Made by a program: the position numbers and the translations under genes. Positions 1-64,000 of a stretch of 64,000 bases of DNA are shown piece after piece; within the stretch, counting starts at the first letter, position 1, and each line of letters begins with the position of its first letter. Source of the DNA: Dongia rigui (GTDB taxonomy: Bacteria > Pseudomonadota > Alphaproteobacteria > Dongiales > Dongiaceae); NCBI RefSeq assembly GCF_034044635.1, contig NZ_JAXCLX010000001.1, positions 2,356,001 to 2,420,000 of the forward strand, read 5' to 3'. The notes below the pieces were generated by a model. It was not told the origin of the DNA. It made no database searches and saw only the letters and a program-made list of their open reading frames with translations.

Positions 1-1365
1 GGAGCTGAGCTTGATGTCGGAGAGCAGCAGCACGCCATCAGGCCGCACCAGCTTGGTGTAGCTGCCATCGGGCTTCAGATGCTGGGTGGCGCCGTCCTCT
101 ACGCGGTAGAAGCTGCCGGCCTTGGCGGCGGTGGCGAGGAAAGGCGGCACCGGCAGTTTCTCGGCGGCGAGCTTTTCGGCGAACCAGGCGGCACCCATCT
201 GGTCGATCATCTCAAAGGGCCCGCGCTTCCAATTATAGCCGGTCTTCATGCCCTGATCGACGGCGACCACATCGTCGGCGATCTCGGGGACAAGCGAGGC
301 CGCATAAGAGAGGAGGGCGGAGAGGACCTTCCAGGCGTACTGGCCGCCCTTGTCCTTGTGTTCGACCAGCGTGCGCAAACCGCCTTTCGCCGCATCGGCG
401 GAATCGAGGCGGGCGCGATCGCTGGGGGAGTAATCGCCGGTGATGAGGTTGATCGATTCCTTGACCTTGCCCCCGCCCGCGGTGTTGAGGCGATAGAAGC
501 CACCCTTGCCTTTGCGGCCCGTGTATCCGTCGGCGATCATTTTTTCGAGGAGCGGCCAGGGCCGGCGCAGCTTCATATAGGCGTCGTCGGGTGCGAGCAG
601 GCTCGCCATGCTTTTGTCGACATGCGGCATGAGGTCGAGGCCGACGAGATCGAGCAAGCCAAAGAGGCCGGTCTTGGGGGCACCAATCGGGCGGCCCATG
701 ATGGCATCCGCTTCCTCGACGGTGAGGCCGAGATCGAGGGCGGCCGTCACCGCCGCCTGCATCCAGAAGACGCCGATGCGGTTGCCGACGAAGCCCGGCG
801 TGTCTTTCGCACGGACGATGGTCTTCCCCAGCATGCGGTCGCCGAAATCGCTGATGTCTTTCAAGACCTCAGGCCGCGTCTTCACGCCGCCGACGATTTC
901 AAGGAGGCGCATATAGCGCGGCGGGTTGAAGAAATGGGTGATGCAGAAATCGGCCTGCACGGTTTCCGGCATGCCTTCGACCAGCTTCGCCAGCGGAATG
1001 GTCGAGGTGTTGGAGGAGAGGACCGAGCCCTTCTTCCTTTTGCCTTCAAGTTTGTGATAGAGGCCCTGCTTCAAATCGATGCGCTCGATGATGGCCTCGA
1101 CCACCCAATCGACGTCGCCCAGTTGGTCGAGATCGTCCTCGATATTGCCGGGGGTGATGAGCTTGGCCGCCGCCTTCGACATCAAGGGTGCGGGGTCGGC
1201 TTTGAGCAACTTCTCAATCGCACCCTTGGCGATGGCGGAACGGTCGGTTCCGTCCTTGGGCACGATGTCGAGCAGGAGGACGGGGACACCGGCATTAGCG
1301 ATCTGGGCGGCGATGCCCGCCCCCATCACGCCGGCGCCGATGACGCAGGCTTGCTTGATGGGCAT
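1..1365 (-). CDS. 3-hydroxyacyl-CoA dehydrogenase / enoyl-CoA hydratase, N-terminal part (runs off the left edge)
   Basis: The frame stays open from an ATG at 1365 to the window edge (455 codons). The N-terminus carries the NAD-binding motif GAGVMGAGIA, followed by the 3-hydroxyacyl-CoA dehydrogenase signatures SSNTSTIPL and ITHFFNPPRY. A segment near codon 415 (GSFYRVEDG) is typical of the end of the second dehydrogenase domain. In FadN-type fusions an enoyl-CoA hydratase domain follows; that part lies outside the window, so the fusion is inferred. The enzyme would oxidise 3-hydroxyacyl-CoA in beta-oxidation. Its start overlaps the thiolase stop by one base (TGATG), so the two genes are translationally coupled. 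Confidence 0.9.
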   Translation of the reverse strand, partial: MPIKQACVIGAGVMGAGIAAQIANAGVPVLLLDIVPKDGTDRSAIAKGAIEKLLKADPAPLMSKAAAKLITPGNIEDDLDQLGDVDWVVEAIIERIDLKQGLYHKLEGKRKKGSVLSSNTSTIPLAKLVEGMPETVQADFCITHFFNPPRYMRLLEIVGGVKTRPEVLKDISDFGDRMLGKTIVRAKDTPGFVGNRIGVFWMQAAVTAALDLGLTVEEADAIMGRPIGAPKTGLFGLLDLVGLDLMPHVDKSMASLLAPDDAYMKLRRPWPLLEKMIADGYTGRKGKGGFYRLNTAGGGKVKESINLITGDYSPSDRARLDSADAAKGGLRTLVEHKDKGGQYAWKVLSALLSYAASLVPEIADDVVAVDQGMKTGYNWKRGPFEMIDQMGAAWFAEKLAAEKLPVPPFLATAAKAGSFYRVEDGATQHLKPDGSYTKLVRPDGVLLLSDIKLSS

Positions 1366-2501
1366 CAGATGGCCTCCAGGATGGTGGCGATGCCCTGGCC
1401 GCCGCCGATGCATTGGGTGGCCAGAGCAAACTTCTTGCCCTCGCGCTTGAGCAACGACGCGGCCTTCCCTGTGATGCGGGCGCCGGTCGCGCCCAGCGGA
1501 TGGCCGATGGCAATGGCGCCGCCGTCGAGATTGACCTTTTTCACATCGATCTTGAGGTCGCGGATGCAGGCCAAGGATTGCGAGGCGAAGGCTTCGTTGA
1601 GCTCGATGATGTCGATGTCATCGATGGTGAGGCCGGCGCGTTTAAGCGCGCGCTGCGTCGCCGTCACCGGGCCAATGCCCATGATCTCCGGCGCGCAGCC
1701 GGCAACCGAGATGGCGCGGATCTTGGCAAGGATGGGGAGATTGTGCGACTTCGCATAATCGAGCGAGGTGACGAGGCAAGCAGCCGACCCGTCGGTCAAG
1801 GGCGAGGAGGTGCCGGCGGTCACCGACCCGGCCGCATCAAAGGCCGGCTTCAGCCCGGCAAGGCCCTCGGCATTGGTGTCGGGGCGGATGGTGCCGTCTT
1901 CCGTGATGGTTTCCTTGCCAGAGACGATCGGCACGATCTCGTCCTTGAACTTCCCGGCGGCCCGCGCGGCCGCGGCCTTCTTCTGGCTTTCGACGGCGAA
2001 GGCTTCCTGCTCGGCGCGGCTGATCTTGTATTTGTTGGCGACATTCTCCGCCGTGATCCCCATCGAGACATAGGCCGCGGGCAGGCGTTCATTGAGCGCC
2101 GGGTTTGGCATGGGATTGAAGCCCAGCATGGGGACGCGGGTCATGCTTTCGATGCCGGCGCAGATGAAGACGTCGCCGGCACCCAGCGCGATGGCGCCGG
2201 CCGCGACGTGAATGCCCTGCATCGAGGAACCACAAAAACGATTGATGGTGGCGCCGGCAACCGATTGCGGGAGCCCCGCGATCATGCCGACCAGCTTGGC
2301 CACATTGAAGCCCTGCTCGCCTTCCGGGAAGGCGCAGCCCATCAGCAGATCTTCGATATCGTTGGGTTCGACCTTGGTCTTGTCGACGATGGATTTAACG
2401 ACCGCGGCGGCGAGATCGTCGGGCCGCACCTTGATGAGCGCGCCTTTGTTGGCGAGATGGAAGGGCGAGCGCTGATAGGCGACGATGACGGCTTCTTTCA
2501 T
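1365..2501 (-). CDS. fadA: acetyl-CoA C-acyltransferase (3-ketoacyl-CoA thiolase)
   Basis: 378 aa, the usual thiolase length. The acylated cysteine lies in NRFCGSSMQ near residue 91, and the catalytic pair is in GHPLGATGAR and CIGGGQG at the C-terminus. The enzyme cleaves 3-ketoacyl-CoA to acetyl-CoA and a shortened acyl-CoA, the last step of beta-oxidation. The ATG at 2501 follows a purine-rich GGGGGAA. The gene sits 14 bases after the acyl-CoA ligase and overlaps the downstream dehydrogenase gene, so the three form one minus-strand operon. A biosynthetic acetoacetyl-CoA thiolase cannot be excluded from sequence alone, but the neighbours favour degradation. Confidence 0.92.
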   Translation of the reverse strand: MKEAVIVAYQRSPFHLANKGALIKVRPDDLAAAVVKSIVDKTKVEPNDIEDLLMGCAFPEGEQGFNVAKLVGMIAGLPQSVAGATINRFCGSSMQGIHVAAGAIALGAGDVFICAGIESMTRVPMLGFNPMPNPALNERLPAAYVSMGITAENVANKYKISRAEQEAFAVESQKKAAAARAAGKFKDEIVPIVSGKETITEDGTIRPDTNAEGLAGLKPAFDAAGSVTAGTSSPLTDGSAACLVTSLDYAKSHNLPILAKIRAISVAGCAPEIMGIGPVTATQRALKRAGLTIDDIDIIELNEAFASQSLACIRDLKIDVKKVNLDGGAIAIGHPLGATGARITGKAASLLKREGKKFALATQCIGGGQGIATILEAI

Positions 2502-2515
2502 GACGGCTTTCCCCC

Positions 2516-4231
2516 TTAGGGCTTTGTTGCGGTGGCGGCGCGGGCTTTTTCCTCGTCCACCAGATTTTTCTTCAGGATCTTGCCGATGATGCTTTTCGGC
2601 AGATCGTCGCGGAATTCATAAAAGCGCGGCTTCTCGATCTTGGAGAGGCGCGTCTCCAGGAATGCATCGAGCGTTTCCTGGTTGCACGCTGCACCGTCTT
2701 TCAGCACAACGAAGGCCTTGATGTTCTGCCCGCGATAGGGATCGTCGATACCAATGACGGCGCATTCCTTCACCGCCGGGTGCTGGTAGAGCGCCTCTTC
2801 GATGACGCGCGGATAGACCTTGAAGCCCGACGCGTTGATCATTTCCTTGAGGCGGTCGGTGATGAAGACGAAGCCTTCCTCATCGATATGGCCGACATCG
2901 CCGGTGTGGAGGCAGCCGTCCTTGATGACCTCGTCGGTGGCATCCGGGCGCTTCCAGTAACCCAGCATCACCTGGGGGCCGCGAAAGCAGATCTCGCCCT
3001 TTTCGCCGGGCTTCATGCGCGTCACACCATCCTCCAGCGACACGATCTCGCAGGAGGTGAAGGGATAGGGTAGGCCGATCGACCCGGTCTTCCCGCCGGT
3101 ATTCACGGGATTGCAGGAACAGACCGGGGAGGCTTCCGAAAGGCCATAGCCCTCGATCAACCGGCAACCGCTTTCTTCCTCGAACTTCTTCCGCACCTCA
3201 ACGGGCAAGGGCGCGCCGCCGGAAATGGCGAAGATGAGCGAGGTAAGGTCGAAATCCTTGAACTGCGGAAAGTTCAGGAGCGCGTTGAAAAGTGTGGGCA
3301 CGCCGACCAGTGCCGTCGGGCGCTTCGAATGGATGAGACGCAGCAGCTTCAACGTGTCGAATTTCGGCTCCAGGATCATGGCGCCGCCGACCGACAGCGT
3401 GAAATTCATGACACATGTCATGGCAAAGGCATGGAACAGCGGCAGCACGCCGATGGTCTTCGATTGCGGGTTGTCGACGGTATAGAACCAGCGCTTCGAC
3501 TGGATGGCGTTCACATAGACATTGGCGTGGCTGAGCATGGCCCCCTTGGGGATGCCGGTCGTGCCGCCGGTATACTGCAACAGCGCCACGGCCTTTCCCG
3601 TGTCGATCTCGACAGGAGCGTAAGCACCGTCGTTATGGACCAGATCCTTGTAGGCGATGTGGCGGCTGTCGATCTTCATGCGCGCATGGGCCGAGCGCAT
3701 GACGAAGGGATAGACCAGGTTCTTCGGAAACGGCAGTTGGTGCGCCATCGGGCAGACGATGACCGATTTGACGCGGCTTTTCATCAGCACCGCGTCGAGC
3801 TTGGGGAGCAATTGGGTGACATCCAGCGTCACCATGAAGTCGACCTCGGCATCGGCGATCTGCCGCTCGATCTCCGGCTCGGCGTAAAGCGGATTGAAAT
3901 TGACCAGCGTGGCGCCTGCCTTCAGGGCACCGTGATAGAAGATGACGAAATAGGGGCAGTTGGGCAGAAAGAGACCCAGCCGCATGCCGGGCTTGAGGCC
4001 CACCTGCTGCAGGCCCTTGGCGACCTTGTCGCTCTCGCGCTTCACCTCGGCGTAAGTGTAGTGCTTGTCGAGGAAGTCGATGCAGTCATTGTCGGGATAG
4101 ACCGCGGCACTGTCGTCAAGCAGCGCATAAACCGGCTTCGCCACGATCGGCGTCGCCGCGTCCACCTCGGGCGGATAGCTCGCGACCCAAGGCTTCGCCG
4201 TGCCGAATTCCTGCAGCGACGTGGCGTTCAT
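2516..4231 (-). CDS. fadD: long-chain fatty-acid--CoA ligase
   Basis: 571 aa from the ATG at 4231, chosen because AGGAGG lies five bases upstream; an in-frame extension to 4285 has no such site. Adenylate-forming enzyme motifs are present in order: YTGGTTGIPKGAML (P-loop-like), EGYGLSEASP, HTGDVGHIDEEGFV and DRLKEMINASGFKVYP, ending with the catalytic lysine region SIIGKILKKNL. It activates fatty acids to acyl-CoA with ATP and thereby feeds the thiolase and dehydrogenase downstream. It is probably the first gene of the operon. The 206-base gap to the divergent membrane protein gene should hold both promoters; no clear -35/-10 pair was recognised there. Confidence 0.93.
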   Translation of the reverse strand: MNATSLQEFGTAKPWVASYPPEVDAATPIVAKPVYALLDDSAAVYPDNDCIDFLDKHYTYAEVKRESDKVAKGLQQVGLKPGMRLGLFLPNCPYFVIFYHGALKAGATLVNFNPLYAEPEIERQIADAEVDFMVTLDVTQLLPKLDAVLMKSRVKSVIVCPMAHQLPFPKNLVYPFVMRSAHARMKIDSRHIAYKDLVHNDGAYAPVEIDTGKAVALLQYTGGTTGIPKGAMLSHANVYVNAIQSKRWFYTVDNPQSKTIGVLPLFHAFAMTCVMNFTLSVGGAMILEPKFDTLKLLRLIHSKRPTALVGVPTLFNALLNFPQFKDFDLTSLIFAISGGAPLPVEVRKKFEEESGCRLIEGYGLSEASPVCSCNPVNTGGKTGSIGLPYPFTSCEIVSLEDGVTRMKPGEKGEICFRGPQVMLGYWKRPDATDEVIKDGCLHTGDVGHIDEEGFVFITDRLKEMINASGFKVYPRVIEEALYQHPAVKECAVIGIDDPYRGQNIKAFVVLKDGAACNQETLDAFLETRLSKIEKPRFYEFRDDLPKSIIGKILKKNLVDEEKARAATATKP

Positions 4232-4437
4232 GACCCTCCTACCGACCGCGGCGCCGTACTTTTCCCCTGACGGGTGCCGGATCAAGCCCAGAACATTAAA
4301 GACATTCTTTAGCCATCAAGGCAAAGGAATGGTTAATGACGGAGGTGGGTACACTGCTCGGTAGAAGCCAAGCGCCCCGCTATGCTAGGAATGATCGAGA
4401 AATATTTTCGCTTTCGGCCAATAGTTAGCAGGGGCAC

Positions 4438-5424
4438 ATGTCTGACACGCAGATTGCTGCGGCGCAGCAAAAAAGATGGAGCTTCTGGCCGCATCTCGCC
4501 TTTTCGACACTGCTGTCACTGATCATGCCTTATCTCGGTTCGACCTATCTGGGGCTGAAAAGCCCGGATAAGAAGATTGAGTGGCAGCGCAAGGCCATGC
4601 CGATCAGCGCGGCCATGCTGGCAGCGATCGCTATTCCCTATCTGCTAAACCTCAGCCTTGCCCCGCTGATCTTTTTTGCTCTGGCCTGGGCACTGAATGG
4701 AATCGCATCCGTCGTGGTGCTGTGGCGCGCGGCTTTGCGGTCGGATGCGAGCATCAGCATCGCACCGAGCGGCTTTAATTCGTTGCTTTTAGTGTTCAAC
4801 ATTCTGGTCTTTGCCTGGCTCGGCTCGCTAAGCTTTACCTGGCCGGACATTAGCCTGTTTAGAGCGACAGAGACGACGCCCGTCGTGGCCACCGGCGATC
4901 TGCTCTATGGGTTGAAATATACCCCGATCACCGATGACAACGGGTGGTCGCGGCGGGATCAAAGCGGCCGTATTGAGCGCGGCCAGTTGCTGCTGGCGAG
5001 GATTGAAGGCAAGGAAAGCCTTGTCCGCGTTCTGGCGGTTCCGGGCGACATTTTCGCGACGGCAGACGACGCCTTGCTGATCAATGGATCGCGTGTGTCT
5101 TTGCGCAGCCTCACCGAACCATGGGACAAGGACCGACTGAACAAGCTTGCCCATGACATCGCCACAGCCGGCGACATCGCCGGTGCTGACGCGCTGGATC
5201 AGCTTGTGCAGAGCCAAGCGAAGGTCGTCCAGACAAAGCGCTTGCTCGTCGCCCGCGACGCCGCTTTTCTGAAGCCGGCATTTGGCGCTGCTGTCCCGGT
5301 CCTTGAGATATCCGAGGAGGATGTCGTCCTGGTGCCCTGGGCCAAGTTCTGGAGCATGGGGGATCACCCCGGCGCGAAGAGCGACATCGCCCAGCCCAGC
5401 AATCTCTTTTTTAGAGGTTCCTGA
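4438..5424 (+). CDS. multi-spanning membrane protein with degenerate signal-peptidase (S26-like) domain
   Basis: 328 aa, start supported by CAGGGG six bases upstream. About four membrane segments lie within residues 17-135, followed by a domain that aligns by eye with type I signal peptidases. PVVATGD (148-154) matches the P-T-L-x-x-G-D of box B, LVRVLAVPGD (195-204) matches box D, and WSMGDHPGAKSD (305-316) matches box E. Where the nucleophilic Ser should be there is Glu145, and where the general-base Lys should be there is Val196, so proteolytic activity is unlikely. It sits ten bases before a paralogue. Function is unknown; a scaffold or substrate-binding role would be a guess. Confidence 0.7.
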   Translation: MSDTQIAAAQQKRWSFWPHLAFSTLLSLIMPYLGSTYLGLKSPDKKIEWQRKAMPISAAMLAAIAIPYLLNLSLAPLIFFALAWALNGIASVVVLWRAALRSDASISIAPSGFNSLLLVFNILVFAWLGSLSFTWPDISLFRATETTPVVATGDLLYGLKYTPITDDNGWSRRDQSGRIERGQLLLARIEGKESLVRVLAVPGDIFATADDALLINGSRVSLRSLTEPWDKDRLNKLAHDIATAGDIAGADALDQLVQSQAKVVQTKRLLVARDAAFLKPAFGAAVPVLEISEEDVVLVPWAKFWSMGDHPGAKSDIAQPSNLFFRGS

Positions 5425-5434
5425 GGGCCTTCTG

Positions 5435-6404
5435 ATGACCGCGACGGACGCTACACCTTCTAAGCAGCCGAGGCATCTGTGGCTGCATGTTCTGCGCGCC
5501 GCCTTGGCATCCCCTATCCTTCCGGACGCCGGTCATCGATATCTCGGCATGCCGTTGAAGGCTCATGCGCTAAACAATGAGTCGTCGCCTTTTGGCATCA
5601 TACCGATGGTCGTGGGTTGGATTTTCGTCTTGCTGGTTTTTGTCCTAGCGGACAGCGACATCAATAGTCTGATCTTATGCGCCGTGGTCTGGCTGGCCAT
5701 CGGCTTGTGGTCCGGCATCAAAATGCTCCGCTGGGTCAGAGCGCACCCACGCGACGTTTGTACAGTGCCGTTCAACATCAGTAGCACCACCATCGGTAAC
5801 CTGATCTGGATTCCGATTTTCGGCTGGCTTATCCTGGGCCAAGGATCTGCACCGACCTACTTCTTTCGGGTAGAGACCGGCACGCCGCTGGCAAAGGCAG
5901 GCGACATCCTTTACGCCATCGATTTTTCCAGAAGCAGAGTGGATATCGGGCGCGGCCAACTTCTACTGGCTAACGTCGACTCTCAACCGACTCTCGTGCG
6001 CGTGATCGGCATCCCCGGCGACCTGGTAGGGATCGGCTCATATGCCATTCATGTTAACGCCCATATCATCCGCATCGGCGCCTCCTGACCGAGACCGAAG
6101 CGACGCGCGGGCCTATCTATCGGGTATCGCAGGCGCGCTGGCTTATCCGGGCGATACCTGGCGCGATACCGAGATGGCGGGTAGTCCAGAGGCGTTGTTG
6201 AGCAAAGATCCCGTCATTCTGAGTGATGGCAGATACATGGTTGCACGCGACGGCGATGTTCTGTCGCCGCGTCTGGCTTTCTTGCCGACAACCATCATTT
6301 CCAGCCGCGATATTATCGCCGTGCCTTGGGCAAAGATCGGATTCCTGCAAGGTATGCCGGGTCAATCGAGCGGGATTGCCCAACCCAAAATGCCGGAACG
6401 TTAG
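5435..6404 (+). pseudogene. second S26-like membrane protein, interrupted by a frameshift
   Basis: A paralogue of the preceding gene. The ATG at 5435 follows GAGGG. It has membrane segments, then TPLAKAGD and LVRVIGIPGDLV matching boxes B and D. The first frame stops at TGA 6086-6088 just after box D. Homology resumes in the next frame, from about 6072 to TAG 6402-6404, with SRDIIAVPWAKIG matching EEDVVLVPWAKFW of the neighbour. A single-base indel between roughly 6060 and 6090 explains this. It may be a real pseudogene, a sequencing error, or less likely programmed frameshifting. Catalytic Ser and Lys are missing here too: Thr stands in the Ser position and Val in the Lys position. Confidence 0.65.
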
Positions 6405-6408
6405 CCCC

Positions 6409-7191
6409 TCACCCCAATCCCAGCTGCGTGATCACCTTCGCGAAGTCGTCGGCGAAGTTGCTGCCGGCTCTGAGGACTGGGGCGCCGGTGGGGAGGCGGT
6501 TGAAATCGGCGGAATCGAGTTCCTGGCTGGTGAGCACCGCGCAGGGGATTTTTTCAGTGACTGCCACGGCTTTGAGCGCGCGAATGAGATCGACGCCGGT
6601 CAGGCCCTTCATCACCTGCGAGGTGATGACCATGTCCGGGCGCACACGTAGCGCCGTGGTGAGGCCTTCGATCGGGTCGCTGACCGTGTTGACACGGAAA
6701 CCGCAGGCCATGATCTGCTTGGAGAGTATCTTTGCAACGGCGCGTGCCGGGGTGATGAGGAGGATCTCGACATTGCGGATCTCGACGTCACCGGGCGAGA
6801 AGCTGCGGTTGACATGCGATGGCAGGGTGCGCACCAGCTGGGCGATCTCGTCATCGTCCGGCTGGGATTTCCGTTCCAACAGCTGGCCCAGCACGTCGCA
6901 GAAGCCCTGCGCATCACGCTGCGTCTTGTCGGTCCAGTCGCCGCTGTCGTTGAGATAGCCCTCGAAGCGCTGCGCCACCAGGGTGATCGCGGGAAAGCCG
7001 AACGAGGCGCCGGTGATGCGCAGATTGTGCGCGTGCTCAAGGAGCGCCGGTGCGTTGTCGTCATTGGCGCCTTTCTCGGCGATCTCGTCGAGCAGGCGAT
7101 TCATCTCGGCAAGGCGCGTCGTCGCCTCGTCATGGAATTCGAGCTCGGCCTTCTGGGTCAGCTCGTCGATATTCGCGCCGGATACTTTCAC
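6409..7191 (-). CDS. HPt domain plus degenerate response-regulator receiver protein
   Basis: 260 aa, GTG start with GGGAAAGAG upstream. The N-terminal half carries a histidine-phosphotransfer motif, AHNLRITGASFGF, with His55 as the likely phospho-acceptor. The C-terminal half (about 138-258) has the receiver pattern VEILLITPAR...RPDMVITSQVMKGLTG. However, the acidic pocket is replaced by Thr-Pro, the phospho-acceptor Asp by Ser191, and no conserved Lys is visible near the end. It is therefore a phosphotransfer protein fused to a pseudo-receiver. No histidine kinase lies nearby, so its partner is unknown. The gene is convergent with the S26-like pair, with a four-base gap. Confidence 0.7.
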   Translation of the reverse strand: MKVSGANIDELTQKAELEFHDEATTRLAEMNRLLDEIAEKGANDDNAPALLEHAHNLRITGASFGFPAITLVAQRFEGYLNDSGDWTDKTQRDAQGFCDVLGQLLERKSQPDDDEIAQLVRTLPSHVNRSFSPGDVEIRNVEILLITPARAVAKILSKQIMACGFRVNTVSDPIEGLTTALRVRPDMVITSQVMKGLTGVDLIRALKAVAVTEKIPCAVLTSQELDSADFNRLPTGAPVLRAGSNFADDFAKVITQLGLG

Positions 7192-7396
7192 GGGTCAGCT
7201 CTTTCCCTGGTATTTCGTGGCCGTGGCATTTTGTGGATTGCGCCGCGAAATTGGCCATTTGCGGGCAAGCACATTGATCGGCCATCTGAGCGACAGCCGA
7301 ACGCGCGCCCGCAGCATGAGCGCCAGAAAGTTTAAAAGTAGTGAATGGGCCTACATTCCCAGGTAATGGTCTTGGGAATAACGGCTCTCGTGGCTG

Positions 7397-7852
7397 TCAG
7401 GCGGCCTTCTCGACGGCGACGATGGCGCCGCGCAAGGCCACGACCTTGACCTTGGTGCCGGCCGCCAGATCTTCGCCCTCACAGCGCCAGACAGTGTCGT
7501 CGATCTTGATCTGGCCACGGCCGTTGACGATCGGTTCCGACAGCGTCGCGTTGCGCCCCAGCAGCTGCTCGCCGCGGCGGTTGAGGGTCATGTCGTCGCT
7601 CTTGATCACCAGGCTGTGGCGGAAGCGATACCAGCCAAGCACCGAGACGGCCGAGAGCAACGCAAAAACGAGGACCTGGTTTTCCCAGGTGAGACCCGGC
7701 GCCACCAGCGCCACGACCGACGTCACAAGGGCCGCCCCGCCCAGCCAGATGAAGAAGAAGCCGGGGGTGAGGATCTCGACCCCGGCCAAGGCCGCGGCCA
7801 GAATCAGCCAGTGCCAGAACTCCAGGTCGAAGGTGAAACCGATATCGCTCAT
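7397..7852 (-). CDS. NfeD-family membrane protein
   Basis: 151 aa from the ATG at 7852. Two or three hydrophobic segments occur in the first 75 residues (WHWLILAAALAGVEIL, FFFIWLGGAALVTSVVALV, VLVFALLSAVSVLGW), followed by an OB-fold beta-barrel (about 90-150) with the signature GRNATLSEPIVNGRGQIKI. Short NfeD proteins assist SPFH/stomatin proteins in membrane microdomains. The gene lies 62 bases downstream of the stomatin gene on the same strand, the classic pairing. A perfect 16-base tandem duplication covers its ribosome-binding region; an upstream in-frame TTG would add seven residues. Confidence 0.88.
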   Translation of the reverse strand: MSDIGFTFDLEFWHWLILAAALAGVEILTPGFFFIWLGGAALVTSVVALVAPGLTWENQVLVFALLSAVSVLGWYRFRHSLVIKSDDMTLNRRGEQLLGRNATLSEPIVNGRGQIKIDDTVWRCEGEDLAAGTKVKVVALRGAIVAVEKAA

Positions 7853-7853
7853 C

Positions 7854-7885
7854 GCAAATGTTCCTGGGGGCAAATGTTCCTGGGG
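7854..7885. repeat. perfect 16-bp tandem duplication over the nfeD ribosome-binding site
   Basis: GCAAATGTTCCTGGGG occurs at 7854-7869 and again immediately at 7870-7885. On the minus strand each copy gives CCAGGAA, a Shine-Dalgarno-like site, so the nfeD leader has two. The degenerate continuation TGCAAGAGATCCTGG looks like a third, decayed unit. Confidence 0.85.
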
Positions 7886-7914
7886 TGCAAGAGATCCTGG
7901 TGTTATGCCGGGCT

Positions 7915-8868
7915 TCAGGTCCTGGGCAGGCTGGAGCGGCGCGTGTCGTCACGATCGCCCAAAGCCGATTTTGCGAGTTCGGCAATGCCGCCGAGGGCGC
8001 CGATCACATTGCTGGCCTCGAGCGGCATCAGGATGACTTTCTGGTTGTTAGCGCTCGCCAGCTTTTCCAGCGCTTCCGTGTAGCGAATACCGAGGAAGTA
8101 GTTGACGGCCTGCACGCTGCCCTTGCTGATGGCGTCGGACACCGAGGCCGTGGCCTTGGCTTCCGCTTCCGCGAGGCGTTCGCGCGCTTCGGCGTTGCGG
8201 AAGGCCGCTTCCTTCTCGCCCTCCGCCTTCAGAATGGCGGATTGCTTCTCGCCCTCGGCCTTCAGAATGGCGGCCTGGCGCAGACCTTCGGCTTCGAGAA
8301 TGGCGGCGCGCTTGTCGCGCTCGGCCTTCATCTGACGGCCCATGCTTTCAACGAGGTCCTTGGGCGGCGCAATGTCCTTGATCTCGATACGTGTCACCTT
8401 GATGCCCCAGGGCTGGGTCGCATCATCAACCACATGCAGAAGCTGCGCGTTGATCTTGTCGCGCAAGGACAGCAATTCGTCGAGATCCATGCCGCCCATC
8501 ACGGTGCGGATATTGGTCATGGTGAGGTTGAGGATCGCGTTTTCGAGATCGTTCACTTCGTAAGCCGCCTTGGCGGCATCCAGCACCTGATAAAAGACGA
8601 CGCCGTCGACGCTGACCATGGCGTTGTCCTTGGTGATCACTTCCTGCGTCGGCACGTCGAGCACCGATTCCATCATGTTGATCTTGGCGCCGACGCGGTC
8701 GAAGAAGGGAATGATGAAATTGAGGCCGGGGCGCAGGGTCAGCGTATAGCGGCCGAAGCGCTCGATGGTCCATTCACGGCCCTGCGGCACCGATTTGATG
8801 CCCATGAAGACGAGCAGAACGGCGACAAACAATACGACGATGACGAAAATGGCGAACGTGCTGAGCAT
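7915..8868 (-). CDS. qmcA: SPFH-domain protein, stomatin/paraslipin family (QmcA-like)
   Basis: 317 aa from the ATG at 8868, preceded by GGGGAAG. One N-terminal membrane segment ([19 protein letters not shown]) is followed by an SPFH domain beginning [20 protein letters not shown], then a charged coiled coil (about 190-250) containing three AILKAEGEK-like repeats. Such proteins oligomerise on the cytoplasmic face of the membrane and organise microdomains, protecting or recruiting membrane proteases. The downstream nfeD gene is its usual partner. The repeated coiled-coil units are also visible as near-repeats in the DNA around 8215-8290. Confidence 0.93.
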
Positions 8869-8974
8869 GGATGCTTCCCCCAAAGCGATGATCCGGCGAT
8901 TGTTACACAACCAGAAAGCTTTTGAAATGTGGGGATGATTGGCGGCGATTCAAGGATGACGCGGATCGCTGCCG

Positions 8975-10072
8975 CTAACCCTTTGCGACCAGCACCGGAT
9001 TTGCTGCCGCGGTTGCCGCCAGCGTGACGCTTTCGGGCGCTTCCAGGCCGACGCTTTCGATCTCGTCGGCGCGCTTGATCGCCTTGTCGGTCGAGATGCG
9101 GATCTGGCGGACATCCTCCACCGCCTGGTCGAAATGGCTTTGCAGCTTGCCCACACGCGTATCGAGGCGGTCGAGGTCCTTGGCCAGTTCGCCGACCTTG
9201 GCCTGGATGACATGGGCCTGTTCGCGCATGCGCACATCCTTCAAGACCGCGCGCATGGTGGTGAGGGTCGCCATCAAGGTGGTGGGCGAGACGATCCAGA
9301 CGCGCGAGCGGCCGGCTTCCTCCACCAGATTGGGGAAATTGGCGTGGAGCTCGGCATAGACGGCTTCGGACGGCACGAACATCAGCGCGCAATCCGCCGT
9401 CTCGCCGGGCACGATGTACTTCTCGGCGATCGCCTTCACATGCACGCGGATCGCCACCGAGAATTCGCGCCGCGCCTGGGTGAGCGCCACATCACCGTCC
9501 GCGTCACGGATGGCGCGGTAGGATTCCAGCGGAAATTTGGAATCGATGGCGATGGCGCCGGGCGGGTTGGGGAGCTTGAGCAGGCAATCGACGCGCTTGC
9601 CCTCGCCCAAGGGCGCCTGGAACTCGTAATTGGCATTGGGCAGCGCGTCCTGGACGATGGCCGCCAGTTGCACCTCGCCGAAGGCACCGCGCGCCTGCTT
9701 GTTGGAGAGGATGTCCTGCAGGCTGACCATGCGGGTGGAGAGCTCGGCGATGTTTTTCTGGGCGGCGTCGATGACGGCCAGGCGCTCCTTGAGCTCGCCC
9801 AGAGATTGTCCGGCTTCGGTCGCCGACAGGGCGAGACGCTCCTGCACCCGGTCGGAAAGCTGGTTGAGGCGCGCATCGAGGCGCTGGTCGATCGCCGCCT
9901 GGGACGAGGCCTGGGTGGCGGCCAGGGACTGCAACTGCCCCGCCAACTGGTCCAGACGCGGGTCGGGGGCGGGGAGCGGCGCCGGGCGATGCCCGCGCCA
10001 GACCAGGATCAATACTGCCACCAGCAACAGGGCAATGAGGGCGAGGAGCGCCAGCATTGGGCTCGAATCCAT
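8975..10072 (-). CDS. rmuC: DNA recombination protein RmuC family
   Basis: 365 aa. An N-terminal membrane anchor (LALLALIALLLVAVLILVW) is followed by a long coiled coil (about 40-125, rich in Leu/Gln/Ala/Arg) and a conserved nuclease-like domain (about 130-330) with RGAFGEVQL, RVDCLLKLP and AIDSKFPLESY, typical of RmuC. The family limits inversion-type rearrangements; the active chemistry is not firmly established. It is transcribed away from def, and the gap between them holds an inverted repeat of family A. Confidence 0.92.
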   Translation of the reverse strand: MDSSPMLALLALIALLLVAVLILVWRGHRPAPLPAPDPRLDQLAGQLQSLAATQASSQAAIDQRLDARLNQLSDRVQERLALSATEAGQSLGELKERLAVIDAAQKNIAELSTRMVSLQDILSNKQARGAFGEVQLAAIVQDALPNANYEFQAPLGEGKRVDCLLKLPNPPGAIAIDSKFPLESYRAIRDADGDVALTQARREFSVAIRVHVKAIAEKYIVPGETADCALMFVPSEAVYAELHANFPNLVEEAGRSRVWIVSPTTLMATLTTMRAVLKDVRMREQAHVIQAKVGELAKDLDRLDTRVGKLQSHFDQAVEDVRQIRISTDKAIKRADEIESVGLEAPESVTLAATAAANPVLVAKG

Positions 10073-10203
10073 GGCGAAACCTCGGAATCAGGGCAAAGGG
10101 AAGCGAATCGGGGTGCCTCGGCACCCCACCTCGCTTGACGATAGCCCGGGGAATCCATAGGTAAAGCGCGAAAGCAGCCCACTGTCACCGCGTAGTGGCA
10201 CCA

Positions 10204-10309
10204 CCCCTCACCCCGACCCTCTCCCCGCAAGCGGGGCGAGGGGGTTTTGAGCGTGGTCGCTATTGAGCCCCTCGCCCCTCTGGGGAGAGGGGTTGGGGTG
10301 AGGGGGGCT
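10204..10309. repeat. dispersed inverted repeat, family A
   Basis: The outer arms CACCCCTCACCCC and GGGGTGAGGGG are complementary, enclosing CCCCGCAAGCGGGG and CCCCTCTGGGGAGAGGGG hairpins. The same composite occurs at five other intergenic places in the window. It fills most of the rmuC-def gap. Confidence 0.8.
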
Positions 10310-10331
10310 CGAAGACTCGCCTTTTTATGGA

Positions 10332-10865
10332 ATGAGCATGGCCAAGTTACCGATCCTCGTTGCTCCTGACCCGCGGCTGGCCAAGAAGTCAGAGCCCGTC
10401 GCCGAGGTGAATGACGAGATTCGCCAGTTGATGGATGACATGCTGGAGACGATGTATGTCGCCCCCGGCATCGGCCTCGCCGCCCCCCAGGTCGGCGTGC
10501 TGAAGCGCGTCATCGTCATCGATATCGCCGGCGAGGACGAAGCCCCGGCCCCCTTGCGCATGGCGAACCCCGAAATCGTCGCGGTTTCGGATGACGATGC
10601 CGAATACAACGAAGGCTGCCTGTCGGTGCCGGATCACTACGCCGATGTGGTGCGCCCAGCCTCCTGCACCGTCAAATATCTCGACGAGAACAATGTCGCA
10701 CGCGAAGTGACGGCGGAGGGGCTGCTCGCCACCTGCCTGCAGCACGAGATCGACCATCTCGACGGCGTGCTGTTCATCGATCACCTGACCTCACTGAAGC
10801 GCAACATCATCCTGCGCAAGCTCTTGAAGCAGAAGAAGGCCGGCGCCGGCGGCGTTCCGGCTTGA
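10332..10865 (+). CDS. def: peptide deformylase
   Basis: 177 aa (175 if the second ATG at 10338 is used; neither has a strong Shine-Dalgarno). All three deformylase motifs are present: [10 protein letters not shown] (46-55), EGCLSVP (94-100, metal ligand Cys96) and HEIDH (138-142, the two metal His and catalytic Glu). It removes the formyl group from nascent proteins. It is followed eleven bases later by fmt, which adds that group to initiator tRNA, and then by truA: a common def-fmt-truA arrangement. Confidence 0.97.
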
Positions 10866-10876
10866 CGGGCTTTCCC

Positions 10877-11788
10877 ATGCGCGTCGTCTTCATGGGCACG
10901 CCGGATTTTGCGGCCGCTGCCTTGGCGGCGCTGATCGCGGCCGGGCATGAGATCGCGGCCGTCTATTCGCAGCCACCGCGCCCTGCCGGCCGCGGCCAGG
11001 ATCTGCGCAAATCACCCGTCCAGCAATTGGCCGAGCGGCACGGCTTGCCGGTGAGGCATCCGGTGTCGCTGAAATCGCCGGATGCGCAGGCGGAGTTCGC
11101 TGCCCTCAATGCCGATATCGCCGTCGTCGCGGCCTATGGCTTGATCCTGCCGAAAGCCGTTCTTGCGGCACCGCGCCTGGGATGCCTCAACATCCATGCC
11201 TCGCTGCTGCCGCGCTGGCGCGGTGCGGCACCCATCCAGCGCGCGATCCTTGCCGGTGATGCCGAGACGGGCATCACCATCATGCAGATGGATGAAGGTC
11301 TCGATACCGGGGCGATGCTGGTGAAGGAGAGCGTCGCCATCGGGCCAGAGATGAATGCGGGGGCGCTGCATGACGCGCTGGCGGGCCTTGGCGCGCGGCT
11401 GATCGTCGAGACGCTGGCGGCACCTTTGCCGGTGGCCGTGCCGCAGCCGGCCGCGGGTGTCACTTATGCCGCCAAGATTTCCCCGGCCGAGGCGCAGATT
11501 GATTGGTCGAAGCCGGCTGCCGACACCCTACGCCAGATCCGCGCCTTCGCGCCAGTGCCCGGTGCCTGGTGCATGATGGAAGACGGCGCGCGGCTGAAGG
11601 TGCTGGCTGGGGAGATCGTGCAGAAATCGGGCACGGCCGGTTTGGCCCTCGATGACGCGCTCACCGTCGGTTGCGGCGAAGGTGCCCTGCGTCTCACCTT
11701 GCTGCAGAAGGCCGGCAAGAAAGCCATGAACGCCGGCGATTTCCTGCGCGGCCAGAAGGTGCCGGCGGGCACGCGGTTCTTCGCATGA
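10877..11788 (+). CDS. fmt: methionyl-tRNA formyltransferase
   Basis: 303 aa from the ATG at 10877; an upstream in-frame TTG at 10862 overlaps def and is less likely. The N-terminus [12 protein letters not shown], the catalytic region [17 protein letters not shown] (His107) and the Asp in [10 protein letters not shown] identify the 10-formyl-THF-dependent transferase domain. The C-terminal OB-like domain begins around residue 205. It formylates Met-tRNAfMet for initiation. Its stop overlaps the truA start (ATGA). Confidence 0.97.
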
Positions 11789-12522
11789 CGCGATTCAAGC
11801 TCACCATCGAGTATGACGGCGGGCCCTTCGTCGGCTGGCAGCGCCAGGATAACGGCCTCTCTATCCAGCAAGTGCTGGAGGAAGCCGTCACGGCGACGGT
11901 CCAGGAAACCACGATGGTCTATGGTGCCGGCCGCACTGATGCCGGTGTCCACGCCCTGGCCCAGGTGGCGCATGTCGATATCGAGAAGGCGATCGAACCG
12001 GCGCGGCTGATGGCGGCGCTCAACTTCCACATGAAGCCCAATCCGGTTGCGGTCACGGCCTGCGAGATCGCAGCCGACGATTTCCATGCGCGCTTCTCGG
12101 CGACAGGCCGGGCCTATCTCTATCGCATCGTCAATCGCCGCGCGCCGCTGGTGATCGACCGGGGTCATGCCTGGCATTTGGGCAGCGCTCTCGATGCCGG
12201 TGCCATGCATGAAGCGGCGCAGCGCCTCATCGGCAAACACGACTTCACCAGCTTTCGCGCCTCGCTTTGCCAAGCGCAATCGCCGGTGAAGACACTCGAC
12301 CGGCTGGATGTCATGCGCCAGGGCGAAGAGATCCAGGTGATCGCCGAGGCGCGCTCGTTTCTGCATCATCAGGTGCGCAACATGGTCGGCACCTTGCGCC
12401 TGGTGGGCGAGGGGAAATGGTCGGCCAATGATGTGACCCGTGCCCTCGAAGCGCGCGACCGCTCAGCGAGCGGCCCGACCTCGCCGCCCGACGGGCTTTA
12501 TCTGACGCGGGTTGTTTATTAG
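11785..12522 (+). CDS. truA: tRNA pseudouridine(38-40) synthase
   Basis: 245 aa, normal for the family. The catalytic aspartate is Asp52 in [11 protein letters not shown]; other family motifs are [11 protein letters not shown] and [13 protein letters not shown]. It isomerises uridines 38-40 in the anticodon arm of many tRNAs. Coupled to fmt by an ATGA overlap. It ends one base before the convergent higA antitoxin gene. Confidence 0.97.
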
Positions 12523-12523
12523 C

Positions 12524-12814
12524 TCAGGCGGCGCGCGGGCGCACTTCTTGGCGGATCTTGGCGCCTTCTTCGGCTGCGGCTTTCTTCAGATCGTATAATG
12601 CCTGAAGATTGAGCCAGAACTCGGCCGTGGTCCCGAAATAACGCGACAGACGCAAAGCGGTGTCAGCAGAAATGGCACGCTTGCCTTTGACAATTGCCAG
12701 AATGCGGTTGGCCGGCACATGCAGCGCCAAGCCTAGCGCATTGGCGCTTATGTCGAGTGGGCGCATGAACTCTTCCAGAAGAATTTCGCCCGGATGAATG
12801 ACAATTGGTTTCAT
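12524..12814 (-). CDS. higA: HigA-family antitoxin
   Basis: 96 aa. Begins MKPIVIHPGEILLEEFMRPL, the conserved start of HigA (VapI-like) antitoxins, then an XRE-type helix-turn-helix (ISANALGLALHVPANRILAIVKGKRAISADTA) and the tail FWLNLQALYDLKKA. It should neutralise the toxin encoded nine bases upstream and repress the operon. Toxin-first gene order is the rule for higBA. Confidence 0.93.
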   Translation of the reverse strand: MKPIVIHPGEILLEEFMRPLDISANALGLALHVPANRILAIVKGKRAISADTALRLSRYFGTTAEFWLNLQALYDLKKAAAEEGAKIRQEVRPRAA

Positions 12815-12823
12815 CTGTTCACA

Positions 12824-13102
12824 TCAATGATAATCGACAATGCCAACCTCGATCGGCTGCTTGCCCTGCCAGCGAAAGACAATGCGCCACTGATCGTTGA
12901 TCCGAATGCTGTACCAACCCGACCATGATCCCTTTAACGCTTCCAGCCGATTGGCCGGCGGGACGCGCAACTCCTCGAGCGTCGTGGCGACATGAAGCAT
13001 GTAGAGCTTGCGCAGGGCGATCCGCGCAATATTGCCAAAACGACGGGAATTGCCGTTGTCCCACAGCGCCTCCGTTTCCTTGTCCCGAAACGAGCCGATC
13101 AT
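12824..13102 (-). CDS. higB: HigB-family (RelE/ParE-fold) toxin
   Basis: 92 aa from the ATG at 13102, matching typical HigB length and start (MIGSFRDKETEALW); a longer in-frame start at 13153 is possible but would overlap the tetR 3' end. Conserved family features are RRFGNIARIALRKLYMLH, PPANRLEALKG, SIRINDQWRIVFRW and the end GIVDYH. HigB proteins cut mRNA on the ribosome. No clear Shine-Dalgarno precedes 13102, so the start is inferred from homology. Confidence 0.9.
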   Translation of the reverse strand: MIGSFRDKETEALWDNGNSRRFGNIARIALRKLYMLHVATTLEELRVPPANRLEALKGSWSGWYSIRINDQWRIVFRWQGKQPIEVGIVDYH

Positions 13103-13145
13103 ACGCGTAAGATAGTACGCGGCGCGTATTAAGACAAGTGGCCCG

Positions 13146-13814
13146 TCAACCAACCTTGGCGACGGCCGGGGCCGGTTCTTCGCGTTTGGCGCCAGCCATG
13201 AAGCGGCCGGCTTTCAGGTTATCGACCCAGTCATGGGCGATCTGGCGCGCCTCTGACGCGGTGAAGGTCGAGGGGTCGAGGCAGTGTTCCAGCCACAGTC
13301 CATCGAGCAAGGCGGTGAGCGCCAGCGCCGCGATGCGCGGGTCGAGACCGAGCTTCTTTTCCTCGGCGATGCCGCTGATATAGCGCTGCAGGCGCTTGCG
13401 GTAATCGGCATAGACCTTGCCGTGAATCTCGTGGATCACCGGATCGGTGCGGGTGAGGCTCCAGAAGGTGAGCCAGACGCCGAGGAGATCCGGGTTCAGC
13501 ATCGGCGTCGAGAAGCTGGCATCGACGAAGGCGCGGAGTTGCGCCTCGGGTTGATCGGGTGCTGCGGCGAGCGCCGCGCGGAGGCCTTTTTCGACCTCTT
13601 TCCCGGTCCAGCGATAGGTCTCGGCGATGAGGTCATGCATGCCGGCAAAATGATGCCGCACGAGGCCCGGCGAAACCCCGGCTTCGGCCGCCACGACGCG
13701 GACGGTCGTCCCATCGAGTCCATGCCGGGCGAGGCTCCGCGCGGTTGCCTCGATCAGCTGGCGTCGGCGGGATTCGGGTAAGTCACGGGTAAATTTGGGT
13801 TCTTTTTCAGCCAC
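13146..13814 (-). CDS. TetR-family transcriptional regulator (BetI-like)
   Basis: 222 aa, GTG start with GAGAGG eight bases upstream. The N-terminal helix-turn-helix reads GLDGTTVRVVAAEAGVSPGLVRHHF, a BetI-like TetR signature; the rest is a helical ligand-binding domain. It is transcribed divergently from a gamma-butyrobetaine-type dioxygenase gene, and the 161-base intergenic region holds a dyad over a -10 box. The simplest reading is that it represses that gene and possibly itself in response to a quaternary-amine ligand; the ligand is inferred only from context. Confidence 0.88.
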   Translation of the reverse strand: MAEKEPKFTRDLPESRRRQLIEATARSLARHGLDGTTVRVVAAEAGVSPGLVRHHFAGMHDLIAETYRWTGKEVEKGLRAALAAAPDQPEAQLRAFVDASFSTPMLNPDLLGVWLTFWSLTRTDPVIHEIHGKVYADYRKRLQRYISGIAEEKKLGLDPRIAALALTALLDGLWLEHCLDPSTFTASEARQIAHDWVDNLKAGRFMAGAKREEPAPAVAKVG

Positions 13815-13915
13815 GGGCTGTGCCTCTCAACTACTCGGTCGCTAATACGAAACGAGTGTAATACGCCGTGGCCCCAGGGTTGAGCCAATTTTGGCCCCAC
13901 GGCCAGATTTCTCTT

Positions 13916-13944
13916 GAGTGCTGTACATTTGTATAATAGTACTC
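13916..13944 (+). promoter_or_regulatory. probable promoter with overlapping operator dyad for the dioxygenase gene
   Basis: A consensus TATAAT lies at 13932-13937. It is embedded in an imperfect dyad GAGTGCTGT (13916-13924) and ATAGTACTC (13936-13944), 7 of 9 positions complementary. No good -35 at 17 bases is visible. The position fits repression by the divergent TetR protein. Confidence 0.5.
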
Positions 13945-13975
13945 CGGCGAGAAATCCACCCCAGGGAGTCCCGCC

Positions 13976-15106
13976 ATGACCCATCTCACCCATGCCGCGA
14001 TCCAGCGCGATGCCGTCGAGATCGCCTTTGCCGATGGCAGCACGCATCTTTTCGGCCTCACCTGGCTGCGCGACCATTGCACCTGCGCCAGCTGCCGGCA
14101 TCCCGAAACGCAGCAGCGCCTGCTCGACACCTTCGCACTGCCGCAGGATCTCAACCTCGCCACCCTGGCGCTGGGTGCTGGCGGCACGACGCTGTCGCTC
14201 GGCTGGGCCGATGGCCATGAGAGCGTGTTTGCAGCCGGTGATCTCGCAGAAAGCCTGCGGCCCGTGGGCATCCTCACCTCCGACATCACGACCTGGAACG
14301 ATGCCGAGATATCGGCCGACTTCCCGCAGGTCGACTTCGATGCATTGATGGCGGATGATGCGGTGCTCGAGACCTATCTGGAGAAGATCGAGCGCTTTGG
14401 TTTCTGCTTCGTCGAGGCGACGCCGGGAACGCCGGAGGCAACGCAAGCGGTCGCCAAGCGTGTCGCCTATATCCGCGAGACGATCTTCGGCGGCTATTGG
14501 GATTTCACCGCCAATATGGAGCATAAGGACACCGCCTATACCTCGATGGCGATCGGTCCGCATACCGACGGCACCTACAGTTTCGATGCGCCCGGCTATC
14601 AGATGTTCCATTGCCTGGCGGCGGATTGCACAGGCGGCGAGAACGTCTTCGTCGATGCCTTCCGCATCGCCGAGATCATGAGGGGCGACACGCCGCAGCT
14701 CTACCGTGTGCTCACGCAAGTCGAGGTGCCGGGGCAATATATCGACCTCGAGAAGGGCATTCATCTGATGGCGCGCCGGCCGCTCTTCCGCGAAGATTCA
14801 ACGGGTCGCCTGGCGCAGGTGTCGTTCAACAACCACGACCGCGCGCCCTTCGCCCTGGAGCCCGCGCGCATGGCGCTGTTCCAGCAGGCCTATGCGATGT
14901 TCGCCAAACTCGCCAATGACCGCAGCCTGCAATATCGCCGCCGCCTGCTGCCCGGGTCGGTGGTGCTGTTCGACAATTGGCGCCTGTTGCATGCGCGCGA
15001 TGCCTATACCGGCTATCGCCGCTTGGCCGGCGCCTATCTCAACAAGGAAGACGTCGAGAGCCGCCTCCGCGTCCTGCGTTTGAAGAAGGCACAGCGGGCG
15101 GCTTAA
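13976..15106 (+). CDS. gamma-butyrobetaine / trimethyllysine dioxygenase family protein
   Basis: 376 aa. The N-terminal domain has the zinc ligands Cys35, Cys37, Cys40 and His42 in HCTCASCRH; the C-terminal double-stranded beta-helix binds Fe(II) through His196 and Asp198 (GPHTDGTY) and His339 (LLHARDAY). The family uses 2-oxoglutarate and oxygen to hydroxylate gamma-butyrobetaine (to carnitine) or trimethyllysine. The exact substrate cannot be told from sequence. The divergent TetR gene and the methylamine module at 29-37 kb suggest quaternary-amine metabolism. The start is the ATG closest to the family N-terminus; CAGGGAG lies upstream. Confidence 0.87.
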   Translation: MTHLTHAAIQRDAVEIAFADGSTHLFGLTWLRDHCTCASCRHPETQQRLLDTFALPQDLNLATLALGAGGTTLSLGWADGHESVFAAGDLAESLRPVGILTSDITTWNDAEISADFPQVDFDALMADDAVLETYLEKIERFGFCFVEATPGTPEATQAVAKRVAYIRETIFGGYWDFTANMEHKDTAYTSMAIGPHTDGTYSFDAPGYQMFHCLAADCTGGENVFVDAFRIAEIMRGDTPQLYRVLTQVEVPGQYIDLEKGIHLMARRPLFREDSTGRLAQVSFNNHDRAPFALEPARMALFQQAYAMFAKLANDRSLQYRRRLLPGSVVLFDNWRLLHARDAYTGYRRLAGAYLNKEDVESRLRVLRLKKAQRAA

Positions 15107-15120
15107 GCGGGACGCCTTCA

Positions 15121-15233
15121 AGCCCCTCTCACCACGAAGTGGGGTGAGGGCTGCCGGCAACGCGTTCGAACGGTCCGCCCCTCCCCCTGCCCTCTCCCCG
15201 CACGTGCGGGGCGAGGGTTGCGGAGGGGGCGCG
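15121..15233. repeat. dispersed inverted repeat, family A (variant)
   Basis: It contains CCCCTCTCACCACGAAGTGGGGTGAGGG-like and CTCTCCCCGCACGTGCGGGG-like hairpins between the dioxygenase and nuclease genes. The remaining 15234-15381 is AT-rich and probably carries the promoter of the next gene. Confidence 0.7.
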
Positions 15234-15381
15234 GCCAGGGTTCCAGCGTCAAGCGCTTGATATTCTTGAACGACAGTTCAGATATTAACGTCTATTGAAT
15301 TGAATTTATTTACCTAATTGTCATCCAGACTAAAGATTGCCAAGCTAGGGTCATGCTTTGGGCGTCTTGGGGAGGGTGACA

Positions 15382-16881
15382 ATGAAGAAGCTTCACTGGG
15401 TGGCGTTGCTGTTGGCGGCGCTGTTGATTTCGCCCGGGCGCGGTCGCGCCGAGGATACGCAGACCCTGCGTATCATGACCTTCAATATCTTCCTCGGCGG
15501 CGACCAGGTGAGCTTTGCCAAGGTGATCGAGGCGATCAAGGCATCGAAGGCCGATATCGTGGCGCTGCAGGAAGCCGAAGGGCATACGCGCGAGATCGCC
15601 GATGCGCTGGGCTGGCCCTATGCCGTGGCCAATCGCAATGTCATTTCGCGCTTACCGCTGTTCGCGCCGCCGACCGCGATCGGCCCGGATGGTAACGACC
15701 TCAATTACCTCTTTGCTGAAATCACGCCGGGCAAGTTCGTGGCGGTGGCCGACGTGCATCTCCCCTCCGACCCTTACGGCCCCTATGCCTTTCGTGAGGG
15801 CAAGTCGGCCGAGGAGGTGATGAAGCTGGAGGAAGAGACTCGCCTCCCCGCCATTACCGCCTATATCGAGCCCTTGAAGAAGCTGGCCGATAGCGGCGTG
15901 CCGGTGGTGGTGCTCGGTGATTTCAATTCGCCCTCGCATCTCGACTGGACCAAGGCCATGGTGGGCAAGCGTCCCCAGATCACGGCGCCGATGGACTGGC
16001 CGGCTTCGAAGGCGCTGGCCGATGCCGGCTTCACCGATGCCTACCGCGCCGTTCATCCAGACCCGGTGGCCAAGCCCGGCATCACCTGGAGCTATGGCTA
16101 TCCCTTCCCGCATCTTGACGCCAATGAGGCGCTCGACCGCATCGACCTCATCCAGGTGGCGGGGCCGGCCAAAACAACCGCTGCCGAGATTGCCGGCGAT
16201 CCGAAGATGCCGGATACCGACATTCCCGTCTCGCCCTGGCCGTCCGACCACCGCGCAGTCACGGCGACGCTGGATGTAACGCCGGGGCCTGTCCCGGCGA
16301 TGGTCTCGATCGAGCCGCGCTCGGTCAAGGTCGGCGACATGGTGCGCATCCGCTTCCATGCCGCGACAGAAGATGGGCGCTATGAGGGCGGGCGCATCGC
16401 CGTCATCGCCGATGGCGGCGATGTGGCGGCACCCTTGCTGTCGCTCTATGCCAATAACGGCACCGACCGGGCAAGTTCGCAGGATCTCGGCACGGCTGGC
16501 CTCGCACCCGGCGCCTATCAGGGCGTGATGCTGGGGGCTGACGGCAAGGAATTGGCACGTGCGCCGTTCTGGGTCGTGGCGCGGGATGCCATGCCGACGC
16601 TCGCCACCGACAAGGCGGATTATGCGGCGGGCGAGCCGGTGGTGGCGCGCTGGGCCAATGCACCGGGCAACCGGTTCGACTGGCTGGGCCTCTTTGCCAA
16701 GGGCGACCCGGCCGAAGACAATTACCAGCAATTCTTCTACATCAATTCGGCCGTCGCGGGATCATTGACGCTCGATAAGGACTTGCTGGGTGATGCGCTG
16801 GCCGCCGGTGATTACGAGCTGCGCCTGATGCGCGACGATGCCTATGCAAGACTCGCGGTGGCCGCGTTTACGGTGAAGTGA
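15382..16881 (+). CDS. secreted endonuclease/exonuclease/phosphatase-fold protein
   Basis: 499 aa from the ATG at 15382, preceded by GGGGAGGG. A signal peptide (KK, hydrophobic core, likely cut after RGRA near residue 23) implies export. The catalytic EEP domain (about 28-305) shows TFNIFLGG, ALQEAEG, ADVHLPSD, VVLGDFNSPS and PWPSDHRAV, carrying the metal and catalytic residues. A C-terminal beta-rich region (about 310-499) looks like two Ig-like modules with no recognised function. The fold includes DNases, sphingomyelinases and inositol phosphatases; the substrate is unknown. It stands alone in its transcription unit. Confidence 0.85.
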   Translation: MKKLHWVALLLAALLISPGRGRAEDTQTLRIMTFNIFLGGDQVSFAKVIEAIKASKADIVALQEAEGHTREIADALGWPYAVANRNVISRLPLFAPPTAIGPDGNDLNYLFAEITPGKFVAVADVHLPSDPYGPYAFREGKSAEEVMKLEEETRLPAITAYIEPLKKLADSGVPVVVLGDFNSPSHLDWTKAMVGKRPQITAPMDWPASKALADAGFTDAYRAVHPDPVAKPGITWSYGYPFPHLDANEALDRIDLIQVAGPAKTTAAEIAGDPKMPDTDIPVSPWPSDHRAVTATLDVTPGPVPAMVSIEPRSVKVGDMVRIRFHAATEDGRYEGGRIAVIADGGDVAAPLLSLYANNGTDRASSQDLGTAGLAPGAYQGVMLGADGKELARAPFWVVARDAMPTLATDKADYAAGEPVVARWANAPGNRFDWLGLFAKGDPAEDNYQQFFYINSAVAGSLTLDKDLLGDALAAGDYELRLMRDDAYARLAVAAFTVK

Positions 16882-16895
16882 GGGCCCATATATTC

Positions 16896-17027
16896 TAACC
16901 TCCCCCCTTGAGGGGGAGGTCGCGCGGTACGCGCGGGAGGGGGGTATGGTGCGACTGGCTTCGGTCATTGTGCAGGTGGATGGACACCCCCCTCCCTGAC
17001 CCTCCCCCTCAAGGGGGGGGGAAAGAG
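16896..17027. repeat. dispersed inverted repeat, family B
   Basis: CCTCCCCCCTTGAGGGGGAGG, then GCGCGGTACGCGCGGGAGGGGGG, a short spacer, and the complementary ACACCCCCCTCCCTGACCCTCC. A near copy lies at 37108-37230. Both are at gene 3' ends. Confidence 0.8.
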
Positions 17028-17031
17028 CTCA

Positions 17032-18330
17032 TCAAAACAGGAAATCGCCCGCCCGCAGGCTGTCGATATCCGTATTCTTGATCGTCATCATGAAGGCGCC
17101 GCCGCCGTCGATAGTGGCTAGGATGCCGACATCCGCGCCGTTCTGGAAAGCGTGGTTGTTGAGGAGATCATTGAAGCTGTCGACGCTGGTGCCGCGAAAA
17201 TCGAGGCGGTCGCCGTCCTGGGTGCTGAAGTCCTGCACCTTGTCGCCGCCGGCGATGAAGATGTCGGCGCCTTCGTCGCCGAAGAGGTCGTCGATGCCGA
17301 GGCCGCCGGAGAGCGTATCGTTGCCGGTGCCGCCATGGAGGGTGTCGTTGCCCGAACCGCCATCCAGCGTGTCTCGCTGGTCACCGCCGAACAGACGGTC
17401 ATTGCCATCGCCGCCTTCGAGCGTGTCGTCGCCCGCTTCACCGAAGAGGACGTCGAGGTCGCCTTCTCCCCGCATCCTGTCATTGCCGCTGCCGCCAAAG
17501 AGCCAATCGGTGCCCTCGCCAGCAGACAGGAAGTCATTGCCGTCGCCGCCGTCGAGCGTGTCGCTACCGTCAGAGCCGGAGAGATCGTCATCGCCGGCCT
17601 GGCCGGAGAGCGTGTCATTGCCGGCACCGCCCATCAAATCGTCGTTGCCCGAACCGCCATTTAAGATGTCGTTGCCCTCTTCGCCCAGGAGAATGTCGCC
17701 GTCGGCGCCGCCGTCGATGAAGTCGTTGTCATCGCCACCCTCGATCCAATCGCCGCCTTCGCCACCCTCGATGTAATCGTTGCCGTTGTCGCCGCGGAGT
17801 AGATCGCCGCCGTTCTCGCCGAAGAGCCGGTCGTTGTCGCTGCCGCCGCGTACGTAATCATCGCCGAGGCCGCCATAGACGGTGTCGTCACCGGTGCCGG
17901 CATAGATGGTGTCGTCATCGTCGTATTTGGTGCCGGCCTGCACGGCGACCGGCTTGTCGAAGCCGCCATAAATCAGATCGTTGCCACGACCGCCGTCGAT
18001 TGCGTCATTGCCCCGACCGCCGACGATGCGGTCGTCATTGCCCGGGCTGTTGCTGACGGTGATGTAGGCGCCATCCCAGAACACGTCGTCAACCGGCGGG
18101 TTGTCGCCATAGATGTCGTCACCATGCTCGCTGCCGGTGATGTCGTCATTGCCGGCGCCACCCACCAGCAGGGCATAATCGCCGTCGGCGATGAGGGTGT
18201 CGTTGCCGCCGCCACCGAACAGGCGGTCATCGAGCCACAGCGTATTGGCGCGCAGCGTCTCGCTGCTGTCCGTGCCGAGCACCGTCTTGTTCCAATAGGT
18301 GCCGTTCTCGTAGAGCCTGTTCCGGATCAT
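17032..18330 (-). CDS. RTX-type calcium-binding repeat protein
   Basis: 432 aa from the ATG at 18330, with GGAGG five bases upstream. From about residue 30 it is built of glycine/aspartate nonapeptides of the type GGxGNDxLx, such as GGSGNDTLHGGTGNDTL, which bind calcium in a beta-roll. The C-terminus DKVQDFSTQDGDRLDFRG resembles type I secretion tails. No catalytic domain is visible, so it may be an adhesin, S-layer-like or matrix protein. It follows a second RTX gene by 158 bases, a gap holding a small GC hairpin. No type I secretion genes are in the window. Confidence 0.88.
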   Translation of the reverse strand: MIRNRLYENGTYWNKTVLGTDSSETLRANTLWLDDRLFGGGGNDTLIADGDYALLVGGAGNDDITGSEHGDDIYGDNPPVDDVFWDGAYITVSNSPGNDDRIVGGRGNDAIDGGRGNDLIYGGFDKPVAVQAGTKYDDDDTIYAGTGDDTVYGGLGDDYVRGGSDNDRLFGENGGDLLRGDNGNDYIEGGEGGDWIEGGDDNDFIDGGADGDILLGEEGNDILNGGSGNDDLMGGAGNDTLSGQAGDDDLSGSDGSDTLDGGDGNDFLSAGEGTDWLFGGSGNDRMRGEGDLDVLFGEAGDDTLEGGDGNDRLFGGDQRDTLDGGSGNDTLHGGTGNDTLSGGLGIDDLFGDEGADIFIAGGDKVQDFSTQDGDRLDFRGTSVDSFNDLLNNHAFQNGADVGILATIDGGGAFMMTIKNTDIDSLRAGDFLF

Positions 18331-18488
18331 CTCATCCTCCTCGAAAGGGCCGAAAGCGGCCCGGTTGGGAGGGAGGTGGGCGGGAATCGGAGATGTCGTT
18401 GTGAAGCCGTTCACAGGAACGCAGAACACCCCCTCCCCAGCAAGGGGGAGGGGGATGCTTGTTAGCGGGCCAGTCTGCGGCCGTCGTT

Positions 18489-19460
18489 TTAAGCCGGGAT
18501 ATCGGTGTCGATCGCCAGCCGAACCGTGGTGCCGGCGACATCGATTTTGTAAACATTGTAGTCGTTGGTGCCATCGCCGAAGACGCCTTCCAAGGTCCAG
18601 CCGGTGTTGCTGATGACATGGTCGCTGGCACCACCATCCACCCACAGCACATTGGTGTCCGACATGTCGAGCACCTCCTTGGCGGAGATCTGCAAGATAT
18701 TGTTGTGATCGTTGAGGTCGATGCGCTCGATACCGTGCAGATGGTCAGCGACCTTTCCAAGGATCAGATGATCGCCGTCGAATTCCACCTTGTCGTTGCC
18801 GGAGCCACCGTCGATGTCGTCGGCGATGGTCATAAAATTCGAAACCTGGGCATGGATCACGTCATCGCCGGCGTCGCCGAACAATAGGTCATGGCCATCG
18901 TCACCCAGCAACAGATCATCGCCATCGCCGCCATGCAGGGTGTCGTCGCCGTCGCCACCGAGGAGGACATCATCGCCGGCATCGCCATTGAGCTTGTCTT
19001 CGCCGGTGTCGCCTTCAAGATTGTCGTCACCTTCGCCACCGAAGACCGTGTCGTTGCCGCGATCGCCGAAGAGGGAATCCCGATCGTCGCCGCCAAAGAT
19101 CAGATCATTGCCCTGGCCGCCGTGAATGTCGTCATGGCCGAGGTCGCCCATCAAGAAGTCGTTGCCATCGTCGCCAAAGATCCGATCGTTGCCATTGCCG
19201 CCCAGCGCCGTCAAATTGCCGCCGCGGGTCGCCGTGATCGTATCGTTGCCGTCACCACCGTCGATGAGGTCGTTGCCGCCACCGCTCACCAGATAATCGT
19301 TGCCAGCATTCCCGAATATCTGGTCGTTGCCAATACCACCGGTCAGAGCGTCGTCCTTCTCGGTCCCGCGCAAGTAAAGCGGGGGCGCATAAGGAATTGT
19401 GCCCGGCGTGGTGGGAAAGTGGGGCAGATAGGGGGCGGGCTTGCTGATGATCTTGACCAT
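18489..19460 (-). CDS. RTX-type calcium-binding repeat protein
   Basis: 323 aa, ATG at 19460 preceded by AAGGAG. A proline-rich start ([19 protein letters not shown]) leads into about fifteen Gly/Asp nonapeptides between residues 30 and 210, then a non-repeat domain (about 215-323) with [15 protein letters not shown], a segment seen in other large RTX proteins. Likely secreted by a type I system and folded by external calcium. No enzymatic motif is visible. Probably co-transcribed with the downstream RTX gene. Confidence 0.87.
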
Positions 19461-19685
19461 GATGGATCTCCTTCCAGTTTGCAGGTTGCCTGTGGAAGGT
19501 CCGTCGCGGCGAAGAGCATGCGCGTTAAAGCGGTTCGGGTGACATCGGATGGGATGTGATGCCCGTCATGGGGCGAAAACTCCGCAATGGCGCAAACCCG
19601 CGACGGATCGCGACAATTTTAGCAATCCATCTGAGGCCCGCAGACGAGCACTTTCCGACGCTTCACGGGTGGCGGTGTGAGCAGC

Positions 19686-21605
19686 TCAGCCGGCGCTGAG
19701 TTCCAGCCAGGTTTCTTCGGCGGCCGAAAGCTTCTTCTTCACCTCGGCATGCTTGGTCTGCCAGGTCTGCAGTTCCGCCGTGCCGCCATTGTTGTAGAGC
19801 GATGGGTCGGCAAGCTTGGCTTCGATGAGGTCGAGGGCCTGGGTGAGCTTGTTCACCGCCAGTTCGGCGTTGCTGAGTGCCTTCTTCTTTTCCGGCGAAA
19901 CCGCGACCTTCTTTGCGGCGGGCACCGGCTTGGGCTCGACCTTGGGCCCCGACGCAGCGGCGCCGGCATGGGCCGCGGCCAGCTTTGGTGCCGAGGCCTT
20001 TTCCGGCAGGGCGCCCTTCTTTTCGCCGCGATTCTTCTCACGCCGTTCGCTGATGATCTGGCGGCGGTAGTCGTCCATGTCGCCATCGAAGGCTTTGACG
20101 CCACCATCCTTCACCAGCCACAGGCGATCGGCGCTGAGTTCGATCAAGTTGGGGTCGTGGCTGATGATGATAACGGCCCCTTCGAACTCGTTGATGGCCT
20201 CGACCAGGGCCTGGCGGCTGTCGATGTCGAGATGGTTGGAGGGTTCGTCAAGCAGCAGGATGTTGGGCGCCTGGCGGCTCATCAGCGCCAGCAACAGACG
20301 CGCCTTCTCGCCGCCTGAGAGTTGCGCGACCTTGGTATTGGCCTGATCCTGGCCGAGGCCGAAACGGCCGAGATGCGCGCGGCGCTTGTCGGGGAGGAGA
20401 TCGGGGGCGGCACGCGCCATCACCTCGATCGGCGTTGCGTCGAGATCGAGCTCGTCGGTCTGGTGCTGGGCGAAATAGCCGACGCGCAGCTTGTTGGATT
20501 TGCGCATTTGCCCGGCCATCGGCTCCAGGCGGCCGGCCAGCAGCTTGATGAAGGTCGATTTGCCGTTGCCGTTCGAGCCCAACAGCGCGATGCGGTCGTC
20601 GGGATCGAGGCGCAGGTCGAGATTTTTGAGGATCGGTTTGCCCGGCTCGTAACCGACCGAGACATGATCGATGGTGATGAGCGGCGGTGCCAAGGCTTCC
20701 GGCTGCGGGAAGGAGATGTTGATTCCCTTCTCGTCAGCGACCAGCGAAATCGGCTGCAGCTTGGCGATCATCTTCAAGCGCGACTGCGCCTGCCGTGCCT
20801 TCGAGGCCTTGTAGCGGAAGCGGTCGACGAAGGCCTGCATGTGCTTCCTTTGGGCATCGACCTTGGCGGCCATCGCCATGTCCTGCTCCATGCGCAGGCG
20901 CCGCATGTTCTCGAAATCGTCATAGCCGCCGGCGTAGGAGATCATGCCACCGCGCGACAGATGGATCGTGCGGTTGACGACCTTGTTGAGGAGATCGCGG
21001 TCATGGCTCACCAGCAGGATCGTGCCGGGATAGTTCTTCAAATAGCTCTCGAGCCACAGGGTCGCTTCGAGATCGAGATGGTTCGTCGGCTCGTCGAGCA
21101 GCATCAGATCGGGCGCCGAGAAGAGCTGTGCGGCCAGCGCCACACGCATCTGCCAGCCGCCGGAGAAGTCGCTCAACGGGCGGAGCTGCGCCACACCATC
21201 GAAGCCGAGGCCGGCCAGAATTTCCGCCGCACGGCTTTCGGCGCTGTGCGCCTGGATGTCGGTGAGGCGCGCATGAATCTCGGCGATGCGGTTGGGGTCG
21301 GTGGCGTGGTCTGCCTCATGGAGCAAGGCCGTGCGCTCGGTATCGGCCGCCAGCACACAATCGATCAGGCTGCGGCTCTGATCCTTCATTTCCTGTTCCA
21401 GGCGGCCCACACGCCAGGATTTCGGCACGTCGATGGTGCCTGAATCCTGATGCAGATCGCCGGAGATCAATTTGAGCAAAGTCGACTTGCCGGCACCGTT
21501 GCGCCCGACCAGACCGGCATGGTGGCCGGCCGAAACGGAGACGCTGGCGTTCGAGAGGATCTCGCGCCCGGCGATGCGGTAGGTCAGGTTGTTGATCGTT
21601 AACAT
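19686..21605 (-). CDS. ABC-F family ATP-binding protein
   Basis: 639 aa with two ATPase domains and no membrane segment. Domain 1 has GRNGAGKST, FSGGWQMR and LMLLDEPTNHLD; domain 2 has GSNGNGKST, LSGGEKAR and ILLLDEPSNHLD. The linker between them (about 235-285) is charged and helical, as in ribosome-acting ABC-F factors. A lysine/alanine-rich tail (about 520-639) ends in a coiled coil. It is closest in layout to YheS/Uup-type proteins, probably acting on the ribosome; the exact subfamily is not certain. Divergent from ndk. Confidence 0.9.
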   Translation of the reverse strand: MLTINNLTYRIAGREILSNASVSVSAGHHAGLVGRNGAGKSTLLKLISGDLHQDSGTIDVPKSWRVGRLEQEMKDQSRSLIDCVLAADTERTALLHEADHATDPNRIAEIHARLTDIQAHSAESRAAEILAGLGFDGVAQLRPLSDFSGGWQMRVALAAQLFSAPDLMLLDEPTNHLDLEATLWLESYLKNYPGTILLVSHDRDLLNKVVNRTIHLSRGGMISYAGGYDDFENMRRLRMEQDMAMAAKVDAQRKHMQAFVDRFRYKASKARQAQSRLKMIAKLQPISLVADEKGINISFPQPEALAPPLITIDHVSVGYEPGKPILKNLDLRLDPDDRIALLGSNGNGKSTFIKLLAGRLEPMAGQMRKSNKLRVGYFAQHQTDELDLDATPIEVMARAAPDLLPDKRRAHLGRFGLGQDQANTKVAQLSGGEKARLLLALMSRQAPNILLLDEPSNHLDIDSRQALVEAINEFEGAVIIISHDPNLIELSADRLWLVKDGGVKAFDGDMDDYRRQIISERREKNRGEKKGALPEKASAPKLAAAHAGAAASGPKVEPKPVPAAKKVAVSPEKKKALSNAELAVNKLTQALDLIEAKLADPSLYNNGGTAELQTWQTKHAEVKKKLSAAEETWLELSAG

Positions 21606-21779
21606 GTTGTTTTAACTTAACTTCTTGAAATTCTAGGCGACCCGGCCCCGGTGTCCCAGAAGCTTTACTGGGGCTTGGTTGTGCACTGCGGAGGAGTTGT
21701 ATATAAGCCAGCCCGAATTCCGCCAAGGGGCGCCGGCCATTTAGGCCCGCTGCCCGCAACTCCAGAGATGAGGAAAATC

Positions 21780-22202
21780 ATGGCCATCGAACGTACTTTC
21801 TCGATCATTAAGCCGGACGCCACCCGCCGCAACCTGACCGGCAAGATCAACGCCAAGTTCGAGGAAGCCGGCCTGAAGATCGTCGCCCAGCGCCGCATCC
21901 AGATGTCGGAAGCCCAGGCCAAGAAGTTCTACGACGTGCACGCGGCACGCCCCTTCTACAACGATCTGGTGAAGTTCATGACCTCCGGCCCGGTCGTCGT
22001 CCAGGTGCTGGAAGGCGAAGGTGCGGTCTTGAAGAACCGCGACATCATGGGCGCCACCAACCCCGCCAATGCCGCCCCGGGCACCATCCGCAAGGAATTT
22101 GCGGAATCGATCGAAGCCAATTCGGTCCATGGTTCGGACAGCCTGGAGAATGCCGCGATCGAGATCGCCTATTTCTTCGCCGGTTCCGATATCGTCGGCT
22201 AA
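21780..22202 (+). CDS. ndk: nucleoside diphosphate kinase
   Basis: 140 aa, the standard length. The phospho-histidine is in NSVHGSDS near residue 117; [10 protein letters not shown] at the start and [14 protein letters not shown] are family signatures. It equilibrates nucleoside di- and triphosphates. The ATG follows GAGGAAA. A TATATA box around 21698 could be its -10 element, but no good -35 was found. Confidence 0.97.
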
Positions 22203-22207
22203 GTAAT

Positions 22208-22316
22208 TCCCCTCACCCCAACCCCTCTCCCCGCAAGCGGGGCGAGGGGCTTGAGGCTGGGGCTCGCAGGAAACTCCCTCTCCCCACGAAGTGGGGAGAG
22301 GGTCGGGGTGAGGGGC
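22208..22316. repeat. dispersed inverted repeat, family A
   Basis: CCCCTCACCCCAACCCC... pairs with ...GGGTCGGGGTGAGGGG; inner hairpins are CCCCGCAAGCGGGG and CTCCCCACGAAGTGGGGAG. It lies directly after ndk. Confidence 0.8.
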
Positions 22317-22348
22317 TCTTCGGCCCGCTCGGTCCAAGAAATAGAAAC

Positions 22349-22386
22349 GGCGCCGCGGGGATATACCTGCGGCGCCATTTTTGTTT
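22349..22386. terminator. rho-independent terminator
   Basis: Perfect 8-bp stem GGCGCCGC (22349-22356) and GCGGCGCC (22369-22376), followed by ATTTTTGTTTG. It should end ndk transcription on the plus strand; the small membrane gene converges on it. Confidence 0.85.
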
Positions 22387-22404
22387 GTTCCGCGTTCGGA
22401 AGGG

Positions 22405-22632
22405 TTATTTCCGGCTGACGGCGACGACGACGGCGATGAAGCCGCCGATGATGCCGATCACGGAGAAGATGCCAAGGCCGATCGACGGGCCGTTGATCAC
22501 GTGGAGGGTGGTGATCAATGCCAGGATCAGGGCATAGATCGTGCCCCAGAAGAGCAGGCGGCCGATGCCGTTCCAGGTCTGCTGGCGGTTGGCGAGGATC
22601 TGGTCGTTAAGCGAACCGGACGGGTTGGCCAT
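22405..22632 (-). CDS. small membrane protein, two predicted membrane segments
   Basis: 75 aa, ATG at 22632 with GGAGA upstream. A polar N-terminus (DQILANRQQTW) is followed by hydrophobic stretches at about 26-46 and 51-72. The first part loosely resembles the aa3-type cytochrome oxidase subunit IV-like family, but that family has one membrane segment and no oxidase genes are nearby, so I leave it unassigned. It lies upstream of a degenerate RNase T2 gene read in the opposite order on the same strand, 72 bases apart. Confidence 0.65.
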   Translation of the reverse strand: MANPSGSLNDQILANRQQTWNGIGRLLFWGTIYALILALITTLHVINGPSIGLGIFSVIGIIGGFIAVVVAVSRK

Positions 22633-22704
22633 GGTTAATCTCCGAAATTGAACGCCGTTGAATTGGCTCCTTTTTACCCAAAAGCGGGCGCTTCGGCAAT
22701 TTCC

Positions 22705-23706
22705 TCATTGCGGAAGGGGCGGAATAACTTCCATGGGCTCGGTATCCATCGGCTGCGGCTTGGTCGGATCCGGCGCGCCGGGAATGGGCTTTGCTGGCGC
22801 CGTGAACTGCGGCGCCTCGATGGTCGGGACCGTCACCTGCGGTACGACGGGCTGCGGGACCACCGGCATCTCAATGGCGGGAATCGTGCCCGGCACCTCC
22901 GGTTTGGCAACCGGGTCGGGGACCGGCTGGCCCGCCTCGGGCACCAGGAACGTCTCCGGGCAGCGCTGGCGCAAGGTGCTGCCCGGCTCCTGCCACAGCC
23001 CGTCCTTGGCCAGAGTTCGCATGGTGCCGAGCTGGCGCAATTTGATGCGCACCTCGATAAGGACGGGGATAGAGCGTTTTTTGGAGCGGGCGCAGACCAG
23101 CTGCAGGGCGCTTTGTGCTGCTTCGTCGCCGAATTGCTGGGCGAAGGCCTCGATCAGCGCGTCGCGCTTGATGCGGCTGCCGATGGCGCCGGCGATGGTG
23201 ACGTTGAGCAAGGTGCGCTGCATATCCTTGGCGCGGCCGACCGCGCGCTGGAAATAGCTTTCCTCCGACAGCATCGAACAGGCGCCATAGCGCGACCAGT
23301 ATTGCCGCTCGGCGCATTGCTGGGTTGTCGGCATGACTTCCGCCAGCGACCTGGCGAGATCGGGGCTGAGCTTCACAGCCGGCATCTTGCAGGCGCGGGT
23401 TGCCGCGTCATCGATCTCGCCCTCGAAGGTCGGCAGCGAGAAGGCGCCGGACATGGGGTCGCAATCTTCCAGCGGCACGGAGCCGGCCTTGGCGTCCGGG
23501 CGCAGGCCGATGAGGGTGAGGTTGCGCGCCGCCGGATCCTTGAGGGTGAGGCCTGCGCAGAACGGCAGCTCAGGCTTCTGCAGGCATTTCCCGGGCAGGA
23601 AGCCCATGACCAGCGTGTAATGATCCATCGCCTGGGCGCAAGCGACGCGCGGCAGGGCGCCTATGGCCAAAACTAGAACAAGGCCAAGCGAATGCCAGGC
23701 CCGCAT
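22705..23706 (-). CDS. exported protein resembling RNase T2 with lost catalytic residues
   Basis: 333 aa. A signal peptide is likely (cut after VACA, about residue 24). The disulfide and fold pattern of RNase T2 can be recognised: CAS I is LTLIGLRP (63-70) in place of LxxHGLWP, and CAS II is YWSRYGAC (136-143) in place of EWxKHGTC. The catalytic His of CAS I is Ile66, and the Glu and His of CAS II are Tyr136 and Tyr140, so ribonuclease activity is not expected. A proline/valine-rich tail (about 255-333) probably is disordered. It could be a binding protein or inhibitor; the role is unknown. It lies three bases downstream of purN. Confidence 0.55.
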   Translation of the reverse strand: MRAWHSLGLVLVLAIGALPRVACAQAMDHYTLVMGFLPGKCLQKPELPFCAGLTLKDPAARNLTLIGLRPDAKAGSVPLEDCDPMSGAFSLPTFEGEIDDAATRACKMPAVKLSPDLARSLAEVMPTTQQCAERQYWSRYGACSMLSEESYFQRAVGRAKDMQRTLLNVTIAGAIGSRIKRDALIEAFAQQFGDEAAQSALQLVCARSKKRSIPVLIEVRIKLRQLGTMRTLAKDGLWQEPGSTLRQRCPETFLVPEAGQPVPDPVAKPEVPGTIPAIEMPVVPQPVVPQVTVPTIEAPQFTAPAKPIPGAPDPTKPQPMDTEPMEVIPPLPQ

Positions 23707-23709
23707 CGC

Positions 23710-24369
23710 TCAGGCACCCAACGGGTTGAATAGGATGCCGCCGGCAAAGGCTGTGTCATAGATCACCGCTTTCTCGCCCTGCACATGGACCTTGCCTTCG
23801 GCGACGAGACGCAAGGCGGCTGGGAACAGGCGATGTTCGGCGGCAAGGACGCGCAGGCCCAGCGCGGTCTCGTCATCCTCGGGGCGCACCGGGACCACGG
23901 CCTGGGCGATGATCGGCCCTTCATCCATGGCGGGGCGCACGAAATGCACCGTGCAGCCATGGAAGCGCACACCGGCCTCGAGCGCCCGTTGATGGGTGTG
24001 GAGGCCCTTGAAGGATGGCAGCAGGGCCGGATGGATATTGACCAGCTTGTTGTGCCAGCCGGCGATGAAGCCATCGGTGAGGAGGCGGAGGAAACCAGCA
24101 AGAACCACCAGTTCGGCACCGGCGGCGCGGATTTCGGCATCCATCGCCGCATCGAAGGCGGCGCGGTCGGCAAAGGCCTTGTGATCGACGGTCTTGGTGG
24201 GAATGCCGGCGCGTTCCGCCCGCGTGAGGCCGAAGGCGTCCGGGCGGTTCGAGAGCACCAGCACGATCTCGATCGGCGAATTGGTGATGGCCGGGCCGAA
24301 ATGGTCGATCAGGGCCTGCAGATTGCTGCCGCGCCCGGAAATCAGGATGGCGATTTTCATTTTCGCCAT
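23710..24369 (-). CDS. purN: phosphoribosylglycinamide formyltransferase
   Basis: 219 aa from the ATG at 24369 (AAGGAA upstream). Motifs are LISGRGSNLQAL (substrate phosphate loop), VLAGFLRLL, NIHPALLPSFKG with the catalytic His, and MDEGPII with the catalytic Asp. It transfers a formyl group from 10-formyl-THF to GAR in purine synthesis. It is eleven bases downstream of purM, the usual purM-purN operon. Confidence 0.97.
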   Translation of the reverse strand: MAKMKIAILISGRGSNLQALIDHFGPAITNSPIEIVLVLSNRPDAFGLTRAERAGIPTKTVDHKAFADRAAFDAAMDAEIRAAGAELVVLAGFLRLLTDGFIAGWHNKLVNIHPALLPSFKGLHTHQRALEAGVRFHGCTVHFVRPAMDEGPIIAQAVVPVRPEDDETALGLRVLAAEHRLFPAALRLVAEGKVHVQGEKAVIYDTAFAGGILFNPLGA

Positions 24370-24380
24370 GGCCCCGTTCC

Positions 24381-25454
24381 TTACCAATGTCCGGTGTTGC
24401 GGACCTCGCAGCCGGCGGCACCCGGCGCGCGTGCCGTGATGCGGCCGATTTCGCTCACCGTCTCGCCTGCATCGCGCAGCACCTTGGCAATACCGGCGGC
24501 GTCGTCGCGCCCCACCACCATCACCATGCCGATACCGCAATTGAAAGTACGGGCCATTTCCTGGGCATCCGTGCCGGCAATTTTCCGCATCCAGCTGAAA
24601 ACCGGCGGCAGGGCCCAAGTGGTGGCGTCGATGCTGCAGGCAAGATTCTTGGGGAGCACGCGCGGGATGTTTTCGAGGAGGCCGCCGCCGGTGATATGGG
24701 CCAGCGCCTTAACACCGCCCAGCTTCGCGCCGTCGGTACGAATGGCAGCGAGGCAGGAGCGAACATAGATCTTGGTCGGCGTGAGGAGGGCATTGCCGAG
24801 ACGCGTGCCCTTCTGGAACGGCGCATCGGCATCATAAGAGAGGCCGCTCACCTCGACGATCTTACGGACCAGGGAATAGCCGTTGGAATGAACGCCGCTG
24901 GAACCCAGGCCCAGCACGATATCGCCCTCAGTGACATTGGCGCCGGTGATGGCGGCGTCACGCTCGACGGCGCCCACGGCGAATCCGGCCAGATCGTAAT
25001 CGCCCTTGGCATACATGCCGGGCATTTCCGCCGTCTCGCCACCGATCAGCGCACAGCCTGCCTGCTTGCAGCCATCGGCGATGCCGGAAATGATCTGCTT
25101 GCCGGTTTCGACGTCGAGCTTGCCGGTCGCGAAATAGTCGAGGAAGAAGAGCGGCTCGGCGCCCTGGACGACCAGATCGTTGACACACATGGCGACCAGG
25201 TCGACGCCGATCGTGTCGTGGCAGCCCGCTTCGATGGCGATCTTCAGCTTGGTGCCGACGCCGTCGGTGGTGGCAACCAGGATGGGGTCGCGGAAGCCAG
25301 CGCGCTTGGGGTCGAAAAAGGCGCCGAAACCGCCCAATCCCGCATCGGCCCCGGCCCGTGCCGTGGCTTTTGCCAGCGGTTTGATCGCCTCGACCAGGGC
25401 ATTACCGGCATCGATATCGACACCGGCATCGCGATAGGTGATGCCATTGCCCAT
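24381..25454 (-). CDS. purM: phosphoribosylformylglycinamidine cyclo-ligase
   Basis: 357 aa, family-typical. [50 protein letters not shown] and [14 protein letters not shown] are AIR synthetase signatures. It closes the imidazole ring in purine synthesis (FGAM to AIR). First gene of the purM-purN operon, divergent from the DUF2066 gene. Confidence 0.98.
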
Positions 25455-25581
25455 GGTGTTTACTTTAAGTCCTTGTGATTGCTGGTGCCCGCGGATCCGA
25501 AACGGGTACCGCCTCTGGCTTCCTTGGACACAGATTTGCTATAAGCTCGGTCGGACAATACGCATTTCAGGGTGGTTTGCA

Positions 25582-26706
25582 ATGGCCCCAGCGGGCGTCT
25601 CGATTCGCGGTTTCTTCGGCCTTCTTGGCCTGCTTATGGGCGTATTGCTGGCGGTTCCGGCCTCGGCACAGAATGTCTATGTGGCGTCCGGCGTGCCGGT
25701 CGACGTGACGGGGGATGCTGCCACCTTGCGCGATCAGGCGGTGGTGATGGCCCAGCGCGAGGCCTTGAAGAAGGTCCTGGCCGAGATCGCCCCGGCCGAT
25801 CAGGTGGCGGGATTGCAGCTCCCGCCCGACGACGAGATCGGCGCCTGGGTCTCGGATGTCGAGATCGAAGAGGAGAAAATGGCGGCGACGCATTACGTCG
25901 GCCGCTACACGATCCGCTTCGCCGCCGCCCCGGTGCAGGAATTCTTGAGCGGCCAGGGTGTGGCCTTTGCCGAGACGCGGTCGAAGCAGATGCTGCTCAT
26001 CCCGATCTATACCGACGAGACCGGGACGACCGGCCTCTGGGGTCCGAGCAACCAGTGGATGGCCAGCTGGGCCGCGCGCCCGCCCAGCAATGCGCTGGTA
26101 CCGATCGTGGTGCCGCGCGGCGATCTCGACGACCAGAACACGCTTTCGGCCACCGAAGCCCTGGGCGGGAACGAACCCAAGCTCGAATTCATGGGTGAAC
26201 GCTATCAGGCGGGCGATGTCGTGGTGGCGGAAGCGCAAATGAGCGCACCCACACCCGACGGCAAGCGCAGCCTGGCCCTCAACGTCACGCGCTATGGCAC
26301 GGAGGGGCCGCAGAAATACGAAGACACGCTGACGGGCGATGCCGCCGATCCAGATGGCTTGATGGCGCAGGGTGTCGCCGCCGTGCAGTCGATGCTGGAA
26401 GGGGCGTGGAAGAACGCCAATCTGGTCGATCCCAACCAGCGCACCGCGGTTTCGGTCCATGTGCCGCTGACCGGTATCGAGCAATGGGTCGCCATCAAAC
26501 GGCGCCTGGGCCAGGTGAGCTTGATCAAGGGCGTGAATCTGAAGGAGCTCGCCAAGAGCGGCGCCGATCTCGAGATCTCCTATGCCGGCGACGAAGCGCA
26601 GTTCATCCGCGCGCTGAGCCAGGCCGATCTCAACATGGTGCCGAGCGGCGAAGGTGTTGCAACGCTGACGCTGGGTTCCGGCGGCGGCACGGCGCCGGCG
26701 CCGTGA
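25582..26706 (+). CDS. DUF2066-domain exported protein
   Basis: 374 aa from the ATG at 25582 (GGGTGG upstream). A signal peptide ends near AVPASAQN (about residue 29). The next ~150 residues match the DUF2066 pattern (DQAVVMAQREALKKVLAEI, HYVGRYTIRFAAAPVQEFL). The C-terminal half repeats a beta-alpha unit and ends in a Gly/Ala/Pro tail. In alphaproteobacteria this gene usually sits between purM and an AI-2E-type permease with hdaA, as here. Function is unknown; it is probably periplasmic. Confidence 0.82.
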   Translation: MAPAGVSIRGFFGLLGLLMGVLLAVPASAQNVYVASGVPVDVTGDAATLRDQAVVMAQREALKKVLAEIAPADQVAGLQLPPDDEIGAWVSDVEIEEEKMAATHYVGRYTIRFAAAPVQEFLSGQGVAFAETRSKQMLLIPIYTDETGTTGLWGPSNQWMASWAARPPSNALVPIVVPRGDLDDQNTLSATEALGGNEPKLEFMGERYQAGDVVVAEAQMSAPTPDGKRSLALNVTRYGTEGPQKYEDTLTGDAADPDGLMAQGVAAVQSMLEGAWKNANLVDPNQRTAVSVHVPLTGIEQWVAIKRRLGQVSLIKGVNLKELAKSGADLEISYAGDEAQFIRALSQADLNMVPSGEGVATLTLGSGGGTAPAP

Positions 26707-26734
26707 GATAGATCGATAGAGGACGAGACTGACG

Positions 26735-26838
26735 CCCCCTCACCCCAACCCCTCTCCCCAGAGGGGCGAGGGGCTTCAGGGCAAGGCGCGGTCGGAACTC
26801 CCTCGCCCCGCTTGCGGGGAGAGGGGCGGGGTGAGGGG
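26735..26838. repeat. dispersed inverted repeat, family A
   Basis: CCCCCTCACCCCAACCCC pairs with GGGGCGGGGTGAGGGG; inner hairpins are CCCCAGAGGGG and CCCCGCTTGCGGGG. It separates the DUF2066 gene from the permease gene and ends 14 bases before the permease start. Confidence 0.8.
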
Positions 26839-26851
26839 TAGTGCCAGCAAG

Positions 26852-28000
26852 ATGACCGACATCCGCGACATCAATATCGAGTTTGAGGAACCGACGCCGC
26901 CGCCCATGCGGCGTTGGCCGAGTTATCTCGTGGCCCTCATCGTCTTCCTGATCCTCGTTTATCTGCTGCGCACCGTGCTGCTGCCCTTCGTCGCTGGCAT
27001 GGGTGTGGCCTATTTCCTCGATCCCGTCTGCGATCGGTTGGAGAAATGGGGCTGCTCGCGCATTCTCGCGACGACGTTGGTGACGATCGTCTTCGCGCTT
27101 GTCGTCGTCCTCGCCTTCCTGCTGATCGTGCCGCTGCTCGTCGACCAGATGACGGCCTTCATCACCAGCCTGCCGGACCTGGTGGAAAAGGCGCACCAGC
27201 GCCTGCTGCCGCTCTATGAAAGTTTCCGCCTGCGTTTCGATCTGCCGGCGGTCGACGATTTGGGGGCGATGCTCAAGAACCGCCTTGGCACGGTGTTCGG
27301 TTTCCTGACACAGACCGTGCAGGGTGTCGTTTCCGGCGGCGCGGCACTGGCCAACCTGTTGTCGCTCATCTTCATCACGCCGGTGGTGACGTTCTACCTG
27401 TTGCGTGACTGGGATCTCATCATCGCGCGGGTCGATCATCTGCTGCCCCGCGACCATGCCGAGACCATCCGCACGCAGATGCGGGCGATCGATACGACGC
27501 TGGCTGGCTTCGTGCGCGGCCAGGCCACGGTCTGCCTGATCCTTGGCATCTATTACGCCACGGGCTTGATGCTGGTCGACCTGCCTTTCGGCCTGGTCAT
27601 CGGCATGATGGCCGGCATTCTGACCTTCATTCCCTATGTCGGCGCCATGTCGGGCTTCGTCACGGCGATGGCCATTGCGCTGGCGACCTTCGATGGCTGG
27701 CATGGGCCAGCCATTGTCGGCGGTATCTTCTTCATCGGCCAGGTGCTGGAGGGTAATTTCCTGACGCCCAAGCTGGTGGGCGATCGCGTCGGGCTGCATC
27801 CGGTCTGGATCATCTTCGCGCTGCTCTCCGGCGGCGCGCTCTTCGGCTTCGTGGGGCTGTTGCTCGCCGTGCCTGTGGCGGCGTCGATCGGCGTGCTGGT
27901 GCGCTTCGGCATCGGGCGCTATCTGGTGAGCCCGCTCTATCATGGTCATGATCGGCAGGAAGACGCCGACATCGTGCCGGAATTCCCGGACCAGCCATGA
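26852..28000 (+). CDS. AI-2E family (PerM-like) transporter
   Basis: 382 aa from the ATG at 26852. About seven or eight membrane segments, beginning YLVALIVFLILVYLLRTVLLPFV and VVVLAFLLIVPLLV, then GFVRGQATVCLILGIYY, FGLVIGMMAGILTFIPYVG and the conserved VGLHPVWIIFALLSGGALFGFVG, all typical of the AI-2E exporter/PerM family. The transported substrate is not known for most members. Its stop overlaps the hdaA start (ATGA). Confidence 0.9.
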   Translation: MTDIRDINIEFEEPTPPPMRRWPSYLVALIVFLILVYLLRTVLLPFVAGMGVAYFLDPVCDRLEKWGCSRILATTLVTIVFALVVVLAFLLIVPLLVDQMTAFITSLPDLVEKAHQRLLPLYESFRLRFDLPAVDDLGAMLKNRLGTVFGFLTQTVQGVVSGGAALANLLSLIFITPVVTFYLLRDWDLIIARVDHLLPRDHAETIRTQMRAIDTTLAGFVRGQATVCLILGIYYATGLMLVDLPFGLVIGMMAGILTFIPYVGAMSGFVTAMAIALATFDGWHGPAIVGGIFFIGQVLEGNFLTPKLVGDRVGLHPVWIIFALLSGGALFGFVGLLLAVPVAASIGVLVRFGIGRYLVSPLYHGHDRQEDADIVPEFPDQP

Positions 28001-28641
28001 CGGGTCGACAACTGCCCTTCGACCTGCCGCCGCGCCATGCGATGGGGGCGGCGGATTTCGTTGCCGCGCCAAGCAATCAGGCGGCCTTGGCTTTGATCGA
28101 GTCATGGCCGGCCTGGCCAACGCCCGCCCTGGCCGTGCATGGCCCGGCCGGCTGCGGCAAGACGCATCTCGCGCATGTGTTCCAGGAGAAGGCCGGCGAC
28201 GCGGCCTTGTTCCTCACCAGCCCGACCGGTCTTCCTGATTTACCGGCGAAGCCCGTCCTCATCCTCGATGAGCCGCAGCTTGATGAGACGGCGTTTTTTC
28301 ATCTTCTCAACCGCATCAAGAATGAGGGCGGTTCGCTGCTGATCCTCAGTCGCGAGGCCCCCGCGCGCTGGGACGTGACGCTCCCCGACCTTGCCTCGCG
28401 CTTGAAGGCGATCCCGAGTGTCGAGGTGTCGCCGCCGGACGACGCGCTGCTGGCGGCCGTCCTGGTCAAGCACTTCGCCGACCGCCAGATCAACGTGGCG
28501 CCGGATGTCATCGATTATCTTTTGAAGCATATGGAGCGCAGCTTTGCTGCAGCCGCTGATATCGCCGAGCGGCTCGACCGCGCGGCGCTGGCGGAAGGTC
28601 GCGCCATCACCATTCCGCTGGTGCGCCGCATTCTGTCCTGA
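27997..28641 (+). CDS. hdaA: DnaA regulatory inactivator homologue
   Basis: 214 aa, matching the AAA+ domain of DnaA without its DNA-binding domain. The N-terminal RQLPFDLP is the expected beta-clamp-binding motif; Walker A is GPAGCGKTH (49-57), Walker B VLILDEPQLD, and sensor-type LPDLASRLKAIP follows. Together with the loaded clamp it should stimulate ATP hydrolysis by DnaA and prevent over-initiation. Coupled to the permease gene by ATGA. Confidence 0.9.
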   Translation: MTGRQLPFDLPPRHAMGAADFVAAPSNQAALALIESWPAWPTPALAVHGPAGCGKTHLAHVFQEKAGDAALFLTSPTGLPDLPAKPVLILDEPQLDETAFFHLLNRIKNEGGSLLILSREAPARWDVTLPDLASRLKAIPSVEVSPPDDALLAAVLVKHFADRQINVAPDVIDYLLKHMERSFAAAADIAERLDRAALAEGRAITIPLVRRILS

Positions 28642-28758
28642 GCTGTCAGCGTTTTGTCAGTTTCGTGAAAACCGGCGTTTCTGCGCCGCCCAACCCTTGC
28701 AGCCGCGCGTCAGCGGGACCATCTGATGGGTCGGTCAGATGATGAGGAGAATGCGCCG

Positions 28759-29055
28759 ATGAAATGTCCGGTCTGCAACCAGGATCTGGTGATGAGCGAT
28801 CGTCAGGGAATCGAGATCGACTATTGCAGCAAATGCCGCGGCGTGTGGCTCGATCGTGGCGAGTTGGACAAGATCATCGAACGCAGCGTGCGCGAAGCGC
28901 CGCAAGCGGCTGCACCGCAGCCAGTACAGCAGGCAGCCCCACAGGCGCAGCCCTATCGTGACGAACGGCCATACCAGCGCCGCGACCATGACGACGACCG
29001 CTATCGCCATAAGCACTACAAGCAGAAATCCTGGCTGAGCGAGTTGTTTGATTAG
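28759..29055 (+). CDS. zinc-ribbon (zf-TFIIB type) protein
   Basis: 98 aa from the ATG at 28759, with GGAG upstream. MKCPVCNQDLVM and IDYCSKCRGVWLDRGELDKII form a four-cysteine zinc ribbon (Cys3, Cys6, Cys23, Cys26). A glutamine/proline-rich linker and a tail rich in Arg, Asp and His, ending KSWLSELFD, follow. The role of this common small family is not established. It stands alone. Confidence 0.88.
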   Translation: MKCPVCNQDLVMSDRQGIEIDYCSKCRGVWLDRGELDKIIERSVREAPQAAAPQPVQQAAPQAQPYRDERPYQRRDHDDDRYRHKHYKQKSWLSELFD

Positions 29056-29078
29056 AGAGATATGAACTAGGGCACGAC

Positions 29079-29179
29079 GCCCTCTCCCCCACGTGGGGGG
29101 GAGTGCCACCGAGGTCGCAACGACGATTGCGTTCAAGCTGGATAGAGTTCCCGCCCCCCAACGTTGGGGAGGGGGCTGC
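29079..29179. repeat. dispersed inverted repeat, family A (variant)
   Basis: CCCTCTCCCCCACGTGGGGGGGAG and CGCCCCCCAACGTTGGGGAGGGGG flank a short spacer. It occupies the gap between the convergent zinc-ribbon and LysR genes. Confidence 0.75.
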
Positions 29180-29186
29180 TCCGCAG

Positions 29187-30101
29187 CTACGCCTGAAACG
29201 CCGGGTCGTTGGCGATTTCCGTGACGAGCCAGTCGCGGAAATGCTGCATGCTGGGTTCCTTCACGCGCTCTTCGAGGCAGGCGAGGTACCAGCTGGCGCC
29301 GTGATGGACGTCGACTTCGGGGAAGGGTTTCACCAGGCGGCCGATTTTGAGATCCGGCGCCACCATGAATTCCGGCACGACCGCCACACCCTGGCCTTCG
29401 ATGGCGGCCTCGATGGCGAGGAGATATGAATCGAATTTCGGCGCGGCGCGACCCTTCAAGGTCGGCAGGCCCGCGGCCTCCAGCCAGTCATGCCAATCCT
29501 CGGCTGCGGTATAGACCTGCAGCATGGCGTGATTGACGAGGTCGGCCGGCTGCCGAAGGCCCATGCCGGCGCGCTGGATGGCGGGGGTGCAGACGGCAAC
29601 CAGCTTGGCGTCGAAGAGATGCGTGTAATGGACGCCGGGCCCGTGCGGGTTCCTGGTGCAGATCAGCCCCAGATCGCTGGTCATCGGGTCGAATTCCCAA
29701 TCGAGCTGGCTGGTCGAGAGCCGCACCAGGATATCGGGATGTGCTGCCTGGAAGAGATGCAGGCGCGGCAACAGCCAGCGCACCGCCACCGTCACATAGA
29801 CCTGCACCACCAGATCGCCGGAAATGCGTACGCGGTCGACCAGGCCCACCCCTTGCGCCATGCGGTCGAAACCGTCACGCAAATAGGGATAAAGCTGGGC
29901 GCCGGCTTCGGTCAGTTCCACCCGGCGTGCCGCGCGGCGGAAGAGGGAGGTGCCCAGGCGCGCTTCCAACCCGGCCACCTGGTGGCTGATGGCCGATTGC
30001 GTCAGCGACAATTCCTCAGCCGCCACCCGGAACGACAAATGCCGGGCCGCGGCTTCGAAAGCCTGAAGCGATTTCAGCGATGGAAGAGTTCTTTTCGCCA
30101 T
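29187..30101 (-). CDS. LysR-family transcriptional regulator (GcvA-like)
   Basis: 304 aa from the ATG at 30101; an in-frame ATG at 30128 would add nine residues. The N-terminal helix-turn-helix LPSLKSLQAFEAAARHLSF...LTQSAISHQVAGLEARLG is of the GcvA type; the remainder is a substrate-binding-like effector domain. It is divergent from the MttB-family gene, which it probably controls. GcvA itself answers to glycine, and the downstream genes handle methylated glycine-like compounds, so a related ligand is plausible but inferred. Confidence 0.9.
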   Translation of the reverse strand: MAKRTLPSLKSLQAFEAAARHLSFRVAAEELSLTQSAISHQVAGLEARLGTSLFRRAARRVELTEAGAQLYPYLRDGFDRMAQGVGLVDRVRISGDLVVQVYVTVAVRWLLPRLHLFQAAHPDILVRLSTSQLDWEFDPMTSDLGLICTRNPHGPGVHYTHLFDAKLVAVCTPAIQRAGMGLRQPADLVNHAMLQVYTAAEDWHDWLEAAGLPTLKGRAAPKFDSYLLAIEAAIEGQGVAVVPEFMVAPDLKIGRLVKPFPEVDVHHGASWYLACLEERVKEPSMQHFRDWLVTEIANDPAFQA

Positions 30102-30141
30102 GCAGCATGATTTACCGTATTTTTTCAACTATACATATGAA

Positions 30142-30151
30142 ATGAATTCAT
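30142..30151. promoter_or_regulatory. palindrome in the LysR-MttB divergent region
   Basis: ATGAATTCAT is a perfect 10-bp palindrome in the 154-base gap between the two divergent genes, in an AT-rich stretch unlike its surroundings. It is a candidate LysR operator; the match to T-N11-A is loose. Confidence 0.35.
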
Positions 30152-30255
30152 GGAAAGCTGAAGAACGGTCGCTTGCCGGGACCGGGTAGGCAAGGTGAAT
30201 ATCGCCACGAAAACGCGGGCTTAACCGCGGGCCAAAAGAGTTTGAGGAGACGCTC

Positions 30256-31830
30256 ATGAGTGCCACCACCAGTGCGACCACGGATGTGACAGTGCGGCGC
30301 GGCGGTCGCGAGGCGCGGCGCGCGGCGCGGGCGGCACCCTTGCCCGAGAACATGCAGCCGGTGCGTTCCGGTCTCGAAGGCGGGCGTTACAAGCCGCTCA
30401 GCGATGCGGATGTGCTGAAGATCCACAACGCGGCGATCGATGTGCTGGAAAAGATCGGCATGGCCGATGCGATTCCCTCTGGCATCGAGGTGATGACAAA
30501 GGCCGGTGCGATTCTCAACAGCAATGGCCGCCTCACTTTCCCGCGCGCCGTGATCGAGGACACGCTGGCAAAGGCCGCGCGCCGCTTCCCGCTCTATGGC
30601 CAGGACCCGCGCCACGATCTCCATCCCTGGGACAAGAAGGTCTATTTCGGCACCGCGGGTGCGGCCGTGCACATGGTCGATCCGGTCACCGGCGACTATC
30701 GCGATTCGGTGACCAAGGACCAGTTCGATATCGCCCGCATCGTCGATACGCTGGACCATATCCATTTCTGCCAGCGCTCGGTCGTGTGCCGCGAATTGCC
30801 CGATCCGTTCGAAATGGATTTCAACACCTGCTATGCGGCCGTTTCCGGCACGACCAAGCATGTGGGGTCAAGCTGGGTCGATCCCCGCCACCTCGAAGCC
30901 AGCCTCCAGATGCTGCACATGATCGCGGGATCTGAGGAGAAGTGGCGCGAGCGACCCTTCGTCAGCCAGTCGAACTGCTTCGTGGTGCCGCCGCTCAAAT
31001 TCGCCCAGGACGCCTGCCGCTGCCTTGAAGTGGCGGTCCGCGGCGGCATGCCGGTGTTGCTGCTCTCGGCCGGGCAGGCCGGCGCCACGGCACCGGCGGC
31101 GCTGGCCGGTGCCATCGTGCAGGAAGTGGCCGAGTGCCTCGCCGGCCTCGTCTATGTGAACGCGATCAAGCCGGGGGCGCCGGCGATCTTCGGCACCTGG
31201 TGCTTCGTCTCGGATCTCAGGACCGGTGCCATGTCGGGTGGCTCGCCAGAACAGGCGCTGCTCTCGGCGGCGTCGGCGCAGATGGCGCAGTTCTACGACC
31301 TCACCGGCGGCACCGCCTCTGGCATGACGGATTCCAAGACGCCGGACGCACAGGCGGGCTATGAGAAGGCCTATAACCACGCGCTGGTCGGCAATGCCGG
31401 CGCCAACATGATCTACGAATCGGCTGGCATGCATGCGAGCCTGCTGGGCTTCTGCCTGGAGAGCCTCCTCATCGATAACGACATCATCGGCGCCACCCAG
31501 CGCACGATCAAAGGCATCGATGTCTCCGACGAGCATCTCTCGATCGAGACCATCCGCAAGACCTGTCTGGAAGGTCCGGGCCATTACCTGGGGTCCGAGC
31601 AGACGCTGCAGCTGATGCAGACGGAATATGTCTATCCGCTGGTCGGCGACCGCTCGAACCCCAAGGAATGGGTCGAGCAGGGACGTCCCGATTCGGTGGC
31701 GCGGGCACAGAAGAAGTTGAAGCAGATCATGAACAACCATTACCCAGCGCATATTCCGGCCGCGGTCGACGATGCGATCCGCGCGAAATTCCCGGTGCGG
31801 CTGGAGCGGGAATTCATGCGCAAGGGGTAA
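30256..31830 (+). CDS. trimethylamine methyltransferase (MttB) family protein, non-pyrrolysine type
   Basis: 524 aa, ATG preceded by GAGGAG. The sequence follows the MttB TIM-barrel family, for example YKPLSDADVLKIHNAAIDVL, GTTKHVGSSWVD, AGQAGATAPAALAGA and GGTASGMTDSKTPDAQAGYE. There is no in-frame amber codon, so pyrrolysine is not used; such members demethylate glycine betaine, carnitine or related compounds by passing a methyl group to a corrinoid protein. No corrinoid protein gene is next to it. The following genes are two flavoprotein-GcvT fusions, so methyl groups may end on tetrahydrofolate. Substrate not determinable. Confidence 0.85.
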   Translation: MSATTSATTDVTVRRGGREARRAARAAPLPENMQPVRSGLEGGRYKPLSDADVLKIHNAAIDVLEKIGMADAIPSGIEVMTKAGAILNSNGRLTFPRAVIEDTLAKAARRFPLYGQDPRHDLHPWDKKVYFGTAGAAVHMVDPVTGDYRDSVTKDQFDIARIVDTLDHIHFCQRSVVCRELPDPFEMDFNTCYAAVSGTTKHVGSSWVDPRHLEASLQMLHMIAGSEEKWRERPFVSQSNCFVVPPLKFAQDACRCLEVAVRGGMPVLLLSAGQAGATAPAALAGAIVQEVAECLAGLVYVNAIKPGAPAIFGTWCFVSDLRTGAMSGGSPEQALLSAASAQMAQFYDLTGGTASGMTDSKTPDAQAGYEKAYNHALVGNAGANMIYESAGMHASLLGFCLESLLIDNDIIGATQRTIKGIDVSDEHLSIETIRKTCLEGPGHYLGSEQTLQLMQTEYVYPLVGDRSNPKEWVEQGRPDSVARAQKKLKQIMNNHYPAHIPAAVDDAIRAKFPVRLEREFMRKG

Positions 31831-31847
31831 AGACGGCACACAAAGAG

Positions 31848-31923
31848 CGTCATGCCCGGGCTTGACCCGGGCATCCACTCTCTCATTTGCGGCAGTGGAT
31901 CCCCGGGTCAAGCCCGGGGATGA
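31848..31923. repeat. dispersed inverted repeat, family C
   Basis: CGTCATGCCCGGGCTTGACC... at 31849 is complementary to GGTCAAGCCCGGGGATGACG at 31904-31923, with the arms separated by about 30 bases containing ATCCACT and AGTGGAT. Near copies lie at 47600-47675, 42268-42357 and within 44491-44640. Confidence 0.8.
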
Positions 31924-31971
31924 CGCTGTGTAAGAGACTGAATGCAAGACCAGATTTTCTAGGGGACCTAA

Positions 31972-34398
31972 ATGACGCAGCATGCGCGTGTCGTGGTGAT
32001 CGGCGGTGGGGTTGTCGGCACATCGGCGCTTTATCACTTGGCAAAGCTTGGCTGGAAGGATTGCGTGCTCATCGAGCGCGACGAGCTTGCTTCCGGCTCG
32101 ACCTGGCATGCCGCCGGCAATGTGCCGACCTTCTCGGGTTCCTGGAACATCATGAAGATGCAGGCTTACTCGGCCAAGCTCTACAAGACGCTGGGCGAGG
32201 AAGTCGATTACCCGATGAACTATCACATCACCGGCTCGATCCGCCTCGCGCACAGACACGCGCGCATGGAAGAATTCGCGCATTCGGTGGCGATGGCCCG
32301 TGCGCAAGGGTTGGACTACGCCTTGCTCTCGCCCGCCGAGATCCGCGACAAGTACCCGCTGATGGAGATGGACGACATCGTCGGCGGGTTATGGGACGCC
32401 CATGACGGCGACATCGACCCTTCGCAGCTGACCCAAGCCCTGGCCAAGGGCGCCAAGGACATGGGCGCCAAGGTGCTGCGCTTCAACGGTGTGACGTCGA
32501 TCAAGCAGCAGCCCTCTGGCGAGTGGAAGATCACCACCAAGGACGGCACGGAATTCGTGGCCGAAAAGGTGATCAACGCCGCCGGCTATCGTGCGGGCGA
32601 AGTGGCGGCGATGGTCGGGCAGTACCTACCCATCATCGCCATGCAGCACCAGTATCTGATCACCGAGATGATTCCGGAATTGGCGGCGCGTAAAGAGAAA
32701 CTGCCGCTGGTGCGCGATCCCGATGTCTCCTACTACCTGCGCCAGGAACGTGACGGCCTGATTCTTGGCCCCTATGAATGGGAGTGCAAATCGGATTGGC
32801 ATGACGGCATCCCCGCCGAATTCGCCTTCCAGCTGTGGCCCGATGATCTCGACCGATTGGAAAGCTATATCGAACAGGCGGTGGCGCGCGTCCCCGTGCT
32901 GGGCACGGTCGGCGTGCAGAAGGTCATCAACGGCCCCATCCCCTATTCGCCGGATGGCAATCCCTATATCGGGCCGCAGCATGGCCTCACAAATTTCTAC
33001 AACGCCAATTGCTTCAGCTTCGGCATCTGCCAGGGCGGCGGCGCCGGCAAGACGATTGCCGAATACGTCGTGCACGGCGAACCGGAATGGGACCTCTGGG
33101 GTCTCGATCATCGCCGCTACACGGTCTTCGCCGATCAGAAATACACGATCGAGAAGGCCGAGGAGCTCTATCAGAACGAATATGCGATCGGCTTCCCGAA
33201 CGAGGAGCGCCCCGCCGGCCGGCCGCGCTTGAAGACGCCGCTCTTCGACAAGCTGACCAAGAAGGGTGCCGTCATGGGTGCCCGCGGTGGCTGGGAACGT
33301 GCGGCCTATTTCCCGCGCAATGCGGAAGAAGCGAAGACGAAGCTCTCTTTCCACCGCGCCGAGCAGGCTTGGTTCGAGCCGGTGCGTGCGGAATGCAAGG
33401 CGGTCGCCGAGGCCGTCGGCATCATGGATCTCGGCGGTTTCTCGAAATTCATCGTCGAGGGACCGGGTGCCGAGAAGTGGCTTGACCACCTCGTCTGTGG
33501 CGCCTTGCCGAAATCGAACCGCGTGACGCTGGCTTACACGCTGACGCCCAAGGGCTCGATCCTCTCCGAATTCACCATGACGCGGTTGTCGCCGGAGAAA
33601 TTCTATCTGATGTCGGCGGGCTCGGGGCTCTGGCACGACATGGATTGGCTCACACAGCATCTGCCCAGCGACGGCTCGGTGAGGCTCTCGGAAGTCAGTC
33701 AATCGGCGTCATCGCTGGTCCTCGCCGGACCGCGCTCGCGTGATTTGTTGAAGAAGATCACGGATGCCGATCTCTCCAACAACGCCTTCCCCTGGCCGAG
33801 CTGTCAGGAAATCGTGGTCGCAGGAAAGAAGGTGACGGCCCTCCGCGTCAATTACGTCGGCGAATTGGGCTGGGAACTCCATGTGCCGATGGGCGACCTG
33901 GTCCATGTCTATGACGCGATCTCGTCAGCGGGTCAGGAATTTGGCCTCAAGGATTTCGGCATGTATGCGATGGAGTGCCTGCGCCTGGAGAAAGGCTATC
34001 GCTCGTGGAAGCAGGACATCACCCATGAATACACGCCCTTCGATGCCGGTCTCGAGCGCTTCGTGAAGCTGAACAAAGGCGATTTCATCGGCCGCGAGGC
34101 GCTCATTAAGCGCCACGAGGCGGGCGAGAAGGAACGCTTCGTGCCGCTCATCGTCGAAGGCAACACGGCCGATGCGCCGACCTGCTCGATCGTCTTCAAG
34201 GACGGGAAGAAGGTCGGTATCGTCGGTTCCGGCGGCTGGGGCTTCCGCATCGGGAAATCGGTGGCACTTTCCTATGTGCGCCTGGATCTCGCCGCCGTGG
34301 GCACGAAGCTCGAGGTCGAGATTCTGGGGCAACGCTTCCCGGCGGTCGTTGCCGAGGAGCCGATCTTCGATCCGAAGAATGAACGGTTGAAGGCGTGA
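31972..34398 (+). CDS. dimethylglycine/sarcosine-dehydrogenase-like flavoprotein with GcvT domain
   Basis: 808 aa. N-terminal FAD-binding DAO domain: VVVIGGGVVGTSALYHLAKLG, with His46 in STWHAAG, the position where FAD is covalently attached in relatives. An FAO_M linker (about 380-430) and a GcvT folate-binding aminomethyltransferase module (about 430-800; YVGELGWELH, AMECLRLEKGYRSW) follow. The family oxidatively removes N-methyl groups and captures the carbon on tetrahydrofolate. Likely substrates are dimethylglycine, sarcosine or similar. It follows the MttB-family gene by 141 bases, the gap holding a family-C repeat. Confidence 0.9.
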   Translation: MTQHARVVVIGGGVVGTSALYHLAKLGWKDCVLIERDELASGSTWHAAGNVPTFSGSWNIMKMQAYSAKLYKTLGEEVDYPMNYHITGSIRLAHRHARMEEFAHSVAMARAQGLDYALLSPAEIRDKYPLMEMDDIVGGLWDAHDGDIDPSQLTQALAKGAKDMGAKVLRFNGVTSIKQQPSGEWKITTKDGTEFVAEKVINAAGYRAGEVAAMVGQYLPIIAMQHQYLITEMIPELAARKEKLPLVRDPDVSYYLRQERDGLILGPYEWECKSDWHDGIPAEFAFQLWPDDLDRLESYIEQAVARVPVLGTVGVQKVINGPIPYSPDGNPYIGPQHGLTNFYNANCFSFGICQGGGAGKTIAEYVVHGEPEWDLWGLDHRRYTVFADQKYTIEKAEELYQNEYAIGFPNEERPAGRPRLKTPLFDKLTKKGAVMGARGGWERAAYFPRNAEEAKTKLSFHRAEQAWFEPVRAECKAVAEAVGIMDLGGFSKFIVEGPGAEKWLDHLVCGALPKSNRVTLAYTLTPKGSILSEFTMTRLSPEKFYLMSAGSGLWHDMDWLTQHLPSDGSVRLSEVSQSASSLVLAGPRSRDLLKKITDADLSNNAFPWPSCQEIVVAGKKVTALRVNYVGELGWELHVPMGDLVHVYDAISSAGQEFGLKDFGMYAMECLRLEKGYRSWKQDITHEYTPFDAGLERFVKLNKGDFIGREALIKRHEAGEKERFVPLIVEGNTADAPTCSIVFKDGKKVGIVGSGGWGFRIGKSVALSYVRLDLAAVGTKLEVEILGQRFPAVVAEEPIFDPKNERLKA

Positions 34399-34421
34399 GA
34401 ACGGGTGAGAAACTTCAGTCG

Positions 34422-34548
34422 CTCCCCCTCTCCCCGGCCCTCCCCCACGTTGGGGGGAGGGAGCTCACCGAGTGGACTGAGAGGTTGACGCCAGACTGGC
34501 TCTCGTCCCCTCCCCCCAACGTGGGAGAGGGTTAGGGAGAGGGGGCTG
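34422..34548. repeat. dispersed inverted repeat, family A (variant)
   Basis: CCCTCCCCCACGTTGGGGGGAGGG and CCCCTCCCCCCAACGTGGGAG are separated by about 50 bases. It fills half of the 251-base gap between the two flavoprotein genes; the rest (34549-34649) shows nothing recognisable. Confidence 0.75.
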
Positions 34549-34649
34549 TTGCAGCTCTCCCGATACCATCCATCGAAACCACCTATTTGCCGACCTACCA
34601 AACCGTATCCATAATCCGCCACCCCAAACCAGCGAAGAAAACGATCCCC

Positions 34650-37094
34650 ATGTCTCTCCCCACTGAAGCCCGCGTCGTCATCATCGGTGGCGGCATTCTT
34701 GGTTGTTCGATCGCCTATCATCTGGGCAAGCTTGGCTGGGGCAAGGAGACGGTGCTGCTGGAGAGGAAGAAACTGACATCGGGTACCACCTGGCATGCGG
34801 CGGGGCTGGTGCGCGCATCCCTCTATAGTGAGAGCCTGACCAAGCTTGCGAAATACACGACCGATCTCTACACGACGCTGGAGAAGGAGACCGAGCAGGC
34901 GACGGGTTTCGTGCAGCCGGGTTCGCTCTCGGTCGCAACCTCGGAAGCGCGCTGGGAAGAATTCCGCCGCGGTGCCGATATGCTGCAGAGCTTCGAGGTG
35001 GAATGCATCGAACTCGACCGCGCCGGTGTGCAGGCGAAATGGCCGCTGCTCAACACCGATGACGTGATCGGCGGCATCTTTTACCCCAAGGACGGCAAGT
35101 GCAACCCGGCCGACACCACCATGGCACTGGCCAAGGGGGCGCGGATGAAGGGTGTGCGTGTCTTCGAGGATACGAAGGTCGAGGAAGTACTGGTCGAGAA
35201 CGGCCGTGCCGTGGGCGTGCGCACGCCTGACGGCATCATCAAAGCCGAATACGTCGTCTGCGCCGCCGGCATGTGGTCGCGCGAGATCGGACAGAAGCTC
35301 GGCGTCAACATCCCGCTCCATGCCTGCGAACATTTCTACATCGTGACCGAGCCGATGGAGGGGATGACGCCCGATCTCCCCGTCATGCGCGATATGGATC
35401 AATGCGCCTATTACAAGGAAGATGCGGGGAAGCTCCTCCTCGGCGCCTTCGAGCCGAAGGCCAAGCCGTGGGGTATGAACGGCATCCGTGAAGATTTCGC
35501 CTTTGACGAGCTGCCGGAGGATTTCGACCATTTCGCGCCGATCCTGGAAGGCGCCATGCACCGCGTGCCGTCCTTGCAGAAGGTCGGCATCCGCAAATTC
35601 TTCAACGGTCCGGAAAGCTTCACGGCGGATCAGCGCTACATCCTGGGGCCGGCGCCGGAACTGAAGAATTTTTTCGTGGCGGCCGGCTTCAATTCGATCG
35701 GCATCCAATCGGGTGGTGGCGCCGGCATGGCGCTGGCGCATTGGATCGTCGATGGCGAGCCGCCCTACGATTTGTGGGAAGTCGACATCCGGCGCCTGAT
35801 GCCGCATATGAGCCGCAAGAGCTTCCTGGTCCCCCGCGTCTCGGAAGCGCTGGGCCTGCTCTATGCGATGCATTGGCCATATCGTCAGTTCGAAAGCTCA
35901 AGGAATGTGCGCCAGACGGCGTTCTATGAAGACTGGAAGAACTTGGGCGCTTGCTTTGGTGAAGTCGCCGGCTGGGAACGGCCGAACTGGTATGCGCCCA
36001 AGGGTGTGAAGCCCGAATACGAATACTCCTATGGCCGCCAGAACTGGTTCGACTATGCCGCAGCCGATGTGAAGGCGACGCGCGAGGGTGTGGCACTCTA
36101 TGATCTTTCGACCTTCGCCAAGTTCCTGGTCGTGGGCAAGCATGCCGAGACGTTGCTGCAGCGCGTCTCGACCGCCGACATCGCGCAAGCTGGCAAGGCC
36201 GTCTATACGCAATGGCTGAATGCGAAGGGCGGGATCGAGGCTGATCTCACCGTCTTCCGCATCACCGACACCAAGTTCATGGTGGTGACGGCGGCGGCGA
36301 CCGCGACCCGCGACTGGCATTACCTGAAAGATCACGTTCAGTCGGGTGAGGATGTGGAACTGGTCGATATGACCACGGCCTATGCGACGCTCGGCGTCAT
36401 GGGGCCGAAAAGCCGCGAGCTTTTGCAGCGCATCACCGATGCCGATCTCAGCAACGAAGGCTTCCCCTTCGGCGCCACCAAGCATATCGAGATCGGCAAC
36501 GCCAAGGTGCGCGCGACGCGCATTTCCTATGTCGGCGAATTGGGCTGGGAGCTCTACATCCCGGCGGAATTCGCCCGCGGTGTGCTGAATGCGGTGCTTG
36601 AGGCCGGCGCCGATCTCGGCGTGCGCCCGGCCGGCATGCATGCGATGGATGCTTGCCGCATCGAGAAGGCTTTCCGCCATTGGGGCCACGATATCGGCAT
36701 CAAGGACACGATCCTGGAAGCAGGCCTCGGTTTCACCTGCTCCTTCGACAAGAAGGTGCCGTTCATCGGCCGCGAGACGGTGCTTCGCCAAAAGGAATCG
36801 GGCAAGCTCGGCCGCCGCATGGTGCAGTTCAAGCTGACCGATCCCACCAAGCTGCTCTATCACAATGAACCGATCTACCGGAACGGCGCGCTGGTCGGCC
36901 TGGTGACGTCGGCCAATTACGGCCATCATCTGGGTGGCGCCATCGGCATGGGCTATGTGCACAACAAGGCCGGTGTCGATGCGGCCTTCATCGCTGAGGG
37001 CAAGTTCGAGATCGGCGTGGCACTGGAGCGGTGCGAGGCGGAAGCAAGCCTGACGCCGATGTATGACCCTAAGTCGGCCCGGATGCGGGCGTAA
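34650..37094 (+). CDS. second dimethylglycine/sarcosine-dehydrogenase-like flavoprotein with GcvT domain
   Basis: 814 aa from the ATG at 34650. Same layout as the previous enzyme: VVIIGGGILGCSIAYHLGKLG, covalent-FAD position His49 in TTWHAAG, a middle FAO_M segment, and a C-terminal GcvT domain with SYVGELGWELYIP and GMHAMDACRIEKAFRHWG. The two are clearly paralogous but differ through most of the catalytic domain (for instance LVRASLYSESL against NVPTFSGSWNI), so they probably act on different substrates or in successive demethylations. No Shine-Dalgarno of good strength is visible before the start. Confidence 0.9.
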   Translation: MSLPTEARVVIIGGGILGCSIAYHLGKLGWGKETVLLERKKLTSGTTWHAAGLVRASLYSESLTKLAKYTTDLYTTLEKETEQATGFVQPGSLSVATSEARWEEFRRGADMLQSFEVECIELDRAGVQAKWPLLNTDDVIGGIFYPKDGKCNPADTTMALAKGARMKGVRVFEDTKVEEVLVENGRAVGVRTPDGIIKAEYVVCAAGMWSREIGQKLGVNIPLHACEHFYIVTEPMEGMTPDLPVMRDMDQCAYYKEDAGKLLLGAFEPKAKPWGMNGIREDFAFDELPEDFDHFAPILEGAMHRVPSLQKVGIRKFFNGPESFTADQRYILGPAPELKNFFVAAGFNSIGIQSGGGAGMALAHWIVDGEPPYDLWEVDIRRLMPHMSRKSFLVPRVSEALGLLYAMHWPYRQFESSRNVRQTAFYEDWKNLGACFGEVAGWERPNWYAPKGVKPEYEYSYGRQNWFDYAAADVKATREGVALYDLSTFAKFLVVGKHAETLLQRVSTADIAQAGKAVYTQWLNAKGGIEADLTVFRITDTKFMVVTAAATATRDWHYLKDHVQSGEDVELVDMTTAYATLGVMGPKSRELLQRITDADLSNEGFPFGATKHIEIGNAKVRATRISYVGELGWELYIPAEFARGVLNAVLEAGADLGVRPAGMHAMDACRIEKAFRHWGHDIGIKDTILEAGLGFTCSFDKKVPFIGRETVLRQKESGKLGRRMVQFKLTDPTKLLYHNEPIYRNGALVGLVTSANYGHHLGGAIGMGYVHNKAGVDAAFIAEGKFEIGVALERCEAEASLTPMYDPKSARMRA

Positions 37095-37107
37095 GCAGGC
37101 TCGACTG

Positions 37108-37230
37108 ACTAACCTCCCCGCTTGAGGGGGAGGTCGCGCGGCACGCGCGGGCGGGGGGTATGGTTCAGCTAGGCCCGATCCTGCCGAGAGACACCCCCCT
37201 CCCCGACCCTCCCCCTCAAGGGGGGAGGGG
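37108..37230. repeat. dispersed inverted repeat, family B
   Basis: CTAACCTCCCCGCTTGAGGG, GCGCGGCACGCGCGGGCGGGG and the complementary ACACCCCCCTCCCCGACCCT. It closely matches the element at 16896-17027, including the central GGTATGGT. Confidence 0.8.
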
Positions 37231-37324
37231 TGTATGGCCAATGCCGTGCTAGGGAAATTTCCCTGCCCCTACCCAACGCTTCCGGCGATAATGTGCACCA
37301 TGATCGACGGATGGGGTGCAGAGC

Positions 37325-37888
37325 ATGGCGCAATCGACTGACAAGCTGACGGATTCAGTCCGCGACGCGGAAGCTGGTGCGCGGACGGTGGCGGCCTTGT
37401 TCGATGAGATCACGGCGTTGTCGCAGGAAGATCAGGCGCTGCTGCGCGATCTCAGGAAGGCGCGTGCGGACAGGGCGCCGCGCGACGTCGGCCCCGCGAC
37501 CCTGGGTCAGCGCACGGCCGACCGCATCGCCGGGATCGTGGGCTCGTGGCGCTTCATCATCATTCAATCCGGGCTGCTGCTGGGCTGGCTGGCGGCCAAT
37601 ATTTTCGCCTGGACGCAAGCCTGGGACCCCTATCCCTTCATCCTGCTCAATTTGATGCTGTCCTTCCAGGCGGCCTATACGGCACCCATTCTGCTGATGA
37701 GCCAGAACCGCCAGGCCGAGATCGACCGGCAGAGCCAGCGCAACGATTACGAGGTCAATCTCAAGGCCGAGCTGGAGATCGAATTACTCCACCAGAAGAT
37801 CGACCTGCTGCGCGCACGCGAGATGGAACGGCTGATCGGCGTCATCCAGCAATTGCAGCAGGAATTGTCGGCAGAGCGGCGCGGCTAA
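37325..37888 (+). CDS. DUF1003-family membrane protein
   Basis: 187 aa from the ATG at 37325. After a charged N-terminus comes TLGQRTADRIAGIVGSWRFIIIQ, then two membrane segments (FIIIQSGLLLGWLAANIF and FILLNLMLSFQAAYTAPILLMS) and the conserved MSQNRQAEIDRQSQRNDYEVNLKAELEIELLHQKID, which identify DUF1003. The C-terminus is a cytoplasmic coiled coil. Function is unknown. It ends by overlapping the stop region of the convergent chemoreceptor-like gene by four bases. Confidence 0.9.
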   Translation: MAQSTDKLTDSVRDAEAGARTVAALFDEITALSQEDQALLRDLRKARADRAPRDVGPATLGQRTADRIAGIVGSWRFIIIQSGLLLGWLAANIFAWTQAWDPYPFILLNLMLSFQAAYTAPILLMSQNRQAEIDRQSQRNDYEVNLKAELEIELLHQKIDLLRAREMERLIGVIQQLQQELSAERRG

Positions 37889-38916
37889 CCGGCCGCCGGT
37901 ACCGTCTGCACGATGGCGCCGTACCAGCCGAGGCCCCGATAGGTTTCGTAGCCGGGGGTGAGGGCATAGCCGATCATGCGGCCACCATCGGCGAAATAGC
38001 CGGTCTTGTCCTTGGGCACCAAGGGGAAGGTCTCGGTGAGGATACCTTGTCCGTCCGAAGCGGCGATGATGCGGTGCTGCGCATCGAGCAGCAGGCAGCG
38101 GGTGAAGCTGCGTTCCTCGGCACTGAGCTGGCTCCCTTGCACGATGGCCTGGGCCTGTGGCTGCCAATCGAAGAAGATGCCGAGGGCACCCAAGGGCTTG
38201 CCGTCGGCCGCACCGCCTTCGCGGATGGCGGTCGTGTAGGTCGCGACCTGGGCATTGTCGAGCAGGGCCAAGCGCTCGACATCGAAGGCGGCGTAATCAT
38301 CGCCCGATGATGTCGCCATTGCTGCCTTGAACCAAGCGGTGTTGGCGACATTGCTGCCCAGGACCTTGGGGTATTTCTGCGGCCGGCCGCTGGCAACCAC
38401 GCGCCCGGAGGCATCGGCGATCCACAGATCGAGATAGACGGTATAGGCGTTGAGAATGACACCGAGGCGCTGGGAGGCGTGTGCCGCGCTCTCGACGCTG
38501 GGGCTCGCCAGCGCATCCACCGCCGCGGCATCGGTCGCCCACCAGCGCACGTCGCAGGAACGCTCATAAAGATTGCGGTCGATGATCTCGATCATGTTGA
38601 AGGCGAGATCGGAAAGCCGCTGGCCGCGCACCTGATGCACCAGGCCCTGGCCCAACGACACCAGCTCGGCGATGGCGCCGGCCAGTTCCGAGGACAGCTG
38701 GCGCGAAATCTGGGTGATGCGGTCCGAGATCGTCTTCACCTCATTCGCCACGACGCCGAACCCCCGACCACTCTCGCCGGCACGGGCCGATTCGATGAGG
38801 GCGTTCAAGGCCAGGATGCGCGTCTCGCGCGTGATGGTGTTGATCTCGTTGATCTTGCTTTCCGCCACGTCGCTGACTTGGCGGGAGAGTTCGATGATGC
38901 GTTCAGGCTGGGTCAT
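37885..38916 (-). CDS. soluble methyl-accepting-chemotaxis-like protein with C-terminal sensor domain
   Basis: 343 aa from the ATG at 38916. The N-terminus is a short chemoreceptor signalling hairpin: INTITRETRILALNALIESA and RAGESGRGFGVVANEVKTIS match the CheA/CheW-binding tip. No membrane segment precedes or follows it. Residues about 130-343 resemble a double Cache/PAS-like sensor (WIADASGRVVASGRP, NVANTAWFKAAMAT, LGALGIFFDWQPQA, TFPLVPKDKTGYF). The order, signalling module first and sensor last with no membrane anchor, is the reverse of the usual receptor. No che genes are nearby. Confidence 0.75.
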   Translation of the reverse strand: MTQPERIIELSRQVSDVAESKINEINTITRETRILALNALIESARAGESGRGFGVVANEVKTISDRITQISRQLSSELAGAIAELVSLGQGLVHQVRGQRLSDLAFNMIEIIDRNLYERSCDVRWWATDAAAVDALASPSVESAAHASQRLGVILNAYTVYLDLWIADASGRVVASGRPQKYPKVLGSNVANTAWFKAAMATSSGDDYAAFDVERLALLDNAQVATYTTAIREGGAADGKPLGALGIFFDWQPQAQAIVQGSQLSAEERSFTRCLLLDAQHRIIAASDGQGILTETFPLVPKDKTGYFADGGRMIGYALTPGYETYRGLGWYGAIVQTVPAAG

Positions 38917-39137
38917 GATCCGTTTGCTGCAGTCGTGGTATGGCGTTTCCAGCCGCGACCCGAAGGCGCAGCTTACCCAGCAGCAGAACGATCTTTTTGT
39001 ATGACTTTTATTTATTCCTTTCTGTCTAACATCATTGTGCACTGCGGGAAAGAACCAATTTGTGGCGGTGGCGCATTCGCCTGCCGTAAACTCCGCACTT
39101 CATCTGTGCGCAATTCGGCGGCGGGGGCTTTGAAATC

Positions 39138-39857
39138 TTGGTGATTGGGCGTGACGCGGGGGCGATCCAGCCGAGCTTTGTCGGCCGCTTGTGGCGTGCC
39201 TTGCGCCGGCCAACCGGCATCATCCGTTGCGGCAAGGCGCCGGCCTTGGACGCGCCGCTCGGCAATCTCCGGGCGCTGGTGCTGGATACGGAAACAACCG
39301 GACTTAATGTGCGCAGCGACCGCATCATCTCGGCTGCCGGCTATCATCTGGCTGACGGGCAGATCCCGGCCCAGCCCGCTTTCGACCTGATCATCGATCC
39401 GGGCCGCCCCATTCCCGCCGCCTCCACCGCCTTTCACGGCATCGTCGACGCGATGGTGGCGGGGCAGGGCGATTTCGCCACGCATTGGCCTGAAATGCAC
39501 CGCCATCTCGAAGCCGGCCTCATCATCGGCCACCAGATCTATTTCGACATTGCCCTGTTGTCGCGCGAGGTGCGACGGCTGGGCGCGAAACTGCAGCCAC
39601 CGGTGGCGCTCGACACGGCGTTGCTTTATGCGGCCCTTCATCCCTCGCACCGTCACCGCGATCTCACACCCTGTTGCGCCGAGTTCGGCATTACCATCCC
39701 CGAACGGCACACGGCACGGGGCGATGCCGCCGCGACCGGTGCCTTGTTCCTGAAATTGGTGCCGCTGCTGCAAGACCACGGCATCCATACATTGGGCGAG
39801 GCCCTGGCCTTCGAGCGCGCCGCTTTGCTGCATCATCCGCGGCGCTGGCGTTTTTAG
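39138..39857 (+). CDS. DEDDh-type 3'-5' exonuclease (DNA polymerase III epsilon-like)
   Basis: 239 aa; the start is a TTG or the adjacent GTG, not well resolved. Exonuclease motifs: VLDTETTGL (Asp50, Glu52), GHQIYFDIALL (Asp), HTARGDAAATGALF (His and Asp), the DEDDh set. Too small and too divergent to be the main DnaQ; it forms a pair with the downstream CBS/nucleotidyltransferase gene, an association seen in many proteobacteria. It probably trims nucleic acid or nucleotide substrates; the role is unknown. Confidence 0.85.
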   Translation: MVIGRDAGAIQPSFVGRLWRALRRPTGIIRCGKAPALDAPLGNLRALVLDTETTGLNVRSDRIISAAGYHLADGQIPAQPAFDLIIDPGRPIPAASTAFHGIVDAMVAGQGDFATHWPEMHRHLEAGLIIGHQIYFDIALLSREVRRLGAKLQPPVALDTALLYAALHPSHRHRDLTPCCAEFGITIPERHTARGDAAATGALFLKLVPLLQDHGIHTLGEALAFERAALLHHPRRWRF

Positions 39858-39894
39858 GGCGAAAGGAGGCGGCAGGCATGAGAAGGCGCTGGGC

Positions 39895-41325
39895 ATGAAC
39901 GAGGAAATCCTGCAGCGCATCGACGCTTTCGCCTATCGCCATCGCTTGGCAGAGGTGATGCGCAGCCCGGTCATGACCATCGATGCCGCAGCGCCGCTCA
40001 CCGAGGCGGCCCGGCTGATGGCCGAACGGCATGTAGGGGCACTTGCTATCCTGGACGAGAAGAAGCGCGCCATCGGCCTCATCACCGACCGCGACATCGC
40101 GCATCAGGCAGCCGATCCCCGGAAGCTCACCCGGCCGATCGCCGAGGCGATGCTGCGCGACGTCCCGCAATTGCCGCCCGATGCCTTCGTCTTCGAGGCG
40201 TTGACCGATCTCCGCCGCAATAATACGCGCCACATCATTGTTGCCGATCGCGCCAGCGGGGCAGCCCTTGGCGTCGTCAGCATGAGCGCGCTCCTAAAGC
40301 TGCGCGCCGACGATGCGCTGCTGCTCGCCACCGATGCCGAAGCAGCGCCGGATGCTCAAAGCCTCAAAGACGTGGTGGCGGCCCTGCCGCGCCTGGCCAA
40401 GTCACTGTTGGCCGAAGGTGTGCCGCCGCGCCAGATCGCCGGGGCGATTGCCGCCGTCATCCGCGACATCTATGCGCGGGTCGCTGTGCTGGCCGAAAGC
40501 TTGATGCTGGCCAGTGACGGCCCGGCGCCAGCGCGCTGGTGCTTCCTGGTGCTGGGGTCGGGAGGGCGGGGCGAGGCGCTGCTGGCCGCCGATCAGGACC
40601 ATGCCCTGGTCCATGACGGGGCCGCGGATGATTACCCATGGTTCGAGAAATTCGGCCTGCATTGCGCGGGCATACTCGACCAGATCGGTATCCCCTATTG
40701 CCGCGGCGATGTCATGGCCAGCAACCGTGAGTGCCGCCACAACCTCGCCGGATGGCAGAAGCGCATCAAGACCTGGGTCGCCAGCGATGACGATGTGGCA
40801 CTGCTCAATGCCGACATCTTTTTCGACTTCCGCGCGGCTTATGGCGATATGGCCCTTGCGGTCGATCTCAGGGCGCTGGCGTCGAAACTCGGGCGGGAAC
40901 GGATGTTTCTGAGGCGCCTTGCGGCAACCATCGGCCAGATCGAGGCGCCCCTGGGGCTGTTCGGCGGGGTGAAGACCAAGGGCGGACGCGTGAACTTGAA
41001 GCGCGGAGCCCTGCTGCCGATCGTGTCCGGTGCGCGCGTGCTGGCTTTGAGCCTTGGGAGCACGGCGCTCGAAACCGAAGCCCGCTGGGCCGCGGCGCGC
41101 AAGGCCGGCCGCGTCAGCGCCGACGATCTGGTGCGCATCGCCGATGCCCATGACATGGCGCTGAAACTCATGCTGGCGCAGCAACTGGCCGATATCGAAA
41201 AAGGCCGCAGCCCCGGCCCCGACGTCGAGGTGAAGCGCCTCCTTGATTTCGACCAGGAACGGCTCAAGGACGGACTCAAGATCGCCTCGGTCATCGACCT
41301 CATCGTTCGCCACGCGCTTGTCTAG
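39895..41325 (+). CDS. CBS-domain protein with DUF294 nucleotidyltransferase-like domain
   Basis: 476 aa. Two CBS repeats span about residues 18-140 (VMTIDAAAPLTEAARLMAERHVGALAI, ITDRDIAHQ). The nucleotidyltransferase core has GSGGRGE (221-227) and DQDHALVH with Asp233 and Asp235, followed by the helical DUF294 C-terminal domain. Proteins of this type resemble uridylyltransferases regulated by adenine nucleotides through CBS. It lies 37 bases after the exonuclease gene and likely shares its transcript. Confidence 0.88.
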   Translation: MNEEILQRIDAFAYRHRLAEVMRSPVMTIDAAAPLTEAARLMAERHVGALAILDEKKRAIGLITDRDIAHQAADPRKLTRPIAEAMLRDVPQLPPDAFVFEALTDLRRNNTRHIIVADRASGAALGVVSMSALLKLRADDALLLATDAEAAPDAQSLKDVVAALPRLAKSLLAEGVPPRQIAGAIAAVIRDIYARVAVLAESLMLASDGPAPARWCFLVLGSGGRGEALLAADQDHALVHDGAADDYPWFEKFGLHCAGILDQIGIPYCRGDVMASNRECRHNLAGWQKRIKTWVASDDDVALLNADIFFDFRAAYGDMALAVDLRALASKLGRERMFLRRLAATIGQIEAPLGLFGGVKTKGGRVNLKRGALLPIVSGARVLALSLGSTALETEARWAAARKAGRVSADDLVRIADAHDMALKLMLAQQLADIEKGRSPGPDVEVKRLLDFDQERLKDGLKIASVIDLIVRHALV

Positions 41326-41554
41326 CGCGGTGACGCCCATCACGCCGCGGTCTGGCCGCCGCTAGGCGGCATCTCCGCTTTTCCGCGACAAGTCCCTGAT
41401 TTTGCCACATTTCCGGCACGCCGCCGCCATGGCTTTCCGCGATGAAGGGAAGCCCGGGATTGGTGAGCCGCGTCACTGCGCGAAACGCAACTCCCGGCCA
41501 GATTAAGGGCAAGTCGTTTCCACCAAACACTCGCGTGACCATCAGGGGACCATC

Positions 41555-41644
41555 ATGTTCGACAGTTTCGTCACAGTCAGCGCCCGCCTGACACTGCTAT
41601 CGCTTTTCGTGCTGATGCTGGCACTGGCCGGAGCGGGCGCGTGA
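41555..41644 (+). CDS. very small membrane peptide (29 aa)
   Basis: MFDSFVTVSARLTLLSLFVL and then MLALAGAGA: one hydrophobic segment covering most of the peptide. AGGGG lies six to ten bases before the ATG, a good ribosome site. Its stop overlaps the start of a second tiny membrane ORF (TGATG). Too short for usual gene finders. Family not recognised. Confidence 0.5.
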   Translation: MFDSFVTVSARLTLLSLFVLMLALAGAGA

Positions 41645-41757
41645 TGCTGGACCTGTCGCCTTCCGGTCGCGTCTTCCTCAAGCTCACCATTGCGGCCGAG
41701 CTGTTGATCGTTATCTCGACGCTGTGGCTGGCGGTCGCTTCCGATCTTTTCGGCTAA
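41644..41757 (+). CDS. very small membrane peptide (37 aa)
   Basis: MLDLSPSGRVFLKLT followed by the hydrophobic segment IAAELLIVISTLWLAVASDLF. It is coupled to the preceding 29-residue ORF by a one-base stop-start overlap. The 229 bases before the pair (41326-41554) contain no other gene and should carry their promoter. A role as a small subunit of a membrane complex is possible but unsupported. Confidence 0.5.
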   Translation: MLDLSPSGRVFLKLTIAAELLIVISTLWLAVASDLFG

Positions 41758-41824
41758 CTTGCGCGGCACGACATGGCTGGGGTCTAATCAGACCTCACAG
41801 AGCCAAATGCCCAGGTGCCGCATC

Positions 41825-42247
41825 ATGCCTCGCCAAACCGATTCAGATCCACTGCGCCAGTTTGGTGCTGCACCCAGTGCCGGCGAGATCGAGGAAATGG
41901 GGCGCCGGGTGCTGGCCGCCTTGCCACCCGAATTCCTTGCCCAATGCGGCAATGTCGCGTTGCGGGTCGAGGATTTCGCCGATGAAGAGACGCTGGCCGC
42001 CATGGATATCGAAGACCCGTTCGAACTGGCGGGCCTCTATCGCGGCGTGCCGTTGACCGAGCGCGGGGCTGACGACCCGACCGGCCTCGATATCGTCTTC
42101 CTCTATCGCCGCCCCATCCTCGATTGGTGGGCCGAAGGCGAGGACACGCTGGAACATCTCATCCGCCACCTCGTCATCCACGAAATCGGCCATCACTTCG
42201 GCTATTCGGATGAGGCGATGGAAGCGGTGGAGGAAATGGGGGAGTAG
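41825..42247 (+). CDS. zincin-like metallopeptidase family protein
   Basis: 140 aa from the ATG at 41825 (AGGTG upstream). The signature HLVIHEIGHHFGYSD carries HExxH with a downstream His, as in the minimal metallopeptidase family PF06262. The preceding IVFLYRRPILDWW and FELAGLYRGVPLTER are also conserved in it. Activity of the family has not been firmly shown. Monocistronic. Confidence 0.85.
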   Translation: MPRQTDSDPLRQFGAAPSAGEIEEMGRRVLAALPPEFLAQCGNVALRVEDFADEETLAAMDIEDPFELAGLYRGVPLTERGADDPTGLDIVFLYRRPILDWWAEGEDTLEHLIRHLVIHEIGHHFGYSDEAMEAVEEMGE

Positions 42248-42267
42248 ACAGCCATCGTTTCAGTTGT

Positions 42268-42357
42268 CATGGCCCGCGCAGGCGGGCCATCCACGAATTG
42301 GGATGTGGCTGAAGAAAGTCACTCGTGGATGCCCGGGCCAAGCCGGGGCATGACATT
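42268..42357. repeat. dispersed inverted repeat, family C
   Basis: GTCATGGCCCGCGCAGGCGGGCCATCCACGA pairs imperfectly with TCGTGGATGCCCGGGCCAAG and CCGGGGCATGAC. It lies between the convergent metallopeptidase and fghA genes. Confidence 0.75.
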
Positions 42358-42368
42358 GAGAAATGGAC

Positions 42369-43210
42369 CTACCCCAATATCTTGGCGTGATGCCGCAGGT
42401 GATCCTCGACGAAGGTCGAGATGAAGTAATAGCCGTGGTCGTAGCCTTCATGCCGGCGCAGGGTGAGCTTCTGGCCCGAGATCTTGGCGGCCGCTTCCAG
42501 GGCATGGGGGTGCAGCTGCGTGCCGAGGAACTGATCCGCTTCGCCCTGGTCGACCAGGATCGCGTTCGGATGCGCGCGTTGCTTCATCAGCTCAGATGCG
42601 TCATGAGCGGCCCAGGCTTTCCGATCGCTTCCCAGATAGCCGGTGAAGGCCTTCTCGCCCCAGGGGCAGTTGATCGGGTTGGAGATCGGCGCGAAGGCGG
42701 AGACCGATTTGAAGAGATCCGGGTTCTTCAGGCCCAAGGTCAGCGCCCCATGCCCGCCCATGGAATGGCCGAAGAGGCCGAGGCGCTGGACATCGACCGG
42801 GTAATTCGCGGCGATGAGCGCCGGCAATTCCTTGGTCACGTATGAATACATGCGCCAGTTCTTCGACCACGGCTCTTGCGTGGCATCGACATAGAAACCG
42901 GCACCGACACCGAAATCCCAATTATCCGCCTGGCCTGGAAAATCGGTCCCACGTGGGCTTGTATCGGGTGTCACCAGTGCCAGGCCCAGTTCGGCGGCGG
43001 CGCGCTGCGCCCCCGCCTTGATCATGAATGTCTCTTCCGTGCAGGTAAGGCCGGCAAGATAGATCAGCCAAGGCACCGGCCCCTTGACGGCGGCCGGCGG
43101 CAGATAGACCGAGAATTTCATCGGCAGCCCGATCTCGGTGCTGTCGTGCTTCCCGAAGATCTGCCAGCCGCCAAAGCCATGATGGCGGCTGGTTTCCATG
43201 ACCACACTCA

Positions 43211-43211
<1 letters not shown>
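42369..43211 (-). CDS. fghA: S-formylglutathione hydrolase
   Basis: 280 aa from the ATG at 43211, overlapping the adhC stop by one base (TGATG). An esterase-D fold: the nucleophile serine is in GHSMGGHGALT, and DTSPRG, the region ending EPWSKNWRMYSYVTKELP and HEGYDHGYYF near the C-terminus (catalytic His) are diagnostic. It hydrolyses S-formylglutathione to formate and glutathione, the step after AdhC in glutathione-dependent formaldehyde oxidation. Confidence 0.96.
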
Positions 43212-44320
<1,109 letters not shown>

Positions 44321-44649
44321 GGGAGATCCTCCGTCAGATTTGGTCTTTTGGGTGCTGGTGTTTTAAGGCGTTGCGAACCCCCGCCCCGAAGGGGCGCAAG
44401 CCCTGGTCATATCGTAAGTTTACCCTGACAGGCTAGCGGCGATTTCATGACTGGCGATGGCCGGATACTGACTTTCTTTGTGTCGCCAATGAACTCGTGG
44501 ATGGTCGGCCTGCGCCGACCATGACGGTTGGGGATGTGGCGGCGAATCCAGTCTCAATCGTCATCCCCGGGCTTGGCCCGGGGATCTACGAGTTACGTTC
44601 TGAAAATTCGTGGATGGTCGGCCTCCGCCGACCATGACGGCAAGAACGA
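44321..44649. repeat. 329-base gap with short hairpins and two family-C-like repeats
   Basis: No gene is visible. CGCCCCGAAGGGGCG is a hairpin at 44382-44396. CGTGGATGGTCGGCCT and CGACCATGACGG form two near-identical copies, at about 44494-44525 and 44611-44640. Between them lies GTCATCCCCGGGCTTGGCCC with its complementary arm (44560-44585). Together they make a compound element related to family C. Confidence 0.7.
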
Positions 44650-44850
44650 CTACGCGATGATGTCGGGAAGCAATTTGCTCTCGAGCTTCATCATCTGGTC
44701 CTTGATGGCCAGTTTGCGCTTCTTGAGGCGTTGGATCTGGAGCTGGTTGAAGGGCGAGGCCTCGGCCATGGCACGGATGGCCTCGTCCAAATCGCGGTGT
44801 TCGGAGCGCAATTCCTCCAGCTGCACCCGCAGCTCATTCAGGCCGATCAT
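44650..44850 (-). CDS. YdcH family (DUF465) protein
   Basis: 66 aa from the ATG at 44850. A charged helical hairpin: LNELRVQLEELRSEHRDLDEAI and LQIQRLKKRKLAIKDQMMKLE, the usual DUF465 pattern. Function is not known. It stands between repeats and the divergent dihydroorotase-like gene. Confidence 0.85.
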   Translation of the reverse strand: MIGLNELRVQLEELRSEHRDLDEAIRAMAEASPFNQLQIQRLKKRKLAIKDQMMKLESKLLPDIIA

Positions 44851-45064
44851 CACTGGCTGACCATCTCCCCGCCCGTAAGCGTCATTTGCTCGTCGCATAG
44901 TACCGCAAAACCCTGGCGGCGTCACGGTTTAGCGGCGACGGCCACCCCATCCCGTGCAATCTGTCGCAAGCGGGCGGAAAGCGAGGCGATGAGGCCTTGC
45001 GCCCTTTCCGCTCAAGGGGATAGAGATCAATCCAGCAGGACCCATTGCCGTAAGGAGCCCCACC

Positions 45065-46411
45065 ATGGCGGAACCGTTTGACCTCGTGATCAGGAACGGG
45101 GCGGTTGCGACCCCCAATGGGGTGGAGATGCTGGATATCGGGGTCCGCGAGCGGCGAATCGCTGAACTTGGGCGGATCGCCGCCACGGCCCCGGCGGCGG
45201 AGGTAATGGACGCCACGGGCCTCACCGTCCTCCCCGGCGTCATCGATACCCAGGTGCATTTCCGCGAACCGGGCCTGACGCATAAGGAAGATTTGGCGAG
45301 CGGCACGGCGGGGGCGGCGCTGGGTGGTGTCACGGCCATCTTCGAGATGCCGAATACCACCCCCAACACGCTGACCGAAGCCGACCTCAACGACAAGCTG
45401 CAGCGCGCCAAGGGCCGGGCCTGGGTCGACCATGCCTTCTTCATGGGGGCCTCGGACGAGAACGCGGACAAGCTCGGCGAACTGGAGATGCTGCCCGGCT
45501 GTGCCGGCGTCAAGATCTTCATGGGCTCGTCCACGGGATCGCTGCTGGTGGCCGATGACGAGACGCTGGAAAGCGTGTTGCGCCATGGGCGTCGCCGCGT
45601 CGCCATCCATTCCGAGGACGAGATGCGCCTGCGCGAGCGGCTGGCGCTGGTGAAGGACAGCAATGACCCGAGCCTCCACCCGCATTGGCGCGATGTGGAA
45701 ACGGCGGTGCGCTCCACCAAGCGGCTGCTGAAGATCGCGCGCAAGGCCGGCCGCCGCGTGCATGTGCTGCATATCTCGACCGCCGACGAGATGGAGATCT
45801 TCAAGGACCACAAGGATATCGCGACCGTCGAGGTGCTGACCAACCACCTGACCCTGGCCGCCCCCGATTGCTACAAGCGCCTGGGAACGCTGGCGCAGAT
45901 GAACCCGCCGGTCCGCGATCAGCATCACCAGGACGGCATCTGGGCGGCGGTGCGGAACGGTATCGTCGATGTCATCGGCTCGGACCACGCGCCGCATACG
46001 CTGGAAGAGAAGGGGCGACCCTATCCGCAGAGTCCCTCCGGCATGCCGGGTGTGCAGACCTTGCTGCCGCTCATGCTCAATCATGTGCATGAAGGGCGTC
46101 TGACCTTGGCAAGGCTGATCGACCTCACCAGCGCCGGGCCGCAGCGCATTTTCAACATCCGCAACAAGGGCCGCATCGCGCTGGGCTATGACGCCGATTT
46201 CTCGGTGGTCGACTTGAAGGCCAAGCGCACCATCACCAACAAATGGATGGCGACCAAATCCGGCTGGACGCCCTATGACGGCATGGAAGTGACGGGCTGG
46301 CCCATCGCCACCATCATCCGTGGCGCCATCGTCATGCGCGATGACGAGCTGCTGGGGCGTCCCGATGGCGCGCCGGTGCGTTTCCAGGAAACCATCCGTC
46401 CACAGGAATGA
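45065..46411 (+). CDS. dihydroorotase-like cyclic amidohydrolase
   Basis: 448 aa. Metal-dependent amidohydrolase with PGVIDTQVHFREPG (two metal His), GVKIFMGSSTG (carbamylated Lys), HSEDE, HVLHISTADE and GSDHAPHTLEEK. It fits class I dihydroorotase but also hydantoinase/allantoinase-like relatives. It is not next to other pyrimidine genes: the following gene, coupled by ATGA, is thiolase-like. A pyrimidine role is therefore probable but not certain. Confidence 0.8.
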   Translation: MAEPFDLVIRNGAVATPNGVEMLDIGVRERRIAELGRIAATAPAAEVMDATGLTVLPGVIDTQVHFREPGLTHKEDLASGTAGAALGGVTAIFEMPNTTPNTLTEADLNDKLQRAKGRAWVDHAFFMGASDENADKLGELEMLPGCAGVKIFMGSSTGSLLVADDETLESVLRHGRRRVAIHSEDEMRLRERLALVKDSNDPSLHPHWRDVETAVRSTKRLLKIARKAGRRVHVLHISTADEMEIFKDHKDIATVEVLTNHLTLAAPDCYKRLGTLAQMNPPVRDQHHQDGIWAAVRNGIVDVIGSDHAPHTLEEKGRPYPQSPSGMPGVQTLLPLMLNHVHEGRLTLARLIDLTSAGPQRIFNIRNKGRIALGYDADFSVVDLKAKRTITNKWMATKSGWTPYDGMEVTGWPIATIIRGAIVMRDDELLGRPDGAPVRFQETIRPQE

Positions 46412-47580
46412 GCCACATGGAAAAGGGCGTCATCATCGGCTGGCACCATCTGCCTTTCGTCAAGGAAGATGCGCGCAGCCTTGAGGAGATGATCGTCGCG
46501 GCCGGCACGCAGGCGCTGGACCATGCCGGTGTCGGGCCGGAGGAAATCGACGCCGTTTATCTCGGCCATTTCAATGCCGGTTTCTCAACGCAGGATTTCC
46601 CGGCCTCGCTGGCACTTGGCATCGATCCCGCCTTACGCTTCAAGCCGGCGACACGGGTCGAGAATGCCTGCGCCACGGGGAGTGCCGCCGTGCATCAGGG
46701 CCTGCAGGCGATTGCTGCGGGGAAGGCGCGCCATGTGCTGGTCATCGGTGCCGAGCAGATGTCGCGTGTGCCCCCGAAAGAGGTCGGCGCCAATCTGCTC
46801 AAAGCGAGCTATGTGGCGGAGGAAGGCAGCATTCCCGGTGGTTTTGCTGGTGTTTTCGGCCGTATCGCGGAACTTTATTTCCAGCGCTATGGCGACCAGA
46901 CGGAAGCGCTTGCGGCCATCGCCGCCAAGAATCACAAGAACGGCGTCGCCAACCCGCTGGCCCAGATGCGCAAGGATCTGGGGCGCGATTTCTGCCGTGC
47001 CGTTTCCGAGAAAAATCCGCTGGTGGCAGGTCCCTTGAAGCGCACCGATTGCAGCCCGGTCTCGGATGGGGCGGCGGCCCTCGTGCTGGCTGCCGGCGAT
47101 GTGGCGGCGACGCGGGCGATTGCCTTCCGCGCTGCCGTGCAGGTCAATGACTATCTGCCCATGTCGAAGCGCGACATTCTGGCCTTCGATGGTTGCCGCC
47201 TTGCCTGGCGCAAGGCGCTGGCGGAGGCGGGTGCGGCGCTCTCTGACCTGTCGCTGACTGAGACGCATGATTGCTTCACCATCGCCGAACTCATCGAATA
47301 TGAAGCGATGGGCCTGGTGCCGGCGGGGCAGGGGGCACGTGCCATTCTGGACGGTGTGACGGAAATGGGCGGCAAGTTGCCGGTCAACCCATCGGGCGGC
47401 CTCAAGGCCAAGGGCCATCCCATCGGCGCCACCGGCGTCTCCATGCATGTGCTGGCCGCGATGCAGCTCGACGGTACAGCCGGCGATTTCCAGGTGAAGG
47501 ATGCCGAGCTTGCCGGCATCTTCAACATGGGTGGCAGCGCGGTCGCGAATTATGTGAGTATTCTGGAACGGGTAAAGTGA
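46408..47580 (+). CDS. thiolase-like protein (SCP2-thiolase type)
   Basis: 390 aa. The acyl-accepting cysteine is in ENACATGSAAVHQGLQAI, and the His motif is GGLKAKGHPIGATGVSMH. The C-terminal FNMGGSAVANY lacks the second catalytic Cys (CxGGG) of degradative thiolases, as is usual in the SCP2-thiolase/acetyltransferase branch. The start overlaps the dihydroorotase-like stop. It probably acts on CoA thioesters; the substrate is unknown. Confidence 0.8.
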   Translation: MSHMEKGVIIGWHHLPFVKEDARSLEEMIVAAGTQALDHAGVGPEEIDAVYLGHFNAGFSTQDFPASLALGIDPALRFKPATRVENACATGSAAVHQGLQAIAAGKARHVLVIGAEQMSRVPPKEVGANLLKASYVAEEGSIPGGFAGVFGRIAELYFQRYGDQTEALAAIAAKNHKNGVANPLAQMRKDLGRDFCRAVSEKNPLVAGPLKRTDCSPVSDGAAALVLAAGDVAATRAIAFRAAVQVNDYLPMSKRDILAFDGCRLAWRKALAEAGAALSDLSLTETHDCFTIAELIEYEAMGLVPAGQGARAILDGVTEMGGKLPVNPSGGLKAKGHPIGATGVSMHVLAAMQLDGTAGDFQVKDAELAGIFNMGGSAVANYVSILERVK

Positions 47581-47599
47581 CGCGAGAGTCGTTCCTTCG

Positions 47600-47675
47600 T
47601 CATCCCCGGACTTGATCCGGGCATCCACTCTATCAGCTGCTGCAGTGGATCCCCGGGTCAAGCCCGGGGATGACG
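47600..47675. repeat. dispersed inverted repeat, family C
   Basis: CGTCATCCCCGGACTTGATC pairs with GGTCAAGCCCGGGGATGACG around a spacer with ATCCACT and AGTGGAT. Very close to the copy at 31848-31923, and likewise just upstream of a coding start. Confidence 0.8.
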
Positions 47676-47703
47676 TGATGAGAGAGCAAAGGGGAGTTCT
47701 TAA

Positions 47704-48690
47704 ATGTTCAAGGCGCTGCTGTTGCAGGAGAAGGACGGCAAGGTCACGTCCGCCATCGAGGATTTGCCGGATGATCGGCTGCCACCGGGCGATGTGCTGA
47801 TCCGGGTGCATAACAGCACGCTCAATTACAAGGACGGCCTGGTCCTCAATGGGCTGGGAAAACTGGTGAAGACCTATCCGCATGTGGGCGGTGTTGATCT
47901 TGCTGGCACGGTGCTGGAAAGCCAGCACGCCGATTACAAGGCCGGCGACCAGGTGATCCTGACCGGATGGCGTGTAGGCGAGGTGCATTGGGGCGGCTAT
48001 GCCGAGAAGGCGCGGGTGAAGGGCGAATGGCTGGTGCCGCTGCCGCACGGCCTCTCGACCGAGCGCGCCATGGCGATCGGCACGGCGGGCTTCACGGCGA
48101 TGCTCTGCGTGATGGCGCTCGAAGAGCATGGACTGCGCCCCGATCATGGCGACGTCCTGGTGACGGGGGCTGCCGGCGGCGTCGGCTCGGTGGCGACCGC
48201 GATCCTCGCGCGGCTTGGCTATCGCGTGGTCTGCTCAAGCGGCCGCGCCGACCAGGCGGATTACTTGAAAAGCCTGGGTGCTGCCGAAGTGATCGACCGC
48301 GCTACCATCGCCGCCCCCTCAGGCAAGCCGCTGGAGAGCGAGCGCTGGGCGGGTGCCGTCGACAGCGTGGGTGGGGCGACGCTCGCCGCCATCCTGCCGC
48401 AGATGAAATACAAGGCCGCGGTTGCTGCCTGTGGTCTCGCCGGCGGCACGAAGCTGGAGACAACGGTCATCCCCTTCATCATCCGCGGTGTGGCACTGCT
48501 CGGTGTCGATTCGGTCATGGCACCCTTGATGCGCCGCAAGGTCGCCTGGGCCAGGCTTACCAAGGACCTGCCGATGGACAAGCTCGACGCCATGATCCAC
48601 CGCGCCAAGCTGGAAGAATTGCCAGCGCTGGGCAAAGCGATCCTCGACGGCAAGGTGCGTGGGCGCGTGGTGGTGGATCTCGGGGTCTGA
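47704..48690 (+). CDS. acrylyl-CoA reductase-like zinc-free MDR family oxidoreductase (AcuI/YhdH)
   Basis: 328 aa. NSTLNYKDGLVLNG, GGVDLAGTV, GWRVGEVHWGGYAEKARVKG, NADPH-binding VTGAAGGVGSVATAILARLG and SSGRADQADYLKSLGA match the YhdH/AcuI group, which reduces acrylyl-CoA to propionyl-CoA. No DMSP genes are nearby, so the physiological substrate is open. It is the last clearly chromosomal gene before the prophage. Confidence 0.87.
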   Translation: MFKALLLQEKDGKVTSAIEDLPDDRLPPGDVLIRVHNSTLNYKDGLVLNGLGKLVKTYPHVGGVDLAGTVLESQHADYKAGDQVILTGWRVGEVHWGGYAEKARVKGEWLVPLPHGLSTERAMAIGTAGFTAMLCVMALEEHGLRPDHGDVLVTGAAGGVGSVATAILARLGYRVVCSSGRADQADYLKSLGAAEVIDRATIAAPSGKPLESERWAGAVDSVGGATLAAILPQMKYKAAVAACGLAGGTKLETTVIPFIIRGVALLGVDSVMAPLMRRKVAWARLTKDLPMDKLDAMIHRAKLEELPALGKAILDGKVRGRVVVDLGV

Positions 48691-48705
48691 TCGTCGCGGC
48701 CGGTT

Positions 48706-48987
48706 CTAAGCGGCGCGGCGCAATGCTTCCGGCATGGCGCTGGCGCCGACCAGGGCAATGCGTGGGTCTGCGTCGGAGATGCCCGTCACGACGCAGTGGG
48801 CAAGGCCGATGGTGTTGCCCTCCAAGAGGTTCACCGTGATTTGGTCGCCGGGCCGCAGCATCTCGGCAGCGGCCGAGAAATAGGCGGGCGCCAGGATGCC
48901 GTGCAGCGGATCGGCCGAGCGGTAATGCCAGTGGGTAAAGCCGTTGGCGTAGGCCAGCACGCTTAACTGGGTTGGATCGAAGCGCAT
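48706..48987 (-). CDS. small phage-associated protein
   Basis: 93 aa; AAGGAGG lies just upstream of the ATG. The pattern HWHYRSADPLHGILAPAYFSAAAEMLRPGDQITV resembles a small protein found in many phage structural regions (usually ...YFN.a.d.L..GD.I.V). Here it lies alone on the minus strand, outside the structural operon, with its own strong promoter and an operator-like inverted repeat. It may be a decoration protein or a lysogeny-expressed gene; its function is unknown. Confidence 0.7.
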   Translation of the reverse strand: MRFDPTQLSVLAYANGFTHWHYRSADPLHGILAPAYFSAAAEMLRPGDQITVNLLEGNTIGLAHCVVTGISDADPRIALVGASAMPEALRRAA

Positions 48988-49017
48988 CTATCCCCTCCTT
49001 TGCCGGACGATAAACCC

Positions 49018-49059
49018 ATTCTAGCTGAAGATTACGCATTTTGTCAACTCAAAATGCGT
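49018..49059 (-). promoter_or_regulatory. sigma-70 promoter with overlapping perfect inverted repeat
   Basis: On the minus strand, TTGACA (49047-49042), an 18-base spacer and TAGAAT (49023-49018). The -35 lies inside a perfect dyad, ACGCATTTTG (49034-49043) - 6 bases - CAAAATGCGT (49050-49059). It drives the 93-aa gene and is probably controlled by a repressor. Confidence 0.75.
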
Positions 49060-49152
49060 TCTCGCAATGCAGCAAAAAGCCTCACGCGCCGAAGCTTGCG
49101 GTGAGGCCTTGGGAAAAGGCGCGGCTGCCGGGTTAAAGGGGCGGCGGCGCGG

Positions 49153-49839
49153 TCAACCGGCTTCGCCGGCCCCGGTGATGCGGTAGATCCGTTTCACATC
49201 AACGGCCTTCAGCGAGATATCGCGCGAAGGGTTGAACTGGTGGAGGACCACTTCCTCGTCATTGCGGCGGAGGAACTGCTTGATCAGGCCCTGGCCGTCG
49301 GCAAGCTCGACAGCAACGAAGCAGTTCTTGGTCAAAGGCCGGTTCGGATTGACATAGAGCAGTTCGCCCGCGAAATAACGCGGCTCCATGGAATCGCCGT
49401 CGACATAGAGGGCAAAGGCATTGAAGGCGCCTTTGAGATTGGCGGGCCGCTCGACAAATTCCTTGGCCTCGCCCTCGTTGAAATAGAACCCCTCGCTGCC
49501 GCCTTTAACCGCGCCAATCACGGGCAAGTCGCGCTGGCTCTGCCCACCGCCCAGGGCGCTGGGGCGCGGTGTCACCGGCTCACGCCGATGGGTCACCGAC
49601 TGGCCCTGCTCGATACCGGCCAGTTGCAGCACGCCGCCGGGCTCGGTGCCGTGCTGGCTGAAAAGTGCATCAAGTTCGCGGGCCAGTTCGAAGGGCAGGA
49701 AACGGCGCTTGTAGCGATCCTCGTAATGCTGATAGCGGGTCAGGCTCCAGCCCAGCGCCTCGGACACCGAGCGCATGGTGAGACCGGCCTGTTCACGCAA
49801 TTCCTTCAGCCGCCTGGCGGCTTCCGAGATCTCTGTCAT
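49153..49839 (-). CDS. phage repressor: XRE-type DNA-binding domain plus S24 (LexA-like) peptidase
   Basis: 228 aa from the ATG at 49839 (AAGGAG upstream). N-terminal helix-turn-helix LKELREQAGLTMRSVSEALG; C-terminal S24 domain with the catalytic Ser150 in GDSMEP and Lys187 in GLIKQF, and a cleavage-type hinge near IGAVKGG (108-114). It should maintain lysogeny and self-cleave on SOS induction with RecA. It is divergent from the early genes, and dyads overlapping the two neighbouring promoters are its likely operators. A weak TATATA at about 49914-49919 may belong to its own promoter. Confidence 0.9.
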   Translation of the reverse strand: MTEISEAARRLKELREQAGLTMRSVSEALGWSLTRYQHYEDRYKRRFLPFELARELDALFSQHGTEPGGVLQLAGIEQGQSVTHRREPVTPRPSALGGGQSQRDLPVIGAVKGGSEGFYFNEGEAKEFVERPANLKGAFNAFALYVDGDSMEPRYFAGELLYVNPNRPLTKNCFVAVELADGQGLIKQFLRRNDEEVVLHQFNPSRDISLKAVDVKRIYRITGAGEAG

Positions 49840-49943
49840 AGGAAACTCCTTATCGACCATCCAACTGCTGGGCAGCGCAGGCGCGCGCACCATCGGGTCG
49901 ACTGATCACGGCTATATATGTACGAAGAATACGTTTTTAAAGC

Positions 49944-49979
49944 TTGACAGCGTAACCAAAATATGCGTATTATCGCATA
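49944..49979 (+). promoter_or_regulatory. early promoter with operator dyad around the -10 box
   Basis: TTGACA (49944-49949), an 18-base spacer, TATTAT (49968-49973). The -10 box is exactly the spacer of the dyad TATGCG (49962-49967) and CGCATA (49974-49979), so a bound repressor would block it. It drives the plus-strand early genes. Confidence 0.75.
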
Positions 49980-50036
49980 ATCATATAACGCGCAAAGCCT
50001 GTCAGCGGCGGGGTCAGCCGATCGGGGAGGAAAATA

Positions 50037-50228
50037 ATGGAACAAAAAGGAAACAAAGATCAATCAGGCCACTGGGTCGGCCTGCGGAACTGCCTCTCCT
50101 GCGGCGGCCGATTCGTGGCGCTGAGCCCCTATGTGCGGGTTTGCGACCTGTGTAAGGCCGGCGAGGAATGGCAGAGCGGCAATGTCGACGTCGTCCGTCA
50201 CCACCCGGCGCCCGCCAATGACAACTAA
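50037..50228 (+). CDS. small zinc-finger-like early phage protein
   Basis: 63 aa; GGGGAGG upstream gives a strong ribosome site. Two cysteine pairs, NCLSCGG and VCDLCKAG, 18 residues apart, suggest one zinc-binding site. The tail HHPAPANDN is polar. First gene after the repressed promoter. It might be a regulator of the divergent switch or of host functions; not recognised as a known family. Confidence 0.7.
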   Translation: MEQKGNKDQSGHWVGLRNCLSCGGRFVALSPYVRVCDLCKAGEEWQSGNVDVVRHHPAPANDN

Positions 50229-50262
50229 GCCAATGATGACGAAAACAGAGGAGCAGCGCCCT

Positions 50263-50490
50263 ATGGCCGAGATCGTCGACTTTCCCCCGAGCCCCACGAT
50301 GCGACCCGAACAGGCGGTCGGCACCTGCCTGAAGACAAGGTGGTCGCAGTTCCTTGGCATCGGCATCACCGAGGCGGGCGAGTTCGAGGTGGTGAACAGC
50401 GACATGACCGCCGAGCGCGCGTTGTGGCTGGTGAAATGGGCCGAGCGCTGGGCCATGGGCCTCGACGAGGTGGAGGAGGTCGAGGGATGA
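50263..50490 (+). CDS. small early phage protein
   Basis: 75 aa from the ATG at 50263 (GAGGAG upstream; earlier in-frame ATGs at 50233 and 50236 lack a site). MAEIVDFPPSPTMRPEQAVG is followed by an acidic amphipathic part (ERALWLVKWAERWAMGLDEVEEVEG). No family recognised. Its stop overlaps the next start (ATGA). Confidence 0.65.
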   Translation: MAEIVDFPPSPTMRPEQAVGTCLKTRWSQFLGIGITEAGEFEVVNSDMTAERALWLVKWAERWAMGLDEVEEVEG

Positions 50491-51044
50491 GGGCGTTCAT
50501 CGCGACCAAGCGGGGCCGGCCGCGCCAACTCGAGGCCGCCAACGATAACACGCCGGATCGTGGCACGATGGAGTTGCAGATGAAGCGTGCGGTCTTGGCG
50601 CGCGGTGTGGCGGCTGAGGCGGCGACGCATCCCTTGGACCTGCTGCTGGCGCATGGCCGCATCAATCTTGCCGAGCATCGTGCCGGCTGTCGGTATGCAG
50701 CGCTTTACAAGCAGGTGATCGGCCCCACCGGGATAAGCTACGGCCGGCTTTACGCGGGCCTCGCCGGCGAGAGCCGCGGGCGGCGGACCGATGTCGCCAT
50801 CGACCCGGCGGTGGATGACGCAGAACGCGCCGACGCACAGCGCCAGTTTCGCACGGCGCAGGCGGCATTGCGCAGCGAAGGCGCCGTGGTCGCCGGCATC
50901 ACCGAGCGATTGGCCGTCTTCGGTGCGTTTCCGGATTGGCTGCTGGCAGAACATGCGACGGCTTTGCGCGCCCGCGGATTGCTGCGCAAAGGCCTGCGGC
51001 AGCTGGCCGAGGCGTTTCAGCGCAACGCCGGGAGATGCAGATGA
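50487..51044 (+). CDS. phage-associated protein of unknown function, basic N-terminus
   Basis: 185 aa. It begins with TKRGRPRQLEAANDNTPDRG, a basic patch plus linker. Then come HPLDLLLAHGRINLAEHRAG and a helical domain with Arg/Ala-rich helices, as in proteins found just before terminase genes of alphaproteobacterial prophages. The late helix pair (GAFPDWLLAEHATALRARGL) could bind DNA. Coupled on both sides by ATGA overlaps. Function is unknown; a terminase helper or regulator is plausible. Confidence 0.65.
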   Translation: MRAFIATKRGRPRQLEAANDNTPDRGTMELQMKRAVLARGVAAEAATHPLDLLLAHGRINLAEHRAGCRYAALYKQVIGPTGISYGRLYAGLAGESRGRRTDVAIDPAVDDAERADAQRQFRTAQAALRSEGAVVAGITERLAVFGAFPDWLLAEHATALRARGLLRKGLRQLAEAFQRNAGRCR

Positions 51045-51277
51045 GCAAGGCATTGGCGCTGCCCGTTGATGAACTGGAAGACCTCGCCCGCCGCTATGCG
51101 AGGCGTGCGGTCGAGACGCTCGCCGAGGTGATCGACAATGCGGAGGCCACACCGGCAACGCGGATCTCGGCGGCGACGGCGATCCTGCAATGGGGATATG
51201 GGCGCCCAGGCGGCAAGCCCAAGCCGGGTGAGGCCGGCGAGCAGGTGATTCGCTTGACTTGGGGAAATGACCCATGA
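51041..51277 (+). CDS. putative small terminase-like protein
   Basis: 78 aa. LEDLARRYARRAVETLAEVI and TPATRISAATAILQWGYGRPGG match a short helical family (...LA..A..TL.EI....A...AR..AA...L..GYGKP) that lies immediately upstream of large-terminase genes in many phages. It may supply DNA recognition for packaging; shorter than most TerS proteins, so the assignment is tentative. Confidence 0.6.
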   Translation: MSKALALPVDELEDLARRYARRAVETLAEVIDNAEATPATRISAATAILQWGYGRPGGKPKPGEAGEQVIRLTWGNDP

Positions 51278-51291
51278 ACGCAAAATAGGCC

Positions 51292-51320
51292 TTGACGATC
51301 TAGGAATATTTTGCTAATAT
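51292..51320 (+). promoter_or_regulatory. strong sigma-70-like promoter before the terminase gene
   Basis: TTGACG (51292-51297), a 17-base spacer, TAATAT (51315-51320) in an AT-rich island. Predicted start near 51327. A terminator-like hairpin follows within 20 bases, and no ORF lies between them. Confidence 0.7.
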
Positions 51321-51341
51321 GCAAATATAGACTGCGATAAA

Positions 51342-51385
51342 GCGCCCCGGAGAGCCCCACAGGCTTTCGCGGGGCGTTTCATTTT
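51342..51385 (+). terminator. terminator-like hairpin between promoter and terminase gene
   Basis: Outer stem CGCCCCG (51343-51349) with CGGGGCG (51370-51376), continuing into an inner stem GAGAGCC (51350-51356) with GGCTTTC (51362-51368) around the loop CCACA, then TTTCATTTT. About 14 pairs with one bulge. It could terminate or attenuate the transcript from 51327. Confidence 0.65.
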
Positions 51386-51405
51386 CGGGGAGCATTGAAC
51401 GCAAG

Positions 51406-52707
51406 ATGGCCAGGGCAGTGCAACGACGGGCGGCCAACCCAAGGTCGCGCGACGTGCATCTTTATAGTCCGCGGCCGCACCAGGCCGATCTGCATCGCGC
51501 GCTGAAGCGCTTCAATGTGCTGGTGGCGCATCGGCGCTTCGGCAAGACGGTTTTCTGCATCAACGAGCTCATTGCCAAGGCCGCAGTCAATCCGAAACGG
51601 GAAGCACGCTATGGCTATGTGGCGCCGCTGCTGACACAGGCCAAGGATGTCGCCTGGGTCTATCTGAAGCGCTTCACTGCGCCCATCCCGGGCATCGAGG
51701 TGAGCGAGACGGAACTGTGGGTGCAGCTGCCCAATGGTGCCCGCATCCGCCTTTACGGCGCCGACAATGCCGACCGGTTGCGCGGCCTCTATTTCGACGG
51801 CGTTGTGCTTGATGAATATGCGCAGATGAGCCCGCGCGTCTGGCCCGAGGTGGTGCGGCCGATGCTGGCCGACCGCCAGGGCTGGGCGCTGTTCATCGGC
51901 ACACCGATGGGGCGCAACCATTTCTGCGCGCTTTATGAACAGGCGATGACCGATGCCGATTGGCTGGCCCGGCGCTTCCCGGCGAGCGAGACCGGCATCT
52001 TGGCGGTGGCGGAACTGGCGGCAGCCCGGCGCGCCATGTCGACCCAAGCCTTCGCACAGGAATTCGAATGCAGCTTTGCCGCCGGCGTGCCGGGCGCCTA
52101 TTACGCGGCGCTGCTGGAACAGGCGGAACAGGACGGCCGCATCGGCCGCGTGCCATGGGAGCCGCGTCTGCCGGTGACGACGGCCTGGGATCTGGGCATC
52201 GGCGATGCGACGGCGATCTGGTTTGCGCAAACGCTGGGCCAGGAGATCCGCATCATCGACTATTACGAGGCGAGCGGCGCGGCGCTTGCTCATTACGCCA
52301 AGCATCTGTCCGAGAAAGACTATGTCTATCATGAGCACCTGTTGCCACATGATGTCTCGGTGCGGGAGTTGAGCACGGGACAGACGCGGCTCGATACCCT
52401 GCGCAGCCTCGGCCTCAAAGTGCGGGTGCTGAGCGCTGATTCAGTCGAGGATGGGATCGAGGCGGTGCGGAACCTCATTCCCCGCTGCTGGATCGATGCG
52501 CAGAAATGCGCCCGCGGCCTCGATGCGCTGCGGCTCTATCGGCCGGCATTCGATGCCAAGCGCGAGACCTTCAGCGCGCGGCCGGTGCATGACTGGACCA
52601 GCCATGCCGCCGACGCCTTGCGCTATCTGTCGCGTGGGTTGAAGCGCCCGTTGCGACCGGCAATGGAGTCGGCGCAGACAGGCGACTACAGCCCCTTCAG
52701 CTGGTAG
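51406..52707 (+). CDS. terL: phage terminase large subunit
   Basis: 433 aa. ATPase: Walker A-like HRRFGKT (42-48), Walker B VVLDEYAQ (Asp136-Glu137), coupling motif FIGTPMGR. Nuclease: TAWDLGIGDATAIWF (Asp262, Asp267) and VHDWTSHAADALRY. It cuts and pumps phage DNA into the procapsid. The ATG lacks a close Shine-Dalgarno; GGGGAG is about 14 bases upstream. Confidence 0.95.
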   Translation: MARAVQRRAANPRSRDVHLYSPRPHQADLHRALKRFNVLVAHRRFGKTVFCINELIAKAAVNPKREARYGYVAPLLTQAKDVAWVYLKRFTAPIPGIEVSETELWVQLPNGARIRLYGADNADRLRGLYFDGVVLDEYAQMSPRVWPEVVRPMLADRQGWALFIGTPMGRNHFCALYEQAMTDADWLARRFPASETGILAVAELAAARRAMSTQAFAQEFECSFAAGVPGAYYAALLEQAEQDGRIGRVPWEPRLPVTTAWDLGIGDATAIWFAQTLGQEIRIIDYYEASGAALAHYAKHLSEKDYVYHEHLLPHDVSVRELSTGQTRLDTLRSLGLKVRVLSADSVEDGIEAVRNLIPRCWIDAQKCARGLDALRLYRPAFDAKRETFSARPVHDWTSHAADALRYLSRGLKRPLRPAMESAQTGDYSPFSW

Positions 52708-52711
52708 GCCC

Positions 52712-53236
52712 ATGCACGTGAAGCCCTTGACGCGCGACGCGCTCTTGAGTGTCGCCGCTGGGATGCGCGCGCCCGATCGGCACGAGATCTTTGCGACGCG
52801 GTTTGACGAGGACGTCGCCGCGCTGGTTGCCGATCTGGCAGAAGGCCATCCTGTCGGTGCCGTGATGGCGGCTGCGGACGGTACGCCGGTCGCTGTCCTC
52901 GGTGGCACGGAAATGTGGCCAGGCCTGTGGTCGCTTTGGATGTTCGCAACGGATCGCTGGCCAGAGGTCGCTCGCGCCGCAACGCGTTTTGCCAAGCGCG
53001 AATTGTGGCCAGCCTTGCTGGCCCTGGGTCTGCGGCGCGGCGAATGCCGCTCGGCCGCGCAACACACGATGGCGCATCGCTGGATCCGGCATCTTGGCGG
53101 GGTCCAGGAATCCATCCACCCGGCCTTCGGCAAGGGCGGGGAGACTTTCATCGGCTTTGTCATCTATGGAGAGACGGAACATGTGCGCCACCCCGAAACG
53201 TCACAGCAAGAACAATGTGGGCAGCAGCGGCAATAG
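52712..53236 (+). CDS. phage protein resembling podovirus internal virion protein A / GNAT-like
   Basis: 174 aa. The middle section ADGTPVAVLGGTEMWPGLWSLWMFATDRWPEVARAATRF and the later RGECRSAAQHTMAHRWIRHLGG match a GNAT-fold protein found between terminase and portal genes in T7-like and related podoviruses (T7 gp13-type). Enzymatic activity is not shown. Its 3' end overlaps the next gene by 56 bases. Confidence 0.7.
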   Translation: MHVKPLTRDALLSVAAGMRAPDRHEIFATRFDEDVAALVADLAEGHPVGAVMAAADGTPVAVLGGTEMWPGLWSLWMFATDRWPEVARAATRFAKRELWPALLALGLRRGECRSAAQHTMAHRWIRHLGGVQESIHPAFGKGGETFIGFVIYGETEHVRHPETSQQEQCGQQRQ

Positions 53237-53402
53237 CAGCACGGCAACGCCGTCGGCCAGCGACGCTGTCGCCGACGCTGCCGCAGAAAAGGAATTGCGC
53301 CGCTTGCGCTCGCTTTATGGCCGCCGTGCCACGATCCTGACACCGGAGCGCTCGGCCATGGGCGAAGCGCCGACGGTACAGAAGAACCTGCTGGGTTCGT
53401 GA
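53181..53402 (+). CDS. small phage protein with LLG C-terminus
   Basis: 73 aa from the ATG at 53181 (GGAGAGACGGAAC upstream). A Ser/Asn/Ala-rich N-terminus is followed by LRRLRSLYGRRATILTPERS and the end TVQKNLLGS. The pattern R.GR.ATILT...KN-LLG is shared with small proteins just before portal genes in many podoviruses. Function unknown. The portal gene may start on the overlapping GTGA. Confidence 0.7.
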   Translation: MCATPKRHSKNNVGSSGNSSTATPSASDAVADAAAEKELRRLRSLYGRRATILTPERSAMGEAPTVQKNLLGS

Positions 53403-55036
53403 GCGGATCAGTAGCTGACATGGACAATATCGCCGACGACCTCATCCGCCGCCAGGAGGCCCTGGCCGGCGAACGCGCGACGCTCGACACGCTGTGGCAG
53501 GAAATCGCCGAGCTGATGAAGCCACTGCGTGCCGACTTCACCTTTCAGCGCGTGCCCGGCGACAAACGCACGCAGAAGATCTTCGATGCGACCGCTGGTC
53601 TTGCCGCCGACAACCTGGCGGCTGGCCTCTGGGGCATGATTACCAATGCTGCCAATGACTGGTTCACCCTGCGCTCGGATCTGCCCGAGAGCGAGGAAGC
53701 GCAAGCGACCAAGGAATGGCTGGATGACGTGACGCGGCGCATGCAGGGCACCTTTGCCGCCAATGGGCAGCGCTTTTATGCGCGCGTCCTAGAACTCTAT
53801 GCCGATCTGGTGACGTTTGGTACCGGCGTCTTCTATTCGGAAGAGGATGCAGCGACGGGACGGGTTCATTATTCCTGCCGGCATCTCGCCGAATGCTTCA
53901 TCGCCGAGAATGAGCGCGACGAGGTCGATACGGTCTTTCGCCGCTTCAGCTTCACCGCGCGCCAGGCGCACAAGCGCTGGGGCGACAAATGCCATCCCAG
54001 CCTGCTGCGCGCCCTGGAGAAGGAGCCGGACCGGCGGTTCAGCTTTTTGCACGCAGTAATGCCTCGCGAGGACGTGGCGCGCGGCCGGTTCGATCCGGCT
54101 GGCATGGCGTTTGCCTCCTTCTACATCGATGTCGAGAACCGCCTGCTGCTCTCGGAAGGCGGCTATCACGACTTTCCCTACCAGGTGCCGCGCTGGTCGA
54201 CGGCTTCGCGCGGGCTTTACGGCGACAGTCCAGCGATGCTGGCCCTGCCGGACGTGAAGATGCTCAATGCCATGTCGAAGACGACGATCGTCGCGGCGCA
54301 GAAGGCGGTCGATCCACCGCTCCTGGCTGTCGACGAGGTGGCGGTCCGAGGCCTGCGCACGCATCCCGGCGGCATCATCTATGGCGGCCTTGATGAGAAC
54401 GGCCGCCGCCGCTATGAGCCACTGCACAGCAACAGCAATGTGGGCCTGGGGCTGGAGCTTGAGGAGCAGCGCCGCGAGGCGGTGCGGCAGGCCTTCTATT
54501 TTTCGCTGCTGCAGATGGTGCAGCAGCCTAACCAGACGGCCACGGAAGTGCTGGCGCGCCAGGAAGAGAAGCTGCGCCTGATGGGGCCGCATCTTGGGCG
54601 TATCCAGGCGGAATTCCTGGACCCGTTGATCCGCCGCCAGTTCGGCATCATGCGACGCGCCAACCTGTTGCCGCCGCCACCCAAGCAGCTGCGCGCCAGC
54701 GGCATCCGCATCGAATATGTCTCGCCGCTTGCACGTGCACAAAGGGCGGGCGAAGGGGCTGCGATCGTGCGGGCACTCGAATCGCTGGCGCCGCTCGGCG
54801 GCATCAAGCCGGAGATCTACGACAATATCGATTCCGACGCTGCGGCGAGGCTGCTTGCCCAATCCTTCGGTGTGCCCAACAACCTGCTGCGTACGCCTGG
54901 CGCGGTGAAGAAGCTGCGCCAGGAAGCGGAAAAGGAAGGGGCTGCCGGCGATGGCGCCATGCCCGCCGGCATGCAAGGCGATGCAACGGCTGGGTTGGGC
55001 GATCTCGGTGCCATGCTTTCGGGCGGTGGCCAATGA
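53399..55036 (+). CDS. head-tail connector (portal) protein, T7/podovirus type
   Basis: 545 aa if started at GTG 53399 (overlapping the previous stop); ATG 53420 is an alternative. WQEIAELMKPLRADF, TQKIFDATAGLAADNLAAGLWG, YGDSPAMLALPDVKMLNAMSK and PNQTATEVLARQEEKLRLMGP are hallmarks of the T7-type head-tail connector family. Twelve copies form the portal through which DNA enters. The Gly/Ala-rich C-terminus is probably flexible. Confidence 0.92.
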   Translation: MSGSVADMDNIADDLIRRQEALAGERATLDTLWQEIAELMKPLRADFTFQRVPGDKRTQKIFDATAGLAADNLAAGLWGMITNAANDWFTLRSDLPESEEAQATKEWLDDVTRRMQGTFAANGQRFYARVLELYADLVTFGTGVFYSEEDAATGRVHYSCRHLAECFIAENERDEVDTVFRRFSFTARQAHKRWGDKCHPSLLRALEKEPDRRFSFLHAVMPREDVARGRFDPAGMAFASFYIDVENRLLLSEGGYHDFPYQVPRWSTASRGLYGDSPAMLALPDVKMLNAMSKTTIVAAQKAVDPPLLAVDEVAVRGLRTHPGGIIYGGLDENGRRRYEPLHSNSNVGLGLELEEQRREAVRQAFYFSLLQMVQQPNQTATEVLARQEEKLRLMGPHLGRIQAEFLDPLIRRQFGIMRRANLLPPPPKQLRASGIRIEYVSPLARAQRAGEGAAIVRALESLAPLGGIKPEIYDNIDSDAAARLLAQSFGVPNNLLRTPGAVKKLRQEAEKEGAAGDGAMPAGMQGDATAGLGDLGAMLSGGGQ

Positions 55037-55323
55037 AGGCCGGCATTACCTGGCTGTTGCGCCTTCATGGGCGCGCGCGGGCACAGCGTGTGGCAGAAGC
55101 CTATCGGCGGCAGCTTTCCGCAGATGAGGGCGCAGCGCGGCTGATTCTCTCTGACCTCGCGCATTACTGCCGCGCGGGGCAGAGCAGTTTTGTGCCTGGC
55201 GATCCGCATCAGACAGCGTTCAACGAAGGGGCGCGCGATGCCTTCCTGCACATCGCGGAAATGTGCGGCGTGACCCCGCGCGATTTTACCGAGCTTCTGG
55301 AAGAGGTGATCGATGATCGATGA
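55033..55323 (+). CDS. Bbp19-like phage protein
   Basis: 96 aa, coupled to the portal gene by ATGA. ARLILSDLAHYCRAGQSSFV, PHQTAFNEGARDAFLHIAEM and the acidic end match the small Bbp19 family named after Bordetella phage BPP-1, found between portal and scaffold genes. Function is unknown. It overlaps the next gene by 11 bases. Confidence 0.75.
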   Translation: MKAGITWLLRLHGRARAQRVAEAYRRQLSADEGAARLILSDLAHYCRAGQSSFVPGDPHQTAFNEGARDAFLHIAEMCGVTPRDFTELLEEVIDDR

Positions 55324-56113
55324 GAAGAACCGGCCTAGCGAAAATGACGCGGCAGATTGGCGCCTGGGACTGGAGGACGATCTGGCGGGCCTGGTGCAGC
55401 AAAAGGGCTGGCGTTCGGCCAAGGATGTGCTGACCTCGTATCGCAGTCTCGAAAGGATGCTGGGCGGCGACCGCGTCGCCTTGCCCGGCAAGGATGCCGG
55501 CCCGGAGGATTGGGGTCCCGTCTGGGAAAAGCTCGGCCGGCCGGCCGATCCCGCGGGCTATGCCCTGTCGGCGCCGGGTGGTGATGATCCGGCGGTTGGC
55601 GAATATGACGGGCCGACGGCGCAATGGTTTCGCGATACGGCCTTCGAACTGGGCCTGACCCAGACGCAAGCGGCAAAGCTGCACGATGCGTTCCTGGAGC
55701 GCTTTGGCAAAGAGCCACAGCCGGCAATGGTGCAGGAAGAGGAGCCCGACCTCAGAAGCGTGTGGGGGCGGCGGTATGATCGCAACATGGCGGCGGCACG
55801 GCGCGCCTATGGCACGTTCCTCGGTGACGAGGCGCAGTTCAACCAGATCGCCGATGGCATCGGCCTGTCGGCGCTGCTCGACCTGCTGGCAAAGGTGGGG
55901 CATGCCACGGGTGAGGACAGCATGACCGGCCGGGCGGATGCCAGGAACAGCGGCCCGCGCTCGGCCGCCGAAGCGATGGGAGAAATCGGCCGGCTGCAGG
56001 CGGCGGCCAAGGCCGATCCCAAGCATCCCTATACCAACAAGACCCATCCCGATCATGCGGCGGCGGTGAAACGCATGGAGGATCTGTTCGCCCTAGCCTA
56101 TGGGAAAATTTAG
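55313..56113 (+). CDS. putative phage scaffolding protein
   Basis: 266 aa. An acidic, Ala/Glu-rich, mostly helical protein placed between portal and capsid genes, the usual position of scaffolds. WGPVWEKLGRPADPAGYAL near residue 65 is a common scaffold-domain phrase, and GLTQTQAAKLHDAFLERFG to GLSALLDLLAKVG forms the core. The C-terminus HPYTNKTHPDHAAAVKRMED is typical. The second half is related to the protein at 61562-62089. Confidence 0.78.
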   Translation: MIDEKNRPSENDAADWRLGLEDDLAGLVQQKGWRSAKDVLTSYRSLERMLGGDRVALPGKDAGPEDWGPVWEKLGRPADPAGYALSAPGGDDPAVGEYDGPTAQWFRDTAFELGLTQTQAAKLHDAFLERFGKEPQPAMVQEEEPDLRSVWGRRYDRNMAAARRAYGTFLGDEAQFNQIADGIGLSALLDLLAKVGHATGEDSMTGRADARNSGPRSAAEAMGEIGRLQAAAKADPKHPYTNKTHPDHAAAVKRMEDLFALAYGKI

Positions 56114-56181
56114 CATTGCCGGCCCTTGCATCTTGGAGGGGTTGTGGCAGTCTCCCGCGCCGTTCACGTGGAGGGGGTGAC

Positions 56182-56556
56182 ATGAGATCATTCTGCTGGC
56201 TGCCGCTTGCGGCTGTGAGTCTGGCTCTAAACCTGGCTGGGTGCATCAACATCGACACCAGCTTCCTGCCGAAGACCAGCTCGGTCGTGGTGAAGGACGT
56301 CGAGATCGGCGCCAACACCTGGGCCGCATATCAGCAATATCTGGCGGCCATCTCACCCGCGGGGCAGGGGGTCTTTGCCATCGCCAGCGATGGGCAAGGT
56401 GGCGAATCATGGGTCTGCAAGACCGCGAGCTGTGCCGATACCAGCCAGTTCGCAGCCAACGCAATCCGGCGCTGCGAGGAGAACAACCCGGGCTATACCT
56501 GTGTTGTCTTCGACATTGATCGCGTACCGCAGATCAAGTTCCAGCCGCCCCATTGA
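56182..56556 (+). CDS. lipoprotein, probable phage cargo (moron) gene
   Basis: 124 aa from the ATG at 56182, preceded by GGAGGGGG. Signal sequence with lipobox LAGC (Cys21). The mature part has cysteines in WVCKTASCADTS and RRCEENNPGYTC and an alpha/beta look; family not recognised. It sits between scaffold and capsid genes and is followed by its own rho-independent terminator, the mark of an inserted gene expressed separately. It may modify the lysogen's envelope, for example in superinfection exclusion; that is inference. Confidence 0.75.
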   Translation: MRSFCWLPLAAVSLALNLAGCINIDTSFLPKTSSVVVKDVEIGANTWAAYQQYLAAISPAGQGVFAIASDGQGGESWVCKTASCADTSQFAANAIRRCEENNPGYTCVVFDIDRVPQIKFQPPH

Positions 56557-56580
56557 AGCGGTGCCATTGCCCGATCATCC

Positions 56581-56612
56581 AACCCCGCTCCGGCGGGGTT
56601 TTCTTTTTCTAC
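56581..56612 (+). terminator. rho-independent terminator after the lipoprotein gene
   Basis: AACCCCGC (56581-56588) and GCGGGGTT (56593-56600) form a perfect 8-bp stem with loop TCCG, then TTTCTTTTTCT. Confidence 0.92.
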
Positions 56613-56721
56613 GATTTTTGAAAGCCCGGAGAACCGTCTCCTCGTTGGCGACGGCCCGGCTGACGGCTCGGAAAGACGGCCGCTGACGGCGCGCGCTTGC
56701 GCCGAGAGGTCTTGTTTGAAG

Positions 56722-56767
56722 GCGCCGCAGGCGCCAGCCGCCACGCCAACCCTGCCGCCTGCGGCGC
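56722..56767 (+). other. hairpin 1 of three with a shared loop motif, before the capsid gene
   Basis: GCGCCGCAGGC (56722-56732) pairs perfectly with GCCTGCGGCGC (56757-56767). The 24-base loop contains CCGCCACGCCAAC. The 289-base gap 56557-56845 has no gene; it holds the lipoprotein terminator and this hairpin. Confidence 0.7.
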
Positions 56768-56845
56768 GTTGGTGCCAGCCGACGAGGCAACCTCGCCGAT
56801 CAAAGCAGTCACTTCCGACAACAGACGAAAAGGAGTCGTGGACCC

Positions 56846-57706
56846 ATGTCCTCGCAGATCCAGGTTGCTTTCAACAACCTTTACAGTGCGAACATCATGC
56901 TGCTGGTGCAGCAGAAGGGCAGCCGCCTCAAAGACGCGGTGCGCCAGGAAGTGGTCGAGGGCGAAATCGCCTATTTCGACCAGATCGGTGCGGGCAGCGC
57001 CATCAAGCGCCAGTCGCGCCATGCCGACACCCCGCTTACTGAAACGCCGCATGCCCGGCGCCAGGTGATGCTGGAAGATTACGAGTATTCCGACCTCATC
57101 GACCGCCTCGACCAGGTGAAGACGCTGACCGACCCGACCAGCGCCTACAGCCAAGCCGCAGCCCACGCCCTGGGTCGCGCCATGGATGATGTCATCATCG
57201 CCAACGCCAATGGCACCGCCCGCACCGGCAAGACCGGCCAGACCAGCGTTGCCTTGCCGGCGGGCCAGAAGATCGCCGTCGGTGGTACGGGCCTCACCTT
57301 GGCCAAGCTGCTCGCCGCCAAGGAAGTGCTGGACGCGGCGGAGAATGACCCGGACGAGCCGCGCTTCATCGCTTGTCCTGCCAAGGACATTACCGTGCTG
57401 CTCTCCAACACGCAGGTGACGTCGAGCGACTATAACACGGTGAAGGCTTTGGCCGCCGGCCAGATCGACACCTTCCTCGGCTTCAAGTTCATCCGCACGC
57501 AGCGCCTGGGCACCACCAGCGGCGGCGACCGGGCGTGTCTTGCCTGGCGCCAGTCTGCCCTGCTGCTGGCCATCGCGCAGACGCCGAAGGTCAAAGTGAC
57601 CGAGCGCCCGGACAAGTCCTATGCGACGCAGGTCTATTGCGCGATGTCGGTCGGTGCCACGCGCATGGAAGAAGAAGGCGTCGTCGAGATCGCGACTGTC
57701 GCTTAA
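56846..57706 (+). CDS. phage major capsid protein
   Basis: 286 aa, preceded by AAGGAG. It begins SSQIQVAFNNLYSANIMLLV; RRQVMLEDYEYSDLIDRLDQ, AAAHALGRAMDDVIIANANG and GFKFIRTQRL...ACLAWRQSALLLAI match the podovirus capsid family that includes BPP-1-type coats. It forms the icosahedral shell. The decoration protein gene follows 83 bases later, a gap with a long perfect hairpin. Confidence 0.88.
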   Translation: MSSQIQVAFNNLYSANIMLLVQQKGSRLKDAVRQEVVEGEIAYFDQIGAGSAIKRQSRHADTPLTETPHARRQVMLEDYEYSDLIDRLDQVKTLTDPTSAYSQAAAHALGRAMDDVIIANANGTARTGKTGQTSVALPAGQKIAVGGTGLTLAKLLAAKEVLDAAENDPDEPRFIACPAKDITVLLSNTQVTSSDYNTVKALAAGQIDTFLGFKFIRTQRLGTTSGGDRACLAWRQSALLLAIAQTPKVKVTERPDKSYATQVYCAMSVGATRMEEEGVVEIATVA

Positions 57707-57709
57707 AGG

Positions 57710-57754
57710 GTCGTGGGCATCGCGGCCGCCCGCCAACCTCGCGATGCCCACGAC
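57710..57754 (+). other. hairpin 2 of three with a shared loop motif, between capsid and decoration genes
   Basis: GTCGTGGGCATCGCG (57710-57724) pairs perfectly over 15 bases with CGCGATGCCCACGAC (57740-57754). The 15-base loop contains CCGCCCGCCAAC. No T-run follows, so it is not a standard terminator. Confidence 0.85.
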
Positions 57755-57789
57755 TGGTTTGCAGACTGAAACTCACCAGGAGAAAACAT

Positions 57790-58215
57790 ATGGCTACTCA
57801 ATACGGCACCCAGATGGGGCGCCTGCGCAACACATTGCCGGTGGACCTGCCGATGGCAGGCGATATCCATGGCCGCGTGCGCGTGTTCAACGAAAAGGTC
57901 GTGCTGGCCGCCCAGCCGACCAGCGACATTGTCGAAGTGGCGCGCCTGCCCAAGGGTGCGCGCGTGCTCTATGGCATCGTCAACAGCACGGTGTCGCTGG
58001 GCTCGTCGACGCTGGCGATCGGCATTGCCGGCAATACCGGCAAGTATCGCGCCGGCGCCGTCTTCACCGCGGTCGACACGCCGACCCTGTTCGCACCCGC
58101 AGCCGTTGCCGGCGAGGCGCTGACGGCCGAGGAAATCGTCATCCTCACCATCGGTGCCGCGGCACTGCCGGCCACCGGCACGCTGCGCGTGATGCTGTTC
58201 TACACGCTCGACTGA
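57790..58215 (+). CDS. putative head decoration (cement) protein
   Basis: 141 aa, AGGAG upstream. Glycine/alanine-rich beta protein, for example DIVEVARLPKGARVLYGIVN, SSTLAIGIAGNTGKYRAG and GTLRVMLFYTLD, placed directly after the capsid gene, where BPP-1 has its cement protein. Members of this type bind the outside of the shell. Assigned by position and composition. Confidence 0.7.
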   Translation: MATQYGTQMGRLRNTLPVDLPMAGDIHGRVRVFNEKVVLAAQPTSDIVEVARLPKGARVLYGIVNSTVSLGSSTLAIGIAGNTGKYRAGAVFTAVDTPTLFAPAAVAGEALTAEEIVILTIGAAALPATGTLRVMLFYTLD

Positions 58216-58221
58216 TCTGGA

Positions 58222-58262
58222 CGCGCGGGCAACAGCCGCCCGCCAACGCTGTTGCCCGCGCG
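58222..58262 (+). other. hairpin 3 of three with a shared loop motif, after the decoration gene
   Basis: CGCGCGGGCAACAG (58222-58235) pairs perfectly over 14 bases with CTGTTGCCCGCGCG (58249-58262). The loop CCGCCCGCCAACG repeats the loop sequence of hairpin 2 while the stems are unrelated. No T-run follows. Confidence 0.85.
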
Positions 58263-58280
58263 ACAAGAAAGAGAGTGCTC

Positions 58281-58856
58281 ATGACCGTCTCGACCGTATC
58301 GATCTGCAACCGCGCGCTTGATCTCCTCGGCGCCGATCCCATCACCTCACTGGAAGACGGGTCGAAGGCAGCCAATCTGTGCCAGCGCAATTTCGAACCC
58401 TCGGCAGATTCGGTCCTTCGGCTCTATCCCTGGAACGCGGCACTGCGACGCGCACGCCTGCCGGCCCTCGCCGAGGCGCCGGCCTGGGGCTATCGCTATC
58501 AATACCAGTTGCCGCAAGGGCCGGAGCCGGCCTTGTGCCTGCGCCTGCTCGAGGTGGACAACGGCACCGATTACCGCGTCGAAGGCCGCCGGATCCTGGC
58601 CGATTACGGCGCGCCGCTCGACATTCTCTATATCGGGCGCATCATCGACAGCGCCAGTTACGATCCGCTGCTGGCCGAAGCGATCGCCGCAAAGCTTGCC
58701 GTGCATCTTGCCGGCAATCTGACTGAAAGCGCGTCGCGCATTGAAGTGGCGCGCGACTATCTGCGCAGCATCATCGCCGAAGCCAAGGCCACCGACGCCC
58801 AGGAGGGTGGCGCCAGCGATCTGGTGGTCGATGCCTGGCTGGCGGCACGGAGCTAA
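58281..58856 (+). CDS. tail tubular protein A-like (T7 gp11-type gatekeeper)
   Basis: 191 aa. It begins TVSICNRALDLLGADPITSL and continues CQRNFEPSADSVLRLYPWNAALRRA, the standard opening of this adaptor family; LAEAIAAKLAVHLAGNLTES lies near the end. It forms the ring between portal and nozzle. Next gene four bases later. Confidence 0.85.
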   Translation: MTVSTVSICNRALDLLGADPITSLEDGSKAANLCQRNFEPSADSVLRLYPWNAALRRARLPALAEAPAWGYRYQYQLPQGPEPALCLRLLEVDNGTDYRVEGRRILADYGAPLDILYIGRIIDSASYDPLLAEAIAAKLAVHLAGNLTESASRIEVARDYLRSIIAEAKATDAQEGGASDLVVDAWLAARS

Positions 58857-58860
58857 AGCC

Positions 58861-61131
58861 ATGCCTCGCGCCTCGCTCCTGCTCTCGACCTTCAATGCCG
58901 GCGAATGGTCGCCGGAACTCTATGGCCGCATCGATCTCGACAAATACCGGAACGCCTGCCGGCGCATCGAGAATTTCGTGTTACTGGCGCAAGGACCGGC
59001 GACGCGGCGACCCGGCACGCAATACGTCGCCTCGACCAAAGATGATGGCGTCGTGCGCCTGATCCCTTTCGAGTTCTCGACGGAGCAGGCCTATATCATT
59101 GAAGCGGGTGCCAACTATTTTCGCTTCTACATGAATGGTGGACGTATCGAAACCTCACCGGGCGTCGCTTACGAGATCACAACACCATACGGGGTCAACG
59201 ATCTCTCCGGCCTGAAATGGGCGCAGTCGGCCGATGTGCTCTATTTGGTTCATCCGCAGTTCCAGCCCCACAAGCTGGCCCGCAGCGGCCACACCAACTG
59301 GTCGATGACCCCAATCGACTTTTCGGACGGGCCCTATCTCGATGAGAATGTTGCCGCCGTGAACATGACGCCGGCGGCGGCAAATGGCAGCAATGTGACG
59401 CTGACGGCTTCGGCAGCAACCTTTGTCGCTGGTGACGTCGGGCGCCTCGTGCGCATCAAACATGGCAGTACCTGGGGCTGGGGCAAGATCATCACCTTCA
59501 CGAGTGCCACACAGGTCAAGATCGACATCAAGAGCACCTTTGGCGGCACGGGTGCGGTCCCCACCTGGCGGCTCGGCGCATGGTCGCCCGGCACGGGCTG
59601 GCCAAGCACGATCACGTTTCATGAAGAACGGCTGTTCCTGGCCAATACCAAGTACCAGCCGCAGACTCTGTGGGCGTCCGTCTCCGGCGCCTATGAGAGC
59701 TTTGCGCCGACCGGCACGGACGGCGTTACCAAGGACGATCACGGACTGAACTTCACCATCGCCGATGACCGCGTCAATGCCATCCGCTGGATGAGTGCCG
59801 GCAAGACCTTGGCGCTGGGGACGACGGGTGGCGAGTTCAACCTTACTGCCAGTTCGCTCAATGAAGCGCTGACCCCAAGCAATGTCACCGTGCGACGCGA
59901 GACCACCAATGGCAGCGCCGACCTGCGCCCAGAGCGCATCGGAGCTGCCGTCATCTATGTGCAGCGCGCCGGGCGCAAGGTCTATGAAATGGCCTATAGC
60001 TTCGAGAACGATGCGTTCAATTCACCAGAACTGAGCCTGCTGGCACGGCACCTGACACTCAAAGGCATCAAGGAGATCGCCTATCAGGCGGAACCCTGGT
60101 CGGTAATCTGGGCGGTGCGGCAGGACGGAGCCCTGCTGGGCCTTACCTATATGCGCGGGCAGGATGTCGTCGGCTGGCATCAGCATCGCGTGGCTGGCAC
60201 GGCCGCCAAGGTGAAATCGGTCGCCTGCATTCCGGGCATCGCACAGGACGAGGCCTGGCTGGCGGTGGAGCGGGTGGTGAATGGGGTTGTGCGGCGCTCG
60301 GTCGAGCGCATGGCGCAAGCCTTCGAGCCGGAGGATGCCTTCGACAAGAAGGGCGCCTTCTTTGTCGATGGCGGCCTCACTTTCAATGGTGCCGGGGCGA
60401 CAGCGCTGACACCCGATGCCACAGCGGCGGTCGTCGGCAGTACCAACGTGCCATTTGCCGCAGCAGCGCCGGCCTTCACCCTCGACGACATCGGGCGCGA
60501 AATCCAATATTCCTATCCGGCACTGGAGGGCGAGGGCTATCACGTTGCCCGCGCGCGCATCACCGGTTTTATAGACGCCAGCCTGGTGACGGCAACGGTC
60601 CTGGCGCCCTTCCCCGGTGTGGCGCCGATCGCCGCTGGTGCCTGGTCGCTGGGGGCGACCACCATTCTGGGACTTGGCCATCTGGTCGGCGAGACGGTGA
60701 CGATCCTGGCGGACGGCGCCACGCATCCAACGCGTGTCGTGGCACCCGATGGCAGCATCACCCTGGAACGGCCGACGGCCTATGCCCATGTCGGACTCGG
60801 TTATACCAGCCGTCTGGCGACGATGGATATTGAGGCCGGGGCGCTGGATGGCACCGCGCAAGGGAAGAGCCGCCGCATCCACCGCGTCATCGTTCGCCTC
60901 AACAACAGCCTTGGCATGCGTGTGGGCGCCGAAGAGGCGGGCAGCGAAGACGTGGTCTTCCGCGAGGCTCGTACCGCGATGGATCAAAGTCCGCCGCTCT
61001 TCACCGGCGACAAGGTGGTGGCCTTTCCCAAGGGTTGGGCAACGCAGGCCGTTGTGACGGTGCTGCAGGAACAGCCGCTACCCTGCACGATCGTTGCCCT
61101 CATTCCGCAACTCACCACGATGGATGGATGA
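58861..61131 (+). CDS. tail nozzle protein (T7 gp12-type tubular protein B)
   Basis: 756 aa from the ATG at 58861. The start STFNAGEWSPELYGRIDLDKY, then RRIENFVLLAQGPATRRPGT and the beta-rich body with WPSTITFHEERLFLANT and GTTGGEFNLTAS, are typical of podovirus tail nozzle proteins. It should form the hexameric tip of the short tail. It overlaps the next ORF start region (GGATGGATGAAATG). Confidence 0.85.
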   Translation: MPRASLLLSTFNAGEWSPELYGRIDLDKYRNACRRIENFVLLAQGPATRRPGTQYVASTKDDGVVRLIPFEFSTEQAYIIEAGANYFRFYMNGGRIETSPGVAYEITTPYGVNDLSGLKWAQSADVLYLVHPQFQPHKLARSGHTNWSMTPIDFSDGPYLDENVAAVNMTPAAANGSNVTLTASAATFVAGDVGRLVRIKHGSTWGWGKIITFTSATQVKIDIKSTFGGTGAVPTWRLGAWSPGTGWPSTITFHEERLFLANTKYQPQTLWASVSGAYESFAPTGTDGVTKDDHGLNFTIADDRVNAIRWMSAGKTLALGTTGGEFNLTASSLNEALTPSNVTVRRETTNGSADLRPERIGAAVIYVQRAGRKVYEMAYSFENDAFNSPELSLLARHLTLKGIKEIAYQAEPWSVIWAVRQDGALLGLTYMRGQDVVGWHQHRVAGTAAKVKSVACIPGIAQDEAWLAVERVVNGVVRRSVERMAQAFEPEDAFDKKGAFFVDGGLTFNGAGATALTPDATAAVVGSTNVPFAAAAPAFTLDDIGREIQYSYPALEGEGYHVARARITGFIDASLVTATVLAPFPGVAPIAAGAWSLGATTILGLGHLVGETVTILADGATHPTRVVAPDGSITLERPTAYAHVGLGYTSRLATMDIEAGALDGTAQGKSRRIHRVIVRLNNSLGMRVGAEEAGSEDVVFREARTAMDQSPPLFTGDKVVAFPKGWATQAVVTVLQEQPLPCTIVALIPQLTTMDG

Positions 61132-61132
61132 A

Positions 61133-61549
61133 ATGTGCAGTACAGCTGCAGCGATGGCTGCGACCATGATTGTTTCGAGCGCGGCCAAGATGGCCGCCGA
61201 TGCCCAGCAGGCCAACCATGAATCGAACGAACTGGAACGCGAGGCGAAAGTCGCCCGCGCTCAGGGAGCTGAGCAGGAGCGCAAATTGCGGGCGGACCAA
61301 TCGCGCGAGCAGGCCAAGCGCCGAGTGGCGATTCTTAAAGGTGGCGTGACAACTGAAGGGTCGCCAACCGACATGCTCCTCGATGCCGCACGCGAAGATG
61401 ATTCCGAGGCGCGCTGGGCCCGCTTCGGCCAGACCGAAGCTGCCCGAGCCAAGGAGCGCGAGGCGCGCTATCGCCGTCGGCAATCGATACTGGACCACCT
61501 CTCAGGCACCAGCAGTCTTGGTACCAGCCTCATAAATCTCAATAATTGA
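61133..61549 (+). CDS. putative internal virion protein (T7 gp14-like)
   Basis: 138 aa from the ATG at 61133 (GGATG upstream; an ATG at 61124 is an alternative). An Ala-rich hydrophobic N-terminus (AMAATMIVSSAAKMAAD) leads into a long charged helix (ESNELEREAKVARAQGAEQERKLRADQSREQAKRR), then LKGGVTTEGSPTDMLLDAARED. This composition and position match small internal core proteins ejected with DNA. Confidence 0.65.
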   Translation: MCSTAAAMAATMIVSSAAKMAADAQQANHESNELEREAKVARAQGAEQERKLRADQSREQAKRRVAILKGGVTTEGSPTDMLLDAAREDDSEARWARFGQTEAARAKEREARYRRRQSILDHLSGTSSLGTSLINLNN

Positions 61550-61561
61550 AAGGAAGACGCA

Positions 61562-62089
61562 ATGGCGACGGCAAAGACACTGGAAGCGGCCATGCAGGAA
61601 GCATTGGCTGCGCGCGGCATGCAATCCGTGCCGGCAATGGGCCTGGCAACGCGGCCGATGCCGACCGGCCCCGATGATCTTCGCAATGCGCTGTCTGCAC
61701 CCGGCACGCCGGAAAATTACCAGATCATGGTGCCGCCGGATTTCGACCGTGATGCAGCGCTCGAGACCAAGGCACGCCAGTGGTTTCATCGCGCCGGCCT
61801 GCCGCAGGGTGCGGTCAATGGTATTGTCGATGCCTATTGCCGCCATCTTTGCGACGGTGCCACCGGCAATGAGGGTAAGCTCGCCCAGGCAGAGACAGAA
61901 CTGAAGCAAGAATGGGGCGCGGATTATCCGCGCAAAATTGCGGCGGCTCAGTCGCTCATTGCCAAATGTGGTGGCGCTGAGGAACTGGCCGAGATCTGCG
62001 GTAGCACAGGGCTTGGCAACGATGCCTGGCTTATCCGCACCCTGGCGGCGATCGCCGAGATGAACCCGCAACCGGGTGTCGCCCAATGA
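61562..62089 (+). CDS. phage protein related to the scaffold-like gene
   Basis: 175 aa. After a variable N-terminus it shares a helical core with the 55313-56113 protein: LKQEWGADYPRKIAAAQ against LRSVWGRRYDRNMAAARRA, and GLGNDAWLIRTLAAIAEM against GLSALLDLLAKVG. Its position after the tail genes suggests an internal virion or minor assembly protein. Coupled to the next gene by ATGA. Confidence 0.6.
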   Translation: MATAKTLEAAMQEALAARGMQSVPAMGLATRPMPTGPDDLRNALSAPGTPENYQIMVPPDFDRDAALETKARQWFHRAGLPQGAVNGIVDAYCRHLCDGATGNEGKLAQAETELKQEWGADYPRKIAAAQSLIAKCGGAEELAEICGSTGLGNDAWLIRTLAAIAEMNPQPGVAQ

Positions 62090-62736
62090 GCGCCCTTGTC
62101 GCGGAGAAAGCGGGGGTGAAGCCGGCAGATGTCCCGCGCGACCTTGCCGGATGGCTGTCCTGTGCCGCCGACCTCCGCGCCAAGCAGGCCGACCAGGCTG
62201 CTGAACGTGCGGATATCGCGATGCGTCGTCAGGTACTGGCATTGGCGGCGGCGACCGGCGACGGGCGCGCGCAAAAGCGGGTCGAACAACTGGCGGCGCG
62301 CGTACAGGCGCTCGATCTCAGCGCCGCCAACGTGGCCGCGGCCCTGGAGCACGCTGGGACCGCTATCGCAGCAGCGGAAGCCGACTTGGCGCGTGAGGCA
62401 AGAATAGAAGCGTTGGCAAGGCACGAGAAACGCCGGACAGAGCGGTTAGCGCTGATCGCCACGATCGAACAACGCCTGCAGGAGATGGCACCGCTCCTCG
62501 ACGCGCTCGGCCACAGCACGCACGACCTGGTCGCGAGTCACGCGGGCCTCGGCGGGGCGGCGGCACCGCTGCCGCCCTTGGCATTTGAAGCCGTCGGCGG
62601 ACGTCTTGCGGAATTCATGACTGGTATCGGCTTTGCGCAATGGCTGCCGTTGGCGCGACCGGAGATCCGGCCGCCGCTGGCCTCGTGGCTGGAGGCAGAA
62701 GCAGCGGCCCAGGAGAGCTACGCGATTACCCTTTAG
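62086..62736 (+). CDS. coiled-coil phage protein
   Basis: 216 aa, rich in Ala, Arg and Glu. Residues about 30-145 look like continuous coiled coil (QADQAAERADIAMRRQVLAL, EARIEALARHEKRRTERLAL). The C-terminal 70 residues are less charged, with prolines. No known family; by place and composition it may be an internal virion or tail-fibre accessory protein. Confidence 0.65.
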   Translation: MSALVAEKAGVKPADVPRDLAGWLSCAADLRAKQADQAAERADIAMRRQVLALAAATGDGRAQKRVEQLAARVQALDLSAANVAAALEHAGTAIAAAEADLAREARIEALARHEKRRTERLALIATIEQRLQEMAPLLDALGHSTHDLVASHAGLGGAAAPLPPLAFEAVGGRLAEFMTGIGFAQWLPLARPEIRPPLASWLEAEAAAQESYAITL

Positions 62737-62779
62737 GCGCCCGAGCCGAGAGGACAAGAGCAGACCGATAGGACAAAAG

Positions 62780-64000
62780 ATGACTCTTTCCACAACCACG
62801 TCCCGCATCACCTATGCGGGCGACGGCAGCACAGTATCCTTTGCTGTTCCTTTCAGTTTCTTCGGCGCCGACGAAATCGATGTCATCGAGCGCAATGCCG
62901 AGACAGGCAACGAAACGCCCAAGGTACTGACAACGGATTATACCGTCAGCGGCGGTGGCGGCGCCACCGGCACGGTAACGGCTGTTGCCGCACCCGACGC
63001 TACCAAGAGTTGGACCATCGCCCGGCGCACCAAGCGCACCCAGATGATCGACTACACTCCGAACGATCCGTTTCCCGCCGAAACGCATGAACGTGCCCTG
63101 GACCGACTGACGGCGCTGGTGCAGGAGCTAGACGAGAAGCTGGGGCGCGCGGCAGCGCTCAGCCCGACCAGCCCTTTGATCAACGTCACCTTGCCGACAC
63201 CGGAAGCAGGCAGATTGCTCGGCTGGCGCGGCGACGCGAACGGGCTGGAGAACAAGAATGTTCCCACCGGTATGACAGTCTATACCCCGATCGACGTGAC
63301 GCGGGCGGGTGTGGCCAGCAGCGAATCCGTGACGCCCCGCGGGCTCGCATCGCTGTGGCGCAAGGGCAGCGACATCGCAAGCGAAGCGGTCCTATCGAGG
63401 CCGGCGGATGTCAATCTTGGAGGCTATCACGTTGTCACCGGTAGTACGACGGTCACCGGGTTGTGGAGCGGCGAGGTCGCTGGCAGCGAGATTGAACTGC
63501 GTTTCGCCGCGGCGCTGACCCTGACCCATAACGCCAGTAGCTTCATCTTGCCAGGCGGCGGCAATGTCGTTGCTGTTGCTGGAGATGTCGCACGCTTTCG
63601 CGCCGAGGGCGGCGCCAATTGGCGCTGTGTCTCGGCACCACCGGGCTGGTTCGGGCAGGCGAGCGGAATTGGCCTCCCGGCCAACAACAAATCCACGACC
63701 TACACCATGCTGGCGACCGACAAAGGAACCGAGATCAACTTCACTGCCGCCGGCGTCGCCTTGAATCTGATGGCGGCGGCGGCGGCCGGCAATGGCGCGG
63801 TCATTGGTGTGCGCAATGCAGCCAGCAGCGGCGACGTGACCATCGACCCTAGCGGTGCCGAGACATTGGACGGGCTGGCAACGCGCCTGTTGCGGCCGGG
63901 CGATAACGTGCTGCTAAGGTGCGACGGGGGTGCGTGGCGAACGATAAGTGGGTCGTATTCTTTCGAGAGTGCCGAACAGACGGTTGCCATCGGTACAGTG
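62780..64000 (+). CDS. tail fibre or spike protein, N-terminal part (runs off the right edge)
   Basis: The frame is open from the ATG at 62780 to the window end (407 codons). The first ~125 residues match the particle-binding domain of T7 gp17-like fibres: STTTSRITYAGDGSTVSFAV, DYTVSGGGGATGTVT and ARRTKRTQMIDYTPNDPFPA, then AETHERALDRLTALVQELDE. A glycine/alanine beta-rich region follows. The receptor-binding end is outside the window. Confidence 0.87.
   Translation, partial: MTLSTTTSRITYAGDGSTVSFAVPFSFFGADEIDVIERNAETGNETPKVLTTDYTVSGGGGATGTVTAVAAPDATKSWTIARRTKRTQMIDYTPNDPFPAETHERALDRLTALVQELDEKLGRAAALSPTSPLINVTLPTPEAGRLLGWRGDANGLENKNVPTGMTVYTPIDVTRAGVASSESVTPRGLASLWRKGSDIASEAVLSRPADVNLGGYHVVTGSTTVTGLWSGEVAGSEIELRFAAALTLTHNASSFILPGGGNVVAVAGDVARFRAEGGANWRCVSAPPGWFGQASGIGLPANNKSTTYTMLATDKGTEINFTAAGVALNLMAAAAAGNGAVIGVRNAASSGDVTIDPSGAETLDGLATRLLRPGDNVLLRCDGGAWRTISGSYSFESAEQTVAIGTV

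Follow-up and report, generated by a model that had tools for sequence, protein, structure and literature searches.

Three hairpins at the capsid genes

The window, by which we mean the whole 64-kb stretch of DNA analysed, contains a run of phage structural genes on the forward strand, with three long hairpins (hp1, hp2 and hp3) in and between them. The features of this region are as follows:

56624..56800, + strand: conserved, probably structured leader of the major capsid protein (MCP) gene, from a by-eye comparison of 15 loci
56722..56767, + strand: hp1, in the MCP 5' leader; stem GCGCCGCAGGCG, a mismatch, then CAG/CTG; A-type loop CCGCCACGCCAACC
56846..57706, + strand: MCP gene (phrog_3437, E=5e-83; at most 56% identity to Pelagibacter phage MCPs)
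57710..57754, + strand: hp2, starting 4 nt past the MCP stop codon; 15-bp perfect stem
57790..58215, + strand: virion structural gene at the decoration position (phrog_486, E=1e-7)
58222..58262, + strand: hp3, starting 7 nt past the stop of the decoration-position gene; stem CGCGCGGGCAACAG, loop CCGCCCGCCAACG
58281..58856, + strand: gp11-like tail protein gene, downstream of hp3 (phrog_394, E=1e-43)

A sequence-only reading of this DNA had described three perfect hairpins of 11, 15 and 14 bp, preceding the capsid, decoration and gp11-like genes. All three are present, but the stem of hp1 consists of 12 perfect bp, one mismatch and the 3 bp of CAG/CTG, and hp3 can be paired either as 15 bp around an 11-nt loop or as 14 bp around the 13-nt loop CCGCCCGCCAACG. 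The loop of hp2, CCGCCCGCCAACC, has 13 nt and lies inside 15 unpaired nt, and the loop common to the three hairpins is CCGCC[A]CGCCAACC. As to position, hp1 does lie ahead of the capsid gene, in its leader, but hp2 and hp3 are better said to follow genes, because they start so close behind stop codons.

Stems of 12 bp or more occur in the window only at hp1, hp2 and hp3 and, as one 12-bp stem, at 22276, and none of 14 bp or more arose in 20 first-order-Markov resampled 64-kb sequences. RNA folding z-scores were -2.0, -4.4 and -5.9 for hp1, hp2 and hp3, respectively. None of the three is followed by the U-tract of an intrinsic terminator, which agrees with the earlier statement that they are not ordinary terminators; the only nearby terminator-like site on the same strand is an ordinary terminator at 56581-56600. 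An Rfam search at permissive E-values returned nothing credible for the hairpins, and BLAST of one element against phages and plasmids gave no matches above chance level. Elsewhere in the window, positions 47595-47678 matched several unrelated microRNA families of Rfam weakly, and are probably just a long inverted repeat.

The hairpin hp1 sits in the variable apical part of the MCP leader, between GAGGTC and GGCAACCTC. The leader region (56624-56845) follows the pattern CCCGGA.AACCG..GGCCCGGCTGACGGCYCGGAAAGACGGGCCGC..GAGGTC-variable-GGCAACCTCGCC, which can still be made out in relatives with MCP identities as low as 59% (L097 and L098) and probably forms a structured RNA. No Rfam family matched this leader, which could itself act as a riboregulator of the capsid gene.

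A fixed loop on freely changing stems

The MCP loci closest to that of the window come from Dongia. In phages and prophages whose capsid proteins are 88-99% identical (L013-L018 and L093-L095), hairpins with the same loop and different stems lie at the same places, and not every relative has a hairpin at every place. Up to 12 of the 16 pairs of the hp2 stem are changed between relatives, 10 of these being fully compensated, at a fourfold-site divergence of 0.13; the capsid genes of the phages compared for hp2 stems differ at 13-32% of fourfold sites. It had been proposed that loss of the loop motif or pairing in related phages would speak against a functional element: the motif is retained in close relatives and has been gained by unrelated phages, but is missing from distant relatives. 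Most of the wider relatives with the same capsid family have no hairpin after the MCP gene and carry the next ribosome site right after its stop codon, which led us to reject the idea that this capsid family generally has a conserved 3' hairpin. Several relatives carry other hairpins at the position of hp3, or a loop that has been invaded by another short palindrome. This second short palindrome, approximately GTCGGCGNATGCCGACATTCGTCGG, is nested in the hp2 loop of L094 and at the hp3 sites of L015 and L014; a REP-like repeat, GTCATGGTCCGC-GAAG-GCGGACCATGACGA, is also found near capsid genes, upstream of MCP in L016 and L093 and at the hp3 site of L016.

The part of the element that is kept is an 18-nt core, made of the 14-nt loop CCGCC(A/C)C(G/A)CCAACC and two closing pairs that depend on a loop base. 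Across 84 fourteen-nt loops, positions 1, 5 and 9-13 are invariant and positions 2-4, 7 and 14 almost so, while position 6 is mainly A or C and position 8 mainly G or A. Among 45 elements found without using the positions concerned, the GG/CC form of the second closing pair (GG|CC) went with C at position 6 in 24 and AG|CT went with A in 15, the crossed combinations never occurred and six elements had others. This coupling may reflect a folded loop that contacts the stem, or the existence of two subfamilies. On the 5' side of the stem, the adjoining 12 nt are rich in T, at 39-42% compared with about 17%.

The stems of unrelated sites are near random in sequence, with a slight excess of similar pairs only. 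Double changes were seen in 13 of 14 pairs, every variable stem pair covaries, and the covariation score was 0.88, against 0.22 in shuffles, so that the suggested covariance-model check came out positive and the description of one loop on stems conserved only in pairing was borne out. RNA stems tolerate G-U better than A-C. Over 12 pairs in each of 94 elements, however, we counted 1046 Watson-Crick pairs, 51 transversion mismatches, 16 A-C and 15 G-T, and in the subset located after virion genes 3 A-C and 2 G-T. Because G-T is not commoner than A-C, these counts, which are small, give no sign of an RNA constraint on the stem that is specific to one strand.

A dispersed family in bacteria and phages

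A search for the loop pattern in 17 genomes of the bacterial family returned matches of which about half were long hairpins with unrelated stems, many of them far from the prophage of the window. The covariance model R1, built from 24 elements, found matches in 11 of these 17 genomes and in 13 of 385 Alphaproteobacteria; within the window it scored hp1, itself one of the 24, at E=5e-9, and both hp2 and hp3 at E=1e-5. The 18-nt core RGCCGCCMCRCCAACCCY had 30 matches in 14 of the 385 alphaproteobacterial genomes, against 4 for a reversed control, and its few matches in an evenly drawn phylum sample were mostly alphaproteobacterial. In viral contigs, four exact core sequences occurred at about 60 places, most in long hairpins, and several contigs held two to four core copies. 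Specificity comes with the 18-nt core including its closing pairs, unlike the 14-nt loop alone: most exact 14-nt matches in viral contigs have no stem, and the loop was rejected as a sequence-only motif. None of the loop sequences was found in print in the main texts of the open-access literature.

Genomes carry about one to nine copies, which are lower bounds because not all candidates are scored in the genome searches. Such numbers are unusually low for an active repeat and count against a mobile-repeat reading. A tandem array was seen, and about ten elements are compound, of the form arm-loop-arm'-loop'-arm. One contig, L528, contains this compound twice (167-242 and 1748-1819), with overlapping hairpins on both strands and complementary loops. 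A pseudoknot between the loop and the 3' flank (CCAACC with the GGTTGG beside hp1) was considered and rejected, since only 12 of 95 elements have a GGTTGG-like sequence on their 3' side; such flanks are better explained as remnants of the inverted second loop of compound forms.

Several copies lie inside protein genes. The pheS gene of four genomes of the bacterial family holds the element in-frame (TIGR00468 for the two checked), the sense copies encoding the peptide GRPANP or GRPTNP, whereas compact, empty-type versions in other genomes have a short linker at this spot; in two genomes of one genus, the loop in pheS has opposite orientations. The gene for an error-prone DNA polymerase holds an in-frame copy in two genomes and is empty in relatives, and a phage NlpC/P60 gene has an in-frame copy at its start, at the N-terminus. 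In genome G001 (L460), the error-prone polymerase gene has a different palindromic in-frame insert (..SSSSPPACGGRGQGEGG..) at the spot that holds the conserved-loop element in other genomes. Further copies lie directly 3' of tRNA-Thr, tRNA-Leu and tRNA-Ser genes, and between convergent genes. No target-site duplication is visible at the filled and empty sites compared, which are too diverged for exact insertion ends to be set, because no sister pair is close enough.

Capsid genes are a recurrent neighbour. For 15 elements of the viral scan, an upstream gene on the same strand was tested, and eight of these elements directly follow an MCP gene (phrog_3437, phrog_10 and phrog_334); two prophages of G008 add MCP-associated copies (phrog_4523/133); viral-scan finds and G008 prophages together, these copies span four unrelated capsid families. 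With a null of 2% chance per phage gene, which is our own assumption, and with crude gene calls in the contigs, the association has p ~1e-10 for 8 of 15 and p ~3e-6 for 8 out of an assumed total of 45. The other virion genes that precede the element are those for tail sheath, decoration-position, tail and baseplate proteins, and in the distant phage L541 it follows both the capsid gene and the next gene, with the same 14-bp stem each time. Elements also favour the transcribed strand (21:7, p=0.013), and selection for an RNA function could account for this bias and for the clustering at capsid genes. The sequence-only reading had proposed a functional RNA element of phages; the placement at capsid genes does recur in unrelated phages, but the stem shows no RNA-strand preference, and the element is not phage-specific, because some copies are in-frame insertions in the pheS and error-prone polymerase genes and others follow tRNA genes. 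Nor is the binding site for a phage protein, also proposed there, needed to account for its distribution.

Origin and role of the element

We favour, with a probability of roughly 0.6, the reading that hp1, hp2 and hp3 all represent a single palindromic DNA element that is dispersed among Alphaproteobacteria and their phages; in this reading its loop is recognised, template switching keeps its arms matching and, at capsid sites, it probably also acts as an mRNA 3' barrier. The observations behind it are the wide dispersal, the presence and absence at orthologous sites, the in-frame insertions, the multiple and tandem copies, the two orientations at one site, the arms that match while the stem is free in sequence, and the clustering after capsid genes. 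The element would spread as DNA, its loop being the part recognised when the DNA forms a cruciform or a single-strand hairpin, and the complementarity of its arms would be upheld by template switching between inverted-repeat arms during replication; if arms are kept complementary in this way, the stem drifts or is replaced while pairing stays. Copies would survive best beside strongly expressed genes, where a transcribed hairpin just past a stop codon may block 3'-to-5' decay and so help to make capsid and decoration protein in excess of the products of downstream genes.

Template switching between inverted-repeat arms is known to homogenise the arms and to invert spacers (PMC8604942), and in yeast such events have been seen only under high transcription (PMC3820800). 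The tracts left in quasipalindromes resemble our element in their homogenised arms and inverted spacers (PMC8604942, PMC3820800), but they are the product of a mutational process, whereas the element is a repeat family with a fixed loop. Template switching accounts for arms that are perfect yet free in sequence, for the inversion of the loop in pheS and for the compound elements. It leaves the conservation of the loop unexplained, for which loop recognition or recent spread is needed. In a stronger version, which we consider rather doubtful, the structured 14-nt loop would be the whole mobile element: a loop-recognising enzyme would move or re-create it, the stem would be made or rewritten from local DNA without any heritable stem sequence, and phages would repeatedly have put it to use at the 3' ends of unrelated capsid genes.

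An alternative possibility is a true cis-acting RNA, in which a host or phage RNA-binding protein reads the loop on any stem, as lambda N does on boxB, and sets late-gene mRNA stability or antitermination. In lambda boxB/nut hairpins, the loop is kept and the stem serves mainly as scaffold. The nearly invariant loop core and its coupling to the closing pair, the strong covariation, the placement after capsid, tail-sheath and decoration genes and the transcribed-strand bias are all as such an RNA would have them. However, the boxB loop has 5 nt, compared with the 14 nt found here, copies occur within host coding genes (pheS and the error-prone polymerase, one of them antisense), and G-T shows no excess over A-C even in the capsid-gene subset (2 versus 3). 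The match to a curated covariance model and the tolerance of G-U over A-C that characterise cis-regulatory RNAs of the Rfam type were likewise not seen (no family matched; 15 versus 16, small numbers). We consider this reading unlikely.

We think it less likely still that the hairpins belong to a conventional REP/RAYT or MITE family, moved by a hairpin-recognising transposase. Size, dispersal, 3' UTR placement, the T-rich 5' flank and the compound inverted forms are suggestive of one, and like REPs these are short, transcribed palindromes, often 3' of genes and between co-transcribed genes. But REP families share a stem sequence and a 4-nt tag and have mostly short loops, whereas in this element it is the 14-nt loop that is fixed, on stems of free sequence; by inspection, no GTAG or CGTC tag is apparent in the flanks; and REPs are extragenic, while this element has in-frame copies in pheS and the error-prone polymerase gene and near the NlpC/P60 start. 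The Y1 transposase (PF01797) is absent from 17 of the 21 genomes checked, G000, G008, G014, G020 and G134 among them, including most carriers. RAYT mobilisation was therefore rejected, and membership of the REPs fails because there is no common stem, copies are inserted in coding sequence and most carriers have no Y1 transposase; the lack of a visible target-site duplication also counts against a transposase-moved family. The palindromic elements of Rickettsia and Wolbachia (RPE) lie in-frame in alphaproteobacterial protein genes (PMC2229807, PMC3733652), and in this the element resembles them, judging from pheS and the error-prone polymerase gene with their shorter empty-type versions in relatives. 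RPEs, however, measure about 100-200 bp and have conserved terminal inverted repeats, compared with about 40-50 bp and arms unrelated between sites. The element behaves like REPs and Rickettsia palindromic elements and fits neither definition.

Very unlikely, in our view, is that these are plain, immobile mRNA 3' stabiliser or attenuator hairpins whose loop is inherited or convergent. An exonuclease barrier has no need of a shared 14-nt loop. Copies in coding genes and in unrelated phages, and the lack of a hairpin there in most relatives with the same MCP, also argue against it, although the hairpins are very stable and lie 4-7 nt past stop codons, and several relatives have other hairpins at the hp3 site. 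There is a precedent in the Rhodobacter puf operon, where, according to a reference given in PMC6238624 (Klug 1987), an intercistronic hairpin after a highly expressed gene of an alphaproteobacterial operon sets segmental mRNA stability. REP hairpins have similarly been reported as barriers to mRNA decay, with 3' copies stabilising mRNA (PMC12306157, PMC3733652). By this analogy, it is plausible that the dispersed element we favour serves as an mRNA 3' barrier or RNase-resistant end where it lies at capsid genes. Unlike this element, the puf hairpin is not known to belong to a dispersed family in which the loop is conserved. Finally, chance palindromes can be dismissed: short stems are common in GC-rich spacers, but the resampled windows and the genome counts of the core (30 versus 4 for the reversed control) refute this reading, and orthologues retain pairing with different sequence.

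Known bacterial palindromic repeats retain their stem sequence, whereas this element retains nothing but its loop and one contact between loop and stem. Such conservation points to a folded single strand that is recognised by some factor, and to DNA template switching as a process by which palindromes stay perfect. A caution follows as well: perfect compensatory change, usually taken to prove that an RNA is functional, can originate in the DNA itself, for which the count of G-T against A-C mismatches provides a simple control. The recurrence of the element after capsid genes of unrelated phages makes it possible to test directly whether repeats of this kind set the levels of capsid mRNA.
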